Shown piece by piece: positions 1-64,000 of a stretch of 64,000 bases of DNA. The DNA is from Rudanella paleaurantiibacter (lineage in GTDB: Bacteria > Bacteroidota > Bacteroidia > Cytophagales > Spirosomataceae). Position 1 is the first letter of the stretch; every line of letters starts with the position of its first letter. The stretch is from NCBI RefSeq assembly GCF_009184635.1, contig NZ_WELI01000012.1, forward strand, positions 1-64,000, written 5' to 3'. Made by a program: the position numbers and the translations under genes. Below the pieces are notes generated by a model. It was not told where the DNA came from. It did not search any database and saw only the letters and a list, made by a program, of their open reading frames with translations.

Positions 1-111
1 TATTTTAACCGCTTGAAACAGTATCGCCGGGTAGCAACTCGCTACGAAAAAACAGCCAGCAGCTTCTTGGCGATGGTTCATCTGGCTTCAAGTATGATTT
101 TGTTGCTCTGA
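1..111 (+). mobile_element. IS5-like transposase, 3' end only
   Basis: The first 36 codons of the window read, in frame 1, as the C-terminal end of a DDE transposase and stop at TGA 109-111. The stretch YRRVATRYEKTASSFLAMVH followed by a hydrophobic tail is characteristic of the last alpha helix of IS5/IS4-superfamily transposases (family knowledge). The remainder of the gene lies left of the window, so it is unknown whether the element is intact. The right terminal inverted repeat should fall within about 112-170, but the matching left end is not visible and I do not assign it. Confidence 0.85.
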
Positions 112-187
112 TTGTCCACACACTCTAAGATTGACCCTGCCCGCGTCATAGGGCTTAAAATTTGTTAGGTAGTGGGCCTTAGACAGA

Positions 188-231
188 TAAAAACCGGAGC
201 CGCAAACCCAATGGTCGGCAGCTCCGGTTTT
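188..231 (-). terminator. Rho-independent terminator of the M48 protease gene
   Basis: A 10-bp perfect stem (AAACCGGAGC at 191-200 pairing with GCTCCGGTTT at 221-230) is followed on the minus strand by a run of T residues. It lies 14 bp beyond the stop codon of the protease gene. It also separates that gene from the insertion-sequence end. Confidence 0.8.
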
Positions 232-244
232 ATAGTTCGGTGCG

Positions 245-1009
245 TTATCGTCTTACACCGTCACGGCGCGCCCGGTCCCGAATCCGTTGGGCTCGCTTCT
301 GACTATCGGGGTGGCTCGATACGATCTCGGCGACGCGGCCGCCCCCACTGCCTCCGCTTAGCTTGGCCAGTTTCTCGAACGAAGAGGCCAACGCCAGTAC
401 GTTGTAGCCGTTCTTGCGCAGAAACGTGTAGCTATAATCGTCGGCTTCGGTTTCCTGCCGACGGCTAAACGATGCACTGTAAAGGCCATTGGCCAACGCC
501 GTGGCCTGCGACCGCGACAGTGCCCCGATGGCCCCGCCCTGCGAAGCGCCCAGATTGATAAACGCCGACCGGCGCAGGGCGCTCTTCATGGCGTCGCGGG
601 TGTCTTTGTTCACTACGTGGCCAATTTCGTGGCCCATAATGGCCAGCAGCTCGCTGTCGGACATGATATCCATGAGGCCCTGAAATACCCGCACGCTACC
701 ATCGGCCGTAGCAAAGGCGTTCACGTCTTTTACCTTGTACACTTTATAGTTGATCGGGATACCGCTCACGGTGCGGTGCCGACGGACAATCCGGTTCAGA
801 CGCTGCGTGTAGGGGTCGCTGGGACCCGCCACCGGATTCTGGGTATCCATTTGTTGAACAGCCTGCCGCGAGAGCTGGGCTACCTGCTGATCAGAGAGGG
901 TTATGGAGGCTAAACCTTCCATAACGGCCTGCCCCACGCTCTGAGCGTAGGTGGCCATGGGTGTAGCTACTAATAGCCATCCCAACAAGATATAGGCTTT
1001 GTTTTTCAT
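245..1009 (-). CDS. Secreted M48-family zinc metalloprotease
   Basis: A 254-residue protein with a signal peptide (positively charged start, hydrophobic run, cleavage near TYAQS at residue 23). The zinc site HEIGH with the general-base Glu lies at about residues 126-130. The third ligand is in ETEADDYSY at about 187-195. This is the compact Peptidase_M48 architecture of periplasmic proteases like BepA/LoiP without TPR repeats, which degrade or assist assembly of outer-membrane proteins. The C-terminus is basic (RRDGVRR). It is monocistronic and transcribed away from ybjQ, with a clear terminator downstream. The substrate cannot be told from sequence. Confidence 0.93.
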   Translation of the reverse strand: MKNKAYILLGWLLVATPMATYAQSVGQAVMEGLASITLSDQQVAQLSRQAVQQMDTQNPVAGPSDPYTQRLNRIVRRHRTVSGIPINYKVYKVKDVNAFATADGSVRVFQGLMDIMSDSELLAIMGHEIGHVVNKDTRDAMKSALRRSAFINLGASQGGAIGALSRSQATALANGLYSASFSRRQETEADDYSYTFLRKNGYNVLALASSFEKLAKLSGGSGGGRVAEIVSSHPDSQKRAQRIRDRARRDGVRR

Positions 1010-1190
1010 AACTCACGTTGTTAGGACAAAAACGCAACCTACTGCGTGGTTTACGTTTATCCTTTGACAAACAAACGGCCTAAAAGTTTACTCGTACGCT
1101 AAGTATTGCGTTTTAGGGTCGGCGTTGAACCTCGTTTTCGACCCTTACAGCCAGTCTGTAAACCGCTCATACAACCACACAGGCGGTTTT

Positions 1191-1221
1191 TTTGCAAAAC
1201 GCGCAACGGGTCCGTTCTTTG
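1191..1221 (+). promoter_or_regulatory. Putative promoter of the YbjQ gene
   Basis: A -33 TTTG at 1191-1194 is separated by exactly 19 bp from GTTCTTTG at 1214-1221. The spacing and TTTG half agree with the Bacteroidota consensus TTTG-N19-TAnnTTTG, but the TA of the -7 box is missing. Transcription would begin near 1228, 35 bp before the ATG. A weak hairpin plus T-run (stem 1160-1166 with 1183-1189) lies just upstream. Confidence 0.4.
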
Positions 1222-1262
1222 CGCCGTTTCTTAACCGGGCCATCGACTCCAGTATACACTAT

Positions 1263-1583
1263 ATGATTATCACAACTACCCCAACCCTCGAAGGTAAACG
1301 GATTACCCGGTACATTGGGCTGGTCAACGGTGAGGCCATTATCGGGGCCAATCTGGTTAAAGACTTTTTTGCCAACATCAGCGATATCGTAGGCGGGCGC
1401 TCGGGAGCCTACGAGCAGGGGCTCCGTGAGGCCAAGAGTATCGCGATCAAAGACATGATGGATCAGGCCCATCGGCTGGGTGCCAACGCCATTGTGGGCG
1501 TTGATCTGGATTACCAGACCATCGGGGGCAACGGTTCCATGCTCATGGTAAGCGCCAATGGCACGGCCGTGATCATCGAATAG
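1263..1583 (+). CDS. YbjQ/UPF0145 (DUF74) family protein
   Basis: A 106-residue protein. I start it at the ATG at 1263 because [11 protein letters not shown] is the conserved beginning of this family, and the 46 codons upstream are not conserved-looking. Family hallmarks follow: an [17 protein letters not shown] beta strand, the R-x-G-A-Y-E-Q helix segment, [24 protein letters not shown], and a final [10 protein letters not shown] strand. YbjQ-like proteins form pentameric rings of the dodecin/YjfJ type and are often called heavy-metal-binding, without firm biochemistry. It is a single gene with its own promoter. Confidence 0.9.
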
Positions 1584-1624
1584 CAACCGATTATCCGCCA
1601 CAGCGGGCGTTGGTGTAAAAGACC

Positions 1625-1776
1625 ATTGAGTCATTGAGCGATTGAGCGATTGAGCGATTAACTTTACTCGTGGACTAAGTGTGTGAGCAGGTAGTTCTGT
1701 GATTAGAAAGCATTCGGGCTGGCTTGTCACTCAATCACTCAATCACTCAATCACTCAATCACTCAATCACTCAATT
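1625..1776. repeat. Tandem octamer tracts in inverted orientation
   Basis: The left tract at about 1625-1662 consists of ATTGAGCG/ATTGAGTC octamers. The right tract at about 1727-1776 is six near-perfect copies of TCACTCAA. The two tracts are roughly complementary words and are separated by about 65 bp. The right tract runs directly into the permease gene, where it could encode an N-terminal repeated SLNHSITQ peptide if the TTG at 1724 is used. A related octamer palindrome recurs at 28481-28579. Confidence 0.75.
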
Positions 1777-3016
1777 GAAATTTATCCGACAAATACTCGA
1801 AAGCTTTCGCTTTGCCTGGCAGGCGCTGCGGTCTAACCTGCTGCGTACCACGCTCTCGTTGCTGGGCGTAACCATCGGTATCTTCGCCATCATTGCGGTA
1901 TTTACGATGGTCGACTCGCTCGAACGTAACGTGAAGGAGAGTCTGAACTTTCTGGGCGACCGCGTGGTGTACGTACAGAAGTGGCCGTTTGAGTTTGGGT
2001 CAGAGTACCGCTGGTGGAAGTATTTTCAGTGGCCAGAACCGACCTACAACGATTACCGGGCTCTGGCCGAACGGCTGGAGAATGCCGAGGCTATCTGCGC
2101 CATGGGGGGGCGGGGTAATGTGATCGTGAAAAACGGGAACAACAGTCTGCCCGTTCGGATCTCGGGTGTCACGATGGACTACAACCAGATTTCGGAGGTA
2201 CCCATTGGCGAGGGCCGCTATTTTGCCCCGCAGGAGCAGGAGTCGGCGCGCAACGTAGTCATTATCGGCTCCGAAGTGGCCGAGACCCTCTTCCCGAATC
2301 AGTACGCCGTGGGTAAGATTATGAAGATCAACGGGCTGAACTTTCAGGTCATTGCCGTTCAGGAAAAGAAAGGCTCCGGCGTACTCGAAATTGGGGGCAA
2401 CCCCGACCGGCGGTGTCTGATTCCGTACGGTACCTTCGCCAAGCTATTCCAGTCGATTCGGCCCAGCGTGACCATTGCCGTGAAAGGCTATCCAGAAGAC
2501 GAAGGGTTACAAAATCTGGAAGGCGAAATTCGGGGGCTCATGCGGGCCCGCCGAAGCCTCAAACCCACACAGGACGACAATTTTGCCATTAACCGGCCCG
2601 AAGCCATTGCCAAAGCTATTGGCGGAGTGTTTGCCGTACTCACCATTGCGGGTTGGGTAATCGGTAGCTTCTCCATTCTGGTAGGCGGGTTTGGTATTGC
2701 CAACATCATGTTTGTGTCGGTCAAAGAGCGGATCAACATTATCGGTATTCAGAAATCGCTGGGTGCTAAGAATTACTTTATCCTGTTCCAGTTTCTGTTC
2801 GAGTCGGTTATGCTCTCGCTGGTGGGGGGGCTAGTCGGGGTGTTTCTGGTATATCTGCTCTCGTTTATACCGTTGGGTAATCTCGATGTGGTGCTCACGG
2901 CGGGTAACATTGCCCTTGGTCTGGGTACGTCGAGCCTGATTGGGGTACTGGCGGGAATTTTACCGGCTATCTCAGCCGCCCGGCTCGATCCGGTAATTGC
3001 CATCCGGTCGAAGTAA
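1775..3016 (+). CDS. ABC transporter permease, MacB/FtsX type
   Basis: About 413 residues. Transmembrane helix 1 near residues 23-45 (LSLLGVTIGIFAIIAVF) is followed by a MacB_PCD periplasmic core domain to about residue 260. Three more helices near 275-300, 325-350 and 370-395 form the FtsX domain. The C-terminal AARLDPVIAIRSK is the usual end of these permeases. No ATG is available, so I chose the TTG at 1775. The TTG at 1724 would add 17 residues encoded by the octamer repeat. No ABC ATPase gene is adjacent, so the partner must be encoded elsewhere. Members act as lipoprotein or small-molecule exporters or signalling permeases; the substrate is unknown. Confidence 0.85.
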   Translation: MKFIRQILESFRFAWQALRSNLLRTTLSLLGVTIGIFAIIAVFTMVDSLERNVKESLNFLGDRVVYVQKWPFEFGSEYRWWKYFQWPEPTYNDYRALAERLENAEAICAMGGRGNVIVKNGNNSLPVRISGVTMDYNQISEVPIGEGRYFAPQEQESARNVVIIGSEVAETLFPNQYAVGKIMKINGLNFQVIAVQEKKGSGVLEIGGNPDRRCLIPYGTFAKLFQSIRPSVTIAVKGYPEDEGLQNLEGEIRGLMRARRSLKPTQDDNFAINRPEAIAKAIGGVFAVLTIAGWVIGSFSILVGGFGIANIMFVSVKERINIIGIQKSLGAKNYFILFQFLFESVMLSLVGGLVGVFLVYLLSFIPLGNLDVVLTAGNIALGLGTSSLIGVLAGILPAISAARLDPVIAIRSK

Positions 3017-3023
3017 CCAAAAA

Positions 3024-3081
3024 TAAGCCGTTGGGGGTTTGCCAAACACAAACGCGTGTTTGGCAAACCCCCAACGGCTTA
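3024..3081. terminator. Bidirectional terminator with perfect 26-bp stem
   Basis: Positions 3024-3049 are perfectly complementary to 3056-3081, with a 6-base loop (AAACGC). A-rich and T-rich flanks lie on either side. It sits between the converging permease gene and the LEA-like gene and is expected to stop transcription in both directions. A 26-bp perfect stem is unusually long for a simple terminator. Confidence 0.85.
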
Positions 3082-3098
3082 CGGTATACGTGATGTTG

Positions 3099-3413
3099 TT
3101 ATTTCGAGTCGTCCAGCTTGCGTTCCGCCTTTTTCAGACCCCGCTCCGTCTTGTTCAGCGCCTTGTTGGTGCCCCGTTTTACGTCTTGCTTGGTGTTGGT
3201 AGCGGCCCGGTCGATGGCGTCGCCGGTTTTGCGGGCTTCGCGCTTTAGTTCGCGGCTTGCCTGACGGGTTTCGCGGTTTACCTTACGGCCGGCAGCTTTG
3301 GCGGTTTCACCAGCCTGATTGGCGGTTTCTTTGGCTTCCTGCTTTACTTCCTGAGCGGAGGCAAACGTAAGGGTCATCGCAGCCAGGGCGAGCGTCATCA
3401 TTATCTTTTTCAT
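3099..3413 (-). CDS. Exported, highly charged helical protein (LEA-like)
   Basis: A 104-residue protein with a signal peptide (MKKIMMTLALAAMTLTFASAQ). It is then almost entirely Lys, Glu, Arg, Ala, Thr and Asp in repeating patterns such as KQEAKETANQAGETAKAAG and REARKTGDAIDRAA. This composition resembles late-embryogenesis-abundant/apolipophorin-like amphipathic helices, which are disordered in solution and associated with desiccation or envelope stress. That role is inference. It lies 39 bp downstream of a 39-residue membrane peptide gene and may share its transcript. Confidence 0.75.
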   Translation of the reverse strand: MKKIMMTLALAAMTLTFASAQEVKQEAKETANQAGETAKAAGRKVNRETRQASRELKREARKTGDAIDRAATNTKQDVKRGTNKALNKTERGLKKAERKLDDSK

Positions 3414-3452
3414 GGTCGTTGAGTTGTTAGCGTTAACAACGTATAAACCCGT

Positions 3453-3572
3453 TCAGGGGGTTTTTGTTTGTACAACAGGCACCGGGCGGGGTGTGGCCAA
3501 CTGAATACGAACAAACCGGTAACCCAGCCAAAACAGTAAGCCCCCCGCCAGAATCAGTCGAATGGTTTTCAT
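3453..3572 (-). CDS. Small single-pass membrane protein (39 aa)
   Basis: It starts at ATG (complement of 3570-3572), two bases after the stop of the LytTR regulator gene, and ends at TGA (3453-3455). The product is MKTIRLILAGGLLFWLGYRF followed by a short polar tail rich in Pro and Thr. It has one hydrophobic helix with a positive N-terminus. The tight spacing suggests translational coupling to the regulator. No family recognised. It could be an auxiliary membrane peptide of the two-component system, but this is only position-based. Confidence 0.55.
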   Translation of the reverse strand: MKTIRLILAGGLLFWLGYRFVRIQLATPRPVPVVQTKTP

Positions 3573-3574
3573 AG

Positions 3575-4315
3575 TTAACAGCAGGCTTTTAGCACCGCCC
3601 CCACTTTGTCGGGCGAAACGCTGATCTGGGTCTGGTTATGCAGGGTGATATAGCCGCCGTCCTGACGGCTGTACGACGCTACGTACTGCGTATTGACCAC
3701 ATACGATTTGTGACAACGGACAAACCCGTCGAGGCCTTCGAGTAAGGTCTCGAGGTATTTTAGGCTCCGGCTGATGAGCAGTTTGTCGCCCGAACGCAGA
3801 AAAATGTCCGTGTAGGCTCCATCGCCCTTGGCGTACAGAATCTCGGCGCTGTCGACAAACCGAAACCCGCTTGTTTGGGGCAGGGCAATTCGTTTGGAGG
3901 TATGTGGACTCAGGTTGTGTTTAAGAGTAAACAGATTTTGCGCTTCCCGCACTTTTTTGAGCCGAAACCGCTCGATAGCCTCCCGCAGCAGGTCGATGTT
4001 GAGTGGTTTGAGCAGATAATCGATGGCCGAAAACCGAAATGCCTGAATAGCGTACTGACTGTAGGCCGTGGTGAAAATGACATAAAAGTCAATTTCGTCT
4101 TCGTTGAAAAAGTCCATCAGCTCCAGGCCGCTGTAGTGCGGCATCTCAATGTCGAGGAACACCAGGTCCGGTTTGAGTTTCTTGATGGCTTTCACCCCAC
4201 TGGGAAGGTCGTCGCAATCGGCCAGAACGGTCAGGCCGGGGGCGCAGTCGGCGAGCATTGCTTTTAGCAATTGGCGAGCTTTCTGTTCATCGTCGATAAT
4301 GAGGGCGGTTGGCAT
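3575..4315 (-). CDS. LytTR-family response regulator
   Basis: About 246 residues, started at the ATG at 4315 because MPTALIIDDEQKAR is the standard receiver beginning. The 27 in-frame codons upstream look non-coding. The receiver domain (residues 1-120) has the acidic pair DDE, the phospho-acceptor Asp in LVFLDIEMP, Thr in FTTAYSQYA and Lys in YLLKPLN. The LytTR DNA-binding domain (about 145-245) has the FRFVDSAEILYAKGDGAYTD and FVRCHKSYVVN signatures. It lies 114 bp downstream of a LytS-type kinase and is its obvious partner. The pair sits beyond the graspetide exporter. Confidence 0.93.
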   Translation of the reverse strand: MPTALIIDDEQKARQLLKAMLADCAPGLTVLADCDDLPSGVKAIKKLKPDLVFLDIEMPHYSGLELMDFFNEDEIDFYVIFTTAYSQYAIQAFRFSAIDYLLKPLNIDLLREAIERFRLKKVREAQNLFTLKHNLSPHTSKRIALPQTSGFRFVDSAEILYAKGDGAYTDIFLRSGDKLLISRSLKYLETLLEGLDGFVRCHKSYVVNTQYVASYSRQDGGYITLHNQTQISVSPDKVGAVLKACC

Positions 4316-4329
4316 AACTGAGTCAAAAT

Positions 4330-4337
4330 CAAATGTA
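4330..4337 (-). promoter_or_regulatory. Candidate -7 element before the LytTR regulator gene
   Basis: The minus strand reads TACATTTG, an exact TAnnTTTG match, 15-22 bp upstream of the chosen ATG. No good -33 TTTG lies 19 bp further upstream. It may allow the regulator to be transcribed apart from the kinase and exporter genes. Confidence 0.4.
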
Positions 4338-4429
4338 TACTGTATAGGGTAAAATGAATGGTGAAGAGGCTGATAATCAATGGGGGAATTGTTCATTATA
4401 CCTCATTCATTGTCCATTCACGCAGGTGG

Positions 4430-7303
4430 TTACGTTAACACCGGAATATGCAGAATAACGGTTGTTCCGGCTGGTTTATGGAAAATGTCGTATTTGTCGA
4501 TGATTCGGATACCAATGTGCGAATGGTCGCCATCGTTGAGCAATTCCAGCCGTTTTTGGTTGGCCTGAGTGGCAAAGGATTCGTGTCGGCGGGCGCGTTG
4601 CTGGTTTATTTCCGACGATTTCTGGCGGCCCACCCCGTCGTCATCAATGGTCACTTCCAGCCAGGGGCCTGTTTGCCGGAAATCGACCAGCAGGTTACGG
4701 TCGTGCTTCTTGTGCATCAGTCCGTGCTTAATGGCGTTTTCGATGTAGGGCTGAATCAGCATCGATGGAATACGGATATGGTCAGTGTCCAGCTCATTGG
4801 CCACCACCAGCTGGCAATGCAGCGAGTCTTCAAACCGCATTTGTTCCAGTTCCAGGTACAGCCGAATCGCCTTCAGCTCGTGAGCCAGCGCCACGGTTTC
4901 GTCGTTGCTCATATCCAGAATCATGCGCGTTAGTTCGCTGAACTTGACCAGGTAACTGGATGCCTGCTGCTTCTCGTTGAGGTATATGTACAACTGAATA
5001 GTATTCAGGGCATTGAAAATAAAGTGTGGATTCATTTGCGACTTGATAGCCGTCAGTCGGGATTTCTGCAATTCCTGTTGCAGAGCCGCTTTTTCGGCCT
5101 GCAAAGCCGACTCGCGTTTTTGCCGCGACAGGCGTCGCTGATTACTGCCGTACACCAGCCCCGCAATGGCCAGCATAAGAGCGCCCAGAAAGGGGTAACT
5201 GAGCCAGAACGGGCTCTGTACCAAAAACTTAACCGTCAGGGTCTGCGGGCTGCTGATTCCATCTTCATTTTCCACCCGAATCTCGACCACGTAGTCATCG
5301 GGGGCGAGGGAGGGCAGGCTGAGCATCCGCACGCCGGGATCGAGGGTAACCCAGGCCTGCCCGTTGATGCGGTAGTTGACCCGCACATCGCCCTGACTCC
5401 GAAACGACAGCACCGAGAAATGAATCTCAACGTTGTTTTGGTCGTAGGCAAAGCGGGGTTTCTTATCGAGTGAAAAGGCTTGCTTGTTGCACAAAAGGCC
5501 CGTCACAACTAGCCGGGGACGGTGGGTGTTGGTGGCAGGTAGGTTTCGCGGAAAACGCACCAGACCCGATAGCGTGGCTACGTACACCATGTGGTCCACA
5601 AAAGCCAGGTCTTTCAGGTCGGTATCGGGTAGGCCGTCGGTGCGGTCGTATGTGCGGATGGTGCGTGTACGCAGGTCGAAGCTCTGCACCGCTTTTTCTG
5701 TGAGCCACCATATCTGGTTTTTATACGCTTGAATGCGGTACACGGCATTGTCGGCCAAACCGTCTTTTTCGGTAAGGTGGAGCGTTTGCCGGGGGCCATC
5801 GAAGGCGTAGATACCATCGTTAGTGCTGGCGGCAAACACGAGCGGAGCCGGCCCATCGGTCAGAGTCAGGTCGGAGAGTGACAATGATTTGTTGTCGGCC
5901 TTGATTTCAGACCCTGGACTACCGCTCGGGTATTGCCAGAAACCTTGTGAGGTGGCGGCATACAGGGTTCGGGTTATTGGGTGAACCACCACGGCACGGT
6001 TGCGGGCGGTACTTAAATTAATTTCGTACGTGGCTTCGGGTTTATGACGCGACACCACACCCAGAAATCCCGTAGCGGCAATGGCCAGCCGGTTCTGGTC
6101 GAACGGGGCAATGTCTTTTACTGAGAGCATTTGCGCAAAATCGGTCTGGCCATTGTTCCACCGGCGAAACAGGTCTGAGCTGAAAAATAGCTGTCGGGCG
6201 GTGGTGTCGTAATGAAGTGAGATAACCTCGGTGTTGCTGGTGCCTTCGTAAAGCGGAGTAATAGCCGACGCCTGGAGGTCGAGCCGGGCCAACTCGCCGG
6301 TGGCGGTACCCAAATACATCTGACGTTTTTGGGGGAGTGCCTGCAACCGCGTAAACGGTCGCCCCGGTGCAATAACGTTGACCTGCATGGATGGAATGAG
6401 CAACAGGCCGCTGTTGATGGTGGCGAGCCAGAAATTGCCTTCGTTATCCAGCATCAGGCCCGTACAGTTTTTATCGGGCAACTGAACGGATAGCCTTTGG
6501 GGTAGGGGATTGTTCATGTCGAGCAGGTAAAAACCCGCCGAACAGAACAAGCCGAGGTACCGGTCGTTGATGACCCGAACGTTCTGGATGAGCCCTGTAT
6601 GCCCCAGTTCAATCACCTGTCGCCCGCCGTCGGGGCGTTGTACCACCAGCCGCGACGCATCGGCCTTCGGAATCAGAAAGGTGTGTTTTCGTACCTTCAC
6701 CACATAAAATGTAGCCAGGCCGGGTTCATTAGGGATGTAGGTAGGTGGCCCCTGCATGGGCACGCGCACCGCCCGCTGCTGACCACCGGCAAAGAGGTAA
6801 ATAGCCTGTCCGTCGGAAAACGCGTAGGGCGAATAATGCACGTAGCTCAGCGGTAGAGAGTTGGTCAGGCGCAGCGTGCGGGTGTCCAGCACCCGTAACG
6901 AGTGAGGGCCGAAGTTGACGAGCGAAAAGCGGTTGAGCATAACGGCCGGGTAATACGAGCCCAGAGGTTCTACAACGGCGCAGTACCGGAGGCTATCGGC
7001 TTCGACGTAAAAAAACTGGCCCGAAAAGTTCTGACACCAAATCCGCCCGGCTCCGTCGAGCATGAGATTACTCAACCCCTTGTCGTTCTGGCTGTGGTTG
7101 CGGTAGGGCTGATACAGCACCCCGTCGTACCGGTACAAGCCTTTATCGGTCGCCAGCCAGATAAACCCCTGCTGATCCTGTATGAGATCATAGATTGTGT
7201 TGGAGGGTAGGCCACTCGCCTTGTCGAGCCGCTGGTAACTGACCTGCTGAGCCGCCAGCCGGTGACTACACCACAAAAGCAGGAGAATAAGCAGCGCGCG
7301 CAT
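4430..7303 (-). CDS. Reg_prop/Y_Y_Y sensor histidine kinase (LytS type)
   Basis: 957 residues. A signal peptide ends near residue 18. Repeats of the Reg_prop propeller type follow to about residue 610 (for example GLPSNTIYDLIQDQQGFIWL). A Y_Y_Y domain lies at about 615-695 and one membrane helix near 700-720 (YPFLGALMLAIAGLVYG). A short coiled coil precedes the His_kinase domain, whose phospho-acceptor is in MNPHFIFNALNTIQ near 757-770. The HATPase has the N box IQPYIENAIKHGL and G box DDDGVGR. This periplasmic-sensing layout is common in Bacteroidota. It starts 14 bp after the exporter gene, so kinase and exporter are very probably one transcript, with the LytTR regulator next. Confidence 0.93.
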   Translation of the reverse strand: MRALLILLLLWCSHRLAAQQVSYQRLDKASGLPSNTIYDLIQDQQGFIWLATDKGLYRYDGVLYQPYRNHSQNDKGLSNLMLDGAGRIWCQNFSGQFFYVEADSLRYCAVVEPLGSYYPAVMLNRFSLVNFGPHSLRVLDTRTLRLTNSLPLSYVHYSPYAFSDGQAIYLFAGGQQRAVRVPMQGPPTYIPNEPGLATFYVVKVRKHTFLIPKADASRLVVQRPDGGRQVIELGHTGLIQNVRVINDRYLGLFCSAGFYLLDMNNPLPQRLSVQLPDKNCTGLMLDNEGNFWLATINSGLLLIPSMQVNVIAPGRPFTRLQALPQKRQMYLGTATGELARLDLQASAITPLYEGTSNTEVISLHYDTTARQLFFSSDLFRRWNNGQTDFAQMLSVKDIAPFDQNRLAIAATGFLGVVSRHKPEATYEINLSTARNRAVVVHPITRTLYAATSQGFWQYPSGSPGSEIKADNKSLSLSDLTLTDGPAPLVFAASTNDGIYAFDGPRQTLHLTEKDGLADNAVYRIQAYKNQIWWLTEKAVQSFDLRTRTIRTYDRTDGLPDTDLKDLAFVDHMVYVATLSGLVRFPRNLPATNTHRPRLVVTGLLCNKQAFSLDKKPRFAYDQNNVEIHFSVLSFRSQGDVRVNYRINGQAWVTLDPGVRMLSLPSLAPDDYVVEIRVENEDGISSPQTLTVKFLVQSPFWLSYPFLGALMLAIAGLVYGSNQRRLSRQKRESALQAEKAALQQELQKSRLTAIKSQMNPHFIFNALNTIQLYIYLNEKQQASSYLVKFSELTRMILDMSNDETVALAHELKAIRLYLELEQMRFEDSLHCQLVVANELDTDHIRIPSMLIQPYIENAIKHGLMHKKHDRNLLVDFRQTGPWLEVTIDDDGVGRQKSSEINQQRARRHESFATQANQKRLELLNDGDHSHIGIRIIDKYDIFHKPAGTTVILHIPVLT

Positions 7304-7317
7304 GAAGACCGAATGGA

Positions 7318-9522
7318 TTAAACTACAAGATTAGGAACCGGCGTGTTCAACTCCAACTGATTGTGCACGAGCTGCCAGTACAGCTTCCGTTCGGCCAGAA
7401 GACGCTCGTGGGTACCCTGTTCGGCAATCTGCCCTGCCTGAAGCACCACAATCTGATGGGCCTGCCGAACTGTGCTAAGTCGGTGGGCTACCACCACTAC
7501 CGTGCGGCCCTGCCCAAACTGACTCAGGTTTTCGATGATCTGCCGCTCGGTGGCGGTGTCGAGTGCGTTGGTGGCTTCATCAAAAAACAGGTAATCGGGA
7601 TTTTTGTAAACGGCCCGGGCAATAAGAAGCCGTTGCCGCTGTCCCTGACTCAGACCCAGCCCATCCTTACCAACTCGGGTATGAATACCGAGGGGAAGCT
7701 CAGCCACAAACGAATCCAATGCGGCTGTTTGCAGTGCCTGCCACACCCGCGCGGGGTCGGGGGCCGAGTTGCCCAGAGCCACATTGGCAGCTATGGTATC
7801 GGAGAAAATATAGCCGGTTTGCCAAACTACTCCGCAACGCTGACGCCAAACGGTCGGGTTGGCATCGGCTAGCAAGTGATTTTCTCCAAGCCAGATTCGG
7901 CCGTGGGTCGGGTCGTGCGTGCCCAATAGTAGTTGCAGCAGGGTCGTTTTGCCGCTGCCGCTGGCTCCTACAATCGCTGTGGTTTTACCAACTGGAATGG
8001 TGAGGGAGAGATTTCGCAAGACGGCCTCTTCGGTGCCTGGATACGCAAACCATACGCGCTCCAGCCGCAGGGCTGTGGGTGAGCTAGGGAAGGTTATTTG
8101 GTGACCTACCCGCTCGTCGGGTTCATCGTGAAGTTCGCCGATGCGGGCGAGTGCGAGCTGGGTATCCTGGGCTTGTTGGACCAGAAAAACAGCCTGACTC
8201 AGCGGAGTAGCTAACTGCCCCACCACCACCTGCACCGCCAGCAGTACACCGAGCGAGGTGTTGCCCGCAATAACGCTGCTGGCTACAACGTAACTAATAA
8301 ACAGGTTCGTGAGCATAAACAGAACACTAGCCCCGCCTGACTGCCCAATGGCGAGTTTCTGGGCCTGTAACCGGAGGTGGTAGCGTTGCTGTTGCACACT
8401 GAGCCAGGCCGTACGGACTTGTTCTTCGGCATGGGCCAGCTTCACGTCGGGGATGCCTTCAATCAGTTCGAGCGTGCGCGACTGGCTCTGGGCTGCTGTG
8501 CCAAACAGCTCCTGATCGAGCGCGGCCCGGTGGCGCATAAACCCGAATGTCCAGATAAGGTGCAGGGCTGTACCGCACACAAACAACCCGAAAGCCGCCG
8601 GGCTGTAGTGCAGAAGCAACCCCCCGTTAATCAGCACCGCCACCGCGAGTGTGATAAGCTGTACGCTAAACTGACTCAAAAACTGGTCGATGCGCTCGTG
8701 GTCGGCAATGCGCTGTGCAATGTCGCCGAAGCGTTTCTGGTCGAAAAAGGCCAGTGGCAATCGGAGTAGCTTGCGCAGGAACTCGTCCAGTATAGCAAAG
8801 CTCAGTCGGTTGCTGAGCTGGGTTAGGAGCCAGCTTTGCGTCCAGCTACCCACCAAAAGACCAGCTGTCAGCCCCAGTTGACTAACTAAAAACCAGTGCA
8901 GCACATCGGCCCGGCGAGGTTGCACGGCTTCGTCGACAATACGCTGCGAGAGGCCCGGTAACACCGCCTGAATAGCCGCCAATACACCCAGTACTGCCAA
9001 TAACGATAGGAGTAGTCTGGGGTGTTGTAGCAAATACCGGCGGGCTTGCCAAAGCTGGTTGAGCGGGCGGGCGGGCTGAGGTGGACTGAGGGTATGAAAT
9101 GTGTGCGTTGGCGACAGAAACAGGGCGGTGCCGGTGGGGTCTGGTTGTTCGTCGGTAGCCCATTGCGCACAGAAGTCGGCCGTTGAAACCCGTACCCGCC
9201 CCAGGGCGGGATCGGCTACGTGTACGTGGTTGAGCGTGAGGGCGTACACAACCACAAAATGTTGCCGCTGCGGCAAATGGACAATAGCAGGCAACGGGGC
9301 TTCCCGGAAAACCGACCACCGTAGTTGCATGGTACGGGTTTCGAACCCCAGTTTCTGAGCGGCAACGGTCAGGCTTCGTAATGAAGCTCCTCCCCGGTAC
9401 TGACCAGCCAGTTGTCGAAGCCACGGGCGTGGCAGCGTTTGCCCGTAATGGCGGGCCACCATCCACAGGCAGGTAGGGCCGCAGTCGGCCGCGTCGTACT
9501 GGCGGGTAACCATAAAACGCAT
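7318..9522 (-). CDS. Peptidase-containing (C39) ABC exporter of the graspetide locus
   Basis: 734 residues. The N-terminal C39 bacteriocin-processing peptidase (1-135) has its catalytic Cys at residue 14 in DAADCGPTCLW and the His/Asp pair in QHFVVVY...HVADPA. An ABC membrane domain with six helices covers about 165-450. The nucleotide-binding domain covers about 490-725, with Walker A GASGSGKTT, signature LSQGQRQR, Walker B YLFFDEATNALD and the H-loop AHRLST. Such proteins cut leader peptides and export the core (NHLM/lactococcin family). It is divergent from the precursor and ligase genes across a 191-bp gap and cotranscribed with the kinase. No HlyD-type adaptor gene is adjacent. The precursor has no clear double-glycine site, so the cut position is uncertain. 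Confidence 0.93.
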   Translation of the reverse strand: MRFMVTRQYDAADCGPTCLWMVARHYGQTLPRPWLRQLAGQYRGGASLRSLTVAAQKLGFETRTMQLRWSVFREAPLPAIVHLPQRQHFVVVYALTLNHVHVADPALGRVRVSTADFCAQWATDEQPDPTGTALFLSPTHTFHTLSPPQPARPLNQLWQARRYLLQHPRLLLSLLAVLGVLAAIQAVLPGLSQRIVDEAVQPRRADVLHWFLVSQLGLTAGLLVGSWTQSWLLTQLSNRLSFAILDEFLRKLLRLPLAFFDQKRFGDIAQRIADHERIDQFLSQFSVQLITLAVAVLINGGLLLHYSPAAFGLFVCGTALHLIWTFGFMRHRAALDQELFGTAAQSQSRTLELIEGIPDVKLAHAEEQVRTAWLSVQQQRYHLRLQAQKLAIGQSGGASVLFMLTNLFISYVVASSVIAGNTSLGVLLAVQVVVGQLATPLSQAVFLVQQAQDTQLALARIGELHDEPDERVGHQITFPSSPTALRLERVWFAYPGTEEAVLRNLSLTIPVGKTTAIVGASGSGKTTLLQLLLGTHDPTHGRIWLGENHLLADANPTVWRQRCGVVWQTGYIFSDTIAANVALGNSAPDPARVWQALQTAALDSFVAELPLGIHTRVGKDGLGLSQGQRQRLLIARAVYKNPDYLFFDEATNALDTATERQIIENLSQFGQGRTVVVVAHRLSTVRQAHQIVVLQAGQIAEQGTHERLLAERKLYWQLVHNQLELNTPVPNLVV

Positions 9523-9646
9523 GGTTCTCAGGGGAGTTGATTTTTACGGCTGCAAGTTCGGCGTTCCGTTCGATATGAACCGGGGCGTTCACAAAACCAA
9601 ACCCGTCTTTGGTAAAATGCCCTACTCAAACCCCTGCCCGGTCTCC

Positions 9647-9654
9647 TATGTTTG
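9647..9654 (+). promoter_or_regulatory. Candidate -7 element of the graspetide operon
   Basis: TATGTTTG matches TAnnTTTG exactly. Transcription would begin near 9661, giving a leader of about 50 bases to the precursor ATG at 9714. The -33 region around 9624 has no TTTG, so an activator (possibly the LytTR regulator) may be needed. That last point is inference. Confidence 0.5.
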
Positions 9655-9713
9655 CCCTTGCTCGGCGGAGTAAACGGCCGGGATACATGCAACCAATCAA
9701 ATTTCTGATTACC

Positions 9714-9899
9714 ATGGAACAAACCACAAAAAAACCCTTTTTCGCCCGCTTCCTCGAAGGGCAGGACATTTCGGGTGAGCAATCTGTTGGTGCCGACCGC
9801 GGCCCTGGCAAACCCGCTCCACTTCCTTACCCGACGATGAAGTATCCATCGGATCTTGACGAGGTGACCTACCCTGAGATAGATGACATTTACAAGTAG
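9714..9899 (+). CDS. Graspetide (microviridin/marinostatin-type) precursor peptide
   Basis: 61 residues. I chose the ATG at 9714 so that the leader begins MEQTTKK and the leader motif PFFARFLEG (residues 8-16) sits near the N-terminus as in microviridin precursors. A linker (17-38) rich in Gly, Pro and Asp follows. The core TMKYPSDLDE lies at residues 41-50. By homology with microviridin and with marinostatin (TMRYPSDSDE), esters T41-D47 and S46-D49 and an amide K43-E50 are expected, making a caged serine-protease inhibitor with Met42 at the reactive (P1) position. Unusually, 11 further residues (VTYPEIDDIYK) follow the core. The ATG at 9687 would add nine residues. Confidence 0.93.
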   Translation: MEQTTKKPFFARFLEGQDISGEQSVGADRGPGKPAPLPYPTMKYPSDLDEVTYPEIDDIYK

Positions 9900-9907
9900 T
9901 TGGGTGA

Positions 9908-9935
9908 CTGGGTGTGCTCGCACGAGCATACCCAG
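9908..9935 (+). promoter_or_regulatory. Intercistronic hairpin between precursor and first ligase gene
   Basis: CTGGGTGTGCTCG (9908-9920) pairs with CGAGCATACCCAG (9923-9935) with one G-U pair and a four-base effective loop. It starts 9 bp after the precursor stop and is followed by a broken T tract. Its likely effect is partial termination or 3'-end protection, so that far more precursor than enzyme is made, as is common in RiPP operons. Confidence 0.65.
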
Positions 9936-9950
9936 TTCATGCTGTTTTCC

Positions 9951-10907
9951 ATGATTCTTTGCCTAACCCATAGCCGCGACGAGTACACTATCGATCTGGT
10001 TCAACAAACGCTCAGGGTACGGGGCTTCCAGTCGGTCAGATTGAATACCGACCAGATAGCACACAGTCAGATAAGCGTCGATCTGACAACCCGATCAGCC
10101 CGGTGCGAAGGACCGGGTTTAGCCTTCGACACCCGCGACATAACGGCCGTTTGGTACCGGAAACTCTGGGCCATCACGCCCCCGACCGACTTGCCCGAGG
10201 CCTATCGGCGAGCTACCCTGCAGGCGTTTAGCCGGGTGCAGATGGCACTGTTTGGGTGTTTGCCGGGGCGGTTATGGATGAATGACTTTACGGCCGACAC
10301 TACCGTGCAAAACAACAAGATGGGCCAGCTGGAAGCGGCTCAGGAAGCGGGTCTGGCGATCCCTAAAACCCTTTTTAGTAACGATCCGACCCAGATTCGG
10401 GCTTTTTTTGAGCGATGCCGGGGCGAGGTAGTGGCCAAATTGTACGATACCCTGACCTATGGCATGTCTGGTAGCGGGCCAGTGTTTCCAACTACCCCTC
10501 TCTCAGCGAACGACCTTACCGACGATACAGCCCTGATGGCTTGCCCTATGATTTTTCAGGAACGAGTTCAGGCTCAAACCGAACTCCGGGTGGCGTATGT
10601 CGATGGGCAATGCTTTACCGGAAGCATCGACACCCGTGGCTCGCTCAGCAGCCCAACCGACTGGCGCTATGCCGCAGATGTGTCAACAGGTTGGAAATCC
10701 TACACCTTGCCCGATACCGTTCGGGCGCAGCTGACAGCCCTCATGCGTCGGTTGGGGTTACTGTTTGGGGCTATCGACCTGATGGTGCAACCCGACGGTA
10801 CACCTGTTTTTCTGGAAGTGAACCCACAAGGCGAGTGGGGCATGCTACAGCGCGATCTCCACCTTCCGATTGCGCAGGCGATTGCCCACCGACTATCTTA
10901 CCAATAA
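9951..10907 (+). CDS. ATP-grasp graspetide ligase, MvdC/MdnB-like
   Basis: 318 residues if started at the ATG at 9951 (MILCLTHSRDEYTIDLVQQ), the family-typical beginning; the ATG at 9939 is also possible. The N-terminal pre-ATP-grasp domain (1-115) includes AVWYRKLW. The ATP-grasp core contains the lysine strand GEVVAKLYDTLTYG. The catalytic end has GAIDLMVQPDGTPVFLEVNPQGEWG, with the Asp, Glu and Asn that bind Mg-ATP. In the characterised Planktothrix and Microcystis systems this member forms the omega-amide (Lys-Glu) after the esters. Here that would join K43 and E50 of the precursor. Only 3 bp separate it from the next ligase gene. Confidence 0.92.
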   Translation: MILCLTHSRDEYTIDLVQQTLRVRGFQSVRLNTDQIAHSQISVDLTTRSARCEGPGLAFDTRDITAVWYRKLWAITPPTDLPEAYRRATLQAFSRVQMALFGCLPGRLWMNDFTADTTVQNNKMGQLEAAQEAGLAIPKTLFSNDPTQIRAFFERCRGEVVAKLYDTLTYGMSGSGPVFPTTPLSANDLTDDTALMACPMIFQERVQAQTELRVAYVDGQCFTGSIDTRGSLSSPTDWRYAADVSTGWKSYTLPDTVRAQLTALMRRLGLLFGAIDLMVQPDGTPVFLEVNPQGEWGMLQRDLHLPIAQAIAHRLSYQ

Positions 10908-10910
10908 TAC

Positions 10911-11951
10911 ATGAAAACCGTACTTATCATTACCCGTTCGTTCGATCTGCAAGCTACTACACCTATGGTTGTAAAAGCTATTGAAGACTTCGGTGGGCGG
11001 GCTATCGTATTTCCCGTCGACCGGTATCCGTTCGAGTATCAGCTGACCTACCTCGACACCGATGCGGGTATTGAAATCTGGCTCGACACGCCCGGTGGAC
11101 GAGAGGCTATCCATACCTGCGATTCGCTCTGGTTCCGGCGGTTCGAGCTGAATAAAAAAGCGTTTGTTGAGCAGTACGGTGCCAAACTTCTGCCTGCGTT
11201 TGAGGCTCAGGTGGAGGCAACGCTCAAGGGGTTAATCGAAGGTTTCGACGGGTTTGTACTCGGCCGCCCGAGCGTACACCGCCGACTGGCAAGCCGCGAA
11301 GAACAAATGCGGGTGGCTCGCCGGGCTGGTTTGCTCGTTCCAAACACCTGCGTGACCAATTCGCCAGCCGAGGCTCGGCGGTTTGTGCAGGCGCAACAGC
11401 CAGCCGATGTGATTGTGAAGTCGCAGGCGAGTTACGCGATTCAGGACGACGGGCAAACGATGGTAATGTTTACCAACCGTCTGACAACCGACGACATGGA
11501 CGCGCTCGACGACCTACAGGCTACCCCTCTGATGTTTCAGCAGGCTATTGAAAAAGAAATCGAACTGCGCATTACCGTTGCCGGGCACCGGATCTGGGCG
11601 TTTTCGATTAATTCGCAGGCTTCGGAAATCTCCCAAAACGACTGGCGCAAGAATGGAGTTGCGACCGTGAGTGACTGGAAACCCTACGACCTACCTCAGA
11701 GCGTAGCGCAAAGCCTACACACATTCATGGACCTCTACGGCCTCAACTATGGCGCTATCGACATGATTGTGACGCCCCAGGGCGACCATTATTTTATTGA
11801 AATCAATTCGGCGGGGGAGTTTATGTGGCTCGATTGCTTACAGAACTTTCAAATTTCTGAACATCTGGCGGGTATGCTCCTCGGCTTGCAACCCCGGCGC
11901 GAACAGGGCCTCGACCGTCAGTTGGTCATGCCCGAGACAATGGCGTATTAA
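10911..11951 (+). CDS. ATP-grasp graspetide ligase, MvdD/MdnC-like
   Basis: 346 residues beginning MKTVLIITRSFDLQATTPMV, the usual start of MvdD proteins. It shows the leader-binding N-terminal domain with LWFRRFELNK and the ATP-binding lysine in DVIVKSQASYAI. LRITVAGHRIWAFSINSQ and the Mg/ATP site GAIDMIVTPQGDHYFIEINSAGEFMWLD follow. MvdD/MdnC enzymes install the two omega-esters and act first. The tail after LLGLQ is about 20 residues longer than the minimal family and ends LVMPETMAY. Its last 26 bp overlap the convergent dehydrogenase gene. Confidence 0.93.
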   Translation: MKTVLIITRSFDLQATTPMVVKAIEDFGGRAIVFPVDRYPFEYQLTYLDTDAGIEIWLDTPGGREAIHTCDSLWFRRFELNKKAFVEQYGAKLLPAFEAQVEATLKGLIEGFDGFVLGRPSVHRRLASREEQMRVARRAGLLVPNTCVTNSPAEARRFVQAQQPADVIVKSQASYAIQDDGQTMVMFTNRLTTDDMDALDDLQATPLMFQQAIEKEIELRITVAGHRIWAFSINSQASEISQNDWRKNGVATVSDWKPYDLPQSVAQSLHTFMDLYGLNYGAIDMIVTPQGDHYFIEINSAGEFMWLDCLQNFQISEHLAGMLLGLQPRREQGLDRQLVMPETMAY

Positions 11952-12891
11952 TCCCCGCCTGCACAAACTGATCGACCAGTACGCGGTTGATACGCACGTA
12001 GCTTTCGTGTGTCCAGCCCGCTATGTGCGGGGTCAGAATCACCCGGTCCGACCCGCGCAGGTAATCGAATGTTGTCTGCTGATCGGGGGTGAGTTTACCT
12101 AACTTCTCGTTTTCAAGCACGTCGAGGGCGGCTCCGCGCACCTTACCCGACTCCAACCCCCGTACCACGGCCGCCAGCTCGACAATTTCGCCCCGGGCTA
12201 CGTTCATTAAATAAAATGGTTTGGCCATTCGCTCAATCCAGTCGTCGTTAATCAGCATTCGGGTTTCGCCCGTGAGCGGAATATGCAGGCTCAGTACATC
12301 GGCCTGAGCCACTATTGTTTCGACTGACGCTTCGGTGGCGTAGGCGTCGGAATAATCGGTGCGGTACTTATCGTAACACAGCACCCGGCACCCGAAACCA
12401 CTCAGTCGGCGGGCAGTGGCCTGTCCGTTGTTGCCATAGCCAATCAGCCCCACTGTCAGCGAGCCCAGTTCGTAACCCCGGTTTCCTTCGCGGTCCCAGA
12501 CTCCCTGCCGGACCTCCGCATCGGCCCGTACCAGGTTGGTCACCAAGGCCAGTAACATGCCTACAGCCTGTTCGCCTACGGCGTCGCGGTTGCCGGTTCC
12601 GGCATGAAACACAGCAATGCCCCGTTGTGCTACGGCATCCAGATCGAGCAGGTCGAGGCCAGCCCCGGCGCGGCCAATAAACCGTAGGTTAGGGGCTTGT
12701 TGAAGCATTGCCTCATCGACAGTGGTTTTACTGCGGATAATGAGCCCATCGAAGGGGGCCAGTTGGTCGAGCAGTTGGGCGCGGCTGATGGTGGGTTGGT
12801 AATCAAATCGGAAACCGGCTTCGGTGAGCATCGGGAACAGCGACGGGTGCATTTCGTCGGCAATCAGAATCGAGGGCTGGGTCTCAGACAT
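11926..12891 (-). CDS. D-isomer 2-hydroxyacid (phosphoglycerate) dehydrogenase family
   Basis: About 321 residues from the ATG at 12891 (MSETQPSILIADEMHPSLF). An upstream ATG at 12930 would add 13 residues. The substrate-domain motif DGLIIRSKTTVDEAM, the NAD-binding GLIGYGNNGQATARRL, and the catalytic Arg (NVARGE), Glu (ENEKLG region) and His (ILTPHIAGWT) are all present. Without ACT or regulatory domains it resembles short SerA-like enzymes acting on 3-phosphoglycerate or related 2-hydroxyacids. The exact substrate is not certain. It converges on and overlaps the MvdD-like gene by 26 bp. Confidence 0.9.
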   Translation of the reverse strand: MSETQPSILIADEMHPSLFPMLTEAGFRFDYQPTISRAQLLDQLAPFDGLIIRSKTTVDEAMLQQAPNLRFIGRAGAGLDLLDLDAVAQRGIAVFHAGTGNRDAVGEQAVGMLLALVTNLVRADAEVRQGVWDREGNRGYELGSLTVGLIGYGNNGQATARRLSGFGCRVLCYDKYRTDYSDAYATEASVETIVAQADVLSLHIPLTGETRMLINDDWIERMAKPFYLMNVARGEIVELAAVVRGLESGKVRGAALDVLENEKLGKLTPDQQTTFDYLRGSDRVILTPHIAGWTHESYVRINRVLVDQFVQAGINTPLSRA

Positions 12892-13085
12892 CCGTAGATT
12901 ATCGTAACTTGCAGGAAAATTAATGGACACTGCCTAATGAACAATGAATGAAGCGCAACGTTCGCCCGGAAGAGCCCCGTTGCAAAAAATTCAGGGTTCA
13001 TTGAGCCTGGAGCGTATAAGAAGCACGGCCCATGCCCCCTCTGTGCACTGGAAACCGGCCCGCCCGCTCTTAACTGATTCCAACT

Positions 13086-15092
13086 ATGGAAGAGCGTCAG
13101 CCTGAAAAGCGCAACGATAGACATAACGACCGCCGGAACCGAAACCGCCACCGTAACCGGGGCAACCGGTCGGGTGGGCCGCGAGAAGACCGCACCCCAT
13201 CGACTAAGCCCGAAGAAATTATGGCGTATGTAGACGACGAGCCTGAGGATAACACCACCGGGCCCGTTAACCGTACGCCAGCCGGAGAAACCGAAACCAC
13301 CCCGGCTCCCCGTCCTGAAAATCCCCGCCCCGAGCGCCCCAACAATCGGCAGGAGGGCAACCGCAATCAGCGGCAGAACGACCGCCAGGATGCAGGCCGC
13401 TCCGAAGGAAATCGCTCGGAAGGCGGCCGTCAGGAAAGCAATCGCCAGGATAATCGCCAGGATACAGGCCGCTCTGAAGGCAACCGCTCCGAAGGTGGTC
13501 GATCTGACGCGGGCCGCCCTGACGCGGGCCGACAAAATGGTGGAGGCCGCGACAACGAAAACCGTGCTGAAGGTGGCCGTCAGGAGGGCCGCCAGCAGCA
13601 GCAACAACCTAATGGCCGCGACCGGGATCGGAACCGCGATCGGGATCGAAATCGTGACCGGGATCGGGAGCAGCGCGAGCCTGAGCGGGAGCGCCCCTCG
13701 CGGGAAGAACCCCTCATTCAGGAGTGGACCCGTGAAGACGAGCTCCGCCCCAGCGATCTGCGTCCGGGCGAATCGCGCCTTGGCGAGCGTAAAATCAGTG
13801 ACCTGGCTGGGCGCGGGGCCGATGTGGCACCCGAAGACCGACTGGTGGTGGGTATCTCTCTCGGCGACTACAACGGCATTGGCCCGGAAGTAATCCTGAA
13901 GGCGCTGAAATACAATCAGATGCAGCGTCTGTGTACGGTGGTGATTTACGGCTCTATGCGGGTGCTGAACCGGTACCGCAACCTGCTGAACCTGAAAGAC
14001 TGGAACCTCAACGGGATTCAGCATGTAGGGCAGGCAAGCCATAAAATGACCAACGTTATTACGTGCTGGAACGACAGTGGTCGGCCAAACCCGGCTCCGC
14101 AAGCTGGCCCGGCTCCCGAAGCACCTGCCAGTGAGCAGCCCGTTTCGGTTACCAATGAGCAGGCCGCCGTAGCCGAGAATGCAACGCCCGGTGGAGAGAC
14201 CTCTACAGAAGGCGTAACGGCCGACGTGGCAACGGCCGATGTGGTAACGGTGGTACAGGTCGAAGCTGCACCCGCACCTACCCCGGTACCCTCCGGGGCT
14301 CCGGCTGTGTACGAAATTCAGCCCGGTAAGGTGACGCCCGAAGCCGGACAGGCGGCTTTTGCCTGTTTGCAGCGGGCTGTCGACGACCTGAAAGCGGGTA
14401 AGCTCGATGCCCTCGTTACCGGGCCGATCAACAAGCACAACATGCAGTCGGAGGCTTTTAAATTCCCCGGCCATACCGAATATCTGGCCGAAGCCTTTGG
14501 CGTGCCCGACGATCTGATGTTTATGGTGGGCGAGTCGCTGCGGGTTGGTGTCGTTACGGGCCACGTGCCGCTCGGACGAGTACGCCAGAACGTGACTCGT
14601 AATGCCATCAGCCAGAAACTGACCATGATGATGCAGTCGTTGCGGCAGGACTTTGGTATTGCCAAGCCGCGCATTGCGGTGCTGGGACTCAACCCACACG
14701 CGGGCGAAAACGGCCTGCTCGGGAATGAAGAAACCGAGACCATCAGCCCCGTGATTGAAGACTGGCGTAAAAAAGGGGAACTGGTGTATGGCCCGTTCCC
14801 GGCCGACGGGTTTTTCGGTACCCGCAGCTACCGCAAATACGACGCTGTGCTGGCCATGTACCACGATCAGGGTCTGATTCCGTTCAAGGCCATTGCGTTT
14901 GAAGAAGGGGTCAACTTTACGGCCGGGCTGCCTATTGTGCGCACCTCGCCCGATCACGGTACGGCCTACGATATTGCTGGTAAGAACATTGCCGACGAAA
15001 CATCGATGATTCAGGCCATTTACCTGGCCTGCGACGTAGCCCGCCGACGCAAAGAATACAAAGAAACCGAAGCTAACGCGTTAAAAAAATAA
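13086..15092 (+). CDS. pdxA: 4-hydroxythreonine-4-phosphate dehydrogenase with large disordered extension
   Basis: 668 residues, about twice the normal PdxA length. Residues 1-252 are low-complexity, dominated by Arg, Asp, Asn, Glu and Gly. They include near-repeats such as GRSEGNRSEGGR, a Q6-like run and alternating RD/RN around 178-194. The PdxA domain begins at VVGISLGDYNGIGPEVIL (254-271). A Pro/Ala/Thr/Val-rich insertion occupies about 331-407. The catalytic half is intact: TGPINKHNMQ, FPGHTEYLAEAFG, LGLNPHAGENG, MYHDQGLIPFKAI and the three metal His residues. PdxA oxidises 4-phosphohydroxy-L-threonine in the DXP-dependent vitamin B6 pathway. The extension looks RNA-binding or condensate-like, but no function can be read from it. 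It heads a rightward cluster with yicC and thrB. Confidence 0.9.
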   Translation: MEERQPEKRNDRHNDRRNRNRHRNRGNRSGGPREDRTPSTKPEEIMAYVDDEPEDNTTGPVNRTPAGETETTPAPRPENPRPERPNNRQEGNRNQRQNDRQDAGRSEGNRSEGGRQESNRQDNRQDTGRSEGNRSEGGRSDAGRPDAGRQNGGGRDNENRAEGGRQEGRQQQQQPNGRDRDRNRDRDRNRDRDREQREPERERPSREEPLIQEWTREDELRPSDLRPGESRLGERKISDLAGRGADVAPEDRLVVGISLGDYNGIGPEVILKALKYNQMQRLCTVVIYGSMRVLNRYRNLLNLKDWNLNGIQHVGQASHKMTNVITCWNDSGRPNPAPQAGPAPEAPASEQPVSVTNEQAAVAENATPGGETSTEGVTADVATADVVTVVQVEAAPAPTPVPSGAPAVYEIQPGKVTPEAGQAAFACLQRAVDDLKAGKLDALVTGPINKHNMQSEAFKFPGHTEYLAEAFGVPDDLMFMVGESLRVGVVTGHVPLGRVRQNVTRNAISQKLTMMMQSLRQDFGIAKPRIAVLGLNPHAGENGLLGNEETETISPVIEDWRKKGELVYGPFPADGFFGTRSYRKYDAVLAMYHDQGLIPFKAIAFEEGVNFTAGLPIVRTSPDHGTAYDIAGKNIADETSMIQAIYLACDVARRRKEYKETEANALKK

Positions 15093-15093
15093 G

Positions 15094-15207
15094 GTTTACA
15101 GTTGGCAGTTTTCTGTTTTCAGCGATTACCGCTGCGTGGTTGAGCCACCTAAAGTGGTGAACTAGTAAGGCAAAACTCTAAACTGTAAACTCTAAACTGC
15201 AAACTCT
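15094..15207. repeat. Intergenic palindrome with heptad arms
   Basis: The left arm 15094-15121 is four 7-bp words of the form GTTTnCA. The right arm 15173-15207 is five 7-bp words of the form AAACTnn. The arms are imperfectly complementary across a 51-bp centre. It lies between pdxA and yicC, so it is probably transcribed and could fold as a processing or attenuation hairpin. Confidence 0.65.
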
Positions 15208-15212
15208 TTTTT

Positions 15213-16100
15213 ATGCTCAAATCCATGACTGGCTTCGGCAATGCTACCGTCGAAAGCAATAATCTGACAGTAACCGCCGAAGTAAAAACCCTCAATTCTA
15301 AGTTTCTGGACATATTCTGTCGGTTACCCCGCCAGTTTTCGGACAAAGAAATTGAAATCCGAAACCAGCTGACGCAACAACTGGAACGGGGGAAAGTGGA
15401 GCTGTCGATCAACTACACCCGCACCGGCGAAGTTCGGTCGGGCATGGTAATCAACCGGACGCTGGTAGGGGCGTATGCGCAGGACATTCGGGAAACGGCC
15501 AACAGTATGCTCATGAGCGTACCCGATGCCGATGTACTGAAGCTGGCCCTGTCGCAACCCAATGCCTACACGGCCGAACTGCCCGACCCCGAAGCTGGAG
15601 CCAGCGATTGGCTGCTGGTGCAGCAGGCCATTAGTCAGGCCATCCAGAAGTGCGATGCGTTTCGGCGGCAGGAGGGAGCCTCGCTCGAAGGTAAGTTCAA
15701 CGAATATATCGGGTCTATCACGGCCCGGCTGGCGGAGGTGGAGGAGCAGGATGGTCGCCGAATTCCGGCCGTCCGCGAACGCATGCGGGCCTCGGTGGTT
15801 GAGCTGTTGGGTAATGAAGAGTTCGACCGGAACCGCTTTGAGCAGGAACTGGTCTATTACGTCGAGAAATTCGACATTTCGGAAGAAAAAGTCCGGCTGA
15901 AAAACCACTTGCAGTACTTCATGGAAGTGCTGAACACCGAGGAGGCCAACGGCAAAAAATTAAACTTCATCGCACAGGAAATTGGTCGTGAAATCAACAC
16001 CATTGGCTCTAAAGCCAATGATTCGGCCATTCAGCGGCTGGTCGTTCAGATGAAAGACGAGCTGGAAAAGATCAAAGAACAAACGATGAATATAATTTAG
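15213..16100 (+). CDS. yicC: YicC/YloC-family endoribonuclease
   Basis: 295 residues. It has the diagnostic start MLKSMTGFGNATVE, SLNSKFLD-like VKTLNSKFLDIFCRLP, RGKVELSINY, and the C-terminal DUF1732 segment EKVRLKNHLQYFMEVL...NEANGKKLNFIAQEIGREINTIGSKAND. Family members are metal-dependent endoribonucleases; E. coli YicC works with PNPase on a small RNA. It lies 120 bp after pdxA and 86 bp before thrB in the same direction. Confidence 0.95.
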   Translation: MLKSMTGFGNATVESNNLTVTAEVKTLNSKFLDIFCRLPRQFSDKEIEIRNQLTQQLERGKVELSINYTRTGEVRSGMVINRTLVGAYAQDIRETANSMLMSVPDADVLKLALSQPNAYTAELPDPEAGASDWLLVQQAISQAIQKCDAFRRQEGASLEGKFNEYIGSITARLAEVEEQDGRRIPAVRERMRASVVELLGNEEFDRNRFEQELVYYVEKFDISEEKVRLKNHLQYFMEVLNTEEANGKKLNFIAQEIGREINTIGSKANDSAIQRLVVQMKDELEKIKEQTMNII

Positions 16101-16178
16101 AAGGTAGGAGAGAGGAGTGAGAAACGAGAAGTGTTGAAGCCTTCTCCCTTTCCTGCCTTCTCCCTTTCCTCCTTTTTG
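16101..16178. repeat. Purine/pyrimidine-switch intergenic repeat
   Basis: A purine-rich half (about 16101-16138, words such as GGTAGGA, GAGAGGA, GTGAGAA) is followed by a pyrimidine-rich half (about 16139-16178, words such as CTTCTCC, CTTTCCT) with a roughly 7-bp period. The halves are loosely complementary. It belongs to the same kind of element as those at 15094-15207 and 33757-33840. Confidence 0.5.
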
Positions 16179-16186
16179 CTTACAAC

Positions 16187-17119
16187 GTGGAAAAAATCAG
16201 CGTTTTTGCCCCTGCAACGGTGGCCAATGTGGCCTGTGGTTTCGATATTTTCGGGTTTGCTGTGGACAGCCCCGGCGATGTGGTTGAACTAACCCGGCGC
16301 GATACGCCCGGTGTTCGCATTACCGATATTATTGGCGATGGGGGCCGGCTGCCTCGCGAAGCCGCCCGTAACACAGCCGGTATTTCAATCCAGCGTTTCC
16401 TGCAGCACATCGACCGCACCGACATAGGGGTGGATGTACTACTCACCAAGCAAATGCCGCTGGGGAGTGGGCTGGGCTCCAGCGCGGCCTCGGCCGTGGC
16501 GGGGGTGTTTGCCATCAACGAACTACTGGGCCGGCCGTTGCAGACTATCGAGCTGCTGCCATTTGCCATGGAAGGCGAACGGATTGCCTGCGGGTCGGCT
16601 CATGCCGACAACGTAGGGCCGTCGCTGCTGGGTGGGTTTGTGGTAGTGCGGAGTTATAGCCCGCTGGACGTTATCAAGCTCGATACCCCGGCGGGTATGT
16701 TTGCTACGCTCGTACACCCTGATATTGAGGTCAATACCAAAGACGCCCGGTTTATTCTGAAAAACGAAGTGTCGCTCAAAAACGCGATTACCCAGATGGG
16801 CAACGTAGCTGGGCTGGTGGCCGGTTTGCTCAAACCGGATTATGACCTGATTAGCCGGTCGATGGTCGACGTGATTATTGAGCCCGTACGGTCGATTCTG
16901 ATTCCGCAGTTTGGCGAAGTCAAACAGGCCGCGCTCGACAGCGGTGCGCTGGGGTGCAGCATTTCGGGTTCGGGGCCGTCGATGTTTGCCCTGTGCCGCG
17001 ATTTGGCCACGGCCGAGCGCGTAGGGCAGGCCATGCAGCAGGCGTTTCTGGCGGTAGGCATCACAAGCGAGGCCTACGTATCGGAAATCAACCGGCAGGG
17101 GCCCCGCGTAATTGGGTAG
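16187..17119 (+). CDS. thrB: Homoserine kinase
   Basis: 310 residues from a GTG start (MEKISVFAPATVANVACGFD). GHMP-kinase signatures are clear: the N-terminal substrate motif and the ATP loop PLGSGLGSSAASAVAGVFAINELLG. The HADNVGPSLLGGF stretch and the C-terminal GALGCSISGSGPSMFALC motif 3 follow. It phosphorylates homoserine in threonine biosynthesis in the cytoplasm. thrA and thrC are not adjacent. It follows yicC in the same orientation. Confidence 0.95.
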   Translation: MEKISVFAPATVANVACGFDIFGFAVDSPGDVVELTRRDTPGVRITDIIGDGGRLPREAARNTAGISIQRFLQHIDRTDIGVDVLLTKQMPLGSGLGSSAASAVAGVFAINELLGRPLQTIELLPFAMEGERIACGSAHADNVGPSLLGGFVVVRSYSPLDVIKLDTPAGMFATLVHPDIEVNTKDARFILKNEVSLKNAITQMGNVAGLVAGLLKPDYDLISRSMVDVIIEPVRSILIPQFGEVKQAALDSGALGCSISGSGPSMFALCRDLATAERVGQAMQQAFLAVGITSEAYVSEINRQGPRVIG

Positions 17120-17204
17120 CCCGGTTGCGCAGAGAAACACCCACGCCCACACGATTGCTGCCCGTTTGGGCGTTTGGACACAAACACGGTTTTGTATTTT
17201 ACGT

Positions 17205-17699
17205 ATGATTCGCTTCTCCCGCTTCCTTTGGGTTATTCTCTTGTCAGTTGGTATCGTTGGCCTCGATAGTTGCCAGAAAGCCAAACCTGAACCCGAACTT
17301 ACCTCCGCCACTATTCAGGGAAACTGGAAAATAGCCGGACTAAGTGTGGATCCGGCGTTTCAGGGTGTGACTGACCTGGCGGCTGCGCTGAAGTTTCTGG
17401 GCGAAACCTGTCTGGCCGATATTGTGGTGTCGTTTAAAACCGATGGTACAATCTCGTACGACCGCCCGGCTTCCTGCGCGTCGGCCCCCATCTCGCAGCA
17501 GGTGTTGCAGTTGTTGTTTGCCGGTGCCAAATACACCGAGACCGGTACGACCGTTACCCTGACCGATGCCACTAACACGCAGACAGTGGCTACCAAAACC
17601 ACCCTGGGAGGTTCCATGCAGTTAAGAGCGCAACGTGACATTAATCCGGGTGGGGCCCCCGAAAAAACAACGTACATTATCACGCTTACGCGTCAGTAA
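17205..17699 (+). CDS. Lipocalin-like lipoprotein
   Basis: 164 residues from the ATG at 17205, which gives a proper lipoprotein signal (RFSRFLWVILLSVGIVGLDSC, lipidation Cys near residue 22). The body TIQGNWKIAGLSVDP...TYIITLTRQ has the GxW start and alternating strands of Bacteroidota lipocalin-like domains (DUF4923/lipocalin_4 type). Residues such as SFKTDGTISYD support this. Function unknown. It ends 9 bp from the convergent kinase gene with no visible terminator. Confidence 0.8.
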   Translation: MIRFSRFLWVILLSVGIVGLDSCQKAKPEPELTSATIQGNWKIAGLSVDPAFQGVTDLAAALKFLGETCLADIVVSFKTDGTISYDRPASCASAPISQQVLQLLFAGAKYTETGTTVTLTDATNTQTVATKTTLGGSMQLRAQRDINPGGAPEKTTYIITLTRQ

Positions 17700-17708
17700 T
17701 CCAACCGT

Positions 17709-19316
17709 CTACGTGTGCCGCTCGGCCGACTCAGGCGTGGGCAACAGGCTGAACAGGTGCGCCGGGAAAACGATCTGGAAGGTTGTACCCTGACCTAATT
17801 CGCTTTCTACGGCGATTTGCGCGCCAATTTTTTCTGTGAGAGCTTTGACGATTGACAACCCCAAACCCGACGAGTTTTCGTTGTTGGTGGGCTGCGCCGT
17901 TAGCCGCTGGAATCGTTTAAAGAGCTTGGGGCGGTCTTCGGGCGAAATACCGGGCCCCTGATCCTGAATACTCACAATCAGGCTCTCATGGTGGGCGTAT
18001 GCGTCGACCTGCACCTTTTTGCCAAAGTCTGAAAACTTCAACGCATTGCTGATGAGGTTGTCCAGCACGCGCACCAGCGATTCGGGGTCGGTGCGGAGCA
18101 CTGGCGATGAGGAGGGGGTGTTCAGTGCCAGTTCGATGTTCTTCTGAATAGCCGCCCCCCGGAAACCGTCGACGACAATAGCCAGCAGATCATTCAGCTC
18201 TACCTCCATCAGTTGCACGTCCTCATCGCGGCTGATAAGCCGGTTGTAGTACACAATGCTCTCGATCAGGTTCATGCCCTTCGTAACGGTTTTCTGGCCG
18301 TACTGTACGTTTTCGAGTTGCTGCTCGTTCAGCTCGCCCGACATGGTAATGAAATTGAGCACAAAACTGAGCGTAGCCAGGGGCGATTTCAGGTCGTGCG
18401 CAATTACGCTGATAAGACTTTCGATTTCGCGGTTGGCGGCCTGCAACTGGTCGTTTTTCGACAGAAGTTCGTTTTGCTGGTCGGCTAGTTGGAGGTTCGA
18501 GCGGTATAGTTCCGAAACGTCGTTGAATAGCCAGATACGCCCATTAAAGTAGGGCGAACGAATCGGGCGCGACAACACGCTCAGGGCCCGGTCAGGAAAG
18601 GCCCATAGCCAGTTTGAGATTTCGGCGTTTGGGTTTTGGATCAGCTCACCCGCCCGGCGGTTTACCTCCTGCTGGTTAATGGCTTCACTGCGGAGCCGCA
18701 TCATACCCTGCGAGACTTCGGCAGCCGAGGGGTACAGGTTGTCGGGGTCGAGCTGAAGTAAATCGAGGGCGGCCGGATTTACCCAGCTTGTATTGTCGTT
18801 TTCGTTGATGCGGACAATAGCCTGCGGCACGGTGGCAAACAGAAACCGGTACTGTTGTTCGAGGGCTATTCGCTGCAACGACAGGTAGTTGACCAGTACT
18901 TTGTCCGCAAATAACTGAAGCGAGGCTTCAAGCGGTATGCCATCGAGTGAACGGGTTGTACACCAGCCGATAACAATCCAGCCTTTGAGACTATAATTGT
19001 CGAGCCGGAGGCCCGCAATCTGTCCGAATTTACCCAACAATGGGCGTAACGGCCGCCGGGCCGTGAATTGGCTCTGAAAAAAGAACGGTTTTTCCTGGGT
19101 CAGGCTGCTCAGTTGGTCGGGATCGAACAGAATTGCCCCCGATGCTGTCGGGTATTCCAGTAACGAAGTCGCCATCGACTCGTCGCGTTCCTGAACAATA
19201 CAGCAGCCGTCGGCCTGGAGGTAATCGACAATTACCTCGGCTAATGCTGGTAATAACCGTGGCCCAATCTCGTGGGAGGCTACTTCCTGAAAGCGGTTAA
19301 ACAGGCTCCAATCCAT
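17709..19316 (-). CDS. GAF/PAS sensor histidine kinase paired with an RsbQ-like hydrolase
   Basis: About 535 residues from MDWSLFNRFQEVASHEIGP; the ATG at 19352 is also in frame. A GAF-like region covers 1-160. A PAS domain covers about 165-280 (FLFATVPQAIVRINENDNTSWVNPAALDLLQL). A coiled segment precedes HisKA with the acceptor in VIAHDLKSPLATLSFV and an HATPase with NLISNALKFS, DQGPGI and SGLGLSIVKALTEK boxes. There are no membrane helices, so it is cytoplasmic. Its start overlaps the 3' end of the hydrolase gene, indicating translational coupling. In the B. subtilis RsbQ-RsbP pair the hydrolase signals to a PAS protein, and here the PAS protein is a kinase. Confidence 0.92.
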   Translation of the reverse strand: MDWSLFNRFQEVASHEIGPRLLPALAEVIVDYLQADGCCIVQERDESMATSLLEYPTASGAILFDPDQLSSLTQEKPFFFQSQFTARRPLRPLLGKFGQIAGLRLDNYSLKGWIVIGWCTTRSLDGIPLEASLQLFADKVLVNYLSLQRIALEQQYRFLFATVPQAIVRINENDNTSWVNPAALDLLQLDPDNLYPSAAEVSQGMMRLRSEAINQQEVNRRAGELIQNPNAEISNWLWAFPDRALSVLSRPIRSPYFNGRIWLFNDVSELYRSNLQLADQQNELLSKNDQLQAANREIESLISVIAHDLKSPLATLSFVLNFITMSGELNEQQLENVQYGQKTVTKGMNLIESIVYYNRLISRDEDVQLMEVELNDLLAIVVDGFRGAAIQKNIELALNTPSSSPVLRTDPESLVRVLDNLISNALKFSDFGKKVQVDAYAHHESLIVSIQDQGPGISPEDRPKLFKRFQRLTAQPTNNENSSGLGLSIVKALTEKIGAQIAVESELGQGTTFQIVFPAHLFSLLPTPESAERHT

Positions 19317-20136
19317 CAACAGGAACGTGTTGGAGGAAGGGACGAATAGCATTCACAACCAGCTCGGGATGGCTTAAGTGTGGCAAATGTCCTTCTGTGG
19401 GTAAAACAATAAGCTGTGCGTTGGGCAAGCGTTGAGCAAAGTACTCCCCCACGGGCTTAGGAACGGCAGAGTCGTGCTCAGGCTGAATAACTAGCACCGG
19501 GTGTGGCACATTGGCCAATACGGCCCGATAATCTGACTCGAAAATAGTCCGGGCAATAGAAAGGCCCACATCGGGGCGCATGGCTGCCAGAGTTTGCGCA
19601 AACTGGTCAGCCACGTGGGGGTTATCCGGATTTCGGGCAATAAACGGCGCGAAGCCACTCACCCACCCGTAATAGTTGCCCTTCATCTGGGCAAACAAAG
19701 CATTGAGATCCTGTTCCGTGAACCCACCCGTATAGCCCTCATCGTTGAGGTATCGGGGCGACGACCCCATCAGTACCAGTCGGCTAAACCGTTCGGGTTC
19801 CTGAATGGCGGCCAGCATACCGGTAGTGCCACCTACTGAATGCCCAATCAGATCGACCTGGGTCAGGTTGAGTGCCTCGAGAATATCGAGGAGGTCGTCG
19901 GCAAATGCGTAGAGTGTTTTATAGCGTTCAGGCTTAAACTGAGCTACTGTGGTCTCATTGGCACCTACATAGTCGAACAGAACAATACGATGGGTATCGG
20001 CAAAGGCTGGCCAAACACCGCTCCAGGCAGACTGATCGGTGCCAAAACCATGTGCAAACACCAATGTACGATCAGCCGCTACGTTCCCTTTGATCTGGAC
20101 ATTGTTTCTAACCAGAACGTTGGTATTTAGTGCCAT
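19297..20136 (-). CDS. RsbQ/KAI2-like alpha/beta hydrolase
   Basis: 279 residues with a complete catalytic triad: Ser100 in GHSVGG, Asp222 in EHDSAVP and His250 in EGHLPHLS. The start NNVQIKG...LVFAHGFGTDQSAW and the lid segment (about 125-190) match RsbQ and the plant receptors KAI2/D14. These proteins bind or hydrolyse a small hydrophobic ligand and pass a signal on. It overlaps the PAS kinase gene, which is its likely partner. An AT-rich 197-bp upstream region holds its promoter. Confidence 0.92.
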   Translation of the reverse strand: MALNTNVLVRNNVQIKGNVAADRTLVFAHGFGTDQSAWSGVWPAFADTHRIVLFDYVGANETTVAQFKPERYKTLYAFADDLLDILEALNLTQVDLIGHSVGGTTGMLAAIQEPERFSRLVLMGSSPRYLNDEGYTGGFTEQDLNALFAQMKGNYYGWVSGFAPFIARNPDNPHVADQFAQTLAAMRPDVGLSIARTIFESDYRAVLANVPHPVLVIQPEHDSAVPKPVGEYFAQRLPNAQLIVLPTEGHLPHLSHPELVVNAIRPFLQHVPVDGLEPV

Positions 20137-20301
20137 ATGCCTGTAACTATGAATAAAAGAATATATCAGATAAAGCCTATGGATATAGGACCTAAACAGA
20201 TTTACGTTATAAATGTAATAGAATTAAATTCAGATTAGAAATTCATTTGTGCAAACAAAGGCGTAAAGTGGCAATATTCTCAAAATAATGTCATTTATAG
20301 T

Positions 20302-20309
20302 CAAAAATA
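20302..20309 (-). promoter_or_regulatory. Candidate -7 element upstream of the RsbQ-like gene
   Basis: The minus strand reads TATTTTTG, an exact TAnnTTTG match. It lies in the strikingly AT-rich gap 20137-20333, about 165 bp before the ATG. No clear -33 element was seen, so a regulated or different start is possible. Nothing else was recognised in this gap. Confidence 0.3.
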
Positions 20310-20333
20310 ACTATATTAAATGAGTACTTATAA

Positions 20334-21269
20334 CTAATTATTGTGAATTGTTGAATAGGCTAATCGAGCTATTTGGGCAATAATGGCTTCGCCAGCGGCT
20401 TCGGAGTCTGCCCCCTCGACTAAAACTGATAGCACAAACGGGCGAGGTCCATAAACGATACCCATATCGGCCCTAACGTAGGATAATGTGCCTGTTTTGT
20501 GGGCCACCACTAATGGCCGGCCACCCGGTTGACGAGGCAGCCGACTGGGTATAGTGAGCGTGTCTTCGTTGGCTTTCAGAAAATCGAGCATTTGCTCACA
20601 CAAAGCGGGAGTCGCCACCCGATGCCGGTAAATCTGGATGAGCAGATGGTTCATCTCGCGGGCTGTAACCACATTCTCGCGGCCTTGCCTGGCTGCAAGG
20701 GTATCCATCATGACCCGGTTAAGTCCGGTTTGGGGCAGGCCGAGGGCGCGCATACGAGCGTTGATCGCTTCGGGGCTCAGGTCGCCAATCAGAATATTGG
20801 TGGCGGTATTATCACTGCTGGTAATCATCAGCCGCACCAGGTCGCGGTAGCTGATTCGGCTCCGGTTGGGGTAGTCTTTCAACACGCCCGACCCGCCTAC
20901 TTTTTCCGAATCGAGCAGAATGTGTATCTCGTCGAGATTGATGCGGCCCTCAATTTCGGCTACCATCGCTTCAACCATAATCGGTACTTTGATCAGGCTG
21001 GCTGCGGGCACCCGCTCGTCGGCCCGGTGGTACAGGCGCACGCTGCTATCGGCGAGGGTTTCAAGCGCCACACTCACCCGCACCGAAGCGGGTAGGCTCT
21101 GGATGTATTGGGTGAGCGAATCAGACACGGACGAAGTAGGTAACAAGGGGGCCGCAGACCCGTGGCCGACTGCCACAAGCGGAGTCAGTGCATACAGCAG
21201 ATACCCCGTCCACCGGCTTATTTGCGGCCAAAATCGGCGGGGTTTTCGCCCCAGTACTGCGTTTCCCAT
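20334..21269 (-). CDS. Class A beta-lactamase-fold serine hydrolase
   Basis: 311 residues with a hydrophobic signal segment near 18-40. The active-site SxxK is in PAASLIKVP. SDN lies in ITSSDNTATNIL, and KTG in AHKTGTLSYVRADMG. The region corresponding to the omega loop reads RVMMDTLAARQGRENVVTAREM, without the ExxLN motif that carries the deacylating Glu166. The protein may therefore bind penicillin or act on peptidoglycan rather than confer resistance (inference). Its 5' end overlaps the RNase H gene by 52 bp. A start further in is possible, since only the more internal hydrophobic segment is needed. Confidence 0.88.
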   Translation of the reverse strand: MGNAVLGRKPRRFWPQISRWTGYLLYALTPLVAVGHGSAAPLLPTSSVSDSLTQYIQSLPASVRVSVALETLADSSVRLYHRADERVPAASLIKVPIMVEAMVAEIEGRINLDEIHILLDSEKVGGSGVLKDYPNRSRISYRDLVRLMITSSDNTATNILIGDLSPEAINARMRALGLPQTGLNRVMMDTLAARQGRENVVTAREMNHLLIQIYRHRVATPALCEQMLDFLKANEDTLTIPSRLPRQPGGRPLVVAHKTGTLSYVRADMGIVYGPRPFVLSVLVEGADSEAAGEAIIAQIARLAYSTIHNN

Positions 21270-21850
21270 TTCAGAATCGGATTGGCAAAGACATGTGTTT
21301 TTAACCAGGTTTCGGCCCGGCGGATCAGCTCAAACAGAACGGCATTATGCGGAGTAGGATCGAGCTTGGTATTTGCTTTTTTCTTCTGAACCCAGCTGAT
21401 GGCCGTGCGCGAGTCGGAGTAAACCGGAATGTTGCTGCCTTTCTGATGAAGCAGGGCCAACGCATGCACAATGGCCAGAAACTCACCGATGTTGTTGGTG
21501 CCGTTGGCGTAGGGGCCCATCAGAAACAGCCGTTGGCGGGTGGCCAGGTAAATGCCCTGATATTCCATGTCGCCGGTGGCGGTGTTCCAGGCCGCATCCA
21601 CCACGAGGCTATCGGCGTTGGGCTCGCCCACAAACAGACGGTTCGGGGTCTTTTTGGCCGTACCGGGGCTTGCCCCAATGTGTTCGTGGGGTTTATCGCG
21701 AAAGGCTTTCAGGGCTTCGGCTTTGCTGTCAAACGATTTGTACAGCGCTTTATCGAAGCCGTGGGTTTGCGCCTTACACTCGTCCCACGAATCGAAAACG
21801 CCGGTTTGTCGTCCGCGCCAGACAACATAAAATTTTGGTTTTTTGGCCAT
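21218..21850 (-). CDS. Ribonuclease H with viroplasmin N-terminal domain
   Basis: About 210 residues. Residues 1-55 (KFYVVWRGRQTGVFDSWDEC...GFDKALYKSF) are the caulimovirus-viroplasmin/RNase H1 hybrid-binding domain. The RNase HI fold follows with its acidic residues visible: Asp in LVVDAAWN, Glu in NIGEFLAI, Asp in VYSDSRTA and Asp in NPADFGRK. The enzyme cuts RNA in RNA-DNA hybrids. The ATG at 21850 and one two codons upstream are both plausible. It is followed by, and overlaps, the serine hydrolase gene. Confidence 0.94.
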   Translation of the reverse strand: MAKKPKFYVVWRGRQTGVFDSWDECKAQTHGFDKALYKSFDSKAEALKAFRDKPHEHIGASPGTAKKTPNRLFVGEPNADSLVVDAAWNTATGDMEYQGIYLATRQRLFLMGPYANGTNNIGEFLAIVHALALLHQKGSNIPVYSDSRTAISWVQKKKANTKLDPTPHNAVLFELIRRAETWLKTHVFANPILKWETQYWGENPADFGRK

Positions 21851-21914
21851 TGGCAAATGGTAAGCACCGATCGGTAGTGGTTACTCGTACCCGATTGGGA
21901 GTCGTCTTTCGGGA

Positions 21915-21922
21915 CAAAAGTA
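21915..21922 (-). promoter_or_regulatory. Candidate -7 element of the RNase H gene
   Basis: The minus strand reads TACTTTTG, an exact TAnnTTTG match about 65 bp before the ATG. A possible TTG lies 14 bp further upstream, closer than the usual 19. The 230-bp gap to the divergent kinase gene holds nothing else recognisable. Confidence 0.4.
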
Positions 21923-22080
21923 GTGATTCGGGCGGGCAATCGCACCGGCTGACGGTTGATGCCGCATGATCATCGACGCTGACTAACGCTACCAGAAGTA
22001 ACCTAATACCGGTAGCTTACCGTGTCCTTACCTGTTTTATCGTAATTTAGGGTTCCTTTACCGCCAGTTCTACTCAACCG

Positions 22081-25000
22081 ATGACGCCTAACCTGCCCGC
22101 CCGTTTGCTGCTTACCCAATTTTTTGATGCCATCTCCGACGCTGCCGTGTACCTGGAAGCCGTTCGGGATGGCGGACACCAACTGCTCGATTTTCGGATA
22201 ACGGCGGGTAATGAAAAGGGAGGTAAATTAATCGCAGAAGGCTTGTTTCAGGCCGAATGGGGGTCGCAACTGCTGGGCGACGAGCCGGTGCGGCAGGCTA
22301 CGTTTCAGGCCTTATTTCGACAGCACGCGTCCCTTTTGCAAACGGGTGAGGTAGAAGAGTTCGATTTGCTGCATCCGGGCCTTCATCAGATTGTGCGGGT
22401 TACCCGAAGCCGCCTGGGCGACGGGGTGCTGGTATTGATCAAAGAGGTGGCGCAAACCGGCCCCGGCCAATCGCTCAGCCTCACCGATCTGCTCAGCGGT
22501 ATTCTGGAGGCCTCGCTCAATGGTATAATCACCTACGAGGCCATGACAGATGAACAGGGCACCATCACCGATTTCCGGTTTGTGCGGCTCAACAACGCGG
22601 CCCGGCAGATGCTCAGTTTGTCGGAAAACGTGGTGGGGAAGCCCATGATCGAGCAGATTCCGGGCGTGAAAGAATCGGGACTGTTCGACAAGTTTGTGCG
22701 GGTGGTGGAAACCGGGCAGCCCATTCGGTTCGAGACGCCTTTTCCGGCGGGCGACCGGCTGTTTTGGTACGATATGGTGGTGGTGAAGCTGGGTAACGGC
22801 TTCGTGATTACATTCAACGACATTACGGAGGGTAAAGAAAGCGCCTTGCTCAACGAGCAACAGCGGCTACAGCTCGACAGTATCATGAACGCGTCGCTCA
22901 GTGGGGTGGCTGCGTTCGAGGCTATCCGTGAGGAGGGCGAGATTGTCGATTATACACTCGTGCGCTACAACTCCGAAGCCGCCCGCGTATTCGGCTTTAC
23001 CCACGATATGTGTGGGCAGCGGCTGCTCCCAAACGTACCCGGCCTGGTTGAAGCGGGCCTGTTTGCGGTGTACCGTCGGGTTACCGAAACGGGCGTATCC
23101 GAGCGTTTACAGGTTCAGTTGCCGGTGCAGGGTGGCTGGTTTGATGTGGGGGTGGCTAAATTCGACGATGGGTTTGTCACGACGTTCAACGATATAAGCC
23201 AGATTCAACAGGCCAACACCGAGGTGGCGCGTCAGAAAAGCCTGCTCCAGAGCGTGCTCGATAATTCGCTCAACAACGTGTTTGTGTACGAAGCCATACG
23301 CGACGATGCCGGTGGGATTATCGATCTGCGGCTAAAGATGGCCAACGCGGCCGCTCAGCGCGATGTTCTGAATGCGTACGATACCGACCCGGTTGGTAAA
23401 ACACTACTGGAGTTTTTGCCCACCTCACGAACAACCGGGCAGTTCAATGTGTATGCTCAGGTAATCGAAACAGGGCAACCTGTCCGAACCGAACATTATT
23501 ACCCGGATGTACAAGTCTGGTACGAAACGGCGGTGGCCAAGCTGGACGATGGATGTGTGGTAACCGGCATCAATATCACCCAACGCAAGCAGGCAGCCCT
23601 TGAAAAAGATCGGCAGACTACCCTCCTCGACGGTGTTCTGAACGCATCGCAGGACGCTATTCTGGTATTTGAAGCCATTCGGGAGCCCGATGGCGCCATC
23701 TGTGATCTGCGCTACACCCATGTCAATTCAACCGCGCACGGAATGTTTGGCAGTCCGGCTTATAGCATCAACCAGACTACGTATCTGCAACGGTACCCCA
23801 ATGCCCGCACGAACCTTTTTAGTCAATACTGCCGGGTCATCGAAACCGGTGAGCCTTTCCATCAGGAGGTTCGTCATCAGACCGATCAGGTTGACAGATG
23901 GTTCGATGTTACGGCCGTTAAACTGAGCGATGGGGTAGTGGTATCAGTGCGGGATATCAGCAGCCGTAAACAGGCGGAACTTCGGATTGAAGAAGCCGCA
24001 GCGGAGCTACAAACCGTGATTGATACGTCGCAAACGGGTATTTTCCTGTTTAGCCCCGTGCGCAACGATGCGGATGAGCTGATCGATTTCCGGTTCAGAA
24101 TTGCCAATCGGCGTCTGGCGTCGTACATCGGACAGGAGCCAGACATTCTTATTGGGGGCCTCGGAAGTGAGTGGTTTCCTGGCTACCAGAAAAATGGTTT
24201 GTTTGATGCCTATCAGCGTGTCTACGAAACCGGCCTTCAGGAGCGCTTTGATTTCCACTACGAGACCGATGGTATTGATGCCTGGTTTGACATTATGGCC
24301 ACTAAAGCGGGCGACGATGTGCTCGTAACCTTTGCGGATTACACCCCGCTCAAGCAGTTGCAGCAGCAACTCGAAACTCTGGTGGGCGACTTGCAGCGCT
24401 CAAACCAGAATCTGGAGCAGTTTGCCTATGTGGCCAGTCACGATTTGCAGGAGCCGCTGCGGAAAATTGTTGGTTTCGGTGATATTGTTCAGGCTCAGTA
24501 TGCCGATCAACTGGGCGAAAACGGAGCCGACCTGATTCGGCGGATGCAGTCGGCGGCCGCCCGAATGCAGGTACTTATCAAAGATGTGCTGACCTATTCG
24601 CGGCTGGCTACCAAACGCGAAACCACCGAACCCGTCGACCTGAATCTGCTGGTTGAGGGGGTGTTGGGCGACCTTGAACGAGCACTTGACGAGAAAAAAG
24701 CCACGGTGCACGTCGACCCACTCCCGACTCTTCACGGCGATGCCGCACAGTTGCGGCAGCTTTTCCAGAATCTGATTGCCAACGCGCTCAAATTCACCAA
24801 GGCAAATGGCATGCCGGTGGTGCGGATTACAGCCCATCAGGTGGTCGGGCGCGATACCGACGGTTTGGCCCCTGTAGCCGATGCCAACCGCCTGTATTAC
24901 CTCATTGAGGTAAGCGATAACGGGATTGGTTTCGATACGCAGCACGCCGACCGGATATTTCAGGTATTTCAGCGATTACACAGCCGGTCGAGCTACGAGG

Positions 25001-25134
25001 GTACCGGTATCGGGCTGGCTATTGTGCAGAAGGTAATCGAGAATCATCACGGTTACGTCAGAGCTAAAGGGGTTACGGGCGAGGGGGCCACGTTTCAGGT
25101 GTTGTTTCCGGTGCCGGTAGTGGGCCGCCCTTAA
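22081..25134 (+). CDS. Six-PAS cytoplasmic sensor histidine kinase
   Basis: 1017 residues without membrane helices. Six tandem PAS-type modules of about 125 residues fill residues 1-760. Each opens with a pattern like S-x-x-G-I-x-x-(Y/F)-E-A-I-R and then I-x-D-(F/L)-R. A short coiled coil leads to HisKA (acceptor His in YVASHDLQEPLRKIVGF) and HATPase (QNLIANALKFTK, DNGIGFD, GTGIGLAIVQKVIENHHG). This HisKA subtype occurs in phytochrome-like and hybrid kinases. No response regulator is adjacent, so the partner is unknown. The similarity between the modules suggests growth by internal duplication. Confidence 0.93.
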   Translation: MTPNLPARLLLTQFFDAISDAAVYLEAVRDGGHQLLDFRITAGNEKGGKLIAEGLFQAEWGSQLLGDEPVRQATFQALFRQHASLLQTGEVEEFDLLHPGLHQIVRVTRSRLGDGVLVLIKEVAQTGPGQSLSLTDLLSGILEASLNGIITYEAMTDEQGTITDFRFVRLNNAARQMLSLSENVVGKPMIEQIPGVKESGLFDKFVRVVETGQPIRFETPFPAGDRLFWYDMVVVKLGNGFVITFNDITEGKESALLNEQQRLQLDSIMNASLSGVAAFEAIREEGEIVDYTLVRYNSEAARVFGFTHDMCGQRLLPNVPGLVEAGLFAVYRRVTETGVSERLQVQLPVQGGWFDVGVAKFDDGFVTTFNDISQIQQANTEVARQKSLLQSVLDNSLNNVFVYEAIRDDAGGIIDLRLKMANAAAQRDVLNAYDTDPVGKTLLEFLPTSRTTGQFNVYAQVIETGQPVRTEHYYPDVQVWYETAVAKLDDGCVVTGINITQRKQAALEKDRQTTLLDGVLNASQDAILVFEAIREPDGAICDLRYTHVNSTAHGMFGSPAYSINQTTYLQRYPNARTNLFSQYCRVIETGEPFHQEVRHQTDQVDRWFDVTAVKLSDGVVVSVRDISSRKQAELRIEEAAAELQTVIDTSQTGIFLFSPVRNDADELIDFRFRIANRRLASYIGQEPDILIGGLGSEWFPGYQKNGLFDAYQRVYETGLQERFDFHYETDGIDAWFDIMATKAGDDVLVTFADYTPLKQLQQQLETLVGDLQRSNQNLEQFAYVASHDLQEPLRKIVGFGDIVQAQYADQLGENGADLIRRMQSAAARMQVLIKDVLTYSRLATKRETTEPVDLNLLVEGVLGDLERALDEKKATVHVDPLPTLHGDAAQLRQLFQNLIANALKFTKANGMPVVRITAHQVVGRDTDGLAPVADANRLYYLIEVSDNGIGFDTQHADRIFQVFQRLHSRSSYEGTGIGLAIVQKVIENHHGYVRAKGVTGEGATFQVLFPVPVVGRP

Positions 25135-25333
25135 CAGCCGTGCAAATTTGTGTTTTGTGTGCTGGTAGTTAATTATCTGGTTGTTAGTACTTTGCTGGCC
25201 TGAAAGGCTTGCGCGTTTAGGCCTCAAAACCGAACTTCTGCAACACCGATTTCGTTATTGAAGTAACCTATACAACAAGAGCCTTTTTCTTCGTTTTGTA
25301 GTTGGTTAATGACCCAGCAAAGTTGTTTATAAC

Positions 25334-25909
25334 ATGAAAATCAAAGCCATAATTGCCAGTCTGTTCGTAGCCGGAACGATGGTTGCCTGTGCACCCGCCG
25401 TTACCGTTCGTTACGATTATGACCCCAAAGTGAACGTTCGCCAGTTTGCTACCTACCGCATTGAGGCCGACCGGCAGCGTAACGCCGATCCCATTGTGGG
25501 CAGCAACCTCAACCAGCGTCGTATTGCCGACGCGCTCGACCAGTCGCTGAAGGGCCGCGGGTACAAACCCGTTGAAAGTGGAGAGGCCGATCTGGTGGTG
25601 CGGTTCTTTACCGACTCGCGCGACCGGCAGCAGATTCAGTCTAACAACACCATGAGTCCTTGGGGTTTTGGCTGGGGTGGTTGGGGCTACCCTAACCAGG
25701 TGTATTCGCGCCAGTATGAAGAAAACCGGGTTGTGGTCAATGTGTATGACGCCCGTACCAACGATATTATCTGGCAGGGCTGGGCAACCGGTCAGCTGAA
25801 TAACCGCCGGAAAGAGCGTGAGCGCGATGCCGCCTTCCGCGAAACGGTGACCAGCATCATGAAAAATTTCCCGGAGAGCGCCGGACAAGATTACGGAGCC
25901 CAACGATAA
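25334..25909 (+). CDS. DUF4136 lipoprotein
   Basis: 191 residues. The lipoprotein signal MKIKAIIASLFVAGTMVAC has its lipid Cys at residue 19. The DUF4136 body begins VRYDYDPKVNVRQFATYRI and contains ALDQSLKGRGYKPVESGEADLVVRF and the closing IIWQGWATGQL. A Gly/Trp-rich loop (WGFGWGGWGYPNQ) lies at about 112-124. Function unknown; a probable outer-membrane lipoprotein. It is monocistronic, with two hairpins downstream. The 199-bp gap before it holds no recognisable gene. Confidence 0.88.
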   Translation: MKIKAIIASLFVAGTMVACAPAVTVRYDYDPKVNVRQFATYRIEADRQRNADPIVGSNLNQRRIADALDQSLKGRGYKPVESGEADLVVRFFTDSRDRQQIQSNNTMSPWGFGWGGWGYPNQVYSRQYEENRVVVNVYDARTNDIIWQGWATGQLNNRRKERERDAAFRETVTSIMKNFPESAGQDYGAQR

Positions 25910-25997
25910 GTGGAAATACTTGAATACGTGGTCAGAAAAATCTGAACAATCATTCAAGTATTAATGGCTCTGTTTAGTTTGGAACACCAATTGTGAG

Positions 25998-26030
25998 AAT
26001 CCCTGGTTGATCCGAACCGGGGATTTTTTG
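25998..26030 (+). terminator. Terminator after the DUF4136 gene
   Basis: AATCCCTGG (25998-26006) pairs with CCGGGGATT (26017-26025, one G-U) and is followed by TTTTTT. A second, T-less hairpin (25915-25925 with 25952-25962) lies just before it. Confidence 0.8.
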
Positions 26031-26071
26031 TGCCTTGTGGTTTCATTATCTTGCATACTTATTAAGCCCAA

Positions 26072-26320
26072 ATGGCATCAGGTAATCGTGGAGTTGTATG
26101 GTCGTTACTAATGGCAATTATCGTCCTTTTGCTGGGATTGATGGGGCTGTTGTACGTGTCCTATAACCGCGATCAGCAGTATCAGGGCGAAATTCAGGAC
26201 CTTAGGCAGAAGTTAGCCGATAAGGATAATCAATTGCAGATCCTGCGAAGTCAGATCCGGCAAATGCCCAGCCCACCTGATACCAGTTGGGAAACCCGCC
26301 CCGACACGGCCTTGCGGTAG
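26072..26320 (+). CDS. Small membrane protein with coiled-coil tail
   Basis: 82 residues. One hydrophobic helix at about 9-30 (VVWSLLMAIIVLLLGLMGLLYV) is followed by a coiled coil (about 36-62, QGEIQDLRQKLADKDNQLQILRS) and a Pro-rich tail. TATCTTGC at 26047-26054 may be its -7 element. No family recognised. The topology recalls FtsB/FtsL-like or envelope-spacer proteins, but nothing more specific supports that. Confidence 0.65.
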   Translation: MASGNRGVVWSLLMAIIVLLLGLMGLLYVSYNRDQQYQGEIQDLRQKLADKDNQLQILRSQIRQMPSPPDTSWETRPDTALR

Positions 26321-26466
26321 CTGGTATTCTTTTTGTCACGGCCAGAGCTCCACCCGAGAAAGAGAGCAGGGGTTTCGCAAAAATCAGGCCATTTCACAAC
26401 ACTTCATTTCCTGGAAAATACATTGAAGTAGCCAAAAAGCCATTTTATGTAGTTTAATCAGGTCGT

Positions 26467-27798
26467 TCAGAACCGTTCGATCCAGCCTGTAAGGCCCCCG
26501 CTGAGCCTGACAAGCTGATGAGTGTCGGTTAGTCCGAGTACGTCAACTACGGTATTGTTGGCCAGCTCCACAATGACAGCGCCCTGCGGATGCGCCCGGT
26601 CGAGGAGGGGAGCGGGGCGGGGTAGGGTGAGTCGGCGCAACGGTTTAGCCGCCCGCTCAATTGTGCTGTTGGCTACGTACCCCACCCGGTTGTCGGGCAG
26701 TTCGACCCGGAGCCATTCGGTGGTGCCGCCGAGCAGAGTCAGCAGGGCCGAGCGGGTGAGTTCTTCGACCACCGCTGCGTCGGGTTTGGGGCTGGTACGG
26801 ACCAGCGCACGCGTGACACCCACCCGTACAGAGTCGCCCAGACGGTCGGGGTTGAGCAAGGCTTGCCGGGCTGCGCCGGTGCCCCGCCGGATATACGGGA
26901 GCGGGTCCACGGCTCCTTCGCCAAACGTATAAATACCGAAGTGCAGGTGCGGAGCCGTGGTGCGGGCGTTGCCGGTATTCCCCACAAACCCGACGGTATC
27001 GCCCACTGACACACGTTGCCCGTCGGTCACGTTGGGACGGTCGAGGTGGGCATAGTACAGATTCTGATTGCGGGCATCGTCGGACAGGAATACGATGTTT
27101 CCCCCCAGCTGGTTGACCCCTACCCGCGTGATAAGCCCATCAGACCCGGCCAAAACGGGGGTACCTCTGGGGGCGAAAATATCCACTCCCTCGTGCCGCC
27201 GTCGGCCACCGTCGCGCGGTACGCCAAAATAGCTGCTGATCTGTCGGCTGTCGCGGCCCTGCACCGGAAAACTGAGCACTGGCTCGCGCGTGACCGAAAT
27301 CGTGTATCGCCCCGACCGGAGTAGTTCGGGCTGGATTCGAATCAGGTGCGGGCGAGTACGGCGGGGCTCCCACGTCAGCACGTTAGTGTCGGCCTTGGCT
27401 GATACCGCCCGGTCGGGTCGTTTCTGCTCGTCGAGGCTAAATACGTCGATAAACACCTGCGTATCGGGCTGTCCCTGCACCTCAACCCGAATAATAAGCC
27501 GATCTCCGCGCTGGGCATTGATCTGATACCCTACGGCAAACGGACGATTGGCCGAGAAATAGCCGCTTTCGCGGTAGGGCACCGATATTCGGAGTGAATC
27601 ACGCAGGGCACGTTCGCCCACGGCTACCCAATCGCGGCCGAGGGCAGTCCGGTTGAGCCGGGCTTCGGTGAGCGAACGAGCGTACTGATCGTGGGGTGAG
27701 GTCGATTTGAAAATACCACCGGCGGGCCCCGACGAGGTACAGGCCTCGGCCAGCGCCAGGAAGCTCAGAAGCGGCAGAATTTGAGAAAAGCGTTTCAT
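26467..27798 (-). CDS. M23 (LytM) metallopeptidase lipoprotein with SH3 repeats
   Basis: About 443 residues from MKRFSQILPLLSFLALAEAC (lipoprotein signal; an ATG four codons upstream also exists). A beta-rich N-terminal region covers 30-180. The LytM domain (about 190-310) keeps the zinc ligands in RRRHEGVDIFAPRGTPV and APHLHFGIY, so it should be an active glycyl or D-Ala endopeptidase on peptidoglycan. Two SH3b-like repeats follow (about 335-440, VRTSPKPDAAVVEELTRS and VIVELANNTVVDVLGLT). It lies in the outer membrane or periplasm and probably trims the cell wall. Confidence 0.92.
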   Translation of the reverse strand: MKRFSQILPLLSFLALAEACTSSGPAGGIFKSTSPHDQYARSLTEARLNRTALGRDWVAVGERALRDSLRISVPYRESGYFSANRPFAVGYQINAQRGDRLIIRVEVQGQPDTQVFIDVFSLDEQKRPDRAVSAKADTNVLTWEPRRTRPHLIRIQPELLRSGRYTISVTREPVLSFPVQGRDSRQISSYFGVPRDGGRRRHEGVDIFAPRGTPVLAGSDGLITRVGVNQLGGNIVFLSDDARNQNLYYAHLDRPNVTDGQRVSVGDTVGFVGNTGNARTTAPHLHFGIYTFGEGAVDPLPYIRRGTGAARQALLNPDRLGDSVRVGVTRALVRTSPKPDAAVVEELTRSALLTLLGGTTEWLRVELPDNRVGYVANSTIERAAKPLRRLTLPRPAPLLDRAHPQGAVIVELANNTVVDVLGLTDTHQLVRLSGGLTGWIERF

Positions 27799-27962
27799 AC
27801 GTTGTGACACAATTCGGGTAGCTGCAAACTACCTGATAGGGGGTGTTACCCTCAAAACACCGGGACGGGTAAATGGTTGGCCACTCCGTTACTGGCAGGC
27901 GGGTTAATCGAACAAACGGCCTTCGGGCCTGTTATCGAGCTACATAAACGCACTCAACAACT

Positions 27963-28478
27963 ATGGAAAGCAAGGCAAAAGTATTGGGACACCCCATCCA
28001 TCCGATTCTGATCGTTTTTCCGCTGGGGCTACTGGCGGCCTCGGTAATTTTTGATATTGTGTACCTGCTCACCGACACGGCTTCGTTTGCGCTGGTGTCG
28101 TTCTGGACGTTGGTGGGCGGCTTGCTTGGCGGCCTGGTGGCGGCTGTACCGGGCTGGATCGATTGGTCAGCTATTCCGGCGGGTACCCGTGCCAAGCGGG
28201 TAGGGCTGGCCCACGGTCTGGGCAATGTGGTAGTGCTGCTGCTGTTTGCAGGCAGTTGGCTGTTCCGGCGCGATGACCCCGGTTATTTGCCTTCAATGCT
28301 GGCCTTGGGCCTGTCGTTTGTGGCCTTTGCTATTGCGGGCGTTACGGGCTGGCTTGGGGGTGAATTGGTCGACCGGCTGGGCGTTGGTGTAGACGACGGT
28401 GCTAATCTGAACGCGCCCAACTCGCTCTCTGACCGCCGGGCTTCGAGTGCGCACCCTGTAGCGAATGCGGTACGGTGA
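27963..28478 (+). CDS. DUF2231 membrane protein
   Basis: 171 residues with four membrane helices. The DUF2231 signature GHPIHPILIVFPLGLL is at residues 9-24, and the paired GxxxD/GWIDW and AHGLGN histidine helices follow. DUF2231 proteins are predicted heme-binding or redox membrane proteins of unknown role. The C-terminus after about residue 135 is hydrophilic. It converges on lysS and is separated from it by an octamer palindrome. Confidence 0.9.
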   Translation: MESKAKVLGHPIHPILIVFPLGLLAASVIFDIVYLLTDTASFALVSFWTLVGGLLGGLVAAVPGWIDWSAIPAGTRAKRVGLAHGLGNVVVLLLFAGSWLFRRDDPGYLPSMLALGLSFVAFAIAGVTGWLGGELVDRLGVGVDDGANLNAPNSLSDRRASSAHPVANAVR

Positions 28479-28480
28479 TA

Positions 28481-28579
28481 TTGAGTGAATGAGTGATTGA
28501 GCGAATGAGTGATTGAATTTTTCTATCGTAAACAATCACTCATTCGCTCATTCAGTCATTCACTCAATCACTCAATTTG
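28481..28579. repeat. Octamer-built palindrome between converging genes
   Basis: Arms 28481-28515 and 28533-28567 are complementary at 33 of 35 positions. Each arm is made of octamers such as ATTGAGTG/GAATGAGT. The right side continues with more CACTCAAT units and supplies the stop codon of lysS. It probably serves as a bidirectional terminator. The words match those at 1625-1776. Confidence 0.8.
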
Positions 28580-30362
28580 TTTCTACCCACGTCTTTACCT
28601 CTTCGGCTTTGGGCATTGGCACGTCGGTCATTTTGAGCTTTTTGCGGGCACCACCCAGGTCGTTGAAGAGCTTGTTGGGGTTGGCCGCTTTCAGTTGGGC
28701 TACGGTCAGGAAACCGAGCTGCTGAATGGCAGGCACCCATTCGGCAGGTACGCCAGCCGCGATGAAGTCGGCTTCGGTCGATACCTCAGCTTTCTTTTCG
28801 GGGCGCATCTGCGGGAAGAACAGAACCTCCTGAATACTCGGCTGATTGGTCATAATCATCGTGAGCCGGTCGATACCCAGCCCGACGCCCGCGGTGGGGG
28901 GCATCCCGTATTCGAGGGCACGCAGGAAGTCCTCGTCCATCGCCATCGCTTCGTCGTCGCCCCGTTTGGCCAGTTCGAGTTGCTCTTCAAAACGGGCGCG
29001 CTGATCGAGCGGGTCGTTCAACTCGGAATAGGCATTGGCAATCTCTTTGCCGTTGCAAATAGCCTCGAAACGCTCCACCAGACCCGGTTTGCTCCGGTGC
29101 TTCTTGGTGAGGGGCGACATCTCGACGGGGTAATCCGTGATGAAGGTCGGCTGGATGAGGTTTGGTTCGCAGGCTTCCCCAAAAATCTCGTCGATCAGCT
29201 TCGACTTACCCATCGACGAATCTGTTTTGATGCCCCGGCTCTCGGCTACCTGCCGCAGGGCGTCTTCGTCCATCTCCGACACATCCACGCCCGTAAACTC
29301 GTTAATGGCCTCGAACATGGTCAGGCGTTTCCAGGGGCGCTTAAAGTCGATTACGTTCGGGCCAACAGGGACTTTGGTGGTACCGGTCACGTCGATAGCC
29401 ACTTTTTCCACCATCTCTTCGATGGTGTCCATCATCCAATTGTAGTCTTTGTAGGCCACATAAAACTCCACCTGCGTGAACTCGGGATTGTGTGTCCGGT
29501 CCATGCCTTCGTTGCGGAAGTCTTTGGCAAACTCAAACACACCGTCGTAACCGCCCACGATTAACCGCTTCAGGTACAGCTCGTTGGCAATGCGCAGATA
29601 GAGCGTCATGTCCAGCGTGTTGTGGTGAGTAATGAACGGCCGGGCGGCAGCTCCCCCGTGAATAGGCTGCAAAATAGGCGTTTCCACTTCCAGATAGCCT
29701 TTGTCGGTCAGGTACTGCCGGATGGAGTTGACCAGTTTGCTCCGCTTGATGAAGGTGTCGCGTACTTGCGGATTCACGATCAGGTCCACGTACCGCTGCC
29801 GGTAGCGTAGTTCGGGATCGGTGAAGGCATCGTACGTTTCTTTCTCGCCGGTTTTTTCGTTCACTACCTCTTTCACTACGGGCAAAGGCCGCAGCGATTT
29901 GGTCAGCAACTTAAACTGCTTCACATACACCGACAGCTCGCCCGTTTGGGTCGTAAACACGTGCCCCTCGATGCCGATAATGTCGCCAATGTCGAGCAGC
30001 TTTTTGAAGACCGTGTTGTACAGCGTTTTATCGTCGCCGGGGCAGAGGTCATCGCGCCGGAAGTACAGCTGAAGCCGACCGGCCGAGTCCTGCATTTCGG
30101 CGAAGGACGCGTTGCCCATAATTCGGAAGCCCATCAACCGACCGGCCAAACGGATTTGCCCGTAGGTAGCGTCGTCCGAAAAATCGAGGTGCGATTCGTA
30201 GCCGCCCTGGGTTTCGGCACCGGTGCGGTTGGCGAAGGCGTCGCGGAGTTGCTGCGTTGTGTGTGTAACGTCGAAGAGTTCGGCGGGGTAGGGGTCAATG
30301 CCCATCCGCATCAGTTCTTCGCGCTTATTTCGGCGGAGGATTTCTTGTTCGCTTAAAATCAT
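28572..30362 (-). CDS. lysS: Lysyl-tRNA synthetase, class II
   Basis: 596 residues. The anticodon-binding OB domain covers about 55-170. Class II motifs are present: motif 2 in [20 protein letters not shown] and motif 3 in [28 protein letters not shown]. It charges tRNA-Lys. A C-terminal extension of about 75 residues after the normal end ([21 protein letters not shown]..., helix-hairpin-helix-like) is usual for Bacteroidota LysS. The stop codon TGA is contributed by the octamer repeat. The promoter at 30410-30417 lies at the edge of a 40-bp repeat. Confidence 0.97.
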
Positions 30363-30409
30363 GAACCATGATTTACAGGATTTTCCTGATGTCCCTGTAA
30401 ATGAAGTTG

Positions 30410-30417
30410 CAAAATTA
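30410..30417 (-). promoter_or_regulatory. lysS -7 promoter element and leader hairpin
   Basis: The minus strand reads TAATTTTG, an exact TAnnTTTG match, giving a start near 30403 and a 41-base leader. The leader could fold (30372-30379 with 30394-30401, 8 bp). The box straddles the boundary of the 40-bp repeat: the last bases of the box are unique to the lysS side. Confidence 0.55.
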
Positions 30418-30451
30418 ATGGATTATGGGAAAGGACGCGTGAAATAGAAAA
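30412..30451. repeat. 40-bp direct repeat, copy 1 (lysS side)
   Basis: Identical over 40 bases to 31550-31589. The bases on both sides differ, so the repeat ends are sharp. The two copies bracket the DUF1016 gene. This copy forms the upstream part of the lysS promoter region. Confidence 0.95.
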
Positions 30452-30464
30452 TAGGGTTGCCGTG

Positions 30465-31508
30465 TTACTCTCCTTTTTTTCGGGTGGCAACACTGGTTGA
30501 TTGAAGCTCACGCTCCAACTCTTCAATGGTTGGCAACGTGCCTTTCAGGTTCTTCGGGATGCTTTCGGTCAGTTGATAGGCCGAAATGCCAATCGGTTTA
30601 TTGATGTCTTTCAACGCGTACTCGGCGATTACCCGGTCTTTATCCTGACAAATTAACAGGCCAATGCTGGGCTGATCGGCTTCGGTTTTGAGTTGAGCGT
30701 CCACCACCGACAGATAGAAGTTAAGCTTTCCGGCATATTCCGGCTGGAACTTGCCGCGTTTCAATTCGATGACAACGTAGCAGCGCAATTTCAGATGGTA
30801 AAAGAGAAGGTCGAGGTAAAAATCCTGATCGCCCACTTCCAGATGGTATTGCTTGCCAACATAGGCAAACCCCGCTCCAAGTTCCAGTAGAAACCGGGTG
30901 ATGTGGCCCGTGAGGGCATCTTCCAGCTCCCGCTCCTGAAAGTCTTCTCGCAAGGTCAGAAAATCGAATATGTACGGGTCTTTAATCAACTGCTGGGCTA
31001 AATCTGACTGCGGGGCTGGCAACCGATGCTCGAAATTGGTAATTGCCTTGCCCTGCCGCTCGTGCAGGCCCGACTTGATTTGCAAGCTTAGTACATCCCG
31101 TGACCAGCCGTGTTCGGAGGCTTTTGCCATGTAGAACAGGCGTGTTTCTGGCTGTTTTATCTTCTCCAGAAGGATTAAGTGATGCGACCACGGCAATTGG
31201 GCAACGGGCCGTTGCCCAATTGTGAAATCAGGATAGGCAGCCGCAAACTGACGCATGTATTTAATGTTGCGGTGGGATAATCCCTGCATTTCTGGGAATT
31301 CACGCTGCAAGTCAGTAGCGATTTGAGCAGTAACTCTGTCGCCCCATTTCGCCTTGTCCTGACGAGTTAGAATTGCGTTGCCAATATGCCAGTAAAGCCG
31401 CAATAGTTCGGCGTTGGCAGCCACTGTGGCTCGTAAGCGGGCCTGCCGTATTTCGGTCTTCAGTTCGTCCAGAAGCTGAATATAATTGTCGGGTAAAGTC
31501 TGTTCCAT
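30465..31508 (-). CDS. DUF1016/YhcG-type PD-(D/E)XK nuclease
   Basis: About 347 residues from the ATG at 31508 (MEQTLPDNYIQLLDELK). The N-terminal helical YhcG domain has the LYWHIGNAILTRQ and GLSHRNIKYMRQFA motifs. The C-terminal nuclease domain has GxxFxYVGKQYHLEVGDQDFYLDLLFYHLKLRCYVVIELKRGKFQPEYAGKL-type residues. The catalytic Asp (QDFYLDLLFY) and E-L-K (VIELKRG) are intact. Family members are often accessory and found near restriction or defence genes. Here it is alone and sits exactly between two 40-bp direct repeats, which suggests recent acquisition. Confidence 0.93.
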   Translation of the reverse strand: MEQTLPDNYIQLLDELKTEIRQARLRATVAANAELLRLYWHIGNAILTRQDKAKWGDRVTAQIATDLQREFPEMQGLSHRNIKYMRQFAAAYPDFTIGQRPVAQLPWSHHLILLEKIKQPETRLFYMAKASEHGWSRDVLSLQIKSGLHERQGKAITNFEHRLPAPQSDLAQQLIKDPYIFDFLTLREDFQERELEDALTGHITRFLLELGAGFAYVGKQYHLEVGDQDFYLDLLFYHLKLRCYVVIELKRGKFQPEYAGKLNFYLSVVDAQLKTEADQPSIGLLICQDKDRVIAEYALKDINKPIGISAYQLTESIPKNLKGTLPTIEELERELQSTSVATRKKGE

Positions 31509-31549
31509 GACGTGACAAGTTAGGAAGTCGGACGGGTATTGAGGAGGGG

Positions 31550-31589
31550 AAATTAATGGATTATGGGAAAGGACGCGTGAAATAGAAAA
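31550..31589. repeat. 40-bp direct repeat, copy 2 (upstream of DUF1016 gene)
   Basis: The second identical copy, 42 bp upstream of the DUF1016 start. The segment from the end of copy 1 to the end of copy 2 is 1138 bp. Recombination between the copies would remove the nuclease gene cleanly and leave the lysS upstream region intact. Confidence 0.95.
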
Positions 31590-31633
31590 ACGGGGTACAC
31601 AAATCCGAAAACGACCTCTTATCCTAAAACCCG

Positions 31634-31663
31634 TTTGTGGCAAATAGGTGGCTGGTTTCTTTG
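31634..31663 (+). promoter_or_regulatory. Promoter of the coiled-coil protein gene
   Basis: TTTG at 31634-31637, an 18-bp spacer, then TTTCTTTG at 31656-31663. This is one base off TAnnTTTG. The start would fall near 31670, 15 bases before the ATG. Confidence 0.55.
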
Positions 31664-31684
31664 AGGTCTAACCAATGCAACACC

Positions 31685-32632
31685 ATGATCTGGACCGACA
31701 GCCACCAAGCTGCCTTACTCGCTCTGATTCAGCAACGTAACGAGCGCGATGTACTGCAAAAGCAGCTTCAGCTTCTGCAAACAGACCTCCAGCAGCGCCA
31801 GGCGCAGCAAAGTACGCTGTACGAAACACTGTTGAAAGAAGAGGGCGATGTAGATCGGCTTCAGCGGTTCAGCTGGGCCAAACTCTACTACGATCTGCTC
31901 AACCGCCGGGAGGCTCAACTGACCAAAGAACAGGCCGAAGCCGAAGCGGCCCTGAGTCAGTATGAATCGGTGTGTGAATACGTGACAGATCTGAAAGGCT
32001 GCATAAATGAGTTGACCCAAAAACTGGAACCGTTTGCGCACCTGGAAACGGGTTACGACAAGCTAATCGAGCAAAAAACAGGTTTCCTACTCGTTCAGCA
32101 AGGGGCTGTCTATGAGCAGTACAAAGGGCATTTGTTGGCACTTGAGCAGGCCGATAAGCACGTGCAGGAGATGCGGGAAGCTCATTCGGCCGGCTTGAAA
32201 GCGCTGGAAGAGGTACTGCAACTGCGTAAGTTGCTCGACGAAGCCCTGAGTTGGGGGAATTGGGACATGTGGGCCGGTTCGGTTATGTCGTCGATGGTGA
32301 AACACCAGAAACTCGACGCCGTTCGGCAGCAATCGCGTTGGGTGAATCTGGCACTACAACGGTTTCAGGCCGAGTACGCCGATGTGCATCGGACTATGGA
32401 GGCCGACTGGCAATTTGATGATAACCTGACTCGGTTTGTGGATATTTTCTTCGATAACTTCCTGACCGACTGGTCGGTGCAACGGCGTATTGAGCAGGCC
32501 AATCAGGACGCCCGGACGCTGGAACAACGGCTGGTGGTTGTGATTAAACAAATCAAAGCAGATGTCGAACAGGCGGTAGTTGAGGCACAGGAGCGCAACT
32601 CGGAGCTACGCCAATTTCTGGAGCAGGTGTAG
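31685..32632 (+). CDS. Long coiled-coil protein of unknown function
   Basis: 315 residues from the ATG at 31685 (MIWTDSHQAALLALIQQ), which fits the promoter just upstream. It is almost wholly helical. Gln/Glu/Leu-rich coiled coils span about 10-110 (ERDVLQKQLQLLQTDLQQRQ) and 270-315. Between them is an ordered segment with WGNWDMWAGSVMSSMVKHQKLD and FVDIFFDNFLTDWSVQ. No signal or membrane helix. The middle segment is conserved-looking in Bacteroidota hypothetical proteins, but I cannot name a family. It is divergent from the nuclease gene. Confidence 0.75.
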   Translation: MIWTDSHQAALLALIQQRNERDVLQKQLQLLQTDLQQRQAQQSTLYETLLKEEGDVDRLQRFSWAKLYYDLLNRREAQLTKEQAEAEAALSQYESVCEYVTDLKGCINELTQKLEPFAHLETGYDKLIEQKTGFLLVQQGAVYEQYKGHLLALEQADKHVQEMREAHSAGLKALEEVLQLRKLLDEALSWGNWDMWAGSVMSSMVKHQKLDAVRQQSRWVNLALQRFQAEYADVHRTMEADWQFDDNLTRFVDIFFDNFLTDWSVQRRIEQANQDARTLEQRLVVVIKQIKADVEQAVVEAQERNSELRQFLEQV

Positions 32633-32684
32633 AAAATATATCTATTGGCTGATATGGTTACTGCTTTTTCTGATTCTTATGATC

Positions 32685-32720
32685 AACCACTGCCAGGGTC
32701 TTCGACCACTGGCAGTGGTT
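32685..32720. repeat. Dispersed 19-bp palindromic unit
   Basis: AACCACTGCCAG (32685-32696) pairs perfectly with CTGGCAGTGGTT (32709-32720). The same 19-bp unit recurs as an expanded array at 51329-51455. It lies about 50 bp after the coiled-coil gene and may terminate it. Confidence 0.8.
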
Positions 32721-32874
32721 AAAATTATAATCCAATCCAAGAACATTAATCACTCAATAGAAATATAGGCTAATAACCGCTTGCCCTTTGCCCCGGCCGC
32801 CCATCCGAAACCCGCCCGATGGTTTTTGTTTGTGTTATACTATTGTGCTATCAAAATGCTATCAATTCTAAACC

Positions 32875-33750
32875 ATGAACGAAAAAAGTCTATCCTCCAT
32901 TTCAGGCTATGTCCTGCTGGCCGTTGGCCTGTTGTTACTGGTTCTGCCTGTCTTTATTTTTGTCTCGGGCGTCCAGTCGAGTAGTCCGGTGCTGTTTATT
33001 ACGCTGGCGGTTTTGGTATTTCTGACAGGCATTATTCTGCTGACAGGCCTATCGGTTATCAACCCCAACGAGGCCGTAGTGACCACTTTCTTTGGCGATT
33101 ATACCGGAACCATGCGGCAGAATGGTCTGCGATGGGTGAACCCCTTTTATTCGAAGAAGAAAATCAGCCTCCGCGCCCGCAACCTGAACGGGCAAACCCT
33201 GAAGGTGAACGACAAAATGGGTAATCCCATCGATATTGCCGCCGTGGTGGTGTGGCAGGTGACCGATACCGCCAAAGCGCTGTTTGAGGTAGACGATTAC
33301 ACCCTGTTTGTACAGATTCAGTCGGAAGCGGCCGTGCGGCACTTAGCCAACTCACACGCTTACGACAATACCGAAGACGAAAGCGCCGAAATCACCCTGC
33401 GCGACAATTCGGGCCGCATCAACGACGTGCTGGAGGCCGAGCTGAACGAGCGGCTGTCGCGGGCGGGTGTCACCATCATCGAGGCCCGGATCAGTCACCT
33501 GGCCTATGCCCCCGAAATTGCGGGGGCCATGCTACAGCGTCAGCAGGCGTCGGCCGTGGTAGCTGCCCGGAAACAGATTGTGGACGGAGCCGTGGGTATG
33601 GTCGAGATGGCGTTGGAACGACTGGCCCAGAAAAACGTGGTGCATCTGGACGAGGAGCGCAAAGCCGCCATGGTCAGCAACCTGCTCGTGGTGCTTTGTG
33701 GAGAGAAAAACGTGAGCCCGGTGGTCAACGCCGGAACGCTTTACAATTAA
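32875..33750 (+). CDS. SPFH (stomatin/slipin-like) membrane protein
   Basis: 291 residues. Two adjacent hydrophobic helices (about 12-35 and 39-60) are followed by an SPFH/Band 7 domain. Its features are [53 protein letters not shown] and [43 protein letters not shown] proteins build ring-like membrane scaffolds. The ribbon-helix-helix gene follows after a palindrome, an arrangement common in Bacteroidota. The partner and role are unknown. Confidence 0.92.
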
Positions 33751-33855
33751 AGTATTGAGGAGTGAGGAGATAGGAGTGAGGAGGGACGGCGCGAAAATAA
33801 TCGTGCGTTAGCCCTCCTCACTCCTATCTCCTCACTCCTCATTCCTTTACAATTA
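33739..33855. repeat. Perfect 29-bp inverted repeat between 11-bp direct repeats
   Basis: CTTTACAATTA occurs at 33739-33749 and again at 33845-33855. Between them, 33757-33785 is perfectly complementary to 33812-33840, with a 26-base loop. The arms are purine heptads such as GAGGAGT and GAGGAGA. The first direct repeat contains the last codons and part of the stop of the SPFH gene, and the second contains the A of the next ATG. This looks like an insertion with target duplication. Confidence 0.85.
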
Positions 33856-34052
33856 TGGCTACCGAAAAAAAAGCATTTGTTCTTCGGATTAATCCCGACA
33901 CGCTGAAGGAACTCGAACGCTGGGCGCAGGACGAGTTTCGGAGTGTGAACGGGCAAATTGAGTATATCTTGAGTGAGGCTCTGCGGAAGCGGAAAAGTAG
34001 ACCCAATTCGGGGGCTAATTCGGCGAGTAGCCGCGACGAAGAGTCGGACTGA
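33855..34052 (+). CDS. Arc-type ribbon-helix-helix DNA-binding protein
   Basis: 65 residues. KKAFVLRINPDTLKELERWAQDEFRSVNGQIEYILSEALRKR is a ribbon-helix-helix fold: one beta strand (FVLRIN) followed by two helices, with the family-typical N-G-Q-I-E turn. A disordered Ser/Asn/Asp tail follows. The strand FVLRIN would contact operator DNA as a dimer. It follows the SPFH gene and may repress that operon; no toxin gene is next to it. Confidence 0.88.
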   Translation: MATEKKAFVLRINPDTLKELERWAQDEFRSVNGQIEYILSEALRKRKSRPNSGANSASSRDEESD

Positions 34053-34064
34053 TAGCCGCGCCGG

Positions 34065-34095
34065 TTTGTGAACGTGCGGTGGTTTACCTACTTTG
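34065..34095 (+). promoter_or_regulatory. Promoter of the M28 peptidase gene
   Basis: TTTG at 34065-34068, then 20 bp, then TACTTTG at 34089-34095, a one-base-short version of TAnnTTTG. The start would be near 34102, 21 bases before the ATG at 34123. Confidence 0.45.
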
Positions 34096-34122
34096 AACGC
34101 GTTTTCCTACAACCGAAACGCG

Positions 34123-36351
34123 ATGATCACTCCATTACAAACGTTACTCTGCCAACCCACGCATTTGCGAAAGCGGGTAGGGCATACCCTGCTCTTGTCG
34201 GGCCTGACGCTGACCGCCCTGGCGCAAAACACCCCGGCTACCCTGACCGGCTTTTCGCCCGACCGGCAGGCGCTACAGCTCAAAATCGAAGCCGACTTTA
34301 AGGCGCAGCAAGACCCCGCCCGTTTCAGACAACACCTCGAACGCCTGTGCAGTGTGCCGCACGTAGCGGGTTCGCCCGAAAACGAGAAAGTGCGCGACTA
34401 CATTGCCGAGACCATGCGGAAGGCTGGCTGGAAAGTTGATATTTACCCGCACGACGTTTATCTGCCCAAGGGCCCCGGTACCATTGAAGTTGAGGTAGTA
34501 ACGCCCACACGGGTTCCTATCAACACCAAAGAGTTTGTATTTCGGGAAGACAAGTACTCGGGTGATCCCCGCATTATGCCCGGCTGGAATGCTTACTCCG
34601 GTAATGGCGACGTAACGGCCCCTGTGGTGTATGCCAACTATGGTCGTAAAGAAGACTTTGAAGCGCTCAAAGCTATGGGTATTTCGGTGGCGGGTAAAAT
34701 TGTGCTGGCGCGGTACGGCGGCAACTTTCGCGGGTATAAAGCGCAACATGCCGAGGCTGCCGGGGCCATCGGGCTGCTGATTTTCACCGACCCAGCCGAC
34801 GCGGGCTACGTGCGCGGCCTCACCTTTCCTGAAGGGCCGTTTTACAGCGAAAGCGTCATTCAGCGCGGGTCGCTGCTCACGGTGCCGTACACCGGCGATC
34901 CCCTCACACCCGGCGAACCCGCCCTGCCCCTGGACGGTCCCACCAAGGTAAAACGCCTGGATTTGAAAGACGTGGCCCTGCACAAAATTCCGGTAACGCC
35001 CTTGCCGTACGGATCGGCCGTTGAGATTCTGAAACGCATGACTGGCCCGCGGGCTGTACCGGCTGGCTGGCAGGGTGGCTTGCCATTTACGTACCGGCTC
35101 GAAGGAGGCCCTGACCTAACGGTGCGCCTGAAGGTGCAACAGGAAAAAGCCATTCAGCGGGTGTATCAGGTGGTGGGTACGCTGGTGGGTAGCGAGTTTC
35201 CCGACGAGTGGGTCATTGCGGGTTGCCACTACGATGCCTGGGCGTTCGGGGCTACCGACCCTAACTCGGGAACATCCATGTTGCTGAGCATGGCCGAAAC
35301 ACTCGGAAAACAGGCAAAAGCCGGGCAACGCCCCCGCCGAACAATCAAGATTGCCCACTGGGACGCCGAAGAGTTTGGCGTGATTGGCTCGGCGGAGTGG
35401 AGCGAACAGTTTCGCGATGAGCTGGTGCAAAAAGCTGTTGCCTACATGAACTTCGATGCGGCCGTGTCGGGCCGGAAATTTGGGGGCAGCGCGTCGCCCT
35501 CGTTGAAAGGATTATTGATTGAGGCTACCAAATCGGTGCAGTACCCCGATTCCAACAAAACTGTGTACCAGCATTGGCTCGATCAGAAAGCCCCCGTCGG
35601 CCCCGCCCGCGTGACGGGCTCGTCGGCCCCGGCGGTGGTGAGTGGTGAGCCAACCATTGGCAACCTCGGCGGAGGCTCTGACCACATTGGCCCGTATATG
35701 CACGTAGGTATGCCCGCACTGAGCGCCGGTATGGAGGGACCCACGCTCTACCATTCGCAATACGACGATCTGTACTTCTACAACAAATTCACCGACTCTA
35801 CCTATAAAATGGGCCCCATGATGGAGCAGGTAGTAGGTACCCTGACCACCCGGCTGGCCAACGCTGATTTGTTGCCCTTTGATGTGGTGCGGTATGCGAC
35901 TGATCTGGAAACCCACTTGCGGGCTGCCGAGAAAGCCATCCGGGCCTATGCCCCCACCTACAGCATTGAGCCGCTGCTGGCTGATGTGGCTATGTTGAAG
36001 AAAAACGCCGAAGCCGCCGAGAGCGCCCGTCGGGCGTACCTTCAGACCAACAAGACCGACAAACTGGGCCTTCTGAACCAAACGCTGCGACAGCTCGAAC
36101 AATCGTTTATCGACCCGAAAGGGATGGCGTTTGGCAACTGGTACCGGTCGCTGTATGCATCGTCGGACCCGTACAGTGGGTATGCCTCCTGGATGCTGCC
36201 GGGTTTTCTGTACGAAGCCTCGCTCAAATCGACCAAAAACCTGCCCGATCTGGAAACCCGCTACCGCAAGGCAATCACTACCCTGAGCAATAAACTGGCC
36301 TCCTTGACCGAAGCCATGAACCGGCCTGCATCGGTCGGTGGAGGGCGTTAG
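34123..36351 (+). CDS. Secreted M28 peptidase, glutamate carboxypeptidase II-like
   Basis: 742 residues from the ATG at 34123, whose signal peptide ends TLTALAQ; a TTG ten codons upstream is less likely. An inserted PA domain covers about 150-320. The M28 zinc core shows His and Asp (GCHYDAWAFGATDPNSG), Glu pair (HWDAEEFGVIGSAEW), Asp (YMNFDAAVSG) and His (TLYHSQYDDLYF). The C-terminal transferrin-receptor-like dimerisation domain covers about 590-740. GCPII-type enzymes remove C-terminal Glu or other residues from peptides in the periplasm. It precedes the SusC/SusD pair, so peptide scavenging is a reasonable inference. Confidence 0.95.
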   Translation: MITPLQTLLCQPTHLRKRVGHTLLLSGLTLTALAQNTPATLTGFSPDRQALQLKIEADFKAQQDPARFRQHLERLCSVPHVAGSPENEKVRDYIAETMRKAGWKVDIYPHDVYLPKGPGTIEVEVVTPTRVPINTKEFVFREDKYSGDPRIMPGWNAYSGNGDVTAPVVYANYGRKEDFEALKAMGISVAGKIVLARYGGNFRGYKAQHAEAAGAIGLLIFTDPADAGYVRGLTFPEGPFYSESVIQRGSLLTVPYTGDPLTPGEPALPLDGPTKVKRLDLKDVALHKIPVTPLPYGSAVEILKRMTGPRAVPAGWQGGLPFTYRLEGGPDLTVRLKVQQEKAIQRVYQVVGTLVGSEFPDEWVIAGCHYDAWAFGATDPNSGTSMLLSMAETLGKQAKAGQRPRRTIKIAHWDAEEFGVIGSAEWSEQFRDELVQKAVAYMNFDAAVSGRKFGGSASPSLKGLLIEATKSVQYPDSNKTVYQHWLDQKAPVGPARVTGSSAPAVVSGEPTIGNLGGGSDHIGPYMHVGMPALSAGMEGPTLYHSQYDDLYFYNKFTDSTYKMGPMMEQVVGTLTTRLANADLLPFDVVRYATDLETHLRAAEKAIRAYAPTYSIEPLLADVAMLKKNAEAAESARRAYLQTNKTDKLGLLNQTLRQLEQSFIDPKGMAFGNWYRSLYASSDPYSGYASWMLPGFLYEASLKSTKNLPDLETRYRKAITTLSNKLASLTEAMNRPASVGGGR

Positions 36352-36492
36352 ACGGAGTTAGATGGTCTACCAATTGGTTCAGGTAAAAACCCTATCTGGT
36401 AAACCCTAACCCCGTAACTCCTTAATTATGTAGCCATTCGTGCCGGAAAGAGATATGTTAAAATTTTTTAAAAATTATTTCTCCTAATTCAG

Positions 36493-36522
36493 GAGTAGTT
36501 GGCCCGTTGGTCTACTCTTTTT
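36493..36522 (+). terminator. Weak terminator after the M28 peptidase gene
   Basis: GAGTAG (36493-36498) pairs with CTACTC (36512-36517), followed by TTTTT. The T-run also overlaps the possible -33 box of the susC promoter. Confidence 0.5.
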
Positions 36523-36552
36523 GATGACGGTATTTGTCCACTTTTAACTTTA
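36520..36552 (+). promoter_or_regulatory. Candidate promoter of the susC-susD operon
   Basis: TTTG (36520-36523), 21 bp, then TAACTTTA (36545-36552), which is one base from TAnnTTTG. The start would be near 36559, 32 bases before the susC ATG. Confidence 0.4.
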
Positions 36553-36590
36553 ATTTTTCCTAACGACTCTTAGCAGAGTCAGAAAAATGT

Positions 36591-39500
36591 ATGAGTAAAT
36601 CTATACCAACCTTAATTGGGCCACGCAGATGGATGGGGGTTGCCGCACTACAGGTGTTCATGGCAATCTCGTGCACCAGTCTGACGTATGGCGCGGTCGC
36701 TAAGGATCGCCTGGCGATTGAAGAGCACATCGCAACGGATACGAAGGCCGTTGAGCGGGTCATTACCGGCCGGGTGGTAGATGATGCCAACTCTGCCCTG
36801 CCCGGCGTAAGTGTGGTGATGAAAGGCACTACACGCGGGACTGTGACTGATGCCGATGGCCGGTTCCGGCTGGAGGTACCCGATGCGGGCGCAACGCTGG
36901 TGTTCTCGTTTGTGGGTTACACTGCCCAAGAGGTAGCGGTCACGAACCAGACTACCATTAACCTGACGCTGCAAGCCGACAACAAGCAACTGAACGAAGT
37001 CGTGGTAATCGGTTACGGTACTGTCCGTAAATCCGATTTGACGGGTTCGGTAGCGGGTGTGAAAGCCGATCAGATCATGGAGCGTCCGGCACCATCGCTC
37101 AACCAGGCACTGTCGGGTCGTATGCCGGGTGTACAGGTTAACACGAACTCGGGTCGTCCGGGTGGTCGTACTACGGTGCGTATCCGTGGTTTCAGCTCGA
37201 TCAACTCGTCGAACAACCCGCTGTACGTAGTCGACGGGGTACTGTTGCCACAAGGTAACCAGAACCAGTTCAGCTCGGCTATCGACTACATCAACCCGAA
37301 CGACATCGTGTCGATCGAGGTACTGAAAGATGCTTCGTCGACGGCTATTTACGGAGCACGGGGTGCCAACGGGGTTATCCTCGTAACCACTAAGAAAGGA
37401 AAAGCGGGCGAAGGTACCGTAACGTACAACGCCGATTTCAGCGTGAACACTATCGGACCCAACCGTCCGCAGGTGCTCAACGCCCGTGAGTATCTGGCTA
37501 CGGAAGAACTGGCGTACAAAAACATCGCCAAGTATGACCCCAAAGGCTGGGCGGCTGGTCAGTACACGTACCTCGACCCCATTGCCCGTCGGAAAGCATA
37601 CAGTGCCAACTTCCCCGGTGTGTTCGACGAAAATCTGAACCCGCTGTACGATACCGACTGGTTTAAGGAGACTACGCAGAACAAACTGTCGCAAAACCAT
37701 CAGTTGGGCTTCAGCGGTGGTAGCGAGCGCACGCAGTACTCGCTCTCGCTGGGTTACCGCGACGATCAGGGCCTCATCAAAACGTCGTACATGAAGCGCT
37801 ACTCAGGCCGCTTTACCATCGACGATCAGGTGAAGAAATGGCTCAAGATTGGTGGTACGCTGAGCTACAACAACCAGTCAGAGAACCTGGTCGACATCAA
37901 TGACGCCGTAGCGCGGCAGATTGTGGAAGACTTCCCGTTCCTGCCGGTACGCTATGCCAACGGTCAGTTTGCCAACAACCGGGATTACCCCAGCGCCGAA
38001 GGTACCATGAGCTCGGTACACCGTCTGATGGGTCGTAAGTACATCCTGAACACCCAAACGGTACTTGGTAGCCTGTACGCCAACCTCAACCTGGCGAAAG
38101 GTCTGGAGTTCAAAACCATTTTGGGTACCAACATCGTAACGCAGGAGAACAACGAATCGCAGACTCGTACGCTCAACATCGGTGGTAACGGTAACGCCCG
38201 GACGTACAACCAGAGAGAAACCTTCTGGTCATTGGAAAACCTGTTGACGTACAACCGTCAAATCGGTACCGATCACTCAATCCAAGGTCTGTTGGGGGTT
38301 TCATGGCAGGAGAATGACTTCTTCTCAATGAACGCTCAGGTAAACAACTTTGCTACCGACTACTTCGGTTTCAATAACCTGGGTGCTGGTGCTACCAACC
38401 CACAGGTTGGTTCAAACGCATCGCGGTTTGCCTTCAACTCATACTTTGGCCGGGTTAACTACGGTTACAAAGAGAAGTACCTGTTGACCCTTACGGGCCG
38501 GGCCGACGGATCGTCGCGATTCGGTGATAACCACAAGTTTGCCTTCTTCCCATCGGCGGCTGTGGCATGGCGGGTATCTGAAGAGGATTTCCTCAAAGGC
38601 AACCCGATTGTATCGAACCTGAAGCTGCGCGCCAGCTATGGTCAGACGGGTAACTCCGAAATTCCGACCTACCAGTCGCTTGCAACACTCAGCTCTACTT
38701 ACGCAGCCGTTTACAACGATACGCGGGTGAGCGGAACGGGTATCAACCGTCTGGCCAACCCCGACCTGCGTTGGGAAAAAACGGCTCAGTCGGACGTAGG
38801 TCTGGAAGTGAGCCTGTTCAACGGTCGTGTTAACCTGGAGGCTGACTACTACTATCGTTTGACGACCGACATGCTCCTCGATGCCCCCGTACCGCAGTCG
38901 AGTGGTTACGCTACGATCCGCCGGAACGTAGGTTCGATGGAGAACAAAGGGTTTGAATTTGGTTTGAATACGGTGAACGTAAGCCGGGGTGGTTTCTCGT
39001 GGAATACCTCGTTCAACCTGTCGCTCAACCGCAACAAGGTACTGACGCTGGCTACGCCTGCCGACATCTTCAACGTAGGTGGCCCGAACTTCACCAACCC
39101 AACCAACATTATCCGGGTAGGTGCGCCAGTTGGTTCATTCTGGGGTCTGACTCGCCTGGGTATTTGGAGCGAAGCGGAGCGTGAAGAAGCTGCTAAGTTT
39201 ACGAGCTACCGGAACAACCTGACCATTCTGCCGGGTGACATCAAGTACCTCGACGTGAACGGCGACAAGGTAATCAACGACGCTGACCGGAGCATTATCG
39301 GTAATGGTAGCCCGAAAGGCTGGGGCGCTCTGACGAACCAGTTCAAGTTTGGCAACTTCGACGCTACGCTCGAATTGCAGTTCATGTACGGCAACGACGT
39401 AATGATGATGAACCTGCACGCCAGCGAAGACCGTCAGGCACTGGCTAACAGCTACAAGTCGGTACTGAACGCCTGGACACCACAGAACCAGAACACGCCG

Positions 39501-39827
39501 ATTGCCGAGGTTCGGGAAACGCGTGCCGGCTACGTAACCAACGTAGACAGCCACTGGATCAAAGACGGATCGTTCCTGCGGGGCCGTAACCTGTTGTTCG
39601 GTTACACGCTGCCTTCACAAGTGGCAAGCCGCATGAAAGTAAGCCGCCTGCGCTTCTACACCACGGTTCAGAACTTCTTCCTGCTGGTTGATGATCCAAT
39701 CGTGGGTGATCCTGAAGTGACGCCGACTAACCAGGGTGGTGGTAACAGTGCCTTCTCACAAGGTATGATCTGGCACAACTATCCGAAGCCAACAACTTAC
39801 ATGCTGGGTCTGCAGCTTACTTTGTAA
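36591..39827 (+). CDS. SusC/RagA-family TonB-dependent outer-membrane transporter
   Basis: 1078 residues. A signal segment is followed by a CarboxypepD_reg-like domain (about 58-135, ITGRVVDDANSALPGVSVVMKGT...FSFVGYTAQEVAV). The TonB-box-like linker LNEVVVIGYGT precedes the plug (about 145-260) with the SusC hallmark GVQVNTNSGRPGG...IRGFSSINSSNNPLYVVDGVLL. The plug also has DASSTAIYGARGANGVILVTTKKG. A 22-strand barrel follows to the terminal YMLGLQLTL. It imports oligomers with the downstream SusD lipoprotein, 27 bp away. Codon use is biased to CGT, GGT and AAC compared with neighbours, which points to high expression. No glycosidase gene is nearby. Confidence 0.97.
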   Translation: MSKSIPTLIGPRRWMGVAALQVFMAISCTSLTYGAVAKDRLAIEEHIATDTKAVERVITGRVVDDANSALPGVSVVMKGTTRGTVTDADGRFRLEVPDAGATLVFSFVGYTAQEVAVTNQTTINLTLQADNKQLNEVVVIGYGTVRKSDLTGSVAGVKADQIMERPAPSLNQALSGRMPGVQVNTNSGRPGGRTTVRIRGFSSINSSNNPLYVVDGVLLPQGNQNQFSSAIDYINPNDIVSIEVLKDASSTAIYGARGANGVILVTTKKGKAGEGTVTYNADFSVNTIGPNRPQVLNAREYLATEELAYKNIAKYDPKGWAAGQYTYLDPIARRKAYSANFPGVFDENLNPLYDTDWFKETTQNKLSQNHQLGFSGGSERTQYSLSLGYRDDQGLIKTSYMKRYSGRFTIDDQVKKWLKIGGTLSYNNQSENLVDINDAVARQIVEDFPFLPVRYANGQFANNRDYPSAEGTMSSVHRLMGRKYILNTQTVLGSLYANLNLAKGLEFKTILGTNIVTQENNESQTRTLNIGGNGNARTYNQRETFWSLENLLTYNRQIGTDHSIQGLLGVSWQENDFFSMNAQVNNFATDYFGFNNLGAGATNPQVGSNASRFAFNSYFGRVNYGYKEKYLLTLTGRADGSSRFGDNHKFAFFPSAAVAWRVSEEDFLKGNPIVSNLKLRASYGQTGNSEIPTYQSLATLSSTYAAVYNDTRVSGTGINRLANPDLRWEKTAQSDVGLEVSLFNGRVNLEADYYYRLTTDMLLDAPVPQSSGYATIRRNVGSMENKGFEFGLNTVNVSRGGFSWNTSFNLSLNRNKVLTLATPADIFNVGGPNFTNPTNIIRVGAPVGSFWGLTRLGIWSEAEREEAAKFTSYRNNLTILPGDIKYLDVNGDKVINDADRSIIGNGSPKGWGALTNQFKFGNFDATLELQFMYGNDVMMMNLHASEDRQALANSYKSVLNAWTPQNQNTPIAEVRETRAGYVTNVDSHWIKDGSFLRGRNLLFGYTLPSQVASRMKVSRLRFYTTVQNFFLLVDDPIVGDPEVTPTNQGGGNSAFSQGMIWHNYPKPTTYMLGLQLTL

Positions 39828-39854
39828 ACCCTATTCCAAACTTTTGAAGCTACC

Positions 39855-41417
39855 ATGCGATATTCCATTGCAAAATCCATAACCAAAGCATTGCTCTGCG
39901 GAACCGTTCTGCTTGGCCCTGTTGGTTGTTCTGATTTCCTCGACGAACAACCGCCATCGAACCTCCAGCCTGACAATTTCTTTACCATTCCTGATCATGC
40001 TGAAGCGGGCTTGGCGGCTGTTTACGCCGATACGCGCTTCTTCGGAGGTGGTGCGGGTATTTTCTCGTCGAACTGGCAGTTGCTGGAGGCCATGACAGGT
40101 ACCTCAACCACCGAAACGGCGCAGAACTCGGACCTGAACAACCTCTACAGCCTCTCGCACGATGGTAATACGGCACACGTCGTTAACTATTGGAACGGTC
40201 TGTATCGGGTAATTGCCAACGCCAACCTCGTGCTCGATCGTGTACCGGCTATCACGCCGATGCCCGACGCCCAAAAGGCCAAAATTCTGGGCGAAGCTCG
40301 CTTCCTGCGGGCATGGGCGTACTTTACGGCTGTACGGTTGTGGGGCGATATTCCGCTCATTACGAAGCCCCAAACGGCTACTTCGGAAGACTTCCTGCCT
40401 GCTCGTGCTCCGCAGGAAAACGTTTACAACCTGATTGTAGAAGACCTGAAAGCGGCTGAAGCGGCTGGTTTGCCCTGGATGGACGCAAGCGGCCGGGTAA
40501 ACCTGGCGGCTGTGAAAACCCAGCTGGCTAAAGTGTACCTGACGATGGCGGGCTTCCCGCTGGCGAAAGGAGCTACGCACTACAAGCTGGCTGCCGACAA
40601 GGCCCTGGAGGTAATCACGTACGCCAATGCGAACCCCGGTACGATCAACTTGTTCCCGACGTTTGAAGATGTACACCGCGAAAGCCTGAAAAACCGGACG
40701 GAGCACCTGTTCCAGCTTCAGTACAACGCCGTGGTAGCAGGTAACCCGATGGATAACTTCTACGGAAACTTTAAGCCGATCAACTTCAACGGCCCAACGG
40801 GTACCGGTAGCTCTATTCCGACGCTGTCGTTCTACAACTCGTATGAGACAGGCGACCTCCGCACGAAGGATCAGGAAGGATACTTCTACACGACGTACTT
40901 CACCAACGGAACCGGTGCCCGGTTTGAGTTGGGCCGTCCGTACGTGTTCAAGCACTTCAACCGGACTTCGAACGGTACGCAGGGTGTAGCTGGTACGCGG
41001 AACAACAACCTGAACGTGCCACAGATCCGGTTTGCCGAAACACTGCTGATTTTTGCTGAAGCGCAAAACGAAGTAGGTGGCCCAACGGCGGCTACGGTTG
41101 AAGCTCTGAAGCGTATCCGCGACCGGGCTAAGCTGAACACCCCCGCACTGGGTACGTTCACGCAGAACAGCTTCCGCGAGGCCGTATGGCGCGAGCGCTG
41201 GTATGAGTTCTGCTACGAGCAGATTACCTGGTTCGATATGGTTCGTTTGCGGAAAGTGTTCAACGAGACTACCAAAGGGTTTGACAACTTTGTGGGTCAC
41301 GTGAACCTGAGCACTAACAAGGCTCTGGAGCAGAAGCACCTGTTGCTGCCCCTGCCCCGTCCTGAAATGCTTAACAACCCGAACCTGAAAACGCAGAACC
41401 CGGGTTATCCGAACTAA
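39855..41417 (+). CDS. SusD/RagB-family substrate-binding lipoprotein
   Basis: 520 residues. The lipobox LLGPVGC places the lipid Cys near residue 25. The SusD TPR helices (LNNLYSLSHDG...YWNGLYRVIANANLVLDRV, ILGEARFLRAWAYFTAVRLWGDIPLI) and the C-terminal SusD core (ERWYEFCYEQITWFDMVRLRKV...LLLPLPRPEMLNNPNLKTQNPGY) are present. It caps the SusC channel and binds the substrate at the cell surface. It shares the highly expressed codon pattern of susC. A strong terminator follows. Confidence 0.97.
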   Translation: MRYSIAKSITKALLCGTVLLGPVGCSDFLDEQPPSNLQPDNFFTIPDHAEAGLAAVYADTRFFGGGAGIFSSNWQLLEAMTGTSTTETAQNSDLNNLYSLSHDGNTAHVVNYWNGLYRVIANANLVLDRVPAITPMPDAQKAKILGEARFLRAWAYFTAVRLWGDIPLITKPQTATSEDFLPARAPQENVYNLIVEDLKAAEAAGLPWMDASGRVNLAAVKTQLAKVYLTMAGFPLAKGATHYKLAADKALEVITYANANPGTINLFPTFEDVHRESLKNRTEHLFQLQYNAVVAGNPMDNFYGNFKPINFNGPTGTGSSIPTLSFYNSYETGDLRTKDQEGYFYTTYFTNGTGARFELGRPYVFKHFNRTSNGTQGVAGTRNNNLNVPQIRFAETLLIFAEAQNEVGGPTAATVEALKRIRDRAKLNTPALGTFTQNSFREAVWRERWYEFCYEQITWFDMVRLRKVFNETTKGFDNFVGHVNLSTNKALEQKHLLLPLPRPEMLNNPNLKTQNPGYPN

Positions 41418-41445
41418 GGCTATTTCGGACAATACAAACACGAAT

Positions 41446-41480
41446 CGGGGCGGCAGACCATATGGTTTGCCGCCCCGTTG
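41446..41480 (+). terminator. Terminator of the susC-susD operon
   Basis: A 14-bp stem (41446-41459 with 41464-41477, one G-U) has an ATAT loop and is followed by TTGTG. It is very stable but has only a short T stretch. Confidence 0.75.
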
Positions 41481-41600
41481 TGCATTCTGGGAGGTTGATA
41501 GTACTCAAAATACACAACGGGATTCGTTAAACCTACCTCCTCCTGCCCCTAAAATCCACCCGTTTACAGTAAAGCAACCCGGTCGGTCTCTTCTACAGGT

Positions 41601-43997
41601 ATGAAGAATTTATACCTTTTGTTGTTGGTTGGTTGCTTAGGTTCATCCGTTTTTGCCCAAACGCCCGTATCCGTTCGCGGCACCCTCGTCGACGAGCAGA
41701 ATGCCCCCGTGCCCTTTACTACGGTGGCGCTGCACCGGAGCGCCGACTCGACGCTGGTAGCCGGCGCTACCGCCAACGAAGCTGGTACCTTTGCTATTCC
41801 GGCCTCAACCGGGCAGTATTACCTCAAAATATCTTCAGTAGCGTACCTGAGCAAGGTAATATCGCCCGTGCGGGTGACCAATGCCGACGTACAAATAGGT
41901 ACCGTTGTGCTCAAAACGTCGGCGCAGCGGTTGGCCGAGGTGGTGGTGCAGGGCGAAAAGAGCCAAATGGAACTGGCCTTAGACAAAAAGATTTTCAATG
42001 TTGGGAAAGACCTCGCCAATGCGGGCGGTACGGCCATCGACGTGATGCGTAATATCCCATCGGTAGCGGTCGATGTGGAGGGTAATATCAGCCTGCGCGG
42101 CAGTGGTAGCGTCCGAATCCTGATCGACGGAAAGCCGTCGGGATTGGTGAGTTTCAAAGGGGGCGCGGGCCTGCAACAGTTGCAGGGAAGTCAGATTGAG
42201 CGCGTCGAAGTAATTACCAACCCATCGGCCCGGTACGAAGCCGAAGGTATGGGTGGGGTAATCAACATTGTGCTTAAAAAAGAACGGCAGGAGGGTTTCA
42301 ACAGCTCGGTCGACCTGATTACGGGGTATCCGGCCAATTTGGGGGTGGCTACCAACCTCAACTACCGCAAGAAAAACCTCAACTTCTTTGTCAATTATAC
42401 GATAGCGTACCGTCGGCGGCCGGGTCGCAACTCACTGTATCAGGAAGTGTACCGCAACGATTCGACCCTGATTAGCCAGCAAAACGGTGATTTTCGGCAG
42501 CGGGTCATGAACAACAATATTCAGGCCGGTATCGATTACTTTTTCAACGAGCGCAATATCCTGACGGGCTCGTACACGTACCGGGGTAGCAAAGGCAAGC
42601 GTTATGCCGACATTTATTACCGTGATTTCGTGAACTCGACGGCCAACCCCCTCGGTGTGACCTACCGCACACAGGACGAAACCGAAACCGAGCCAAACTC
42701 AGAATACGCCATCACGTACAAACGCTCGTTTCTGCGGAAAGGCCACGAACTGTCGGCCGATATTCGGCTGCTCGACAACTGGGAAAGCTCCGATCAGTTG
42801 TTTACCCAGCAGTTGTTTAAGCCCGACGGCCGTACGCCCGCTATTCCGCTCAACCGTCAACGCTCCGTCAATGATGAAGGCGAAAAGCAGTTGCTGTTGC
42901 AAATTGACTACGTACACCCGTTTGCCAAGCAGGGCAAGTTTGAGGCCGGGGTGCGGAGCAGCGACCGCGACATGACCAATGACTATTCGGTGACGCAACA
43001 GAACAACGCAGGCGTGTACGTGCCGCTGCCGGGTCTGACCAACAACTTTGTGTACGAAGAGAAAATCAACGCGTTGTACGGTATTGTGGGTAATAAAAAC
43101 GGGCGGCTCTCGTATCAGGCCGGTGTGCGTGCTGAATGGACCGACGTGAAAACGACCCTCAAACAAACCAACGAGGTGAACCCGCGGGCGTATGCCAACC
43201 TGTTTCCGAGTGTCCACATGACCTACGATTTACCCCGGCAGCATGCCCTGCAAATCAGCTACAGCCGTCGGGTGCGTCGGCCCACGTACAACGACCTGAG
43301 CCCGTTCATGACCTTCAGCGATGCCCGTAACTTCTTCAGCGGCAACCCCGACCTGAACCCTGAGTTTACGGATGCTTACGAGCTGGGCCATATCAAATAC
43401 TTCGAAAAAGGCTCCATTAGCTCGTCGGCGTACTACCGCTACACAACCGGCAAAATTCTACGGATTCGGCGGGTCGATGCGCAGGGTATGGCAACTACCC
43501 GGCCCGAAAACCTCGCGACCGAAAACGCCTACGGCATTGAGTTTGCCGGGTCGTACGCGTTGGCAAAGTGGTGGAAACTTGATGGTAACTTCAACTTTTT
43601 CCGGGCCATGACCGACGGGGCCAACCTCGATTCCGATTTCCAGAGCGATACCTACGCCTGGTTTACCCGGCTTAGCTCGCGGTTTACGGTGGTGAAAGGT
43701 ACCGACCTGCAACTGCGGGGCAATTACGATGCCCCACAGCAACTACCGCAGGGGCGCCAGAAAGCCTTAGCCGCGCTCGATTTGGCCGTTAGCCGTGAGA
43801 TTTTCAACAAAAACGGCACCATGACACTTAACGTAATCGACGTGTTCAACTCGCGCAAGTACCGGTCAATCACGGAGGGGGCCAACTTTTACACGTCGAG
43901 CATTGGACAGGGGCGGCTCCGGCAAATTAACCTGACAATCAGCTACCGATTCCGGCAGGCCACCAAGAAAAAAGGTGGGTTTGAGTTGGAGCAGTAA
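41601..43997 (+). CDS. TonB-dependent receptor (outer membrane beta-barrel family)
   Basis: 798 residues with a signal peptide (LYLLLLVGCLGSSVFAQ). A CarboxypepD_reg-like domain covers about 23-105. The plug (about 120-225) has AGGTAIDVMRNIPSVAVDVEGNISLRGSGSVRILIDGKPSG and the barrel (OMP_b-brl_3 type) runs to the end. These SusC-unrelated receptors carry siderophore- or peptide-like cargo; the substrate is unknown. The last 16 codons (RFRQATKKKGGFELEQ) are duplicated beyond the toxin-antitoxin genes, with only synonymous differences. Confidence 0.94.
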   Translation: MKNLYLLLLVGCLGSSVFAQTPVSVRGTLVDEQNAPVPFTTVALHRSADSTLVAGATANEAGTFAIPASTGQYYLKISSVAYLSKVISPVRVTNADVQIGTVVLKTSAQRLAEVVVQGEKSQMELALDKKIFNVGKDLANAGGTAIDVMRNIPSVAVDVEGNISLRGSGSVRILIDGKPSGLVSFKGGAGLQQLQGSQIERVEVITNPSARYEAEGMGGVINIVLKKERQEGFNSSVDLITGYPANLGVATNLNYRKKNLNFFVNYTIAYRRRPGRNSLYQEVYRNDSTLISQQNGDFRQRVMNNNIQAGIDYFFNERNILTGSYTYRGSKGKRYADIYYRDFVNSTANPLGVTYRTQDETETEPNSEYAITYKRSFLRKGHELSADIRLLDNWESSDQLFTQQLFKPDGRTPAIPLNRQRSVNDEGEKQLLLQIDYVHPFAKQGKFEAGVRSSDRDMTNDYSVTQQNNAGVYVPLPGLTNNFVYEEKINALYGIVGNKNGRLSYQAGVRAEWTDVKTTLKQTNEVNPRAYANLFPSVHMTYDLPRQHALQISYSRRVRRPTYNDLSPFMTFSDARNFFSGNPDLNPEFTDAYELGHIKYFEKGSISSSAYYRYTTGKILRIRRVDAQGMATTRPENLATENAYGIEFAGSYALAKWWKLDGNFNFFRAMTDGANLDSDFQSDTYAWFTRLSSRFTVVKGTDLQLRGNYDAPQQLPQGRQKALAALDLAVSREIFNKNGTMTLNVIDVFNSRKYRSITEGANFYTSSIGQGRLRQINLTISYRFRQATKKKGGFELEQ
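43946..43997 (+). repeat. Receptor-gene tail, copy 1 (in the gene)
   Basis: 52 bp ending in the TAA stop of the TonB receptor. It pairs with 44684-44735, where 47 of 52 bases match. All five differences are synonymous (GGT/GGC, GAG/GAA, TTG/CTG, GAG/GAA, TAA/TAG). Confidence 0.95.
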
Positions 43998-44016
43998 AGG
44001 CGTTACGACAGGAATG

Positions 44017-44044
44017 TTGTACCCGCCGATTTTGTTTATCTTGC
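44017..44044 (+). promoter_or_regulatory. Candidate promoter of the toxin-antitoxin pair
   Basis: TTG at 44017-44019 and TATCTTGC at 44037-44044 with 17 bp between. The -7 box is one base short of TAnnTTTG. It would give a start near 44051, 22 bases before the antitoxin ATG. Confidence 0.35.
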
Positions 44045-44072
44045 AGTATTAAGCACAAAATGGGGGAAACGT

Positions 44073-44297
44073 ATGCAAGCAATTAGCGAAATCATAGAAT
44101 TAGATGGCCCTACGCTGCATTATACCCTCCCAGATGGTTTTGAAGCGCGTCGAGTTCAGCTTATTATCTTACCAGCCGATGAGCCTGAGCGTCCGGCTGC
44201 AAGGCCCAACCGTATTCGGTCGTTACGGGGCAGCATCAACGGTGTAGCCGCCGATAGTCTGGAAGCGCATCTGAAAGCAATTCGCAACGAATGGTAA
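44073..44297 (+). CDS. Putative antitoxin of a PIN-domain toxin
   Basis: 74 residues (MQAISEIIELDGPTLHYTLP...). The acidic N-terminal beta segment and RRVQLIILPADE resemble DUF2281-type small proteins that precede PIN toxins. The C-terminal helix LRGSINGVAADSLEAHLKAIRNEW would wrap the toxin. It shares its last 7 bases with the toxin start, as is usual for type II pairs. The DNA-binding fold is not recognisable. Confidence 0.75.
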   Translation: MQAISEIIELDGPTLHYTLPDGFEARRVQLIILPADEPERPAARPNRIRSLRGSINGVAADSLEAHLKAIRNEW

Positions 44298-44680
44298 GGC
44301 GCTACCTGATCGATAGTTCGGCGGTTAGTAAATACCTTGAAGGGCGGTTTCCCGAAGATGGGTTAGCTTTCATGGATTCAGTGTTTGAAACGGAAAGTAA
44401 TATCTCGGTTATTACCAAAATTGAGTTGCTAACCTGGAACCCTGCTGACGCTAATCTTGAGGAAAAAGTAGCTGTCTTTGTAGAGGATTCGATAGTTTAT
44501 AACTTGTCTGAACGGATTGTGGTAGAGACGATACGGCTTCGGCGAAAGCATCGACTGAAAACACCGGATGCTATTATTGCTGCTACTGCCCTTGCTTATG
44601 GATTTGTTGTAGTGACTGATAATGAGCGTGATTTCGATAATATCAAATCGCTAAAATGGCTCAACCCCAGTCGGATGTAA
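44291..44680 (+). CDS. vapC: VapC-type PIN-domain ribonuclease toxin
   Basis: 129 residues. The PIN acidic quartet is visible: Asp in YLIDSSAVSKYL, Glu in ITKIELLTW, Asp in KTPDAIIAATALAYG and Asp in VVVTDNERDFD. VapC toxins cleave tRNA or rRNA when freed from antitoxin. The pair occupies the entire 686-bp space between two copies of the preceding receptor gene's 3' end, so it appears to be an inserted cassette. Confidence 0.92.
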   Translation: MVRRYLIDSSAVSKYLEGRFPEDGLAFMDSVFETESNISVITKIELLTWNPADANLEEKVAVFVEDSIVYNLSERIVVETIRLRRKHRLKTPDAIIAATALAYGFVVVTDNERDFDNIKSLKWLNPSRM

Positions 44681-44683
44681 GTG

Positions 44684-44735
44684 CCGATTCCGGCAGGCCA
44701 CCAAGAAAAAAGGCGGGTTTGAACTGGAACAGTAG
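44684..44735 (+). repeat. Receptor-gene tail, copy 2 (detached)
   Basis: It encodes the same RFRQATKKKGGFELEQ plus stop (TAG) as copy 1 but is not attached to a reading frame upstream. Its GGGTTTGAA holds the -33 TTTG of the Uma2 promoter. The copy is therefore likely the original junction between the receptor and the Uma2 gene. Confidence 0.93.
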
Positions 44736-44748
44736 TTTGTTATATTTG
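44718..44748 (+). promoter_or_regulatory. Consensus promoter of the Uma2 nuclease gene
   Basis: TTTG at 44718-44721, exactly 19 bp, then TATATTTG at 44741-44748: a full match to TTTG-N19-TAnnTTTG. Transcription would start near 44755, 11 bases before the ATG. The -33 half lies inside the detached receptor-gene tail. Confidence 0.8.
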
Positions 44749-44765
44749 AGAAAATCTCTGCGCTT

Positions 44766-45248
44766 ATGGAAGCTACACTCGAACAGCTATCGGAATACGA
44801 ACTCGAACGAGGAAAGCCCGTGCCTACACTCAATCATGCTTATGTGCAGAAAAATCTGCTGGTTAGTTTAGATTATCGTTACCGAAAAACGCACACAGTT
44901 TTATCGGAACTTAATCTAACCATGCCCGAGCGCCCGGATACAGTGCCCGATATTGCCATTTATCCGAAGCTACGCATTGATTTTCTGCACGATGTGACGT
45001 CGATGACCGAAATGCCCCTGACGGTTGTTGAGATTGTGTCTCCCTCCCAATCGGACACGGAGATTTTGGCTAAGTTTGAGCGGTACTTCAAGGCAGGCGT
45101 AAAAAGTTGCTGGCTAGTGATGCCCAGCTTCCAGGCGATTTCGGTGTACTCGGAGTTTGGTAAATACCGCTTTTTTTCGGGTAACGACACCGTTATTGAT
45201 GCCACCTCAGGAGTCGAAGTGAAGCTGGAAGAGATTTTTGAGGAGTAG
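44766..45248 (+). CDS. Uma2-family (DUF820) restriction-endonuclease-like protein
   Basis: 160 residues. The PD-(D/E)XK core shows ERPDTVPDIAIYPKL with the catalytic Asp, then MPLTVVEIVSPSQSDTEILAKFERYFKAGVKSCWLVMP with E-x-V and the Lys helix. DUF820 proteins are abundant in cyanobacteria and Bacteroidota, are predicted nucleases, and have no proven role. The consensus promoter implies steady expression. A strong terminator follows. Confidence 0.92.
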   Translation: MEATLEQLSEYELERGKPVPTLNHAYVQKNLLVSLDYRYRKTHTVLSELNLTMPERPDTVPDIAIYPKLRIDFLHDVTSMTEMPLTVVEIVSPSQSDTEILAKFERYFKAGVKSCWLVMPSFQAISVYSEFGKYRFFSGNDTVIDATSGVEVKLEEIFEE

Positions 45249-45277
45249 ACCGTTAAAAGACATATAAACAAGACCTT

Positions 45278-45314
45278 AGCCGCCACCGACGCACCCGTCG
45301 GTGGCGGCTTTTTT
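45278..45314 (+). terminator. Terminator of the Uma2 gene
   Basis: A perfect 14-bp stem (45278-45291 with 45296-45309) with a CACC loop is followed by TTTTTT. It is a textbook intrinsic terminator. Confidence 0.9.
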
Positions 45315-45644
45315 CATAGGGTTTGGGGTCCACACAAACACTTTAATACCCTTTCGATAACATTCATACTTGAAATATTCTTATCCGTAATGACCTTGCC
45401 TTCGAAAAGGCTATTTGATTGCTGGGATAAATAGTAATCTCAAGGGTGCCGCACTTCGGTCACTCCCGGCGAGGGGGTGTATGCTTCATTTACAGCGATT
45501 TGGGTTGGGACCCCGAACGATGCGCTCGTTCACGGGGTCGATCGTCTGTCTCTACGTAACGCAGCTACGGGCTGTGTTCTCGGCTTGCCGATTGGTTTCT
45601 CACTTAATCCACAAACGGTATTCCAACTTTTTTACTCAACTAGT
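45315..45644 (+). other. Long upstream region with several hairpins
   Basis: 330 bp without a convincing gene. It holds three predicted hairpins: GCCTT/AAGGC near 45392-45405, a G-C-rich one near 45449-45466, and GACCCCG/CGGGGTC with an inner AACGA/TCGTT at 45509-45539. An ATG at 45477 is in frame with the next gene, but the 56 codons after it show no protein-like pattern. The true signal peptide begins at 45645. I read this as a structured 5' leader; a TTTG at 45322 might belong to its promoter. Confidence 0.4.
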
Positions 45645-48600
45645 ATGCTCAGGTTATTCCGATTACCAACCGCGCGGCTGTGGCTGTGTGCATGGGCGTT
45701 GTATGTGTTGGCCCAGTTAGGACACACAGTTGCCGCTCAAACGGGGCTTACCCTAACACAACCCACGTACAATTGCGCCACAGGGGCAATTACCTTCAAC
45801 ACAACAGGGGGTAATGGTACACCCATCACGTACTCGGCAGCCGGCATCAGCCGGAGTGACGCAGGCAGCAACAACGGCACCGTAGAAGCAGGGCTCCGGG
45901 CCGACCCTAAACCGATTGTCATCACAGCTACGCAGAGCGGCATGTCGACCAGCTACGCCTTTGATCTGGCGTCGTTCTGCGCTACGCCGTCTAACCGTCC
46001 GCCCGTGTTCAATGGCAGCCTACCCGTAGGCTCGGGTACCGTGGGGCGCACGCTTTACTACTACATCCCGACCGGGGCTTTTGTCGACCCCGAAGGCGAA
46101 ACCCTGACCTACTCGGGGACCGGCATGCCCGAGGGTGTGGTTGTAGAACCGACCACCGGCACGGTTTACGGCACAGCTACGTCGCCCGGTTTCAGCCTTA
46201 TCACCATCATTGCCACCGACCCACGCGGGCAGTCGGCGAGGGCGCAATTTGTGCTGGGCGTTAATCCGGCGGGTAGCACGTTTGCCCTGGCTCAGCCTAC
46301 GTACAATTGTTCTACGGGGGCCATTACGTTTAATACCACGGGAAGCAATGGCGGGCCTATTACCTATACTGCACCGGGTATTACACGCAATGATCCTGGC
46401 TCGGCAACCGGCACGGTAGAACCGGGGCTCCGGGCCGACCCAAAGCCGATTATCATCACGGCTACACAGGGTGGGGCTATTGCTACGTACGTTTTCGATA
46501 TTGCCTCGTTCTGTGCGGGTGGAGGTCCGGTTACGCCCCCTCCGGCCTTTAGTGGTACATTAGGCTCTACTACGGGTACAGTTGGGCAGTCGTTCAGCTA
46601 CACCATTCCGAACGGGTCGTTTTCGGCCACGGCGGGTCAGTCGCTGACGTATGCGGCCAGTGGCTTACCGGGCGGCCTAACCATCAACCGAAATACGGGG
46701 GCTATCACCGGTACGCCCACGACAGCGGGTAGCAATACGGTTGTGATTACGGCTACCAGCTCGGCCACCAGCACCACAGTTAGTTCGGGCACGAGCACGA
46801 CGGGTACCAGTGGCACCGGTACTTCGGGCACGGCTACGGTGGGCCAATCGGCTACGGCGAGCCTGGGAATTGTGATTAGTAGCTCGGTAACAAGTGGCAC
46901 GAGCACAACGGGCACCAGTGGCACTGGTACTTCGGGCGGAACAGCCTTCGCGGGTACGTTAGGCTCGGCAACGGGTACAGTTGGGCAGTCGTTTAGCTAC
47001 ACGATCCCGAATGGGTCGTTCTCGGCTACAGCGGGGCAGTCACTCACGTATGCGGCCAGTGGGCTACCCCCCGGATTGGCCATTAACCGAAACACAGGAG
47101 CCATTACCGGTACACCCACGACAGCGGGTAGCAATACGGTGATTATCACAGCCACCAGTTCGGCCACCAGCACCACAGTCAGTTCGGGGACCAGTACCAC
47201 CGGCACCAGCGGGACGGGTACGAGCGGTACCGCTACGGTAGGCCAATCATTTAGCGGTACGCTGGGGATTCTGATCAATGCATCTGTGACAAGCGGTACG
47301 GGTACAAGCGGCACAGGAACCACGGGTACGGCATTTGTCGGCACGTTGGGTTCGGCAACGGGTACGGTGGGGCAATCCTTTAGTTACACCATCCCGAGCG
47401 GATCATTCTCGGCCACGGCGGGGCAGTCGCTGACGTATTCGGCCAGTGGGCTACCACCCGGACTGACTATCAATACCGGAACAGGGGCCATTACAGGTAC
47501 ACCCACTACGGCGGGTAGTAATACCGTAATCATCACGGCCATTACCTCCGGTACGAGTACCACGGTCAGTTCGGGGACCAGTACCACCGGCACCAGCGGG
47601 ACGGGTACAAGCGGCACGGCTACCACGGGTCAATCGTTTAGCGGTACACTGGGTATTCTGATCAACAGCTCGGTTACGAGCGGTACGGGCACCGCACCGG
47701 TGTTCAGTGGTACGTTGGCCTCGGCTACTGCAACGGTCGGGCAGGCGTTTACCTATACTTTACCTACAGGAGCCTTTACCTCGCCTACGGGTCAATCGCT
47801 GACCTACAACGCATCGGGGGTTCCGTTGGGGTTGAGTGTCAATGCGGCTACCGGAGCCATATCCGGGACGCCAACCCAGGCGGGTAATAGTGCGGTGGTC
47901 ATTTTCGCGACGAACCCGAGTGGGCAATCGGCGAGTGCGCTGCTGGGTATAACCGTGAATCCGGGCACCAGTACCACCGGTACGAGCGGAACCGCTTTTG
48001 TCGGTACGCTGGGTTCAGCCACCGGTACGGTGGGCCAATCGTTCAGCTACACGATCCCGACGGGCTCGTTTACGGCCACCACGGGACAGTCGCTTACCTA
48101 CGCGGCTACAGGTCTGCCTGCGGGCCTGACCATCAGTCCGGGTACCGGGGCCATTACGGGTACGCCCACAACGGCCGGTAGCAATACGGTTGTGATTACG
48201 GCTACCAGCTCGGCCAGCAGTACGAGTGGTACCAGTGGCACCGGCACAAGTGGTACGGCTACCGTGGGTGGGTCGGCAAGTGGTACACTCGGTATTGTGA
48301 TCAACAGTTCAGTCACGAGTGGCACCAGCACCACGGGTACGAGCGGAACCGGTACGAGTGGTACGGGGATTGTCTTCAACGGGCCGCTGACCTCCGTCAC
48401 GGGTACGGTTGGGCAGGCCTTCAGCTACACACTACCCACGGGAACGTTTACGGGTGGTCAGTCGGTGAGTTACGCGGCAACGGGTCTTCCGGCGGGGCTA
48501 ACCATAAACGGGGCCACGGGAGCCATATCCGGTACACCCACAGCGGCTGGTAGTAATACCGTGGTTATCAGGGCGACACCGGGTAGTAGTACAAGTGGTA

Positions 48601-49382
48601 CCAGCGGCACCGGCACGAGTGGCACGGCTACCGTCGGGCAGTCGGCAAGCGGTACGTTGGGTATTACCATCAGTAGTTCGGTAACGAGTGGCACCAGCAC
48701 CACGGGTACCAGCGGGACCGGCACAAGCGGTACAGCTCCTGTATTTAGCGGGTCGTTGGTGTCGGCTACGGGTGTTGTTGGACGTGCGTTCAGCTATACG
48801 TTGCCCACGGGCACGTTCACGGCGGGCGGCAGTCAGACCCTAACATACGCGGCTACCGGACTCCCGGCAGGGCTGAGTATCAATGCCGCTACGGGTACCA
48901 TATCGGGTACACCCACGGCGGCTGGTAGCAACACGGTGGTCATTGTCGCGTCTACCGGTAGTAGTAGCAGTGGTACGAGCGGCACCGGCACGAGTGGTAC
49001 GGCTACGTCGGGTACGGCTACAGGGGGCACAAGTACCGTGGGGCAGTCGGCGAGTGGAACCGTTACCATTACCATCAGTGCTTCGTCGGCCTCGGGTCGT
49101 TTGGCAACGGTCGACCTCAACCCGATTGGTATCACGGCAGTGGGTGGCAACCCTGTCAGCAACGGGATCGTCGAGGTAGCGGTAACGGGCATTGCGGGCG
49201 AACCGGTTCAGGTGCTGCTCACCGACTCGAAAGGCCAGATTATTGGTCAGCAGCGACGCGAACGGGGGCAATCCGAAGAACGATTCCGGTTCGATGTGAG
49301 TCGACAGCCGGGTGGTACGCTCCTCTTGCGGGCCGCTACCGAAACCCGGTCGCATACGATTCGTCTGCTCAAGATTGATTAA
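45645..49382 (+). CDS. Giant secreted Ig-like repeat protein, probable T9SS cargo
   Basis: 1245 residues from the ATG at 45645, giving a signal peptide that ends TVAAQ. Two modules of about 95 residues with paired Cys (PTYNCATGAITFNTTG...LASFCA) come first. Eight Ig-like putative domains (He_PIG/cadherin-like) follow. They share V-F-x-G-x-L...G-x-V-G-Q-x-F-x-Y-x-(I/L)-P and GLPxGLxIN..TGAISGTPTxAGS. Between them lie low-complexity linkers of Ser-Gly-Thr. The last 90 residues (IVEVAVTGIAGEPVQVLLTDSKG...TLLLRAATETRSHTIRLLKI) resemble a type IX secretion sorting domain. It is probably a surface adhesin or matrix protein; no enzyme domain is visible. Confidence 0.88.
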   Translation: MLRLFRLPTARLWLCAWALYVLAQLGHTVAAQTGLTLTQPTYNCATGAITFNTTGGNGTPITYSAAGISRSDAGSNNGTVEAGLRADPKPIVITATQSGMSTSYAFDLASFCATPSNRPPVFNGSLPVGSGTVGRTLYYYIPTGAFVDPEGETLTYSGTGMPEGVVVEPTTGTVYGTATSPGFSLITIIATDPRGQSARAQFVLGVNPAGSTFALAQPTYNCSTGAITFNTTGSNGGPITYTAPGITRNDPGSATGTVEPGLRADPKPIIITATQGGAIATYVFDIASFCAGGGPVTPPPAFSGTLGSTTGTVGQSFSYTIPNGSFSATAGQSLTYAASGLPGGLTINRNTGAITGTPTTAGSNTVVITATSSATSTTVSSGTSTTGTSGTGTSGTATVGQSATASLGIVISSSVTSGTSTTGTSGTGTSGGTAFAGTLGSATGTVGQSFSYTIPNGSFSATAGQSLTYAASGLPPGLAINRNTGAITGTPTTAGSNTVIITATSSATSTTVSSGTSTTGTSGTGTSGTATVGQSFSGTLGILINASVTSGTGTSGTGTTGTAFVGTLGSATGTVGQSFSYTIPSGSFSATAGQSLTYSASGLPPGLTINTGTGAITGTPTTAGSNTVIITAITSGTSTTVSSGTSTTGTSGTGTSGTATTGQSFSGTLGILINSSVTSGTGTAPVFSGTLASATATVGQAFTYTLPTGAFTSPTGQSLTYNASGVPLGLSVNAATGAISGTPTQAGNSAVVIFATNPSGQSASALLGITVNPGTSTTGTSGTAFVGTLGSATGTVGQSFSYTIPTGSFTATTGQSLTYAATGLPAGLTISPGTGAITGTPTTAGSNTVVITATSSASSTSGTSGTGTSGTATVGGSASGTLGIVINSSVTSGTSTTGTSGTGTSGTGIVFNGPLTSVTGTVGQAFSYTLPTGTFTGGQSVSYAATGLPAGLTINGATGAISGTPTAAGSNTVVIRATPGSSTSGTSGTGTSGTATVGQSASGTLGITISSSVTSGTSTTGTSGTGTSGTAPVFSGSLVSATGVVGRAFSYTLPTGTFTAGGSQTLTYAATGLPAGLSINAATGTISGTPTAAGSNTVVIVASTGSSSSGTSGTGTSGTATSGTATGGTSTVGQSASGTVTITISASSASGRLATVDLNPIGITAVGGNPVSNGIVEVAVTGIAGEPVQVLLTDSKGQIIGQQRRERGQSEERFRFDVSRQPGGTLLLRAATETRSHTIRLLKID
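46550..49070 (+). repeat. Tandem Ig-domain and Ser-Gly-Thr linker repeats in coding DNA
   Basis: Seven consecutive domain units of about 300-400 bp, each followed by a linker of GTSTTGTSGTGTSGT-like triplets. At DNA level the linkers are a minisatellite of words such as ACSAGYGG and GGYACS. Near-identical domain copies (units starting near 46545, 46945, 47330 and 47990) suggest recent homogenisation by recombination. Copy number may vary between strains. Confidence 0.85.
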
Positions 49383-49389
49383 CGGAAGC

Positions 49390-49479
49390 TTGTCGGTCGC
49401 ACCCAACGGATGCGGCCGACAACGTTTGCTGCTTACACAGAAAAGCGGCCCATCCTGCGCAGGATGGGCCGCTTTTCTG
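49390..49479. terminator. Double bidirectional terminator
   Basis: The first hairpin is 49390-49401 with 49411-49422 (one mismatch). The second is a perfect 42-bp palindrome, 49438-49479. They lie between the converging Ig-repeat and DoxX genes, and T-rich ends are present on both strands of the second. Confidence 0.85.
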
Positions 49480-49495
49480 TACGGGTCGGGCTACG

Positions 49496-49903
49496 TTAAC
49501 CCAGCACCGGGCTTGCTGCGCGGGTTTGTTTGGTAGCCTGTACGTTGAGCCGTTTGTGATGATACACATACGACAGCATCCCGACGAGCGGCAGCACAAA
49601 CATGGGCAGCCAGAGACTGAGGGGCTTACCCACGGCCGCAATGGAGTAAATCGCGCCCAGAATGTCGAACATAAGCCCGGCGTAAGCCCACTCTTTCAAA
49701 CGCGGGTAGCCCGGAATCAGCAGGGCAATAACCCCGAGTAGCTTGGCCCAGCCCAGAAACGGCACCAGATACGCCGGGTAGCCCAGTTCGGCAAATCCGT
49801 TGAGCGAAACGGTATCGGCCATGATGTTTGGAATGGCTGAGCCTGCCATGACGAAGCAGAAAAGGCCCGTAAATACCCAGTACGCAATGGTTGTCTTTTT
49901 CAT
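49496..49903 (-). CDS. DoxX-like membrane protein
   Basis: 135 residues with four membrane helices. The DoxX-like family pattern includes WVFTGLFCFVMAGSAIPNI, the conserved LGYPAYLVPFLGWAKLLGVIALL and EWAYAGLMFDILGAIYSI. DoxX family members are small quinone- or redox-associated membrane proteins of uncertain function. Monocistronic. Confidence 0.92.
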   Translation of the reverse strand: MKKTTIAYWVFTGLFCFVMAGSAIPNIMADTVSLNGFAELGYPAYLVPFLGWAKLLGVIALLIPGYPRLKEWAYAGLMFDILGAIYSIAAVGKPLSLWLPMFVLPLVGMLSYVYHHKRLNVQATKQTRAASPVLG

Positions 49904-50104
49904 AAGTACGTGTTGTTTGGTCTGTTTTATTGCCTAAAAGTACGGTCTTTGGTCTGCCCGGATGGGGGGTGAACAGGGCATTATGGCGGGGCAATTGTGC
50001 CATTTTGAAGCCCCCTGACCGATACCGAAAAAAGAATAAGCCGAGCGTGTAGTTTTCTCGCTTCGCGGGCGACTAATGAAGTAAACCGAACCAAGCCAGA
50101 ACCC

Positions 50105-50620
50105 ATGACGGCCGCGCAGGAAACCGAATTTTTAGGGCATTATAACCGCAGTCGGCCGTTTTTGTATCGGCTTTGCCGGGTGCATTGCCCCGACCCCGAC
50201 GACCGTCAGGACTTGTTGGGCGAAATCACGTACCAGCTTTGGAAAGCCTATCCGGGGTTCCGGGCAGAGGCCAGCCTGTCGACCTGGATGTACCGGATTG
50301 CCCTCAACACGGCTGTCACCTACGTCCGCAAACGGGGACGCACGCTCCGGCCCGAACCGCTGACAGAACAGGCCCTGGGGCTCGCGGCCCCTCCCGACAG
50401 CACGGCCGATGACGAGTTGGTGGGACTGTTGTATCGGGCCATTGATGGGTTGTCGCCCGTCGATAAGGCCATTACGCTGCTGTATCTGGAAGAGCAGTCG
50501 TACGAACAGATTGCCGACATCACCGGTCTGACGGTCACGAATGTCAGCGTGCGGCTGGTTCGGGTGCGCAAACGATTGGAAAAACAACTAAACGAGCCAG
50601 GGGCTCACCTCTATCGATGA
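50105..50620 (+). CDS. ECF-type RNA polymerase sigma factor
   Basis: 171 residues. The sigma2 region (RPFLYRLCRVHCPDPDDRQDLLGEITYQLWKAYPGFRAEASLSTWMYRIALNTAVTYVRK) is followed by the sigma4 helix-turn-helix (AITLLYLEEQSYEQIADITGLTVTNVSVRLVRVRKRLEKQL). It recruits RNA polymerase to specific promoters. Its stop overlaps the next start as ATGA (50617-50620), so the membrane protein downstream is translationally coupled and may be its anti-sigma factor. It belongs to the Bacteroidota group that lacks FecR partners. Confidence 0.95.
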   Translation: MTAAQETEFLGHYNRSRPFLYRLCRVHCPDPDDRQDLLGEITYQLWKAYPGFRAEASLSTWMYRIALNTAVTYVRKRGRTLRPEPLTEQALGLAAPPDSTADDELVGLLYRAIDGLSPVDKAITLLYLEEQSYEQIADITGLTVTNVSVRLVRVRKRLEKQLNEPGAHLYR

Positions 50621-51255
50621 CCGACTCTCTCGAAAACTTTCGCAACGCATGGCGGCAAACGGGCGCGCCCTCCGTTCCCCCCGCCGACAAGGCCGAGGTG
50701 CAACGCCTGATTCAGGGCCGGATTCGGACCGAGCAACGGTCGGTGGGGAAGTACATTTGGGCGTCGGGCGTGTGGCAGCTGATGATCTACATCACGCTTA
50801 TTCACCTGACGGTCCGGTTCTGGCACGATCCGGTGCTGCCCCGCCTGTGTTTGGCGGGTGTGTTGCTCTACCTGCCGTTCAGTTACCTGTTTTTTACCAA
50901 ATTCAAGCAGTACACGGTATCTCGTTCGTACCCGCCCGACCCGTCGGGGCAACCGTTGGCTGCCTATGTCCGTCGTCAGTACCGGATTATCTATTCGTTT
51001 TTCCGGTTCAAGCAGTGGTTCGAAGCGGTCGCCGTGCCGCTCACGGGGGGGCTGCTGGTTTTGTTGGCGGTTCGGTTTGGCTGGCTCCCCGACCTGCGCC
51101 AGAACCCATGGCCGGGCCTGATTTTGTTCGGGCTTGTGCTGACCTCTTTTTCGGCGGCTATTCTGCACGAAAACAAGTACCGATTCCGGCAACCCCTCAA
51201 TCAGCTCACCCAAATTCTGACTGACATCGAATCGGCTGGCGGTCCGGGTTTATAG
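50617..51255 (+). CDS. Membrane protein coupled to the sigma factor (possible anti-sigma)
   Basis: 212 residues. A cytoplasmic N-terminus of about 45 residues (ENFRNAWRQTGAPSVPPADKAEVQRLIQGRIR) is followed by four membrane helices (about 48-68, 75-95, 135-155, 165-185) and a short C-tail. No zinc HxxxCxxC anti-sigma motif and no FecR domain are visible. The ATGA overlap with the sigma gene and the cytoplasmic helical start fit a membrane anti-sigma of an unrecognised kind (inference). Confidence 0.8.
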   Translation: MTDSLENFRNAWRQTGAPSVPPADKAEVQRLIQGRIRTEQRSVGKYIWASGVWQLMIYITLIHLTVRFWHDPVLPRLCLAGVLLYLPFSYLFFTKFKQYTVSRSYPPDPSGQPLAAYVRRQYRIIYSFFRFKQWFEAVAVPLTGGLLVLLAVRFGWLPDLRQNPWPGLILFGLVLTSFSAAILHENKYRFRQPLNQLTQILTDIESAGGPGL

Positions 51256-51328
51256 CGTATGGTTTTTTGTGATCGGTAGATAGTACTCTTGTAATTCAGG
51301 ACGGAGGTTCCCGATTCTTCGGTATATA

Positions 51329-51455
51329 GGCCAACCACTGCCAGGGTCTTCGACCACTGGCAGGGAGTGAGCAACCCAAACCCTGCCAGTGGTTGAAGAC
51401 CCTGGCAGTGGTTGAAGACCCTGGCAGTGGTTGAAGACTCTCGTAGTCGTTGAAG
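51329..51455. repeat. Array of 19-bp units in inverted and direct orientation
   Basis: Two units lie in reverse (51329-51367), then four in forward orientation at 51380-51398, 51399-51417, 51418-51436 and 51437-51455 (the last is degenerate). The unit is ACCCTGGCAGTGGTTGAAG. It matches the single palindrome at 32685-32720. The surrounding gap 51256-51596 holds no convincing gene. Confidence 0.85.
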
Positions 51456-51596
51456 CGTACTGTCACCTCCAAACCTCACTTTTTAATTGTGGAGGGACTA
51501 CTGGCCGTCTTGTTTGCGGAAGCTGGCTCCGTCTGCGTTTCCGCTTCAGTTTCTGCGCGTATTGGGTATACTCGAACTGGCCGGGGCGCAGGTCGG

Positions 51597-52394
51597 TTAG
51601 CGGCTGCTTGGCACGAGCGTGCCGGTGTAGGCCCGCACGGTGTCGCCCACGAGCTTGACGCCCGTGAGCGTGAGCCCCGGTACCAGATCGTCGAAGTCGG
51701 CTTGTAAAGTCGAGATGGCGCGCACGAGCCCACCCGTCCCGATGGCCAGGCAGTCTCCATTGAGTTCGGTTCGGATGCGGTTAATCATTGAGCGTACGAG
51801 CCCTTCGTACCCCAGCACCACCCCGGCCTGAATAGCGTGCGTGGTGTTTTGGCCGAGGGCCGACATCGGTAGTTCGAGCGGGACTTCGGGCAACTGAGCC
51901 GTATTGGCAAACAAGGCCCGGATGGCCGTTTTGAGGCCCGGCGCAATAGCTACGCCCAGCATCTGACCCGTGCCAGATACGGTGGTAAACGTCAGGGCCG
52001 TACCAAAATCGACTACCACGCAGTTGCGGCCGTAGCGGGTATAGGCCGCCAGGGCGTTGGCCACCAGATCGGCCCCGATTTCGTGCGGCCGCAGAATCTG
52101 GAGGGGCAGGGCCGGGTAAATGGTGGGGCCTACCACTACGGGTTCCATGCCAAACAGCTCGGTGAGCATATCGCGCAGGGTGGGCGTAAGCATCGGCACC
52201 ACGCTGCATAGCACCGTTTGGCGTACCGCACTCAGAGGAATGTCCGCTTCCAGCAGCCAAAGGCGCAACTTGGCTTCGAAATGCGCCGACGAGGCTTCGG
52301 GTTGCGCGGGCGTCCGCCAGATATGCCGGAGCGTATCGTGTTCAAACAGTCCGAAAACGGCGTCGGTATTACCCGTGTCGATCGCAAGAGTCAT
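51597..52394 (-). CDS. coaX: Type III pantothenate kinase
   Basis: 265 residues from the ATG at 52394 (MTLAIDTGNTDAVFGLF). The 32 in-frame codons upstream are not protein-like. ASKHA-fold motifs are present: the DTGNT phosphate-1 loop, the pantothenate segment PHEIGADLVANALAAYTRYG, VVDFGTALTFTTV, GVAIAPGLKTAIRAL and IGTGGLV. It catalyses the first step of coenzyme A synthesis and is K+-dependent and CoA-insensitive. Single gene. Confidence 0.95.
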   Translation of the reverse strand: MTLAIDTGNTDAVFGLFEHDTLRHIWRTPAQPEASSAHFEAKLRLWLLEADIPLSAVRQTVLCSVVPMLTPTLRDMLTELFGMEPVVVGPTIYPALPLQILRPHEIGADLVANALAAYTRYGRNCVVVDFGTALTFTTVSGTGQMLGVAIAPGLKTAIRALFANTAQLPEVPLELPMSALGQNTTHAIQAGVVLGYEGLVRSMINRIRTELNGDCLAIGTGGLVRAISTLQADFDDLVPGLTLTGVKLVGDTVRAYTGTLVPSSR

Positions 52395-52527
52395 TGCTGT
52401 AGAAGCTGGTTGTTCAAAGCGGCTGGTGGGCCAGCCGGGTGGGGTTTGGCAAGGGACAGAAGCCACTGCCCGGCCCAAAACCCGCTGCAATTTGGAGAAT
52501 TGTTCGCTGTTTCGGTGCCATCGGGCC

Positions 52528-53478
52528 TTAATTCACAAATCCGGCGGCAATAAATTTCAGCGCGTCGGGCAAACTCGTCCGCCAGTATTCCCAGGTATGC
52601 CCCCCGTTGCGAACCCGGTATTCGTGCGGAATCTGCCGGTTGGTCAGCTCGATGTGGAGCGTGGCGTTACCGGCCGACAGGGCGTCGTCGTCGCCACAAT
52701 CAATAAACCACCGAACCCGTTTCAGGTCGCCCTCCGGTGCCGACCGGGCCAGCGTAATGGGGCTGTTGCGTTTCCAGGTGGTTGTCAGGCGGTCTTGCCC
52801 CGTGGCGGGTCCGCTAAATACGGGGGCAAACACGGTTGAATAGCGTTCGTCAGGGATGGCGGTAAACATCTCATCGGTGCGGGCAGATGCGCTCAGGGCT
52901 GCGCTCGCACCAAACAGGTCGGGGTGGTGCATGGCCAGTACCAGTGCCCCCAGACCACCCATTGAGAGGCCCGCAATTCCCCGAAAATCGCGTTTGGGGC
53001 GGGTTCGGAACGTGGAGTCAATATGGGCAATAAATTCCTGCACAAACATGTCCTCGTAGCGCACCTTGTTCTGGTAATCGTTGATGTACCAGCTACTGCC
53101 GCCATTGGGCATGACAATAATCATGGGCGGCAACTCGCCCGACCGAATCCCGGCGTCGACTACCTGATCGACACCGCCAAACTGAATCCAGCCCGTTTCG
53201 TCGTCGCCATACCCGTGTAGCAGGTACACGACCGGGTAGCGCCGGTTGGAGGTGTAATAATCGGGTGGCAGATACACCGAGTAGCGCACGGCCTGATTGA
53301 GCAGTGTGCTGTTGAAGTTGATGCTCTCGATGATGCGCGTTTGCGGAGCCGTAACCACCGGAATCGGGCCGTTGTTGGCACCTGGCTGCGGGTTATTTCG
53401 GCGCCGGTTCTGGGCGTCGGCGGTAGTCAGAAAGGCCATAAACAGGCCCCAAAACAATAAAACGCGATAGATAGGCAT
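52528..53478 (-). CDS. Secreted esterase, alpha/beta hydrolase (Fae/esterase D type)
   Basis: 316 residues from the ATG at 53478, giving the signal peptide YRVLLFWGLFMAFLTTADAQ. The longer in-frame extension upstream is unlikely. The esterase domain shows YPVVYLLHGYGDDETGW (oxyanion), the nucleophile Ser in GIAGLSMGGLGAL, Asp in FIDCGDDDALS and His in NGGHTWEYW. Such enzymes remove feruloyl, acetyl or similar esters from polysaccharides. An N-terminal Arg/Asn/Pro linker follows the signal. It is not next to glycosidases. Confidence 0.92.
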   Translation of the reverse strand: MPIYRVLLFWGLFMAFLTTADAQNRRRNNPQPGANNGPIPVVTAPQTRIIESINFNSTLLNQAVRYSVYLPPDYYTSNRRYPVVYLLHGYGDDETGWIQFGGVDQVVDAGIRSGELPPMIIVMPNGGSSWYINDYQNKVRYEDMFVQEFIAHIDSTFRTRPKRDFRGIAGLSMGGLGALVLAMHHPDLFGASAALSASARTDEMFTAIPDERYSTVFAPVFSGPATGQDRLTTTWKRNSPITLARSAPEGDLKRVRWFIDCGDDDALSAGNATLHIELTNRQIPHEYRVRNGGHTWEYWRTSLPDALKFIAAGFVN

Positions 53479-53635
53479 AGTTGCAGCAAATAGCTTATTG
53501 ATTTGGGTATAGAGTTGGTTCGTAATGCCGTACAGAATAACTCTGAACCACTTGGGGGAAACTGGCCCAGAGTGGGGTTGTTCCATCAATAAACGACCTG
53601 GCGCTGGCTTCGTTGTTGATGAGAGCCAATAATCC

Positions 53636-54658
53636 TCAATGCAGTCCTCCCACTTCGAGGCTTGTCCAGACCAGATCACCCATGGTTTGCGCCCGCAAAA
53701 ACTCGCGTGAGCGGTGGTGCCGCGCCAGTGATTCCCGCAGTTGACTTACGTTTTCGGGTGTCGAAATCATATCGGGGCGCATGGCGGTCATCAGGTCGTT
53801 GAAACGGGTTTTCTCCACGCGCAGCCGCCCCGCAATCAGCGCCCGCTCCTCAATCTGGTACTGCCGCACACTCTCAGGGGTCATGTACTTCATCCCCAGC
53901 TCAATAATGGGGCGGTTCTGAATGTAATACTGCGGTAGGTAAACCGATTTACGCCCTTCGTACGACTGCTGATCGAAGTCGATGGCCCGAATCCGGTAAT
54001 AGACCTCGTCGAAGTCGGGGGTTACGTCGACCACAAAATTGCTCGAATGCATATCGCCCAGCAGCCGCACAAAGCATCGTTCGTTGAACTTCACAAATTC
54101 CTTGCAGAGTCGGATAGGGTTGGTGGCGGGGTCGTACAGGTCGCGGTTGAAGAAGCCGTCGCCCGGAATCCCGGCAATGTGTTCTTCAATTAGGGTTTGG
54201 CTACTGGTGAGGTAGCTGATACGGTTGGGCGATAGAATGTGCTCCAGCTCTAGCCCGTACACCCGCGAGGCATCGGCCCGTTTGATGTAGAAATAGTCGA
54301 AGTTGTCGTTTACCTGATTACGCACCCGAATCCGAAACGGTTTAGTATTGCCGTAGGTGCAGAGGTCGACCCGGTCGATGGTGAGGTGGCCCGTCACCGA
54401 CATATCGCCGTCGGCTTTCAGCTCGGCGTAAATGGTTTTAAGAGCCAGCAGAATCTCATCGACGTCGGAGGCTGGGTAAAAAACTGTTTCCCAGAGGGTA
54501 TCGTGACCGCTGCGGTCGTAGAGCGAGATCGAGTTGTCGTAGCGCAGCAGGTCAGAATACTGAATCGGGAGGGCCAGTTCGCGGCTATATTGAACGAGGT
54601 AATCACGTAGGGCATCGCAGACGCGATACACCGGTTTTTTCTTGCTGATGAGTGGCAT
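53636..54658 (-). CDS. Predicted protein-kinase-like-fold phosphotransferase
   Basis: 340 residues, no signal or membrane helix. A kinase-like active site is readable: YFYIKRADA (possible ATP Lys126), LLGDMHSSNFVVD at 199-211 (catalytic loop, cf. HGDxHxxN) and AIDFDQQS at 225-232 (DFD metal site). Together these recall aminoglycoside phosphotransferase/HipA/Fam20-type kinases. The N-terminal 100 residues and C-terminal helices match no family I can name. The substrate is unknown and could be a small molecule or a protein. Transcribed alone, towards the esterase gene. Confidence 0.75.
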   Translation of the reverse strand: MPLISKKKPVYRVCDALRDYLVQYSRELALPIQYSDLLRYDNSISLYDRSGHDTLWETVFYPASDVDEILLALKTIYAELKADGDMSVTGHLTIDRVDLCTYGNTKPFRIRVRNQVNDNFDYFYIKRADASRVYGLELEHILSPNRISYLTSSQTLIEEHIAGIPGDGFFNRDLYDPATNPIRLCKEFVKFNERCFVRLLGDMHSSNFVVDVTPDFDEVYYRIRAIDFDQQSYEGRKSVYLPQYYIQNRPIIELGMKYMTPESVRQYQIEERALIAGRLRVEKTRFNDLMTAMRPDMISTPENVSQLRESLARHHRSREFLRAQTMGDLVWTSLEVGGLH

Positions 54659-54812
54659 GAAGGGGGTAGAGTTTGGGGTTTAGGGTTTTTCGTTTTTGGT
54701 TTGTGGTGCAAAAAAGTTTCGCCTAACAGACCCACCCAATTGGGGCGTAGTTTGCCGTTTTTGGCCCACTAAAGATGACAGACGAAACCTCCAAAAACTG
54801 TCAAATTTTTAC

Positions 54813-56357
54813 ATGAAGGTAAGTTTCAAGATCCAACTAATTGGTTTCTGGCTCGTTGGGGCGGCCATGCTCGTGTGGGCGCCCGCCGGGTGCACCCGTA
54901 CCCAACCCACCGGCGAAGAGCTGGCTGTAGCCTACTGCGGCAGTTGCCATTTGTACACCGACCCGAGCGTTCTGGACAAAGATACGTGGCAAAACGGCGT
55001 ACTGCCCCGCATGGCTCTCCGAATGGGCTATCTCTCCGATACGGCATCGGTAGGCCGCTACGGCGCGCAGGTCGAGGAGCTGAACGAGGGCATCCGGTTG
55101 GGATATTACCCCGCCCAGCCGACCATCTCGCGCGAAAACTGGCTTAAAATTGTCAACTTTTACCTGACCAAAGCCCCGGCCAAACTGACGCTGCCTGCCC
55201 CGGCGGCACCGGCCGAGCTGAGCCTGTTTACGCCTAAAGTGCCTAAGCAGCCCCTGCCGCCTTTTACCACGTTTGTCCGTATCGACTCGGCGAGCCGCTC
55301 GCTGCGGGTGGGTAACCGCCGGGGTGATCTCATTACGCTGAGTGGCAACCTTGCCCGCACCGACTCCATGCACCTGCCCAGCCCGCCTTCAGATGCGGTG
55401 CGCGTACCCGGCCGGACCGACTATGCGTATCTGCTCATGGGCATTATGGACCCGAACGACCGGGCTGCGGGTAAACTCTGGATGGGGGGTAAAGCCGTGG
55501 TGGATACGCTCCGCCGACCCGTGCAGCTGACCACCGCCGACCTCGACCGTAACGGCAAGCCTGACTGGATTGTGTCGGAGTTTGGGCATAACGTGGGGCG
55601 GTTAAGCGCCTATATCAATGAGGGTAATACATACCGTGAAGTGGTGCTCGATGCCGTACCCGGTGCCCGCCGGACACTCGTCCACGACGTTGATAAAGAT
55701 GGCTGGCCCGATGTGGTTGCCTTACTCGCGCAGGGCGACGAACAGATTGCCGTATTCTACAACGACCGCAACGGCCGGTTCCGCAAAGAGACCGTGTTGC
55801 GTTTGCCACCCGTGTACGGGTCGTCGTACTTTGAACTGGTGGATATGAACCGCGATGGGCACCTCGATCTGGTATGTACCAATGGCGATAACGCCGACTA
55901 TTCGAAAATAGACAAGCCCTTTCACGGTATCCGGGTGTATCTGAACGACGGTAAATTTGGTTTCAAAAAAGAGGCCTGGTTTTACCCGATGCCCGGTGCT
56001 CAGCAGGTGGTAGCCCGCGATTTCGACCGCGATGGCGACGTGGATTTGGCGGCTATTTCGTTTTTTCCGGTGATGGACGATGCCGGTAAGAAACCCGCTC
56101 AGGTGTTTGTGTACCTCGAAAATACGGGTAATCTGACGTTTAAACCCCGTACCTGGACCGGGGCCGATACGGGCCGTTGGCTCGTAATGGACGCCGGGGA
56201 TATGGACGGCGATGGCGACGACGACATTGCGCTGGGGTCGTTCTACAAGTCGGTGTCGCCCACGCCCGTGTACTGGGCCGATAGCTGGGCCAAATCGCAG
56301 ACGGGCGTGGTGGTGCTCGAAAATACCCTGCGGAAAGCCGCTCGCCCGGTTCAATAA
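54813..56357 (+). CDS. FG-GAP/VCBS-repeat lipoprotein with a cytochrome-like CxxCH
   Basis: 514 residues from the ATG at 54813. The lipobox ends at Cys27 (VWAPAGC). CGSCH at 42-46 could attach heme c, and a Met in RMALRMGY (near 69-74) could be the axial ligand. From about residue 190 on, calcium-binding VCBS/FG-GAP repeats form a beta-propeller with D-x-D-x-D-G motifs (DLDRNGKPDW, DVDKDGWPDV, DMNRDGHLDL, DFDRDGDVDL, DMDGDGDDDI). This combination is typical of a Planctomycetes/Bacteroidota group of surface lipoproteins of unknown role. The convergent neighbour overlaps by 7 bp. Confidence 0.88.
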   Translation: MKVSFKIQLIGFWLVGAAMLVWAPAGCTRTQPTGEELAVAYCGSCHLYTDPSVLDKDTWQNGVLPRMALRMGYLSDTASVGRYGAQVEELNEGIRLGYYPAQPTISRENWLKIVNFYLTKAPAKLTLPAPAAPAELSLFTPKVPKQPLPPFTTFVRIDSASRSLRVGNRRGDLITLSGNLARTDSMHLPSPPSDAVRVPGRTDYAYLLMGIMDPNDRAAGKLWMGGKAVVDTLRRPVQLTTADLDRNGKPDWIVSEFGHNVGRLSAYINEGNTYREVVLDAVPGARRTLVHDVDKDGWPDVVALLAQGDEQIAVFYNDRNGRFRKETVLRLPPVYGSSYFELVDMNRDGHLDLVCTNGDNADYSKIDKPFHGIRVYLNDGKFGFKKEAWFYPMPGAQQVVARDFDRDGDVDLAAISFFPVMDDAGKKPAQVFVYLENTGNLTFKPRTWTGADTGRWLVMDAGDMDGDGDDDIALGSFYKSVSPTPVYWADSWAKSQTGVVVLENTLRKAARPVQ

Positions 56358-57001
56358 GCCTGCATAGCCGCCGAGTCGAACACGTGCAGCCCCGTGAGGC
56401 CCTGCTGGGCGGTGGTGCACATGGCTCGGGCTACTTTTTCGCCAGGAATGGCTTTATATTTCGAGGGAATCAGGGGGTTGAGAACCTTCATGATTCCCTC
56501 GCCAATTTTTTCACCCAGCCGGGCTTCTGCACGGTCGCCGAGCAGGAGTGAGGGTCGGTAAATGAGTAGGGTGGGGTAGTTTAGCTTGGCAAGGTCGCGC
56601 TCAACCTCACCCTTGACCCGGTTGTAAAAAAACAGGGAGCTTACATCGGACCCCATTGCCGTTACGATAGAAAACTGCCGGGCACCCTGTTCGCGTCCGA
56701 GCCGGGCAATGCGCATGGGGTAGTCATAATCGACCCGCCGGAAAGCCTCTTTCGAGCCTGCCTGTTTCATGGTGGTGCCAAGGCAACAAAAAATATCGTC
56801 GGCCTGGGTGAGCAAGCCGTTCGGATGGTCGAAATCAAATTGGATTTCCTGAAGACGGGGGTGTTGGAAACTGAACGGCTTACGAACCAGGATTTTAACG
56901 CGCTCGTAATGGCCCGACTGGCAGAGTTGTTGCGTGAGGTGAGTACCGATCAGCCCCGTAGCCCCAATGACTAACGCTGTTTTAGATGAAGAGGAAGTCA
57001 T
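56351..57001 (-). CDS. NAD(P)-binding oxidoreductase, TIP30/HTATIP2-like
   Basis: 216 residues. An atypical short-chain dehydrogenase fold with the nucleotide loop ALVIGATGLIGTHLTQQL, then DDIFCCLGTTMKQAGSKEAFRRVDYDYP (family motif), FSIVTAMGSDVSSLFFYNRVKGEVERDL and LIYRPSLLLGDR. This set is typical of the HTATIP2/YbjT-like group. The catalytic Tyr-Lys pair may be YNRVK. Substrate unknown. Overlaps the VCBS lipoprotein gene by 7 bp at its 3' end. Confidence 0.92.
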   Translation of the reverse strand: MTSSSSKTALVIGATGLIGTHLTQQLCQSGHYERVKILVRKPFSFQHPRLQEIQFDFDHPNGLLTQADDIFCCLGTTMKQAGSKEAFRRVDYDYPMRIARLGREQGARQFSIVTAMGSDVSSLFFYNRVKGEVERDLAKLNYPTLLIYRPSLLLGDRAEARLGEKIGEGIMKVLNPLIPSKYKAIPGEKVARAMCTTAQQGLTGLHVFDSAAMQAY

Positions 57002-57083
57002 ATCGGGTTACTGTTTTTTGGCTAAATTATAGGCGATAATTTTTATACAAACCCATTCCCCCTAAAACCTACTCTATATCCAC

Positions 57084-59582
57084 ATGTTTAGGACTTTACC
57101 TGTTCGGGTCATTTTTCTTTGTATTTGTGTCAGTGTAACGGCATTTCGTCTGGTCGACGAAGCCTTTGTGAACACCCTAATCGAAAAGCTGAAGGCGTAC
57201 AACGGGCAGTACCCGCGCGAAAAAGTGTATCTGCAAACCGACCGCGACGTGTATGTGCCCGGCGAGACTATCTGGCTCAAGGGGTATTTGTTCGACGGGA
57301 TTCTGCACAATGTCGACTCGGTGAGCCGGGTGCTGTACGTCGACCTGATTGATGCCCGGAAAAGCGAAGTAGTGCAACAGATCAAGCTGAAGGCAACGCA
57401 GGGGCAGGCTCCCGGCCAACTGGCCCTGCCCGATTCGCTCCCGACCGGAACGTACCTCCTGCACGCCTACACGAGCTGGATGCGCAATTTTCCGGAAGCG
57501 TATTATTTCTCCAAAACGCTGACCCTGATCCGGTCAGATAACAAGCCGACGGCCAACGCGACTCCCCCCAATCTTAAGCCTGATGTGCAGTTTTTGCCCG
57601 AAGGCGGCAATCTGGTATTGGGTCTGTCGGGGCGGGTGGCTTTCAAGGCGGTCAGCACAACGGGCAAAGGGCTCGATGTGGAGGGCTTCGTGCTCAATAC
57701 CGCTAAGGATACCGTAATGGGGTTTTCGAGCCTGCACCGGGGCATGGGCAATTTCGCGCTGCAGCCCGAGCCTAATCAGACCTACACGGCCTTTGTACGG
57801 CTCACCGGCGATCCGGCCAAAACCTACTACCCGTACCCGCTGCCCGCGGTACAACCCGTTGGGTTTGTGATGACTGTTGATAACCTCAGCAACCCCAACG
57901 TAGTGAAGGTGTTTGTGCAGCACAACAAACCGGCCCCCGCCGATGCGGCTGCCGGGCGCATTACGCTCGTGGCCCAGACCCGGGGCGTGGTGGTTCATGC
58001 CGCTGAGGGGCCGTTGAGCCGAAAGTCGCTCCTGATTCAGATTCCGCGCGATAAACTGCCCGACGGGATTACGCAACTTACCTTGTTCGATGAGAAAAAT
58101 ACGCCTGTAAGCGAGCGGCTTATTTTCATTGACCGGCGCGACCGGCTGCGGGTGGCACTCACCCCCGCCAAAGCCACCGTGCGTCCCCGCGAGGCCATTG
58201 AAGTCGACGTAACCGTGACCGACCCCGAGGGCAAGCCCGCCCAGGCCACCCTCTCGCTGGCCGCTACCGACCTCAACATGGCTCCCACAATGGCCAGCCA
58301 CCCGGCCTCTATTGTGTCGCACCTGCTGCTCACCTCCGATCTGGTGGGAACGGTGGAAGAGCCGGGCCTGTACACCGACGACGCCAACTCCGACCGGGCT
58401 ATGCAGGCCGATCAACTCATGATGACGCAGGGCTGGCGTCGGTTTACCTGGACCGATGTGCTGGCGGGCACGATTCCTCCCATTCGCTATCCGCTCGAAG
58501 AAGGGATTACGCTGACGGGGCAGATCAGCCGTGCCAACAGCAAACCCGCCGAAAAGGCAAACCTGATGTTTATGCTCGCCAAAAAAGACAGTACCCGCGA
58601 GGTGCTGATGGGGCAGGCCGACGAGAAGGGGCGTTTCGTAACGGGCGACCTTGATCTGTACGACTCTACCGGTGTGTTTATTCAGGCTCTGGGCGAACGA
58701 GGCAATAACCGGGGGTATCTGATTACGCTCGATCAGGTGCTTAAACCTACGGTACGGGTCACCAGGGTGCCCTACAACCCGTTTTTGCTCGGCCCTGAAG
58801 CCATTGAGGAGTTTCTGAAACGAACCAATGAGTATCTGGAGATTGAGCGGCAGATTCGGCGCAACAAGGAGGTGCTGCTCGAAGCCGTAACTGTAAAGGC
58901 CAAACGCGAGAAACCTGATTCGCGCCGGATGCTGTACTCAACCCCCGACCGCACGGTGAAATTCGACGATATGAACCGGAGCGGGGCTCTGACGTTTCTG
59001 GACGTGGTGCGGAGCCGGGTGCCCGGCGTGCAGGTGACGGGTTCGGGGTTCGATGCCCGCGTGCAGATTCGGGGGGCGGTAAACATGGGCGGCCCCATTG
59101 AACCCGCATTTTTCTTAGACGGTATGCCAATCAGCAAAGATGCGGTGATTAATATTCCGGTTTCAGACATCGAAGCGGTCGATGTGTTGACGGGCGGAGG
59201 GGCCACCATTATGGCGGGCTCCAACGGGGCCGGTGGGGTTATCAACGTACTGACCCGGCGGGGCTCACCCGATTATGACTACAGCCAAACACCAACCCCC
59301 GGCACGCTTGCTACCCGCCTGATGGGCTACACCCCCGTGCGGGAGTTTTACGCCCCCCGGTATGATAAAGCGGCCGGGCCGCGATCGGCCGTTGATGGCC
59401 CGGCACGTCCTGATTTCCGGGCGACGCTGCACTGGGCCCCAATGGTAAAGACCGGCCCCGATGGGAAAGTGCGCGTGACTTTCTATGCCTCCGATGCTAA
59501 AACGAAGCTCCGGCTCGTAGCCGAAGGCACTACGTTGAGTGGCAAAGTCGGGACGAGTAAAGCGGAAGTAGGGGTTGAGTAA
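57084..59582 (+). CDS. MG2-domain protein with TonB plug domain and no barrel
   Basis: 832 residues with a signal peptide. The first part (about 35-380) looks like macroglobulin-type domains (YPREKVYLQTDRDVYVPGETIWLKGYLFDG is the MG2 signature). A middle beta-rich part follows to about 610. Then comes a plug-like domain (about 625-745) with FLDVVRSRVPGVQVTGSGFDARVQIRG...FFLDGMPISK and VDVLTGGGATIMAGSNGAGGVINVLTRRG. No barrel follows; the C-terminus is a further beta domain (TLHWAPMVKTGPDGKVRVTFYASD). Such hybrids are common in Bacteroidota, and their function is unproven. Confidence 0.9.
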   Translation: MFRTLPVRVIFLCICVSVTAFRLVDEAFVNTLIEKLKAYNGQYPREKVYLQTDRDVYVPGETIWLKGYLFDGILHNVDSVSRVLYVDLIDARKSEVVQQIKLKATQGQAPGQLALPDSLPTGTYLLHAYTSWMRNFPEAYYFSKTLTLIRSDNKPTANATPPNLKPDVQFLPEGGNLVLGLSGRVAFKAVSTTGKGLDVEGFVLNTAKDTVMGFSSLHRGMGNFALQPEPNQTYTAFVRLTGDPAKTYYPYPLPAVQPVGFVMTVDNLSNPNVVKVFVQHNKPAPADAAAGRITLVAQTRGVVVHAAEGPLSRKSLLIQIPRDKLPDGITQLTLFDEKNTPVSERLIFIDRRDRLRVALTPAKATVRPREAIEVDVTVTDPEGKPAQATLSLAATDLNMAPTMASHPASIVSHLLLTSDLVGTVEEPGLYTDDANSDRAMQADQLMMTQGWRRFTWTDVLAGTIPPIRYPLEEGITLTGQISRANSKPAEKANLMFMLAKKDSTREVLMGQADEKGRFVTGDLDLYDSTGVFIQALGERGNNRGYLITLDQVLKPTVRVTRVPYNPFLLGPEAIEEFLKRTNEYLEIERQIRRNKEVLLEAVTVKAKREKPDSRRMLYSTPDRTVKFDDMNRSGALTFLDVVRSRVPGVQVTGSGFDARVQIRGAVNMGGPIEPAFFLDGMPISKDAVINIPVSDIEAVDVLTGGGATIMAGSNGAGGVINVLTRRGSPDYDYSQTPTPGTLATRLMGYTPVREFYAPRYDKAAGPRSAVDGPARPDFRATLHWAPMVKTGPDGKVRVTFYASDAKTKLRLVAEGTTLSGKVGTSKAEVGVE

Positions 59583-59683
59583 GAAGAAGTATCGGGAGGG
59601 CATATCTTTTTTGCCCCCCGTTAAACCTTTCGGGGCAAGCCTTATCCAACCGGCAGATTTGACCAGTAAACAACAAATCCGCC

Positions 59684-60211
59684 ATGAACTACACACGCTT
59701 ATTTTCGGTACTTGCTTTCGGTCTGATTACGCTCACGACCGTTTCGGCCCAAACCCCCACTGACGCCCCCGCGCAGTCGTATCACCGCAACCCCAATTCG
59801 TACGGACAACCCCCGTATGGCCGACCCGATTACCGGGATCGTGACCGCGATTATGGTTATGACCGGGGCTACTACGGCGACGATTGGCGTCGGCGGAACT
59901 GGGATGGATACGGCCCCGATGAATACCGCTTCGATCACGAGTTCTGGCGCGGACATTGGCGCGATGAACTGGACCTGAGCCGGGCCCAACGGCGCGAAAT
60001 GGAACGCATCGACGCCTATTACGACCGCTTTCGGGTTAGCCCGCGCGACCCTCGTTTCCGGCAGATGCAGCGGCAGAAATTCGGCGATATGCTGAGTGTG
60101 ATGACGCCCCGTCAGCGGGCTATTGTGCTCAACCGGGTGCAACCCTACCGGGATCAGTACGGCAACCGGGGCAACGGCCCGTATCGTCGGCCGGGGTATC
60201 CGGGCTATTGA
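59684..60211 (+). CDS. Exported Tyr/Arg/Asp-rich protein
   Basis: 175 residues. The signal peptide ends TTVSAQ. Residues 25-75 are a low-complexity run of Tyr, Arg, Asp, Gly and Pro (PDYRDRDRDYGYDRGYYGDD). A helical LTxxQ/Spy-like segment (about 90-150, DLSRAQRREMERIDAYYDRF...MLSVMTPRQRAIVLNRVQPY) follows, with a second aromatic-rich tail. The helical part suggests a periplasmic stress sensor or chaperone (inference). A strong terminator lies downstream. Confidence 0.82.
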   Translation: MNYTRLFSVLAFGLITLTTVSAQTPTDAPAQSYHRNPNSYGQPPYGRPDYRDRDRDYGYDRGYYGDDWRRRNWDGYGPDEYRFDHEFWRGHWRDELDLSRAQRREMERIDAYYDRFRVSPRDPRFRQMQRQKFGDMLSVMTPRQRAIVLNRVQPYRDQYGNRGNGPYRRPGYPGY

Positions 60212-60258
60212 AAATAACCGCTACGGCGGTTTGCGTGCCCAATCTCACCAATCATGAC

Positions 60259-60290
60259 AAGGGCCACTGCATGGAGCAGTGGCCCTTTTG
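60259..60290. terminator. Bidirectional terminator
   Basis: A perfect 12-bp stem (60259-60270 with 60276-60287) with an ATGGA loop is followed by TTTT on the plus strand. It lies between converging genes, 11 bp from the end of the DUF5916 gene. Confidence 0.85.
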
Positions 60291-60300
60291 TGTTTGTGGT

Positions 60301-62574
60301 TCAAAACTGCTTTAGATAGCTCAGTTTGGCAATTACGTGCTGTTCGTTCTGGCGCGTGATGCCGTCCTGCACCCGCCGGTTGAATACCACGTACAGAAAC
60401 GACAACGGCCGGTACTCCCACGATAACCGGATGTTGTACGTGTCGCGGGCCCCCAGGCGCTGCCGGTTGGTGATGTTTTGCTGATAAAACCCAATCAGTT
60501 GCAGCCGCGGATTCAAAGCCAGCCGCCCTTCTATCGAGTATAGGTCGACCACCGTGTTGGACAGGCTTTCGCCGACTTCATGGAACCGGTTGCCCACCCA
60601 GCGGCCCGCCAGCGACAGGTTGGGAAGCGGAGCGTACCGCACGGCCAGATCGAACGTACCCAGCCGACCGTTGTAATAGCGGCCCAGCTCGTAGTTGGTC
60701 GATACCGACAGTTTGCGCGAGGCATCGCTGCCGAGGTACATCTGGTAGCGGGTGTAATTGTACACGCCCGGCCCAATCCGCACGCCAAGAGGGACAAATT
60801 CTTCCGTCAGGTTTTGGTGGGTAGGGGTAATCACCACCCCAAAAAAGCCTCCACGCTGGAAATTAAACCAGACCGGATTGATCACAAACTGACGTTCGGT
60901 GAGCCGCCCGGTTGAGGCCTGATGGTAAAACTCGGCCCAGATACCCGGCTCAAACGCCCGAATGAGCCGCCGGGCGGGCAGGTACTTGCCCCGGTAATAC
61001 CAGAATACCCCCGGTGTAGTGGCAATTACATCGCTGCGCGAAACAAACCCCACGCCCGGATTAAAGTGTTTGGTGACCACCGACTGAGTCCACCAGAATT
61101 TGACCTGATTGGTGGTGTAGTAATACTGCGCGTAGGCCGCCATACCCCGGTCGCGCCCGTCGGTGGAGGCCGACTGCATCACCATCGTACTGAGCGAGTG
61201 TGATTCGTTGATTCGAAAAAATCCATCGAATGCGCCCACCAGATTCGTCACTCCGGGGCGGGTCGAGTCGGGGCTTAGGGTCAGTTCGTTTTGTTGCTTC
61301 ACGGTCATCAGGCCGCCCAACCGGCTTTGCTTGCCAATATTCTGCGAATACCGGCCCACGGCAAAGGTCGTGGTGGGGCTTTGGTCGGTGCCGCGCTGCC
61401 GCATGAGCAGCCCCCCGTAGTTGCGTTTGAGCGAGCGGTACACGAGCCGGGCTCCGGCATCAATCGGAATGGGGTTGCCCGCGTCGTCGAGACCAATCCG
61501 GCGGCTGAAAAAGGGCTGAATCCGCATAGCCCCGCCCGAGAGGTCGTCGCCGGGACCTACACCCGTGCCGAACAGGCTGGCGTTTTCAAGAAAGAACTGC
61601 CGCCGTTCGGGGAAAAATACCGAAAACCGGGTCACGTTGTTTACCTGCCGGTCGGCGTCGGCCTGGGCAAAGTCGGTGTTTGCGGTCAGGTCGAGAACAG
61701 TATTGGGGTTGATAGCCCACTTGATTTCGCCCCCCAGCTTCACGGTCTCGTCGTGTAACGTGCGGCTTTGACCCGAGCCCGCTTCGGTGCTGCGGTACCG
61801 GTCAAACGAGGTGAGCAAATACGGTTGTACCCGAATGTTGGTGGCGGGTGGGGGCGGGGTAAGCCCCGCTACCTGCCCGGCATAGTCCATACGCAGGCCC
61901 GAAAAAGCCCGCGGGTACCGCGACCAGCCCGATTGCTCGTTGGTCATGCGTCGGTTCCGAAAAAAGTTGATGCCCCACGTCTGGGTCGAGTCGGCAGATT
62001 TGGGGTAGCGGAGGGTTTGCCACGGAATGGCAAATTCGGCGGTCCAGCCCGAGTCGGTGCGCATGGTTCGCACGCGCCACAGCCCATCCCAGTCGGTATC
62101 GTACAGCAAATCGTCGAACGAAAGCAGGTCACGTTGCGTGCCGTAGGGGTTGGTAGCGAGCATCATAGCGTTGCGCCGGTCGTTGAACCCGTCGATGGCG
62201 ATAGCAAAAAAGTCGTGCGCCCGGTGGTTAAAGTCGCGCCGGAAATCGGTGGCCCGGATACCGCGTCTGCCCGATGAGTCACGGCAAAAAGCCCCCACGT
62301 ACAGGTATTGCGCGTTGAACAGCACCCGTACCTCGGTATCATGCGTAGCCCGGTTGCCTTGTACCGGCTCTACCATCACAAAGTTGTTGGCGCGGGCGGC
62401 TCGTTGCCAGGCAGCATCGTCGAGCCGCCCATCGACCCGGATCGGTGCCGAAGTCGGGGTAGCTTTCAGAAGCCGCCGAACCGAGTCGGGGGCGAAAATC
62501 TGGGCGTCGGTTTGGGCCAGCGTTGGGGCCGTAAAAAACAGAATAAGAAGTACGTAGAGGTAGCGGTGAGCCAT
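60301..62574 (-). CDS. DUF5916 outer-membrane protein with CBM9-like domain
   Basis: 757 residues from the ATG at 62574 (MAHRYLYVLLILFFTAPTLAQ, signal peptide). A longer frame upstream runs into the divergent gene's 5' end and is rejected. Residues about 40-230 form a carbohydrate-binding CBM9-like domain (IRVDGRLDDAAWQRAARANNFVMVEPVQGNRATHDTEVRVLFNAQYLYVG). The rest is a DUF5916 beta barrel (RFSVFFPERRQFFLENASLFGTG and FFSRRIGLDDAGN) ending in an aromatic residue after KLSYLKQF. DUF5916 proteins are predicted outer-membrane proteins of unknown role. Confidence 0.92.
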   Translation of the reverse strand: MAHRYLYVLLILFFTAPTLAQTDAQIFAPDSVRRLLKATPTSAPIRVDGRLDDAAWQRAARANNFVMVEPVQGNRATHDTEVRVLFNAQYLYVGAFCRDSSGRRGIRATDFRRDFNHRAHDFFAIAIDGFNDRRNAMMLATNPYGTQRDLLSFDDLLYDTDWDGLWRVRTMRTDSGWTAEFAIPWQTLRYPKSADSTQTWGINFFRNRRMTNEQSGWSRYPRAFSGLRMDYAGQVAGLTPPPPATNIRVQPYLLTSFDRYRSTEAGSGQSRTLHDETVKLGGEIKWAINPNTVLDLTANTDFAQADADRQVNNVTRFSVFFPERRQFFLENASLFGTGVGPGDDLSGGAMRIQPFFSRRIGLDDAGNPIPIDAGARLVYRSLKRNYGGLLMRQRGTDQSPTTTFAVGRYSQNIGKQSRLGGLMTVKQQNELTLSPDSTRPGVTNLVGAFDGFFRINESHSLSTMVMQSASTDGRDRGMAAYAQYYYTTNQVKFWWTQSVVTKHFNPGVGFVSRSDVIATTPGVFWYYRGKYLPARRLIRAFEPGIWAEFYHQASTGRLTERQFVINPVWFNFQRGGFFGVVITPTHQNLTEEFVPLGVRIGPGVYNYTRYQMYLGSDASRKLSVSTNYELGRYYNGRLGTFDLAVRYAPLPNLSLAGRWVGNRFHEVGESLSNTVVDLYSIEGRLALNPRLQLIGFYQQNITNRQRLGARDTYNIRLSWEYRPLSFLYVVFNRRVQDGITRQNEQHVIAKLSYLKQF

Positions 62575-62594
62575 ACGGTTTGCAAAGCGAGCCG

Positions 62595-62602
62595 CAAAAA
62601 TA
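62595..62602 (-). promoter_or_regulatory. Candidate -7 element of the DUF5916 gene
   Basis: The minus strand reads TATTTTTG, an exact TAnnTTTG match, giving a start near 62588, 14 bases before the ATG at 62574. This supports that start choice. The -33 region is poor. Confidence 0.45.
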
Positions 62603-62634
62603 AGTAACGAAAAAGTGTCGCTTCTACACCCCTG

Positions 62635-62664
62635 TCTGTTTCCTGCATGAATTGTGTAAACTTG
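62635..62664 (+). promoter_or_regulatory. Candidate promoter of the SMP-30 gene
   Basis: TCTG (62635-62638), 18 bp, TAAACTTG (62657-62664); each box is one base from consensus. The start would be near 62671, 13 bases before the ATG. Confidence 0.4.
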
Positions 62665-62683
62665 TGCATGAAATGTTACTACC

Positions 62684-63700
62684 ATGAAAACATCGCTTAG
62701 TATAGCCCTGTTGCTGGGCGTTCTGATTACGGGGCAGGCCCAGCCGTTGCCCACTATTGGTAAAGTGGTTCGGTTAGACCCCCGCCTGGATAAACTCGTG
62801 CCCAAAGACGCGCAGATCGACGTACTCGCGAGTGGGTTTACCTGGGCCGAAGGGCCGATTTGGGTGAAACAGGGCAATTATTTGCTATTTTCCGATGTAC
62901 CCCAGAATACCGTGTTTAAGTGGTCGGAGAAAGACGGTTTATCGACGTTCCTGAAACCGTCGGGTTATACCGGCACCGGCGTGTATAGCGACGAACCGGG
63001 CTCCAACGGGCTAACCCTCGACGCGCAGGGGCGGCTCGTGCTCTGCGAACACGGCGACCGGCGGGTGTCGGTGATGCCGCTGAGCGGGGGCGGTAAACGC
63101 ACCGTAGCTGACCACTACGAGGGCAAGCGATTCAACGCCCCCAACGATGTAGTGGTGCATAGCAATGGTAGCTACTACTTCACCGACCCGCCTTATGGTT
63201 TGGCCGGTAAAGAAAAAGACCCCACCCGCGAAACGCCCCTGTTTGGCGTGTACCGGGCTACCTTGGCCGAAGGGGGTAAGCCCGGCCGGGTGTCGTTACT
63301 AATCGACGACCTGACCCGCCCCAACGGGATCACGTTCTCGCCCGACGAGAAAACCCTGTACATTGCCCAGTCGGACCCTAACCGGCCTGTTATTATGGCG
63401 TATCCCATGCAACCCGATGGCTCAGTTGGGAAAGGGCGGGTGTTTTTCGATGCCTCGGCGTTGTTGAAACAAAACCTGCCCGGCCTGCCCGACGGCCTCA
63501 AAACCGACCGCGACGGCAACGTGTGGAGCACAGGGCCCGGTGGGGTGCTCGTGATTGCCCCCGACGGTACGTTGCTGGGCCGAATTGATACAGGACAGGC
63601 TACCGCCAACTGTGGTTGGGGTGATGCCGATGGGCGTACGCTCTACATCACCGCCGACGGGTATCTGTGCCGGATCAGAACCACGGCACGGGGGTGGTGA
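62684..63700 (+). CDS. Secreted SMP-30/gluconolactonase family protein
   Basis: 338 residues with a signal peptide (LSIALLLGVLITGQAQ). Six-bladed propeller motifs include the metal-binding Glu in GFTWAEGPIWV, Asn in FNAPNDVVVHSNG, Asn in RPNGITFSPDEKTLYI, and Asp in LPDGLKTDRDGNVW. Members hydrolyse sugar lactones such as gluconolactone. Its export suggests periplasmic lactone hydrolysis. Monocistronic, with its own promoter. Confidence 0.94.
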   Translation: MKTSLSIALLLGVLITGQAQPLPTIGKVVRLDPRLDKLVPKDAQIDVLASGFTWAEGPIWVKQGNYLLFSDVPQNTVFKWSEKDGLSTFLKPSGYTGTGVYSDEPGSNGLTLDAQGRLVLCEHGDRRVSVMPLSGGGKRTVADHYEGKRFNAPNDVVVHSNGSYYFTDPPYGLAGKEKDPTRETPLFGVYRATLAEGGKPGRVSLLIDDLTRPNGITFSPDEKTLYIAQSDPNRPVIMAYPMQPDGSVGKGRVFFDASALLKQNLPGLPDGLKTDRDGNVWSTGPGGVLVIAPDGTLLGRIDTGQATANCGWGDADGRTLYITADGYLCRIRTTARGW

Positions 63701-63758
63701 TAAAGAGAAGGGAGGAGAGGAGGAAAGTGGGAAACTGCGTATTATTCATTCCGTACTC

Positions 63759-63789
63759 TTCCTTATCCATATCTTATGCTCTAACTTTG
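63759..63789 (+). promoter_or_regulatory. Candidate promoter of the PBP2 gene
   Basis: TAACTTTG at 63782-63789 matches TAnnTTTG exactly. The -33 position holds TTCC (63759-63762). Transcription would start near 63796, 39 bases before the ATG. Just upstream, 63701-63740 is purine-rich and resembles the other heptad regions. Confidence 0.45.
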
Positions 63790-63834
63790 TAGTGGGTTTG
63801 AATTGCGTAGTTTGGATTTCCGGAATTTTGTCTC

Positions 63835-64000
63835 ATGTTAGAGAATCGTAAGTATATCATCATCGGCGCTTTCTGCCTCGTCGGGCTGATATATCTGTCC
63901 CGCTTGTTTTATCTCCAGATTTTAGACGACAGTTACTCGCTCGAATCGTCGAACAACTCCATCAAACGGGTCATTGAAATTCCGTACCGGGGTCAGGTTT
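63835..64000 (+). CDS. mrdA: Penicillin-binding protein 2, 5' end (partial)
   Basis: The ATG at 63835 opens a frame that runs off the window. It gives MLENRKYIIIGAFCLVGLIY followed by SRLFYLQILDDSYSLESSNN and IEIPYRGQV. The single N-terminal helix, then L-Q-I-x-x-x-x-Y and the arginine-containing PYRG motif (usually PxRGxIYDR), is the standard start of class B PBP2, the elongation transpeptidase. Only 55 codons are visible. Confidence 0.85.
   Translation, partial: MLENRKYIIIGAFCLVGLIYLSRLFYLQILDDSYSLESSNNSIKRVIEIPYRGQV

Follow-up and report, generated by a model that had tools for sequence, protein, structure and literature searches.

To our knowledge, little is known about what switches graspetides on in nature. 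The locus described here lies in the window, the 64,000 nucleotides of Rudanella paleaurantiibacter that were analysed, and carries a two-component sensor pair beside a graspetide cluster, which raises the question of whether the pair controls the peptide. Gene families, synteny, a homologous regulatory block and a period-21 direct repeat together suggest that the cluster is of the microviridin type and that both of its arms are probably transcribed from a divergent promoter region that belonged to an older LytTR two-component system. In the following, G000 is the window's own genome, G001 and G002 are congeners, and G056 represents another genus.

Gene content of the locus

The sequence-only reading had described a precursor, two ligases, a divergent C39-ABC exporter, a kinase, a LytTR regulator and a 39-residue peptide between positions 3453 and 11951, and this anatomy was borne out, all six named genes and the small peptide falling within that range (Table 1).

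Table 1. Positions, strands and supporting evidence of the features of the locus.
Feature	Position	Strand	Basis
39-residue peptide with one hydrophobic stretch	3453..3572	-	ORF; conserved in G001
LytTR-family response regulator (receiver and LytTR DNA-binding domain)	3575..4315	-	Pfam Response_reg and LytTR
Sensor histidine kinase, Reg_prop propeller and LytS-type His_kinase	4430..7303	-	Reg_prop and His_kinase above Pfam cut-off
C39 peptidase/ABC exporter	7318..9522	-	Pfam Peptidase_C39, ABC_membrane, ABC_tran
Regulatory block homologous to G002 kinase upstream region	9543..9618	.	55/76 bp in G002; 74/76 in G001
Putative LytTR operator, direct repeat of period 21 bp (GTTCACAAAAC N10 TTTGGTAAAA)	9587..9617	.	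Sequence match
-7-like box TATGTTTG, presumed precursor promoter	9647..9654	+	Identical in G001 and G002
Graspetide precursor, 61 aa, PFFARFL leader, core TMKYPSDLDE	9714..9899	+	NF033738, Inhibitor_I10
Hairpin in precursor-ligase gap	9904..9940	+	-28.2 kcal/mol, z -4.3; also in G001, z -3.2
MvdC-like ATP-grasp ligase	9951..10907	+	Best NCBIfam match MvdC, E 2e-100
MvdD-like ATP-grasp ligase	10911..11951	+	Best NCBIfam match MvdD, E 1e-90

The precursor scored 39.7 bits against NCBIfam NF033738 (microvirid_RiPP; cut-off 26) and 32.8 bits against Pfam Inhibitor_I10 (cut-off 21), and it has the leader and the TxKxPSD..(E/D) core of the microviridin type. Its start is probably at 9714, because the in-frame upstream ATG at 9687 reads TTA in G001. 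Both ligases are of the MvdC/MvdD type, their best matches (TIGR04185 and TIGR04184) being under the equivalog cut-offs. The product is probably a ring-shaped, protease-blocking peptide. The precursor has VGA at the position where chryseoviridin-type leaders have GG, and possibly this is the cleavage site of the C39 domain, which is fused to the ABC transporter according to Pfam. The leader, as read by eye, is without the hydrophobic -4/-7/-12 positions described for double-glycine leaders, which counts against the main reading.

The gap between exporter and kinase is 14 bp (7304-7317), as had been read from the sequence, and equally long in G001. The kinase, with its His_kinase domain, and the adjacent LytTR response regulator form a LytS/LytTR two-component pair; a Pfam search relaxed to E 1 did not recover the Y_Y_Y domain attributed to the kinase earlier. 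The regulator is likely to start at 4315 and not at 4396, M28 aligning with the G056 and G065 starts. The 39-residue peptide had nothing over the cut-off in Pfam or NCBIfam, and a comparison with the G002 stretch at E 1e-5 gave no match; the G001 copy is 87% identical, with a dN/dS of 0.21 calculated from few changes (5.5 and 8.5). For the remaining six genes dN/dS between G000 and G001 was 0.02-0.27 (a few end codons trimmed off), and dS in the locus genes was 0.33-0.65; with such low ratios nothing in the locus looks decayed. The hairpin between the precursor and the ligases may lead to uneven expression or affect message stability.

The same chromosomal place in related genomes

A first contig scan of the genomes with a single protein as query found no relatives. 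When the kinase was counted at E 1e-150 and the ligase at E 1e-20 across 222 genomes of the family, nine genomes had the kinase, and seven of these were without the ligase. Among the seven, G012 is 88% complete, and G056 has a weak ATP-grasp match (27%, E 1e-6) on another contig. In G001 the entire locus is present with gene order unchanged. The expected conservation of all genes together was thus seen in this congener, but the kinase often occurs without the ligase in the family. Such occurrence of the sensor pair away from the ligases, which the sequence-only reading had set against its own proposal, rules out a pair dedicated to the graspetide, but not regulation of the graspetide by the pair.

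In G002 the gene groups MacB-104aa-LytTR-kinase and dehydrogenase-PdxA-YicC are at the same chromosomal place as in G000; where G000 has the exporter, precursor and ligases, G002 has a toxin-antitoxin-like pair, recognised by eye, along with a secreted YCF48/Ig protein. GC content did not differ between module and flanks, being 0.52-0.58 in the exporter, precursor and ligases and 0.556 over the window, and recent foreign DNA as judged by composition was rejected, GC giving no signal.

Regulatory block between the exporter and the precursor

The intergenic region of G000 aligned with the region upstream of the G002 kinase with a score of 70, reached by none of 1000 shuffles (mean 20.4, maximum 38). 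This was also the best place for the block in 40 kb of G002, the next separate place scoring 33. When G000 is compared with G001, the block is far better kept than the neighbouring linker, in which 21 of 28 positions are identical. The Bacteroidetes -7 consensus is TAnnTTTG; the box TATGTTTG sits +104 and +105 from the block start, and the homology to G002 runs on to the box. An 85-bp version of the block occurred once in G000 and once in G001, in a search that missed the diverged G002 copy, and a mobile repeat behind the shared promoter was rejected on this single-copy occurrence.

A search for LytTR-type repeats between the exporter and the precursor had been proposed, and a direct repeat of period 21 was found there as a sequence match. 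Its geometry agrees with published LytTR sites, which, in the parts of the sources available, consist of repeats of 9-11 bp that recur about every 21 bp and lie upstream of the promoter (PMC4847170, PMC6193735). When 20 periods were ranked with half-sites learned from G065 only, period 21 was first in G000 and G001 (upstream of the exporter), G002, G056, G077 and G039, and second in G012 (24/300 shuffles). It ranked fifth in G125 and failed in G004 (rank 17); upstream sequence was too short in G091 and G143, and also in G119 in the main scan, where an alternative start gave rank 6. The kinase's own upstream region in G000 and G001 had no such site (ranks 11 and 8), and of seven more distantly related kinases whose upstream sequence was long enough, some with uncertain starts, none had period 21 in first place.

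At 15.4, the half-site score is modest in G000; the 64-kb window has five period-21 places that score at least 14, two of them above this value. With any period allowed, shuffled versions of the G000 region attained the best score in 21 of 300 cases, and those of the G056 region in 36 of 300. Around other LytS-type kinases of the own genome, only two of 12 stretches had a strong period-21 site. Searches with the operator pattern gave ten matches in the own genome against six with the reversed control, which is uninformative alone, and eight against two in G001. The operator stretch 9593-9623 aligned inverted with the G056 kinase upstream region (score 38, 1/1000 shuffles), as did the G002 region (score 32, 6/1000), and these shuffle-controlled alignments favour the operator reading. 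The orientation of the operator relative to the kinase is nevertheless opposite in G056, which was counted against the main reading.

Proposed control of the cluster

In G002 the block belongs to a sensor system without a peptide, which suggests that the graspetide genes were put under an older environmental sensor. The propeller kinase would sense an extracellular cue and phosphorylate the LytTR regulator, which may then bind the direct repeat and activate the precursor-ligase transcript from the -7 box at 9647. On the opposite strand the regulator would also activate an exporter-kinase-regulator transcript, presumably a joint one, so that a positive loop would raise inhibitor, exporter and sensor in concert. 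The ligases are predicted to close three rings within the core (for the microviridin type, two esters and one amide), and the C39 exporter would trim the leader and export a serine-protease inhibitor. With cleavage after VGA and three waters lost, the calculated monoisotopic mass of the neutral product is 3825.86 Da, against 3879.89 Da for the linear form. The earlier proposal that production is switched on by an extracellular cue through the propeller thus gains indirect support from the G002-homologous intergenic region and its LytTR-type repeat.

More tentatively, and with somewhat less confidence than an even chance, the LytTR-controlled divergent promoter can be viewed as a slot in which, across the family, one secreted product may be exchanged for another. 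Elsewhere the slot would hold the YCF48/Ig protein (G002), a weakly SH3-like secreted protein (G056), and other secreted-looking proteins (G065, G012). In G000 and G001 it would hold a complete graspetide module, with the exporter inserted between operator and kinase, and the RiPP cluster would thereby stand in the sensor feedback loop without a regulator of its own. A homologous promoter region with and without graspetide genes in sister species allows the gain of regulation by a natural-product cluster to be studied directly, and the locus names one operator and one sensor as candidates. The sensor link, if true, would point to the conditions, and hence the ecological role, of the protease-inhibitor peptide.

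Alternative explanations

The graspetide module might also be a chance neighbour of an unrelated sensor pair, the regulator acting only on its own operon or elsewhere and the precursor being independent of it. The ligase-free family genomes and the GC shared by module and flanks are in line with this, as are the 80 named microviridin loci kept from 171: within 10 kb, two have a kinase with LytTR and one a kinase only, a rate near the 0.047 kinases per 21 kb given by the density in the window's own genome. The same counts led to the rejection of a general link between microviridins and LytTR pairs. We consider chance neighbourhood rather unlikely here, since the sequence that holds the precursor promoter and lies upstream of the exporter is itself a homologue of the promoter region of the G002 kinase and includes both the repeat and the -7 box, and the short exporter-kinase gap is kept in G001. 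This explanation overlaps with the following one.

The conserved block could be the target of another, for example global, regulator and not of the LytTR protein; both species would then share it because the kinase was driven from it. The stretch best conserved with G002, 9543-9571 (26/29), is outside the direct repeat and better kept than the half-sites (8/12 each), so another protein may bind it. In G056, however, the repeat and spacer are what is kept, and G077 and G039 also have the period-21 repeat upstream of their kinase, leaving this explanation very unlikely.

The least likely explanation, and a highly improbable one, is that the exported graspetide is a pheromone, the ligand of the propeller kinase inducing its own production: the locus does combine a C39 exporter, a LytS-like kinase and a LytTR regulator, as Gram-positive bacteriocin pheromone systems do, but the ligase-free relatives retain the kinase, and the regulator where the neighbour is readable (five genomes), and G000 and G001 differ in the precursor tails and in two core positions, with kinases that are 94% identical. 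Sensor-region identities to G056 and G065 are 49 and 42% for the window and 48 and 41% for ligase-free G002, giving no sign of a changed sensor. The earlier suggestion of a peptide that is both inhibitor and signal consequently found no support.

Comparison with known systems

The locus shares with microviridin and chryseoviridin (group 1 graspetides) the PFFAxFL leader, the TxKYPSD core and the MvdC and MvdD pair, and the order precursor-MvdC-MvdD with the four named loci for which gene order was read (two of Olivibacter, Taibaiella chishuiensis and Chryseobacterium echinoideorum). It differs from them in its single core, variable tail, GA instead of GG, divergent C39 exporter and a promoter region common to a LytTR operon; the MvdD-like ligase is at most 45% identical to those of the 80 named loci kept. 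With LytS/LytTR systems, as far as the available parts of the sources describe them, it shares the LytTR-domain regulator and the repeat geometry, the propeller-sensor kinase and the putative graspetide target being different (PMC6193735, PMC4847170).

No paper with both 'graspetide' and 'LytTR' was found in the literature searched, in agreement with the earlier remark that no graspetide locus with such a sensor pair had been described. Against that remark, Olivibacter domesticus (L160) has a LytS-like kinase and a LytTR regulator directly after MvdD. Its kinase is of 347 aa and without a propeller, no C39 exporter was found with a model built from three sequences, which distant exporters may escape, and no period-21 repeat occurred near the precursor at the threshold used; O. 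jilunii (L189) is without the pair. OmpR-type regulators near graspetide ligases are already in print, according to the part of the source available (PMC8939145). Among published graspetide-ligase neighbours the C39/ABC family ranks first by weighted frequency, and compared with the C39-ABC loci in the available parts of these reports, the exporter here heads a sensor operon and faces the precursor (PMC8939145, PMC13039773).

Genes and predicted product

The enzymes of this microviridin-type cluster are ordinary, and its unusual regulatory setting is made concrete by comparison with the congener G002, which has the LytTR regulator and the kinase without graspetide genes. Gene calls and family searches placed the genes of the window where the sequence-only reading had placed them, with the precursor most likely starting at 9714. 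With 39.7 bits against a cut-off of 26, the precursor passed the curated microviridin model, and it also matched Pfam Inhibitor_I10. The top matches of the two ligases were the MvdC and MvdD models, both under the equivalog cut-offs. The exporter included C39, ABC_membrane and ABC_tran domains, and the regulator Response_reg and LytTR. The kinase had been read as a Reg_prop/Y_Y_Y protein; Reg_prop was found together with His_kinase, and Pfam reported no Y_Y_Y even at E 1.

Positions of the locus genes, promoter elements and further sites
Feature	Sequence	Position	Strand
LytTR regulator	window	3575..4315	-
Kinase	window	4430..7303	-
Exporter	window	7318..9522	-
Block homologous to G002 kinase upstream region	window	9543..9618	
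Putative LytTR operator (direct repeat, period 21)	window	9587..9617	
-7-like box	window	9647..9654	+
Precursor	window	9714..9899	+
MvdC-like ligase	window	9951..10907	+
MvdD-like ligase	window	10911..11951	+
AATGAACAATGAATGA-like sequences	window	4390-4425 and 12920-12955	
Second peptide cluster (L133)	G000:C34	66636-85830	
Clear period-21 repeat in L133	G000:C34	73710	
Weaker repeat in L133	G000:C34	~71421	
Strong period-21 repeat in L141	G000:C9	9806	
Microviridin locus with LytS/LytTR (L160)	Olivibacter domesticus	8778-12846	
Microviridin locus with LytTR-LytS (L155)	Taibaiella chishuiensis	11110-14593	

The locus has identical gene order in the congener G001, where the precursor has an almost identical leader and the core TxKYPSDxDE but a different tail. 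Between the two genomes dN/dS was 0.02-0.27 in nine genes, seven of them belonging to the locus, and the gap between precursor and ligase includes a hairpin in both. The core residue between T and K, Met in the window and Ile in G001, would presumably favour elastase-, chymotrypsin- or subtilisin-like targets. Chryseoviridin-type leaders have GG where the window precursor has VGA, and the hydrophobic leader positions are absent from the latter. GA is described as an accepted C39 motif (PMC10885120), and C39 transporters are reported often to accompany class II and III precursors, class I being mostly without GG (PMC13039773). OmpR-type regulators and kinase-like ATPases have also been reported for graspetide loci (PMC8939145). 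No paper combining 'graspetide' with 'LytTR' was found in the literature searched, and because this was mostly without subscription papers, no claim to priority is made.

Distribution of the graspetide genes and the kinase

The MvdD-like ligase had any match in 19 of the 149 relatives, and beyond G000 (the genome of the window) and G001 (92%) identity exceeded 33% only in G134 (37% and 34%). At E 1e-20 it was detected in 13 of the 222 family genomes, none above 33% identity except G000 and G001. The microviridin precursor model matched eight of the 395 phylum genomes, G000 among them. The kinase, at E 1e-150, was present in nine of the 222 family genomes (G000, G001, G002, G056, G065, G012, G077, G039 and G004), and in the seven beyond G000 and G001 no ligase was found at E 1e-20. 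A LytTR gene adjoins the kinase in G002, G056, G065, G012 and G004, the five genomes besides G000 and G001 in which the neighbouring gene was readable; in G077 and G039 the kinase sits at a contig end. In G065 and G012 (L078 and L079) the neighbours of the pair are secreted proteins that look alike and have a QQPMT-type start, together with a small secreted one; all of these are perhaps older targets of the system. G065 has two operator-like repeats.

G002 has the order MacB, a 104-aa gene, LytTR and kinase. Next come a gene for a secreted YCF48/Ig protein (~690 aa) and a toxin-antitoxin-like pair (identified by eye), and beyond them lie the same dehydrogenase, PdxA and YicC genes as in the window. 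Identity between the window and G002 is 72% for LytTR and 53-61% for the kinase, in two parts. YicC of the window is 86% identical to that of G002 and 70% to that of G056, another genus of the family, while the kinase is 54% identical to both. The kinase diverges fast, at a similar pace with or without graspetide genes, because the sensor-region identities show the window lineage to be no faster.

Promoter region

The intergenic region between exporter and precursor aligned to the sequence that precedes the kinase in G002 with a score of 70 (55/76 bp identical), which none of 1000 shuffles reached (mean 20.4, sd 3.2, maximum 38). This was the top-scoring place for the region within 40 kb of G002, the next separate place scoring 33. 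The alignment extends to an identical TATGTTTG at +104 and +105 from the block start, and the TATGTTTG box is directed toward the secreted protein in G002 and toward the precursor in G000. Identity between G000 and G001 was 74/76 in the block, 21/28 in the linker, 12/14 at the box, 47/53 in the leader and 17/20 in the stretch beside the exporter.

With other genera, same-orientation alignments of G000 were not significant (592, 654 and 116 of 1000 shuffles reached the score for G056, G065 and G012). Six pairs were tested inverted. G000 against G056 then aligned significantly, with a score of 38 (1/1000 shuffles), the aligned positions 9593-9623 being the repeat and its spacer; the scores were 32 (15/1000) against G065 and 20 (548/1000) against G012; for G002 against the same three genomes 6, 104 and 952 of 1000 shuffles reached the score.

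Period-21 repeat

Half-sites were trained on G065 alone (four 11-mers) and scored over 20 periods. Period 21 ranked first in G000 and G001 (upstream of the exporter), G002, G056, G077 and G039, its score being reached by 1, 0, 0 and 4 of 300 shuffles in the first four and by 0 and 4 of 200 in the last two. When any of the 20 periods was counted, 21, 13, 2 and 36 of 300 shuffles reached the best score in G000, G001, G002 and G056. Since G000/G001/G002 and G077/G039 are sets of kin, these represent about three independent lineages beyond the training one. Upstream of the LytTR-first operon of G012 the period ranked second (24/300 shuffles), and in G004 17th of 20. Directly upstream of the kinase in G000 and G001, within the exporter gene, the site was missing (period 21 at ranks 11 and 8), and the period did not rank first in seven distant kinase relatives (20, 8, 20, 4, 3 and 3; G125, 5). 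The G000 repeat score does not stand alone in the window, where five places score at least 14, two of them higher than the repeat. Published LytTR sites have 11-13 spacer bases between two 9-11-base repeats (PMC4847170), and in LytTR regulatory systems repeats are described just upstream of autoregulated promoters (PMC6193735).

Gain of the graspetide genes in the line of G000 and G001 is favoured by these sequence comparisons over loss in G002, because in G056, G065, G077 and G039 the repeat lies upstream of the kinase with no exporter in between.

Other microviridin loci

Ninety loci were scanned, the best 80 of the 171 relatives that the MvdD alignment found and ten further ones. Among the best 80, kinase and LytTR occurred together in two loci, convergent in Taibaiella chishuiensis and on the same strand directly behind MvdD in Olivibacter domesticus; one locus had a kinase alone, and one had a C39 exporter. 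Of the ten, only the G001 locus had a kinase, LytTR or C39 exporter. The association of microviridin genes with the LytTR pair looks sporadic, because its frequency is close to the density of kinases in the genome that holds the window. No period-21 repeat was found near the precursors of the T. chishuiensis and O. domesticus loci at the threshold used. In O. domesticus precursor, MvdC, MvdD, LytS-like kinase and LytTR regulator follow one another on the same strand; the O. jilunii locus (L189) shares the ligases but lacks the LytS/LytTR pair. In T. chishuiensis the pair adjoins the microviridin genes, with a GG-leader peptide gene farther on (by eye).

Further sites

In the second peptide cluster of G000, two C39-ABC exporters and a LytS/LytTR pair accompany a lanthipeptide-type dehydratase, a radical SAM gene and peptides with GG leaders (genes named by eye). 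Its clear repeat (score 22.2) lies between the regulator and the exporter side; both this repeat and the exporters have counterparts in G001. The weaker repeat (16.2, close to background) precedes the GG peptides. The repeat in L141, another LytTR operon, also scored 22.2 and lies 58 bp upstream of the regulator. The two similar AATGAACAATGAATGA-like sequences of the window, both intergenic and noted by eye, are possibly a small dispersed repeat.
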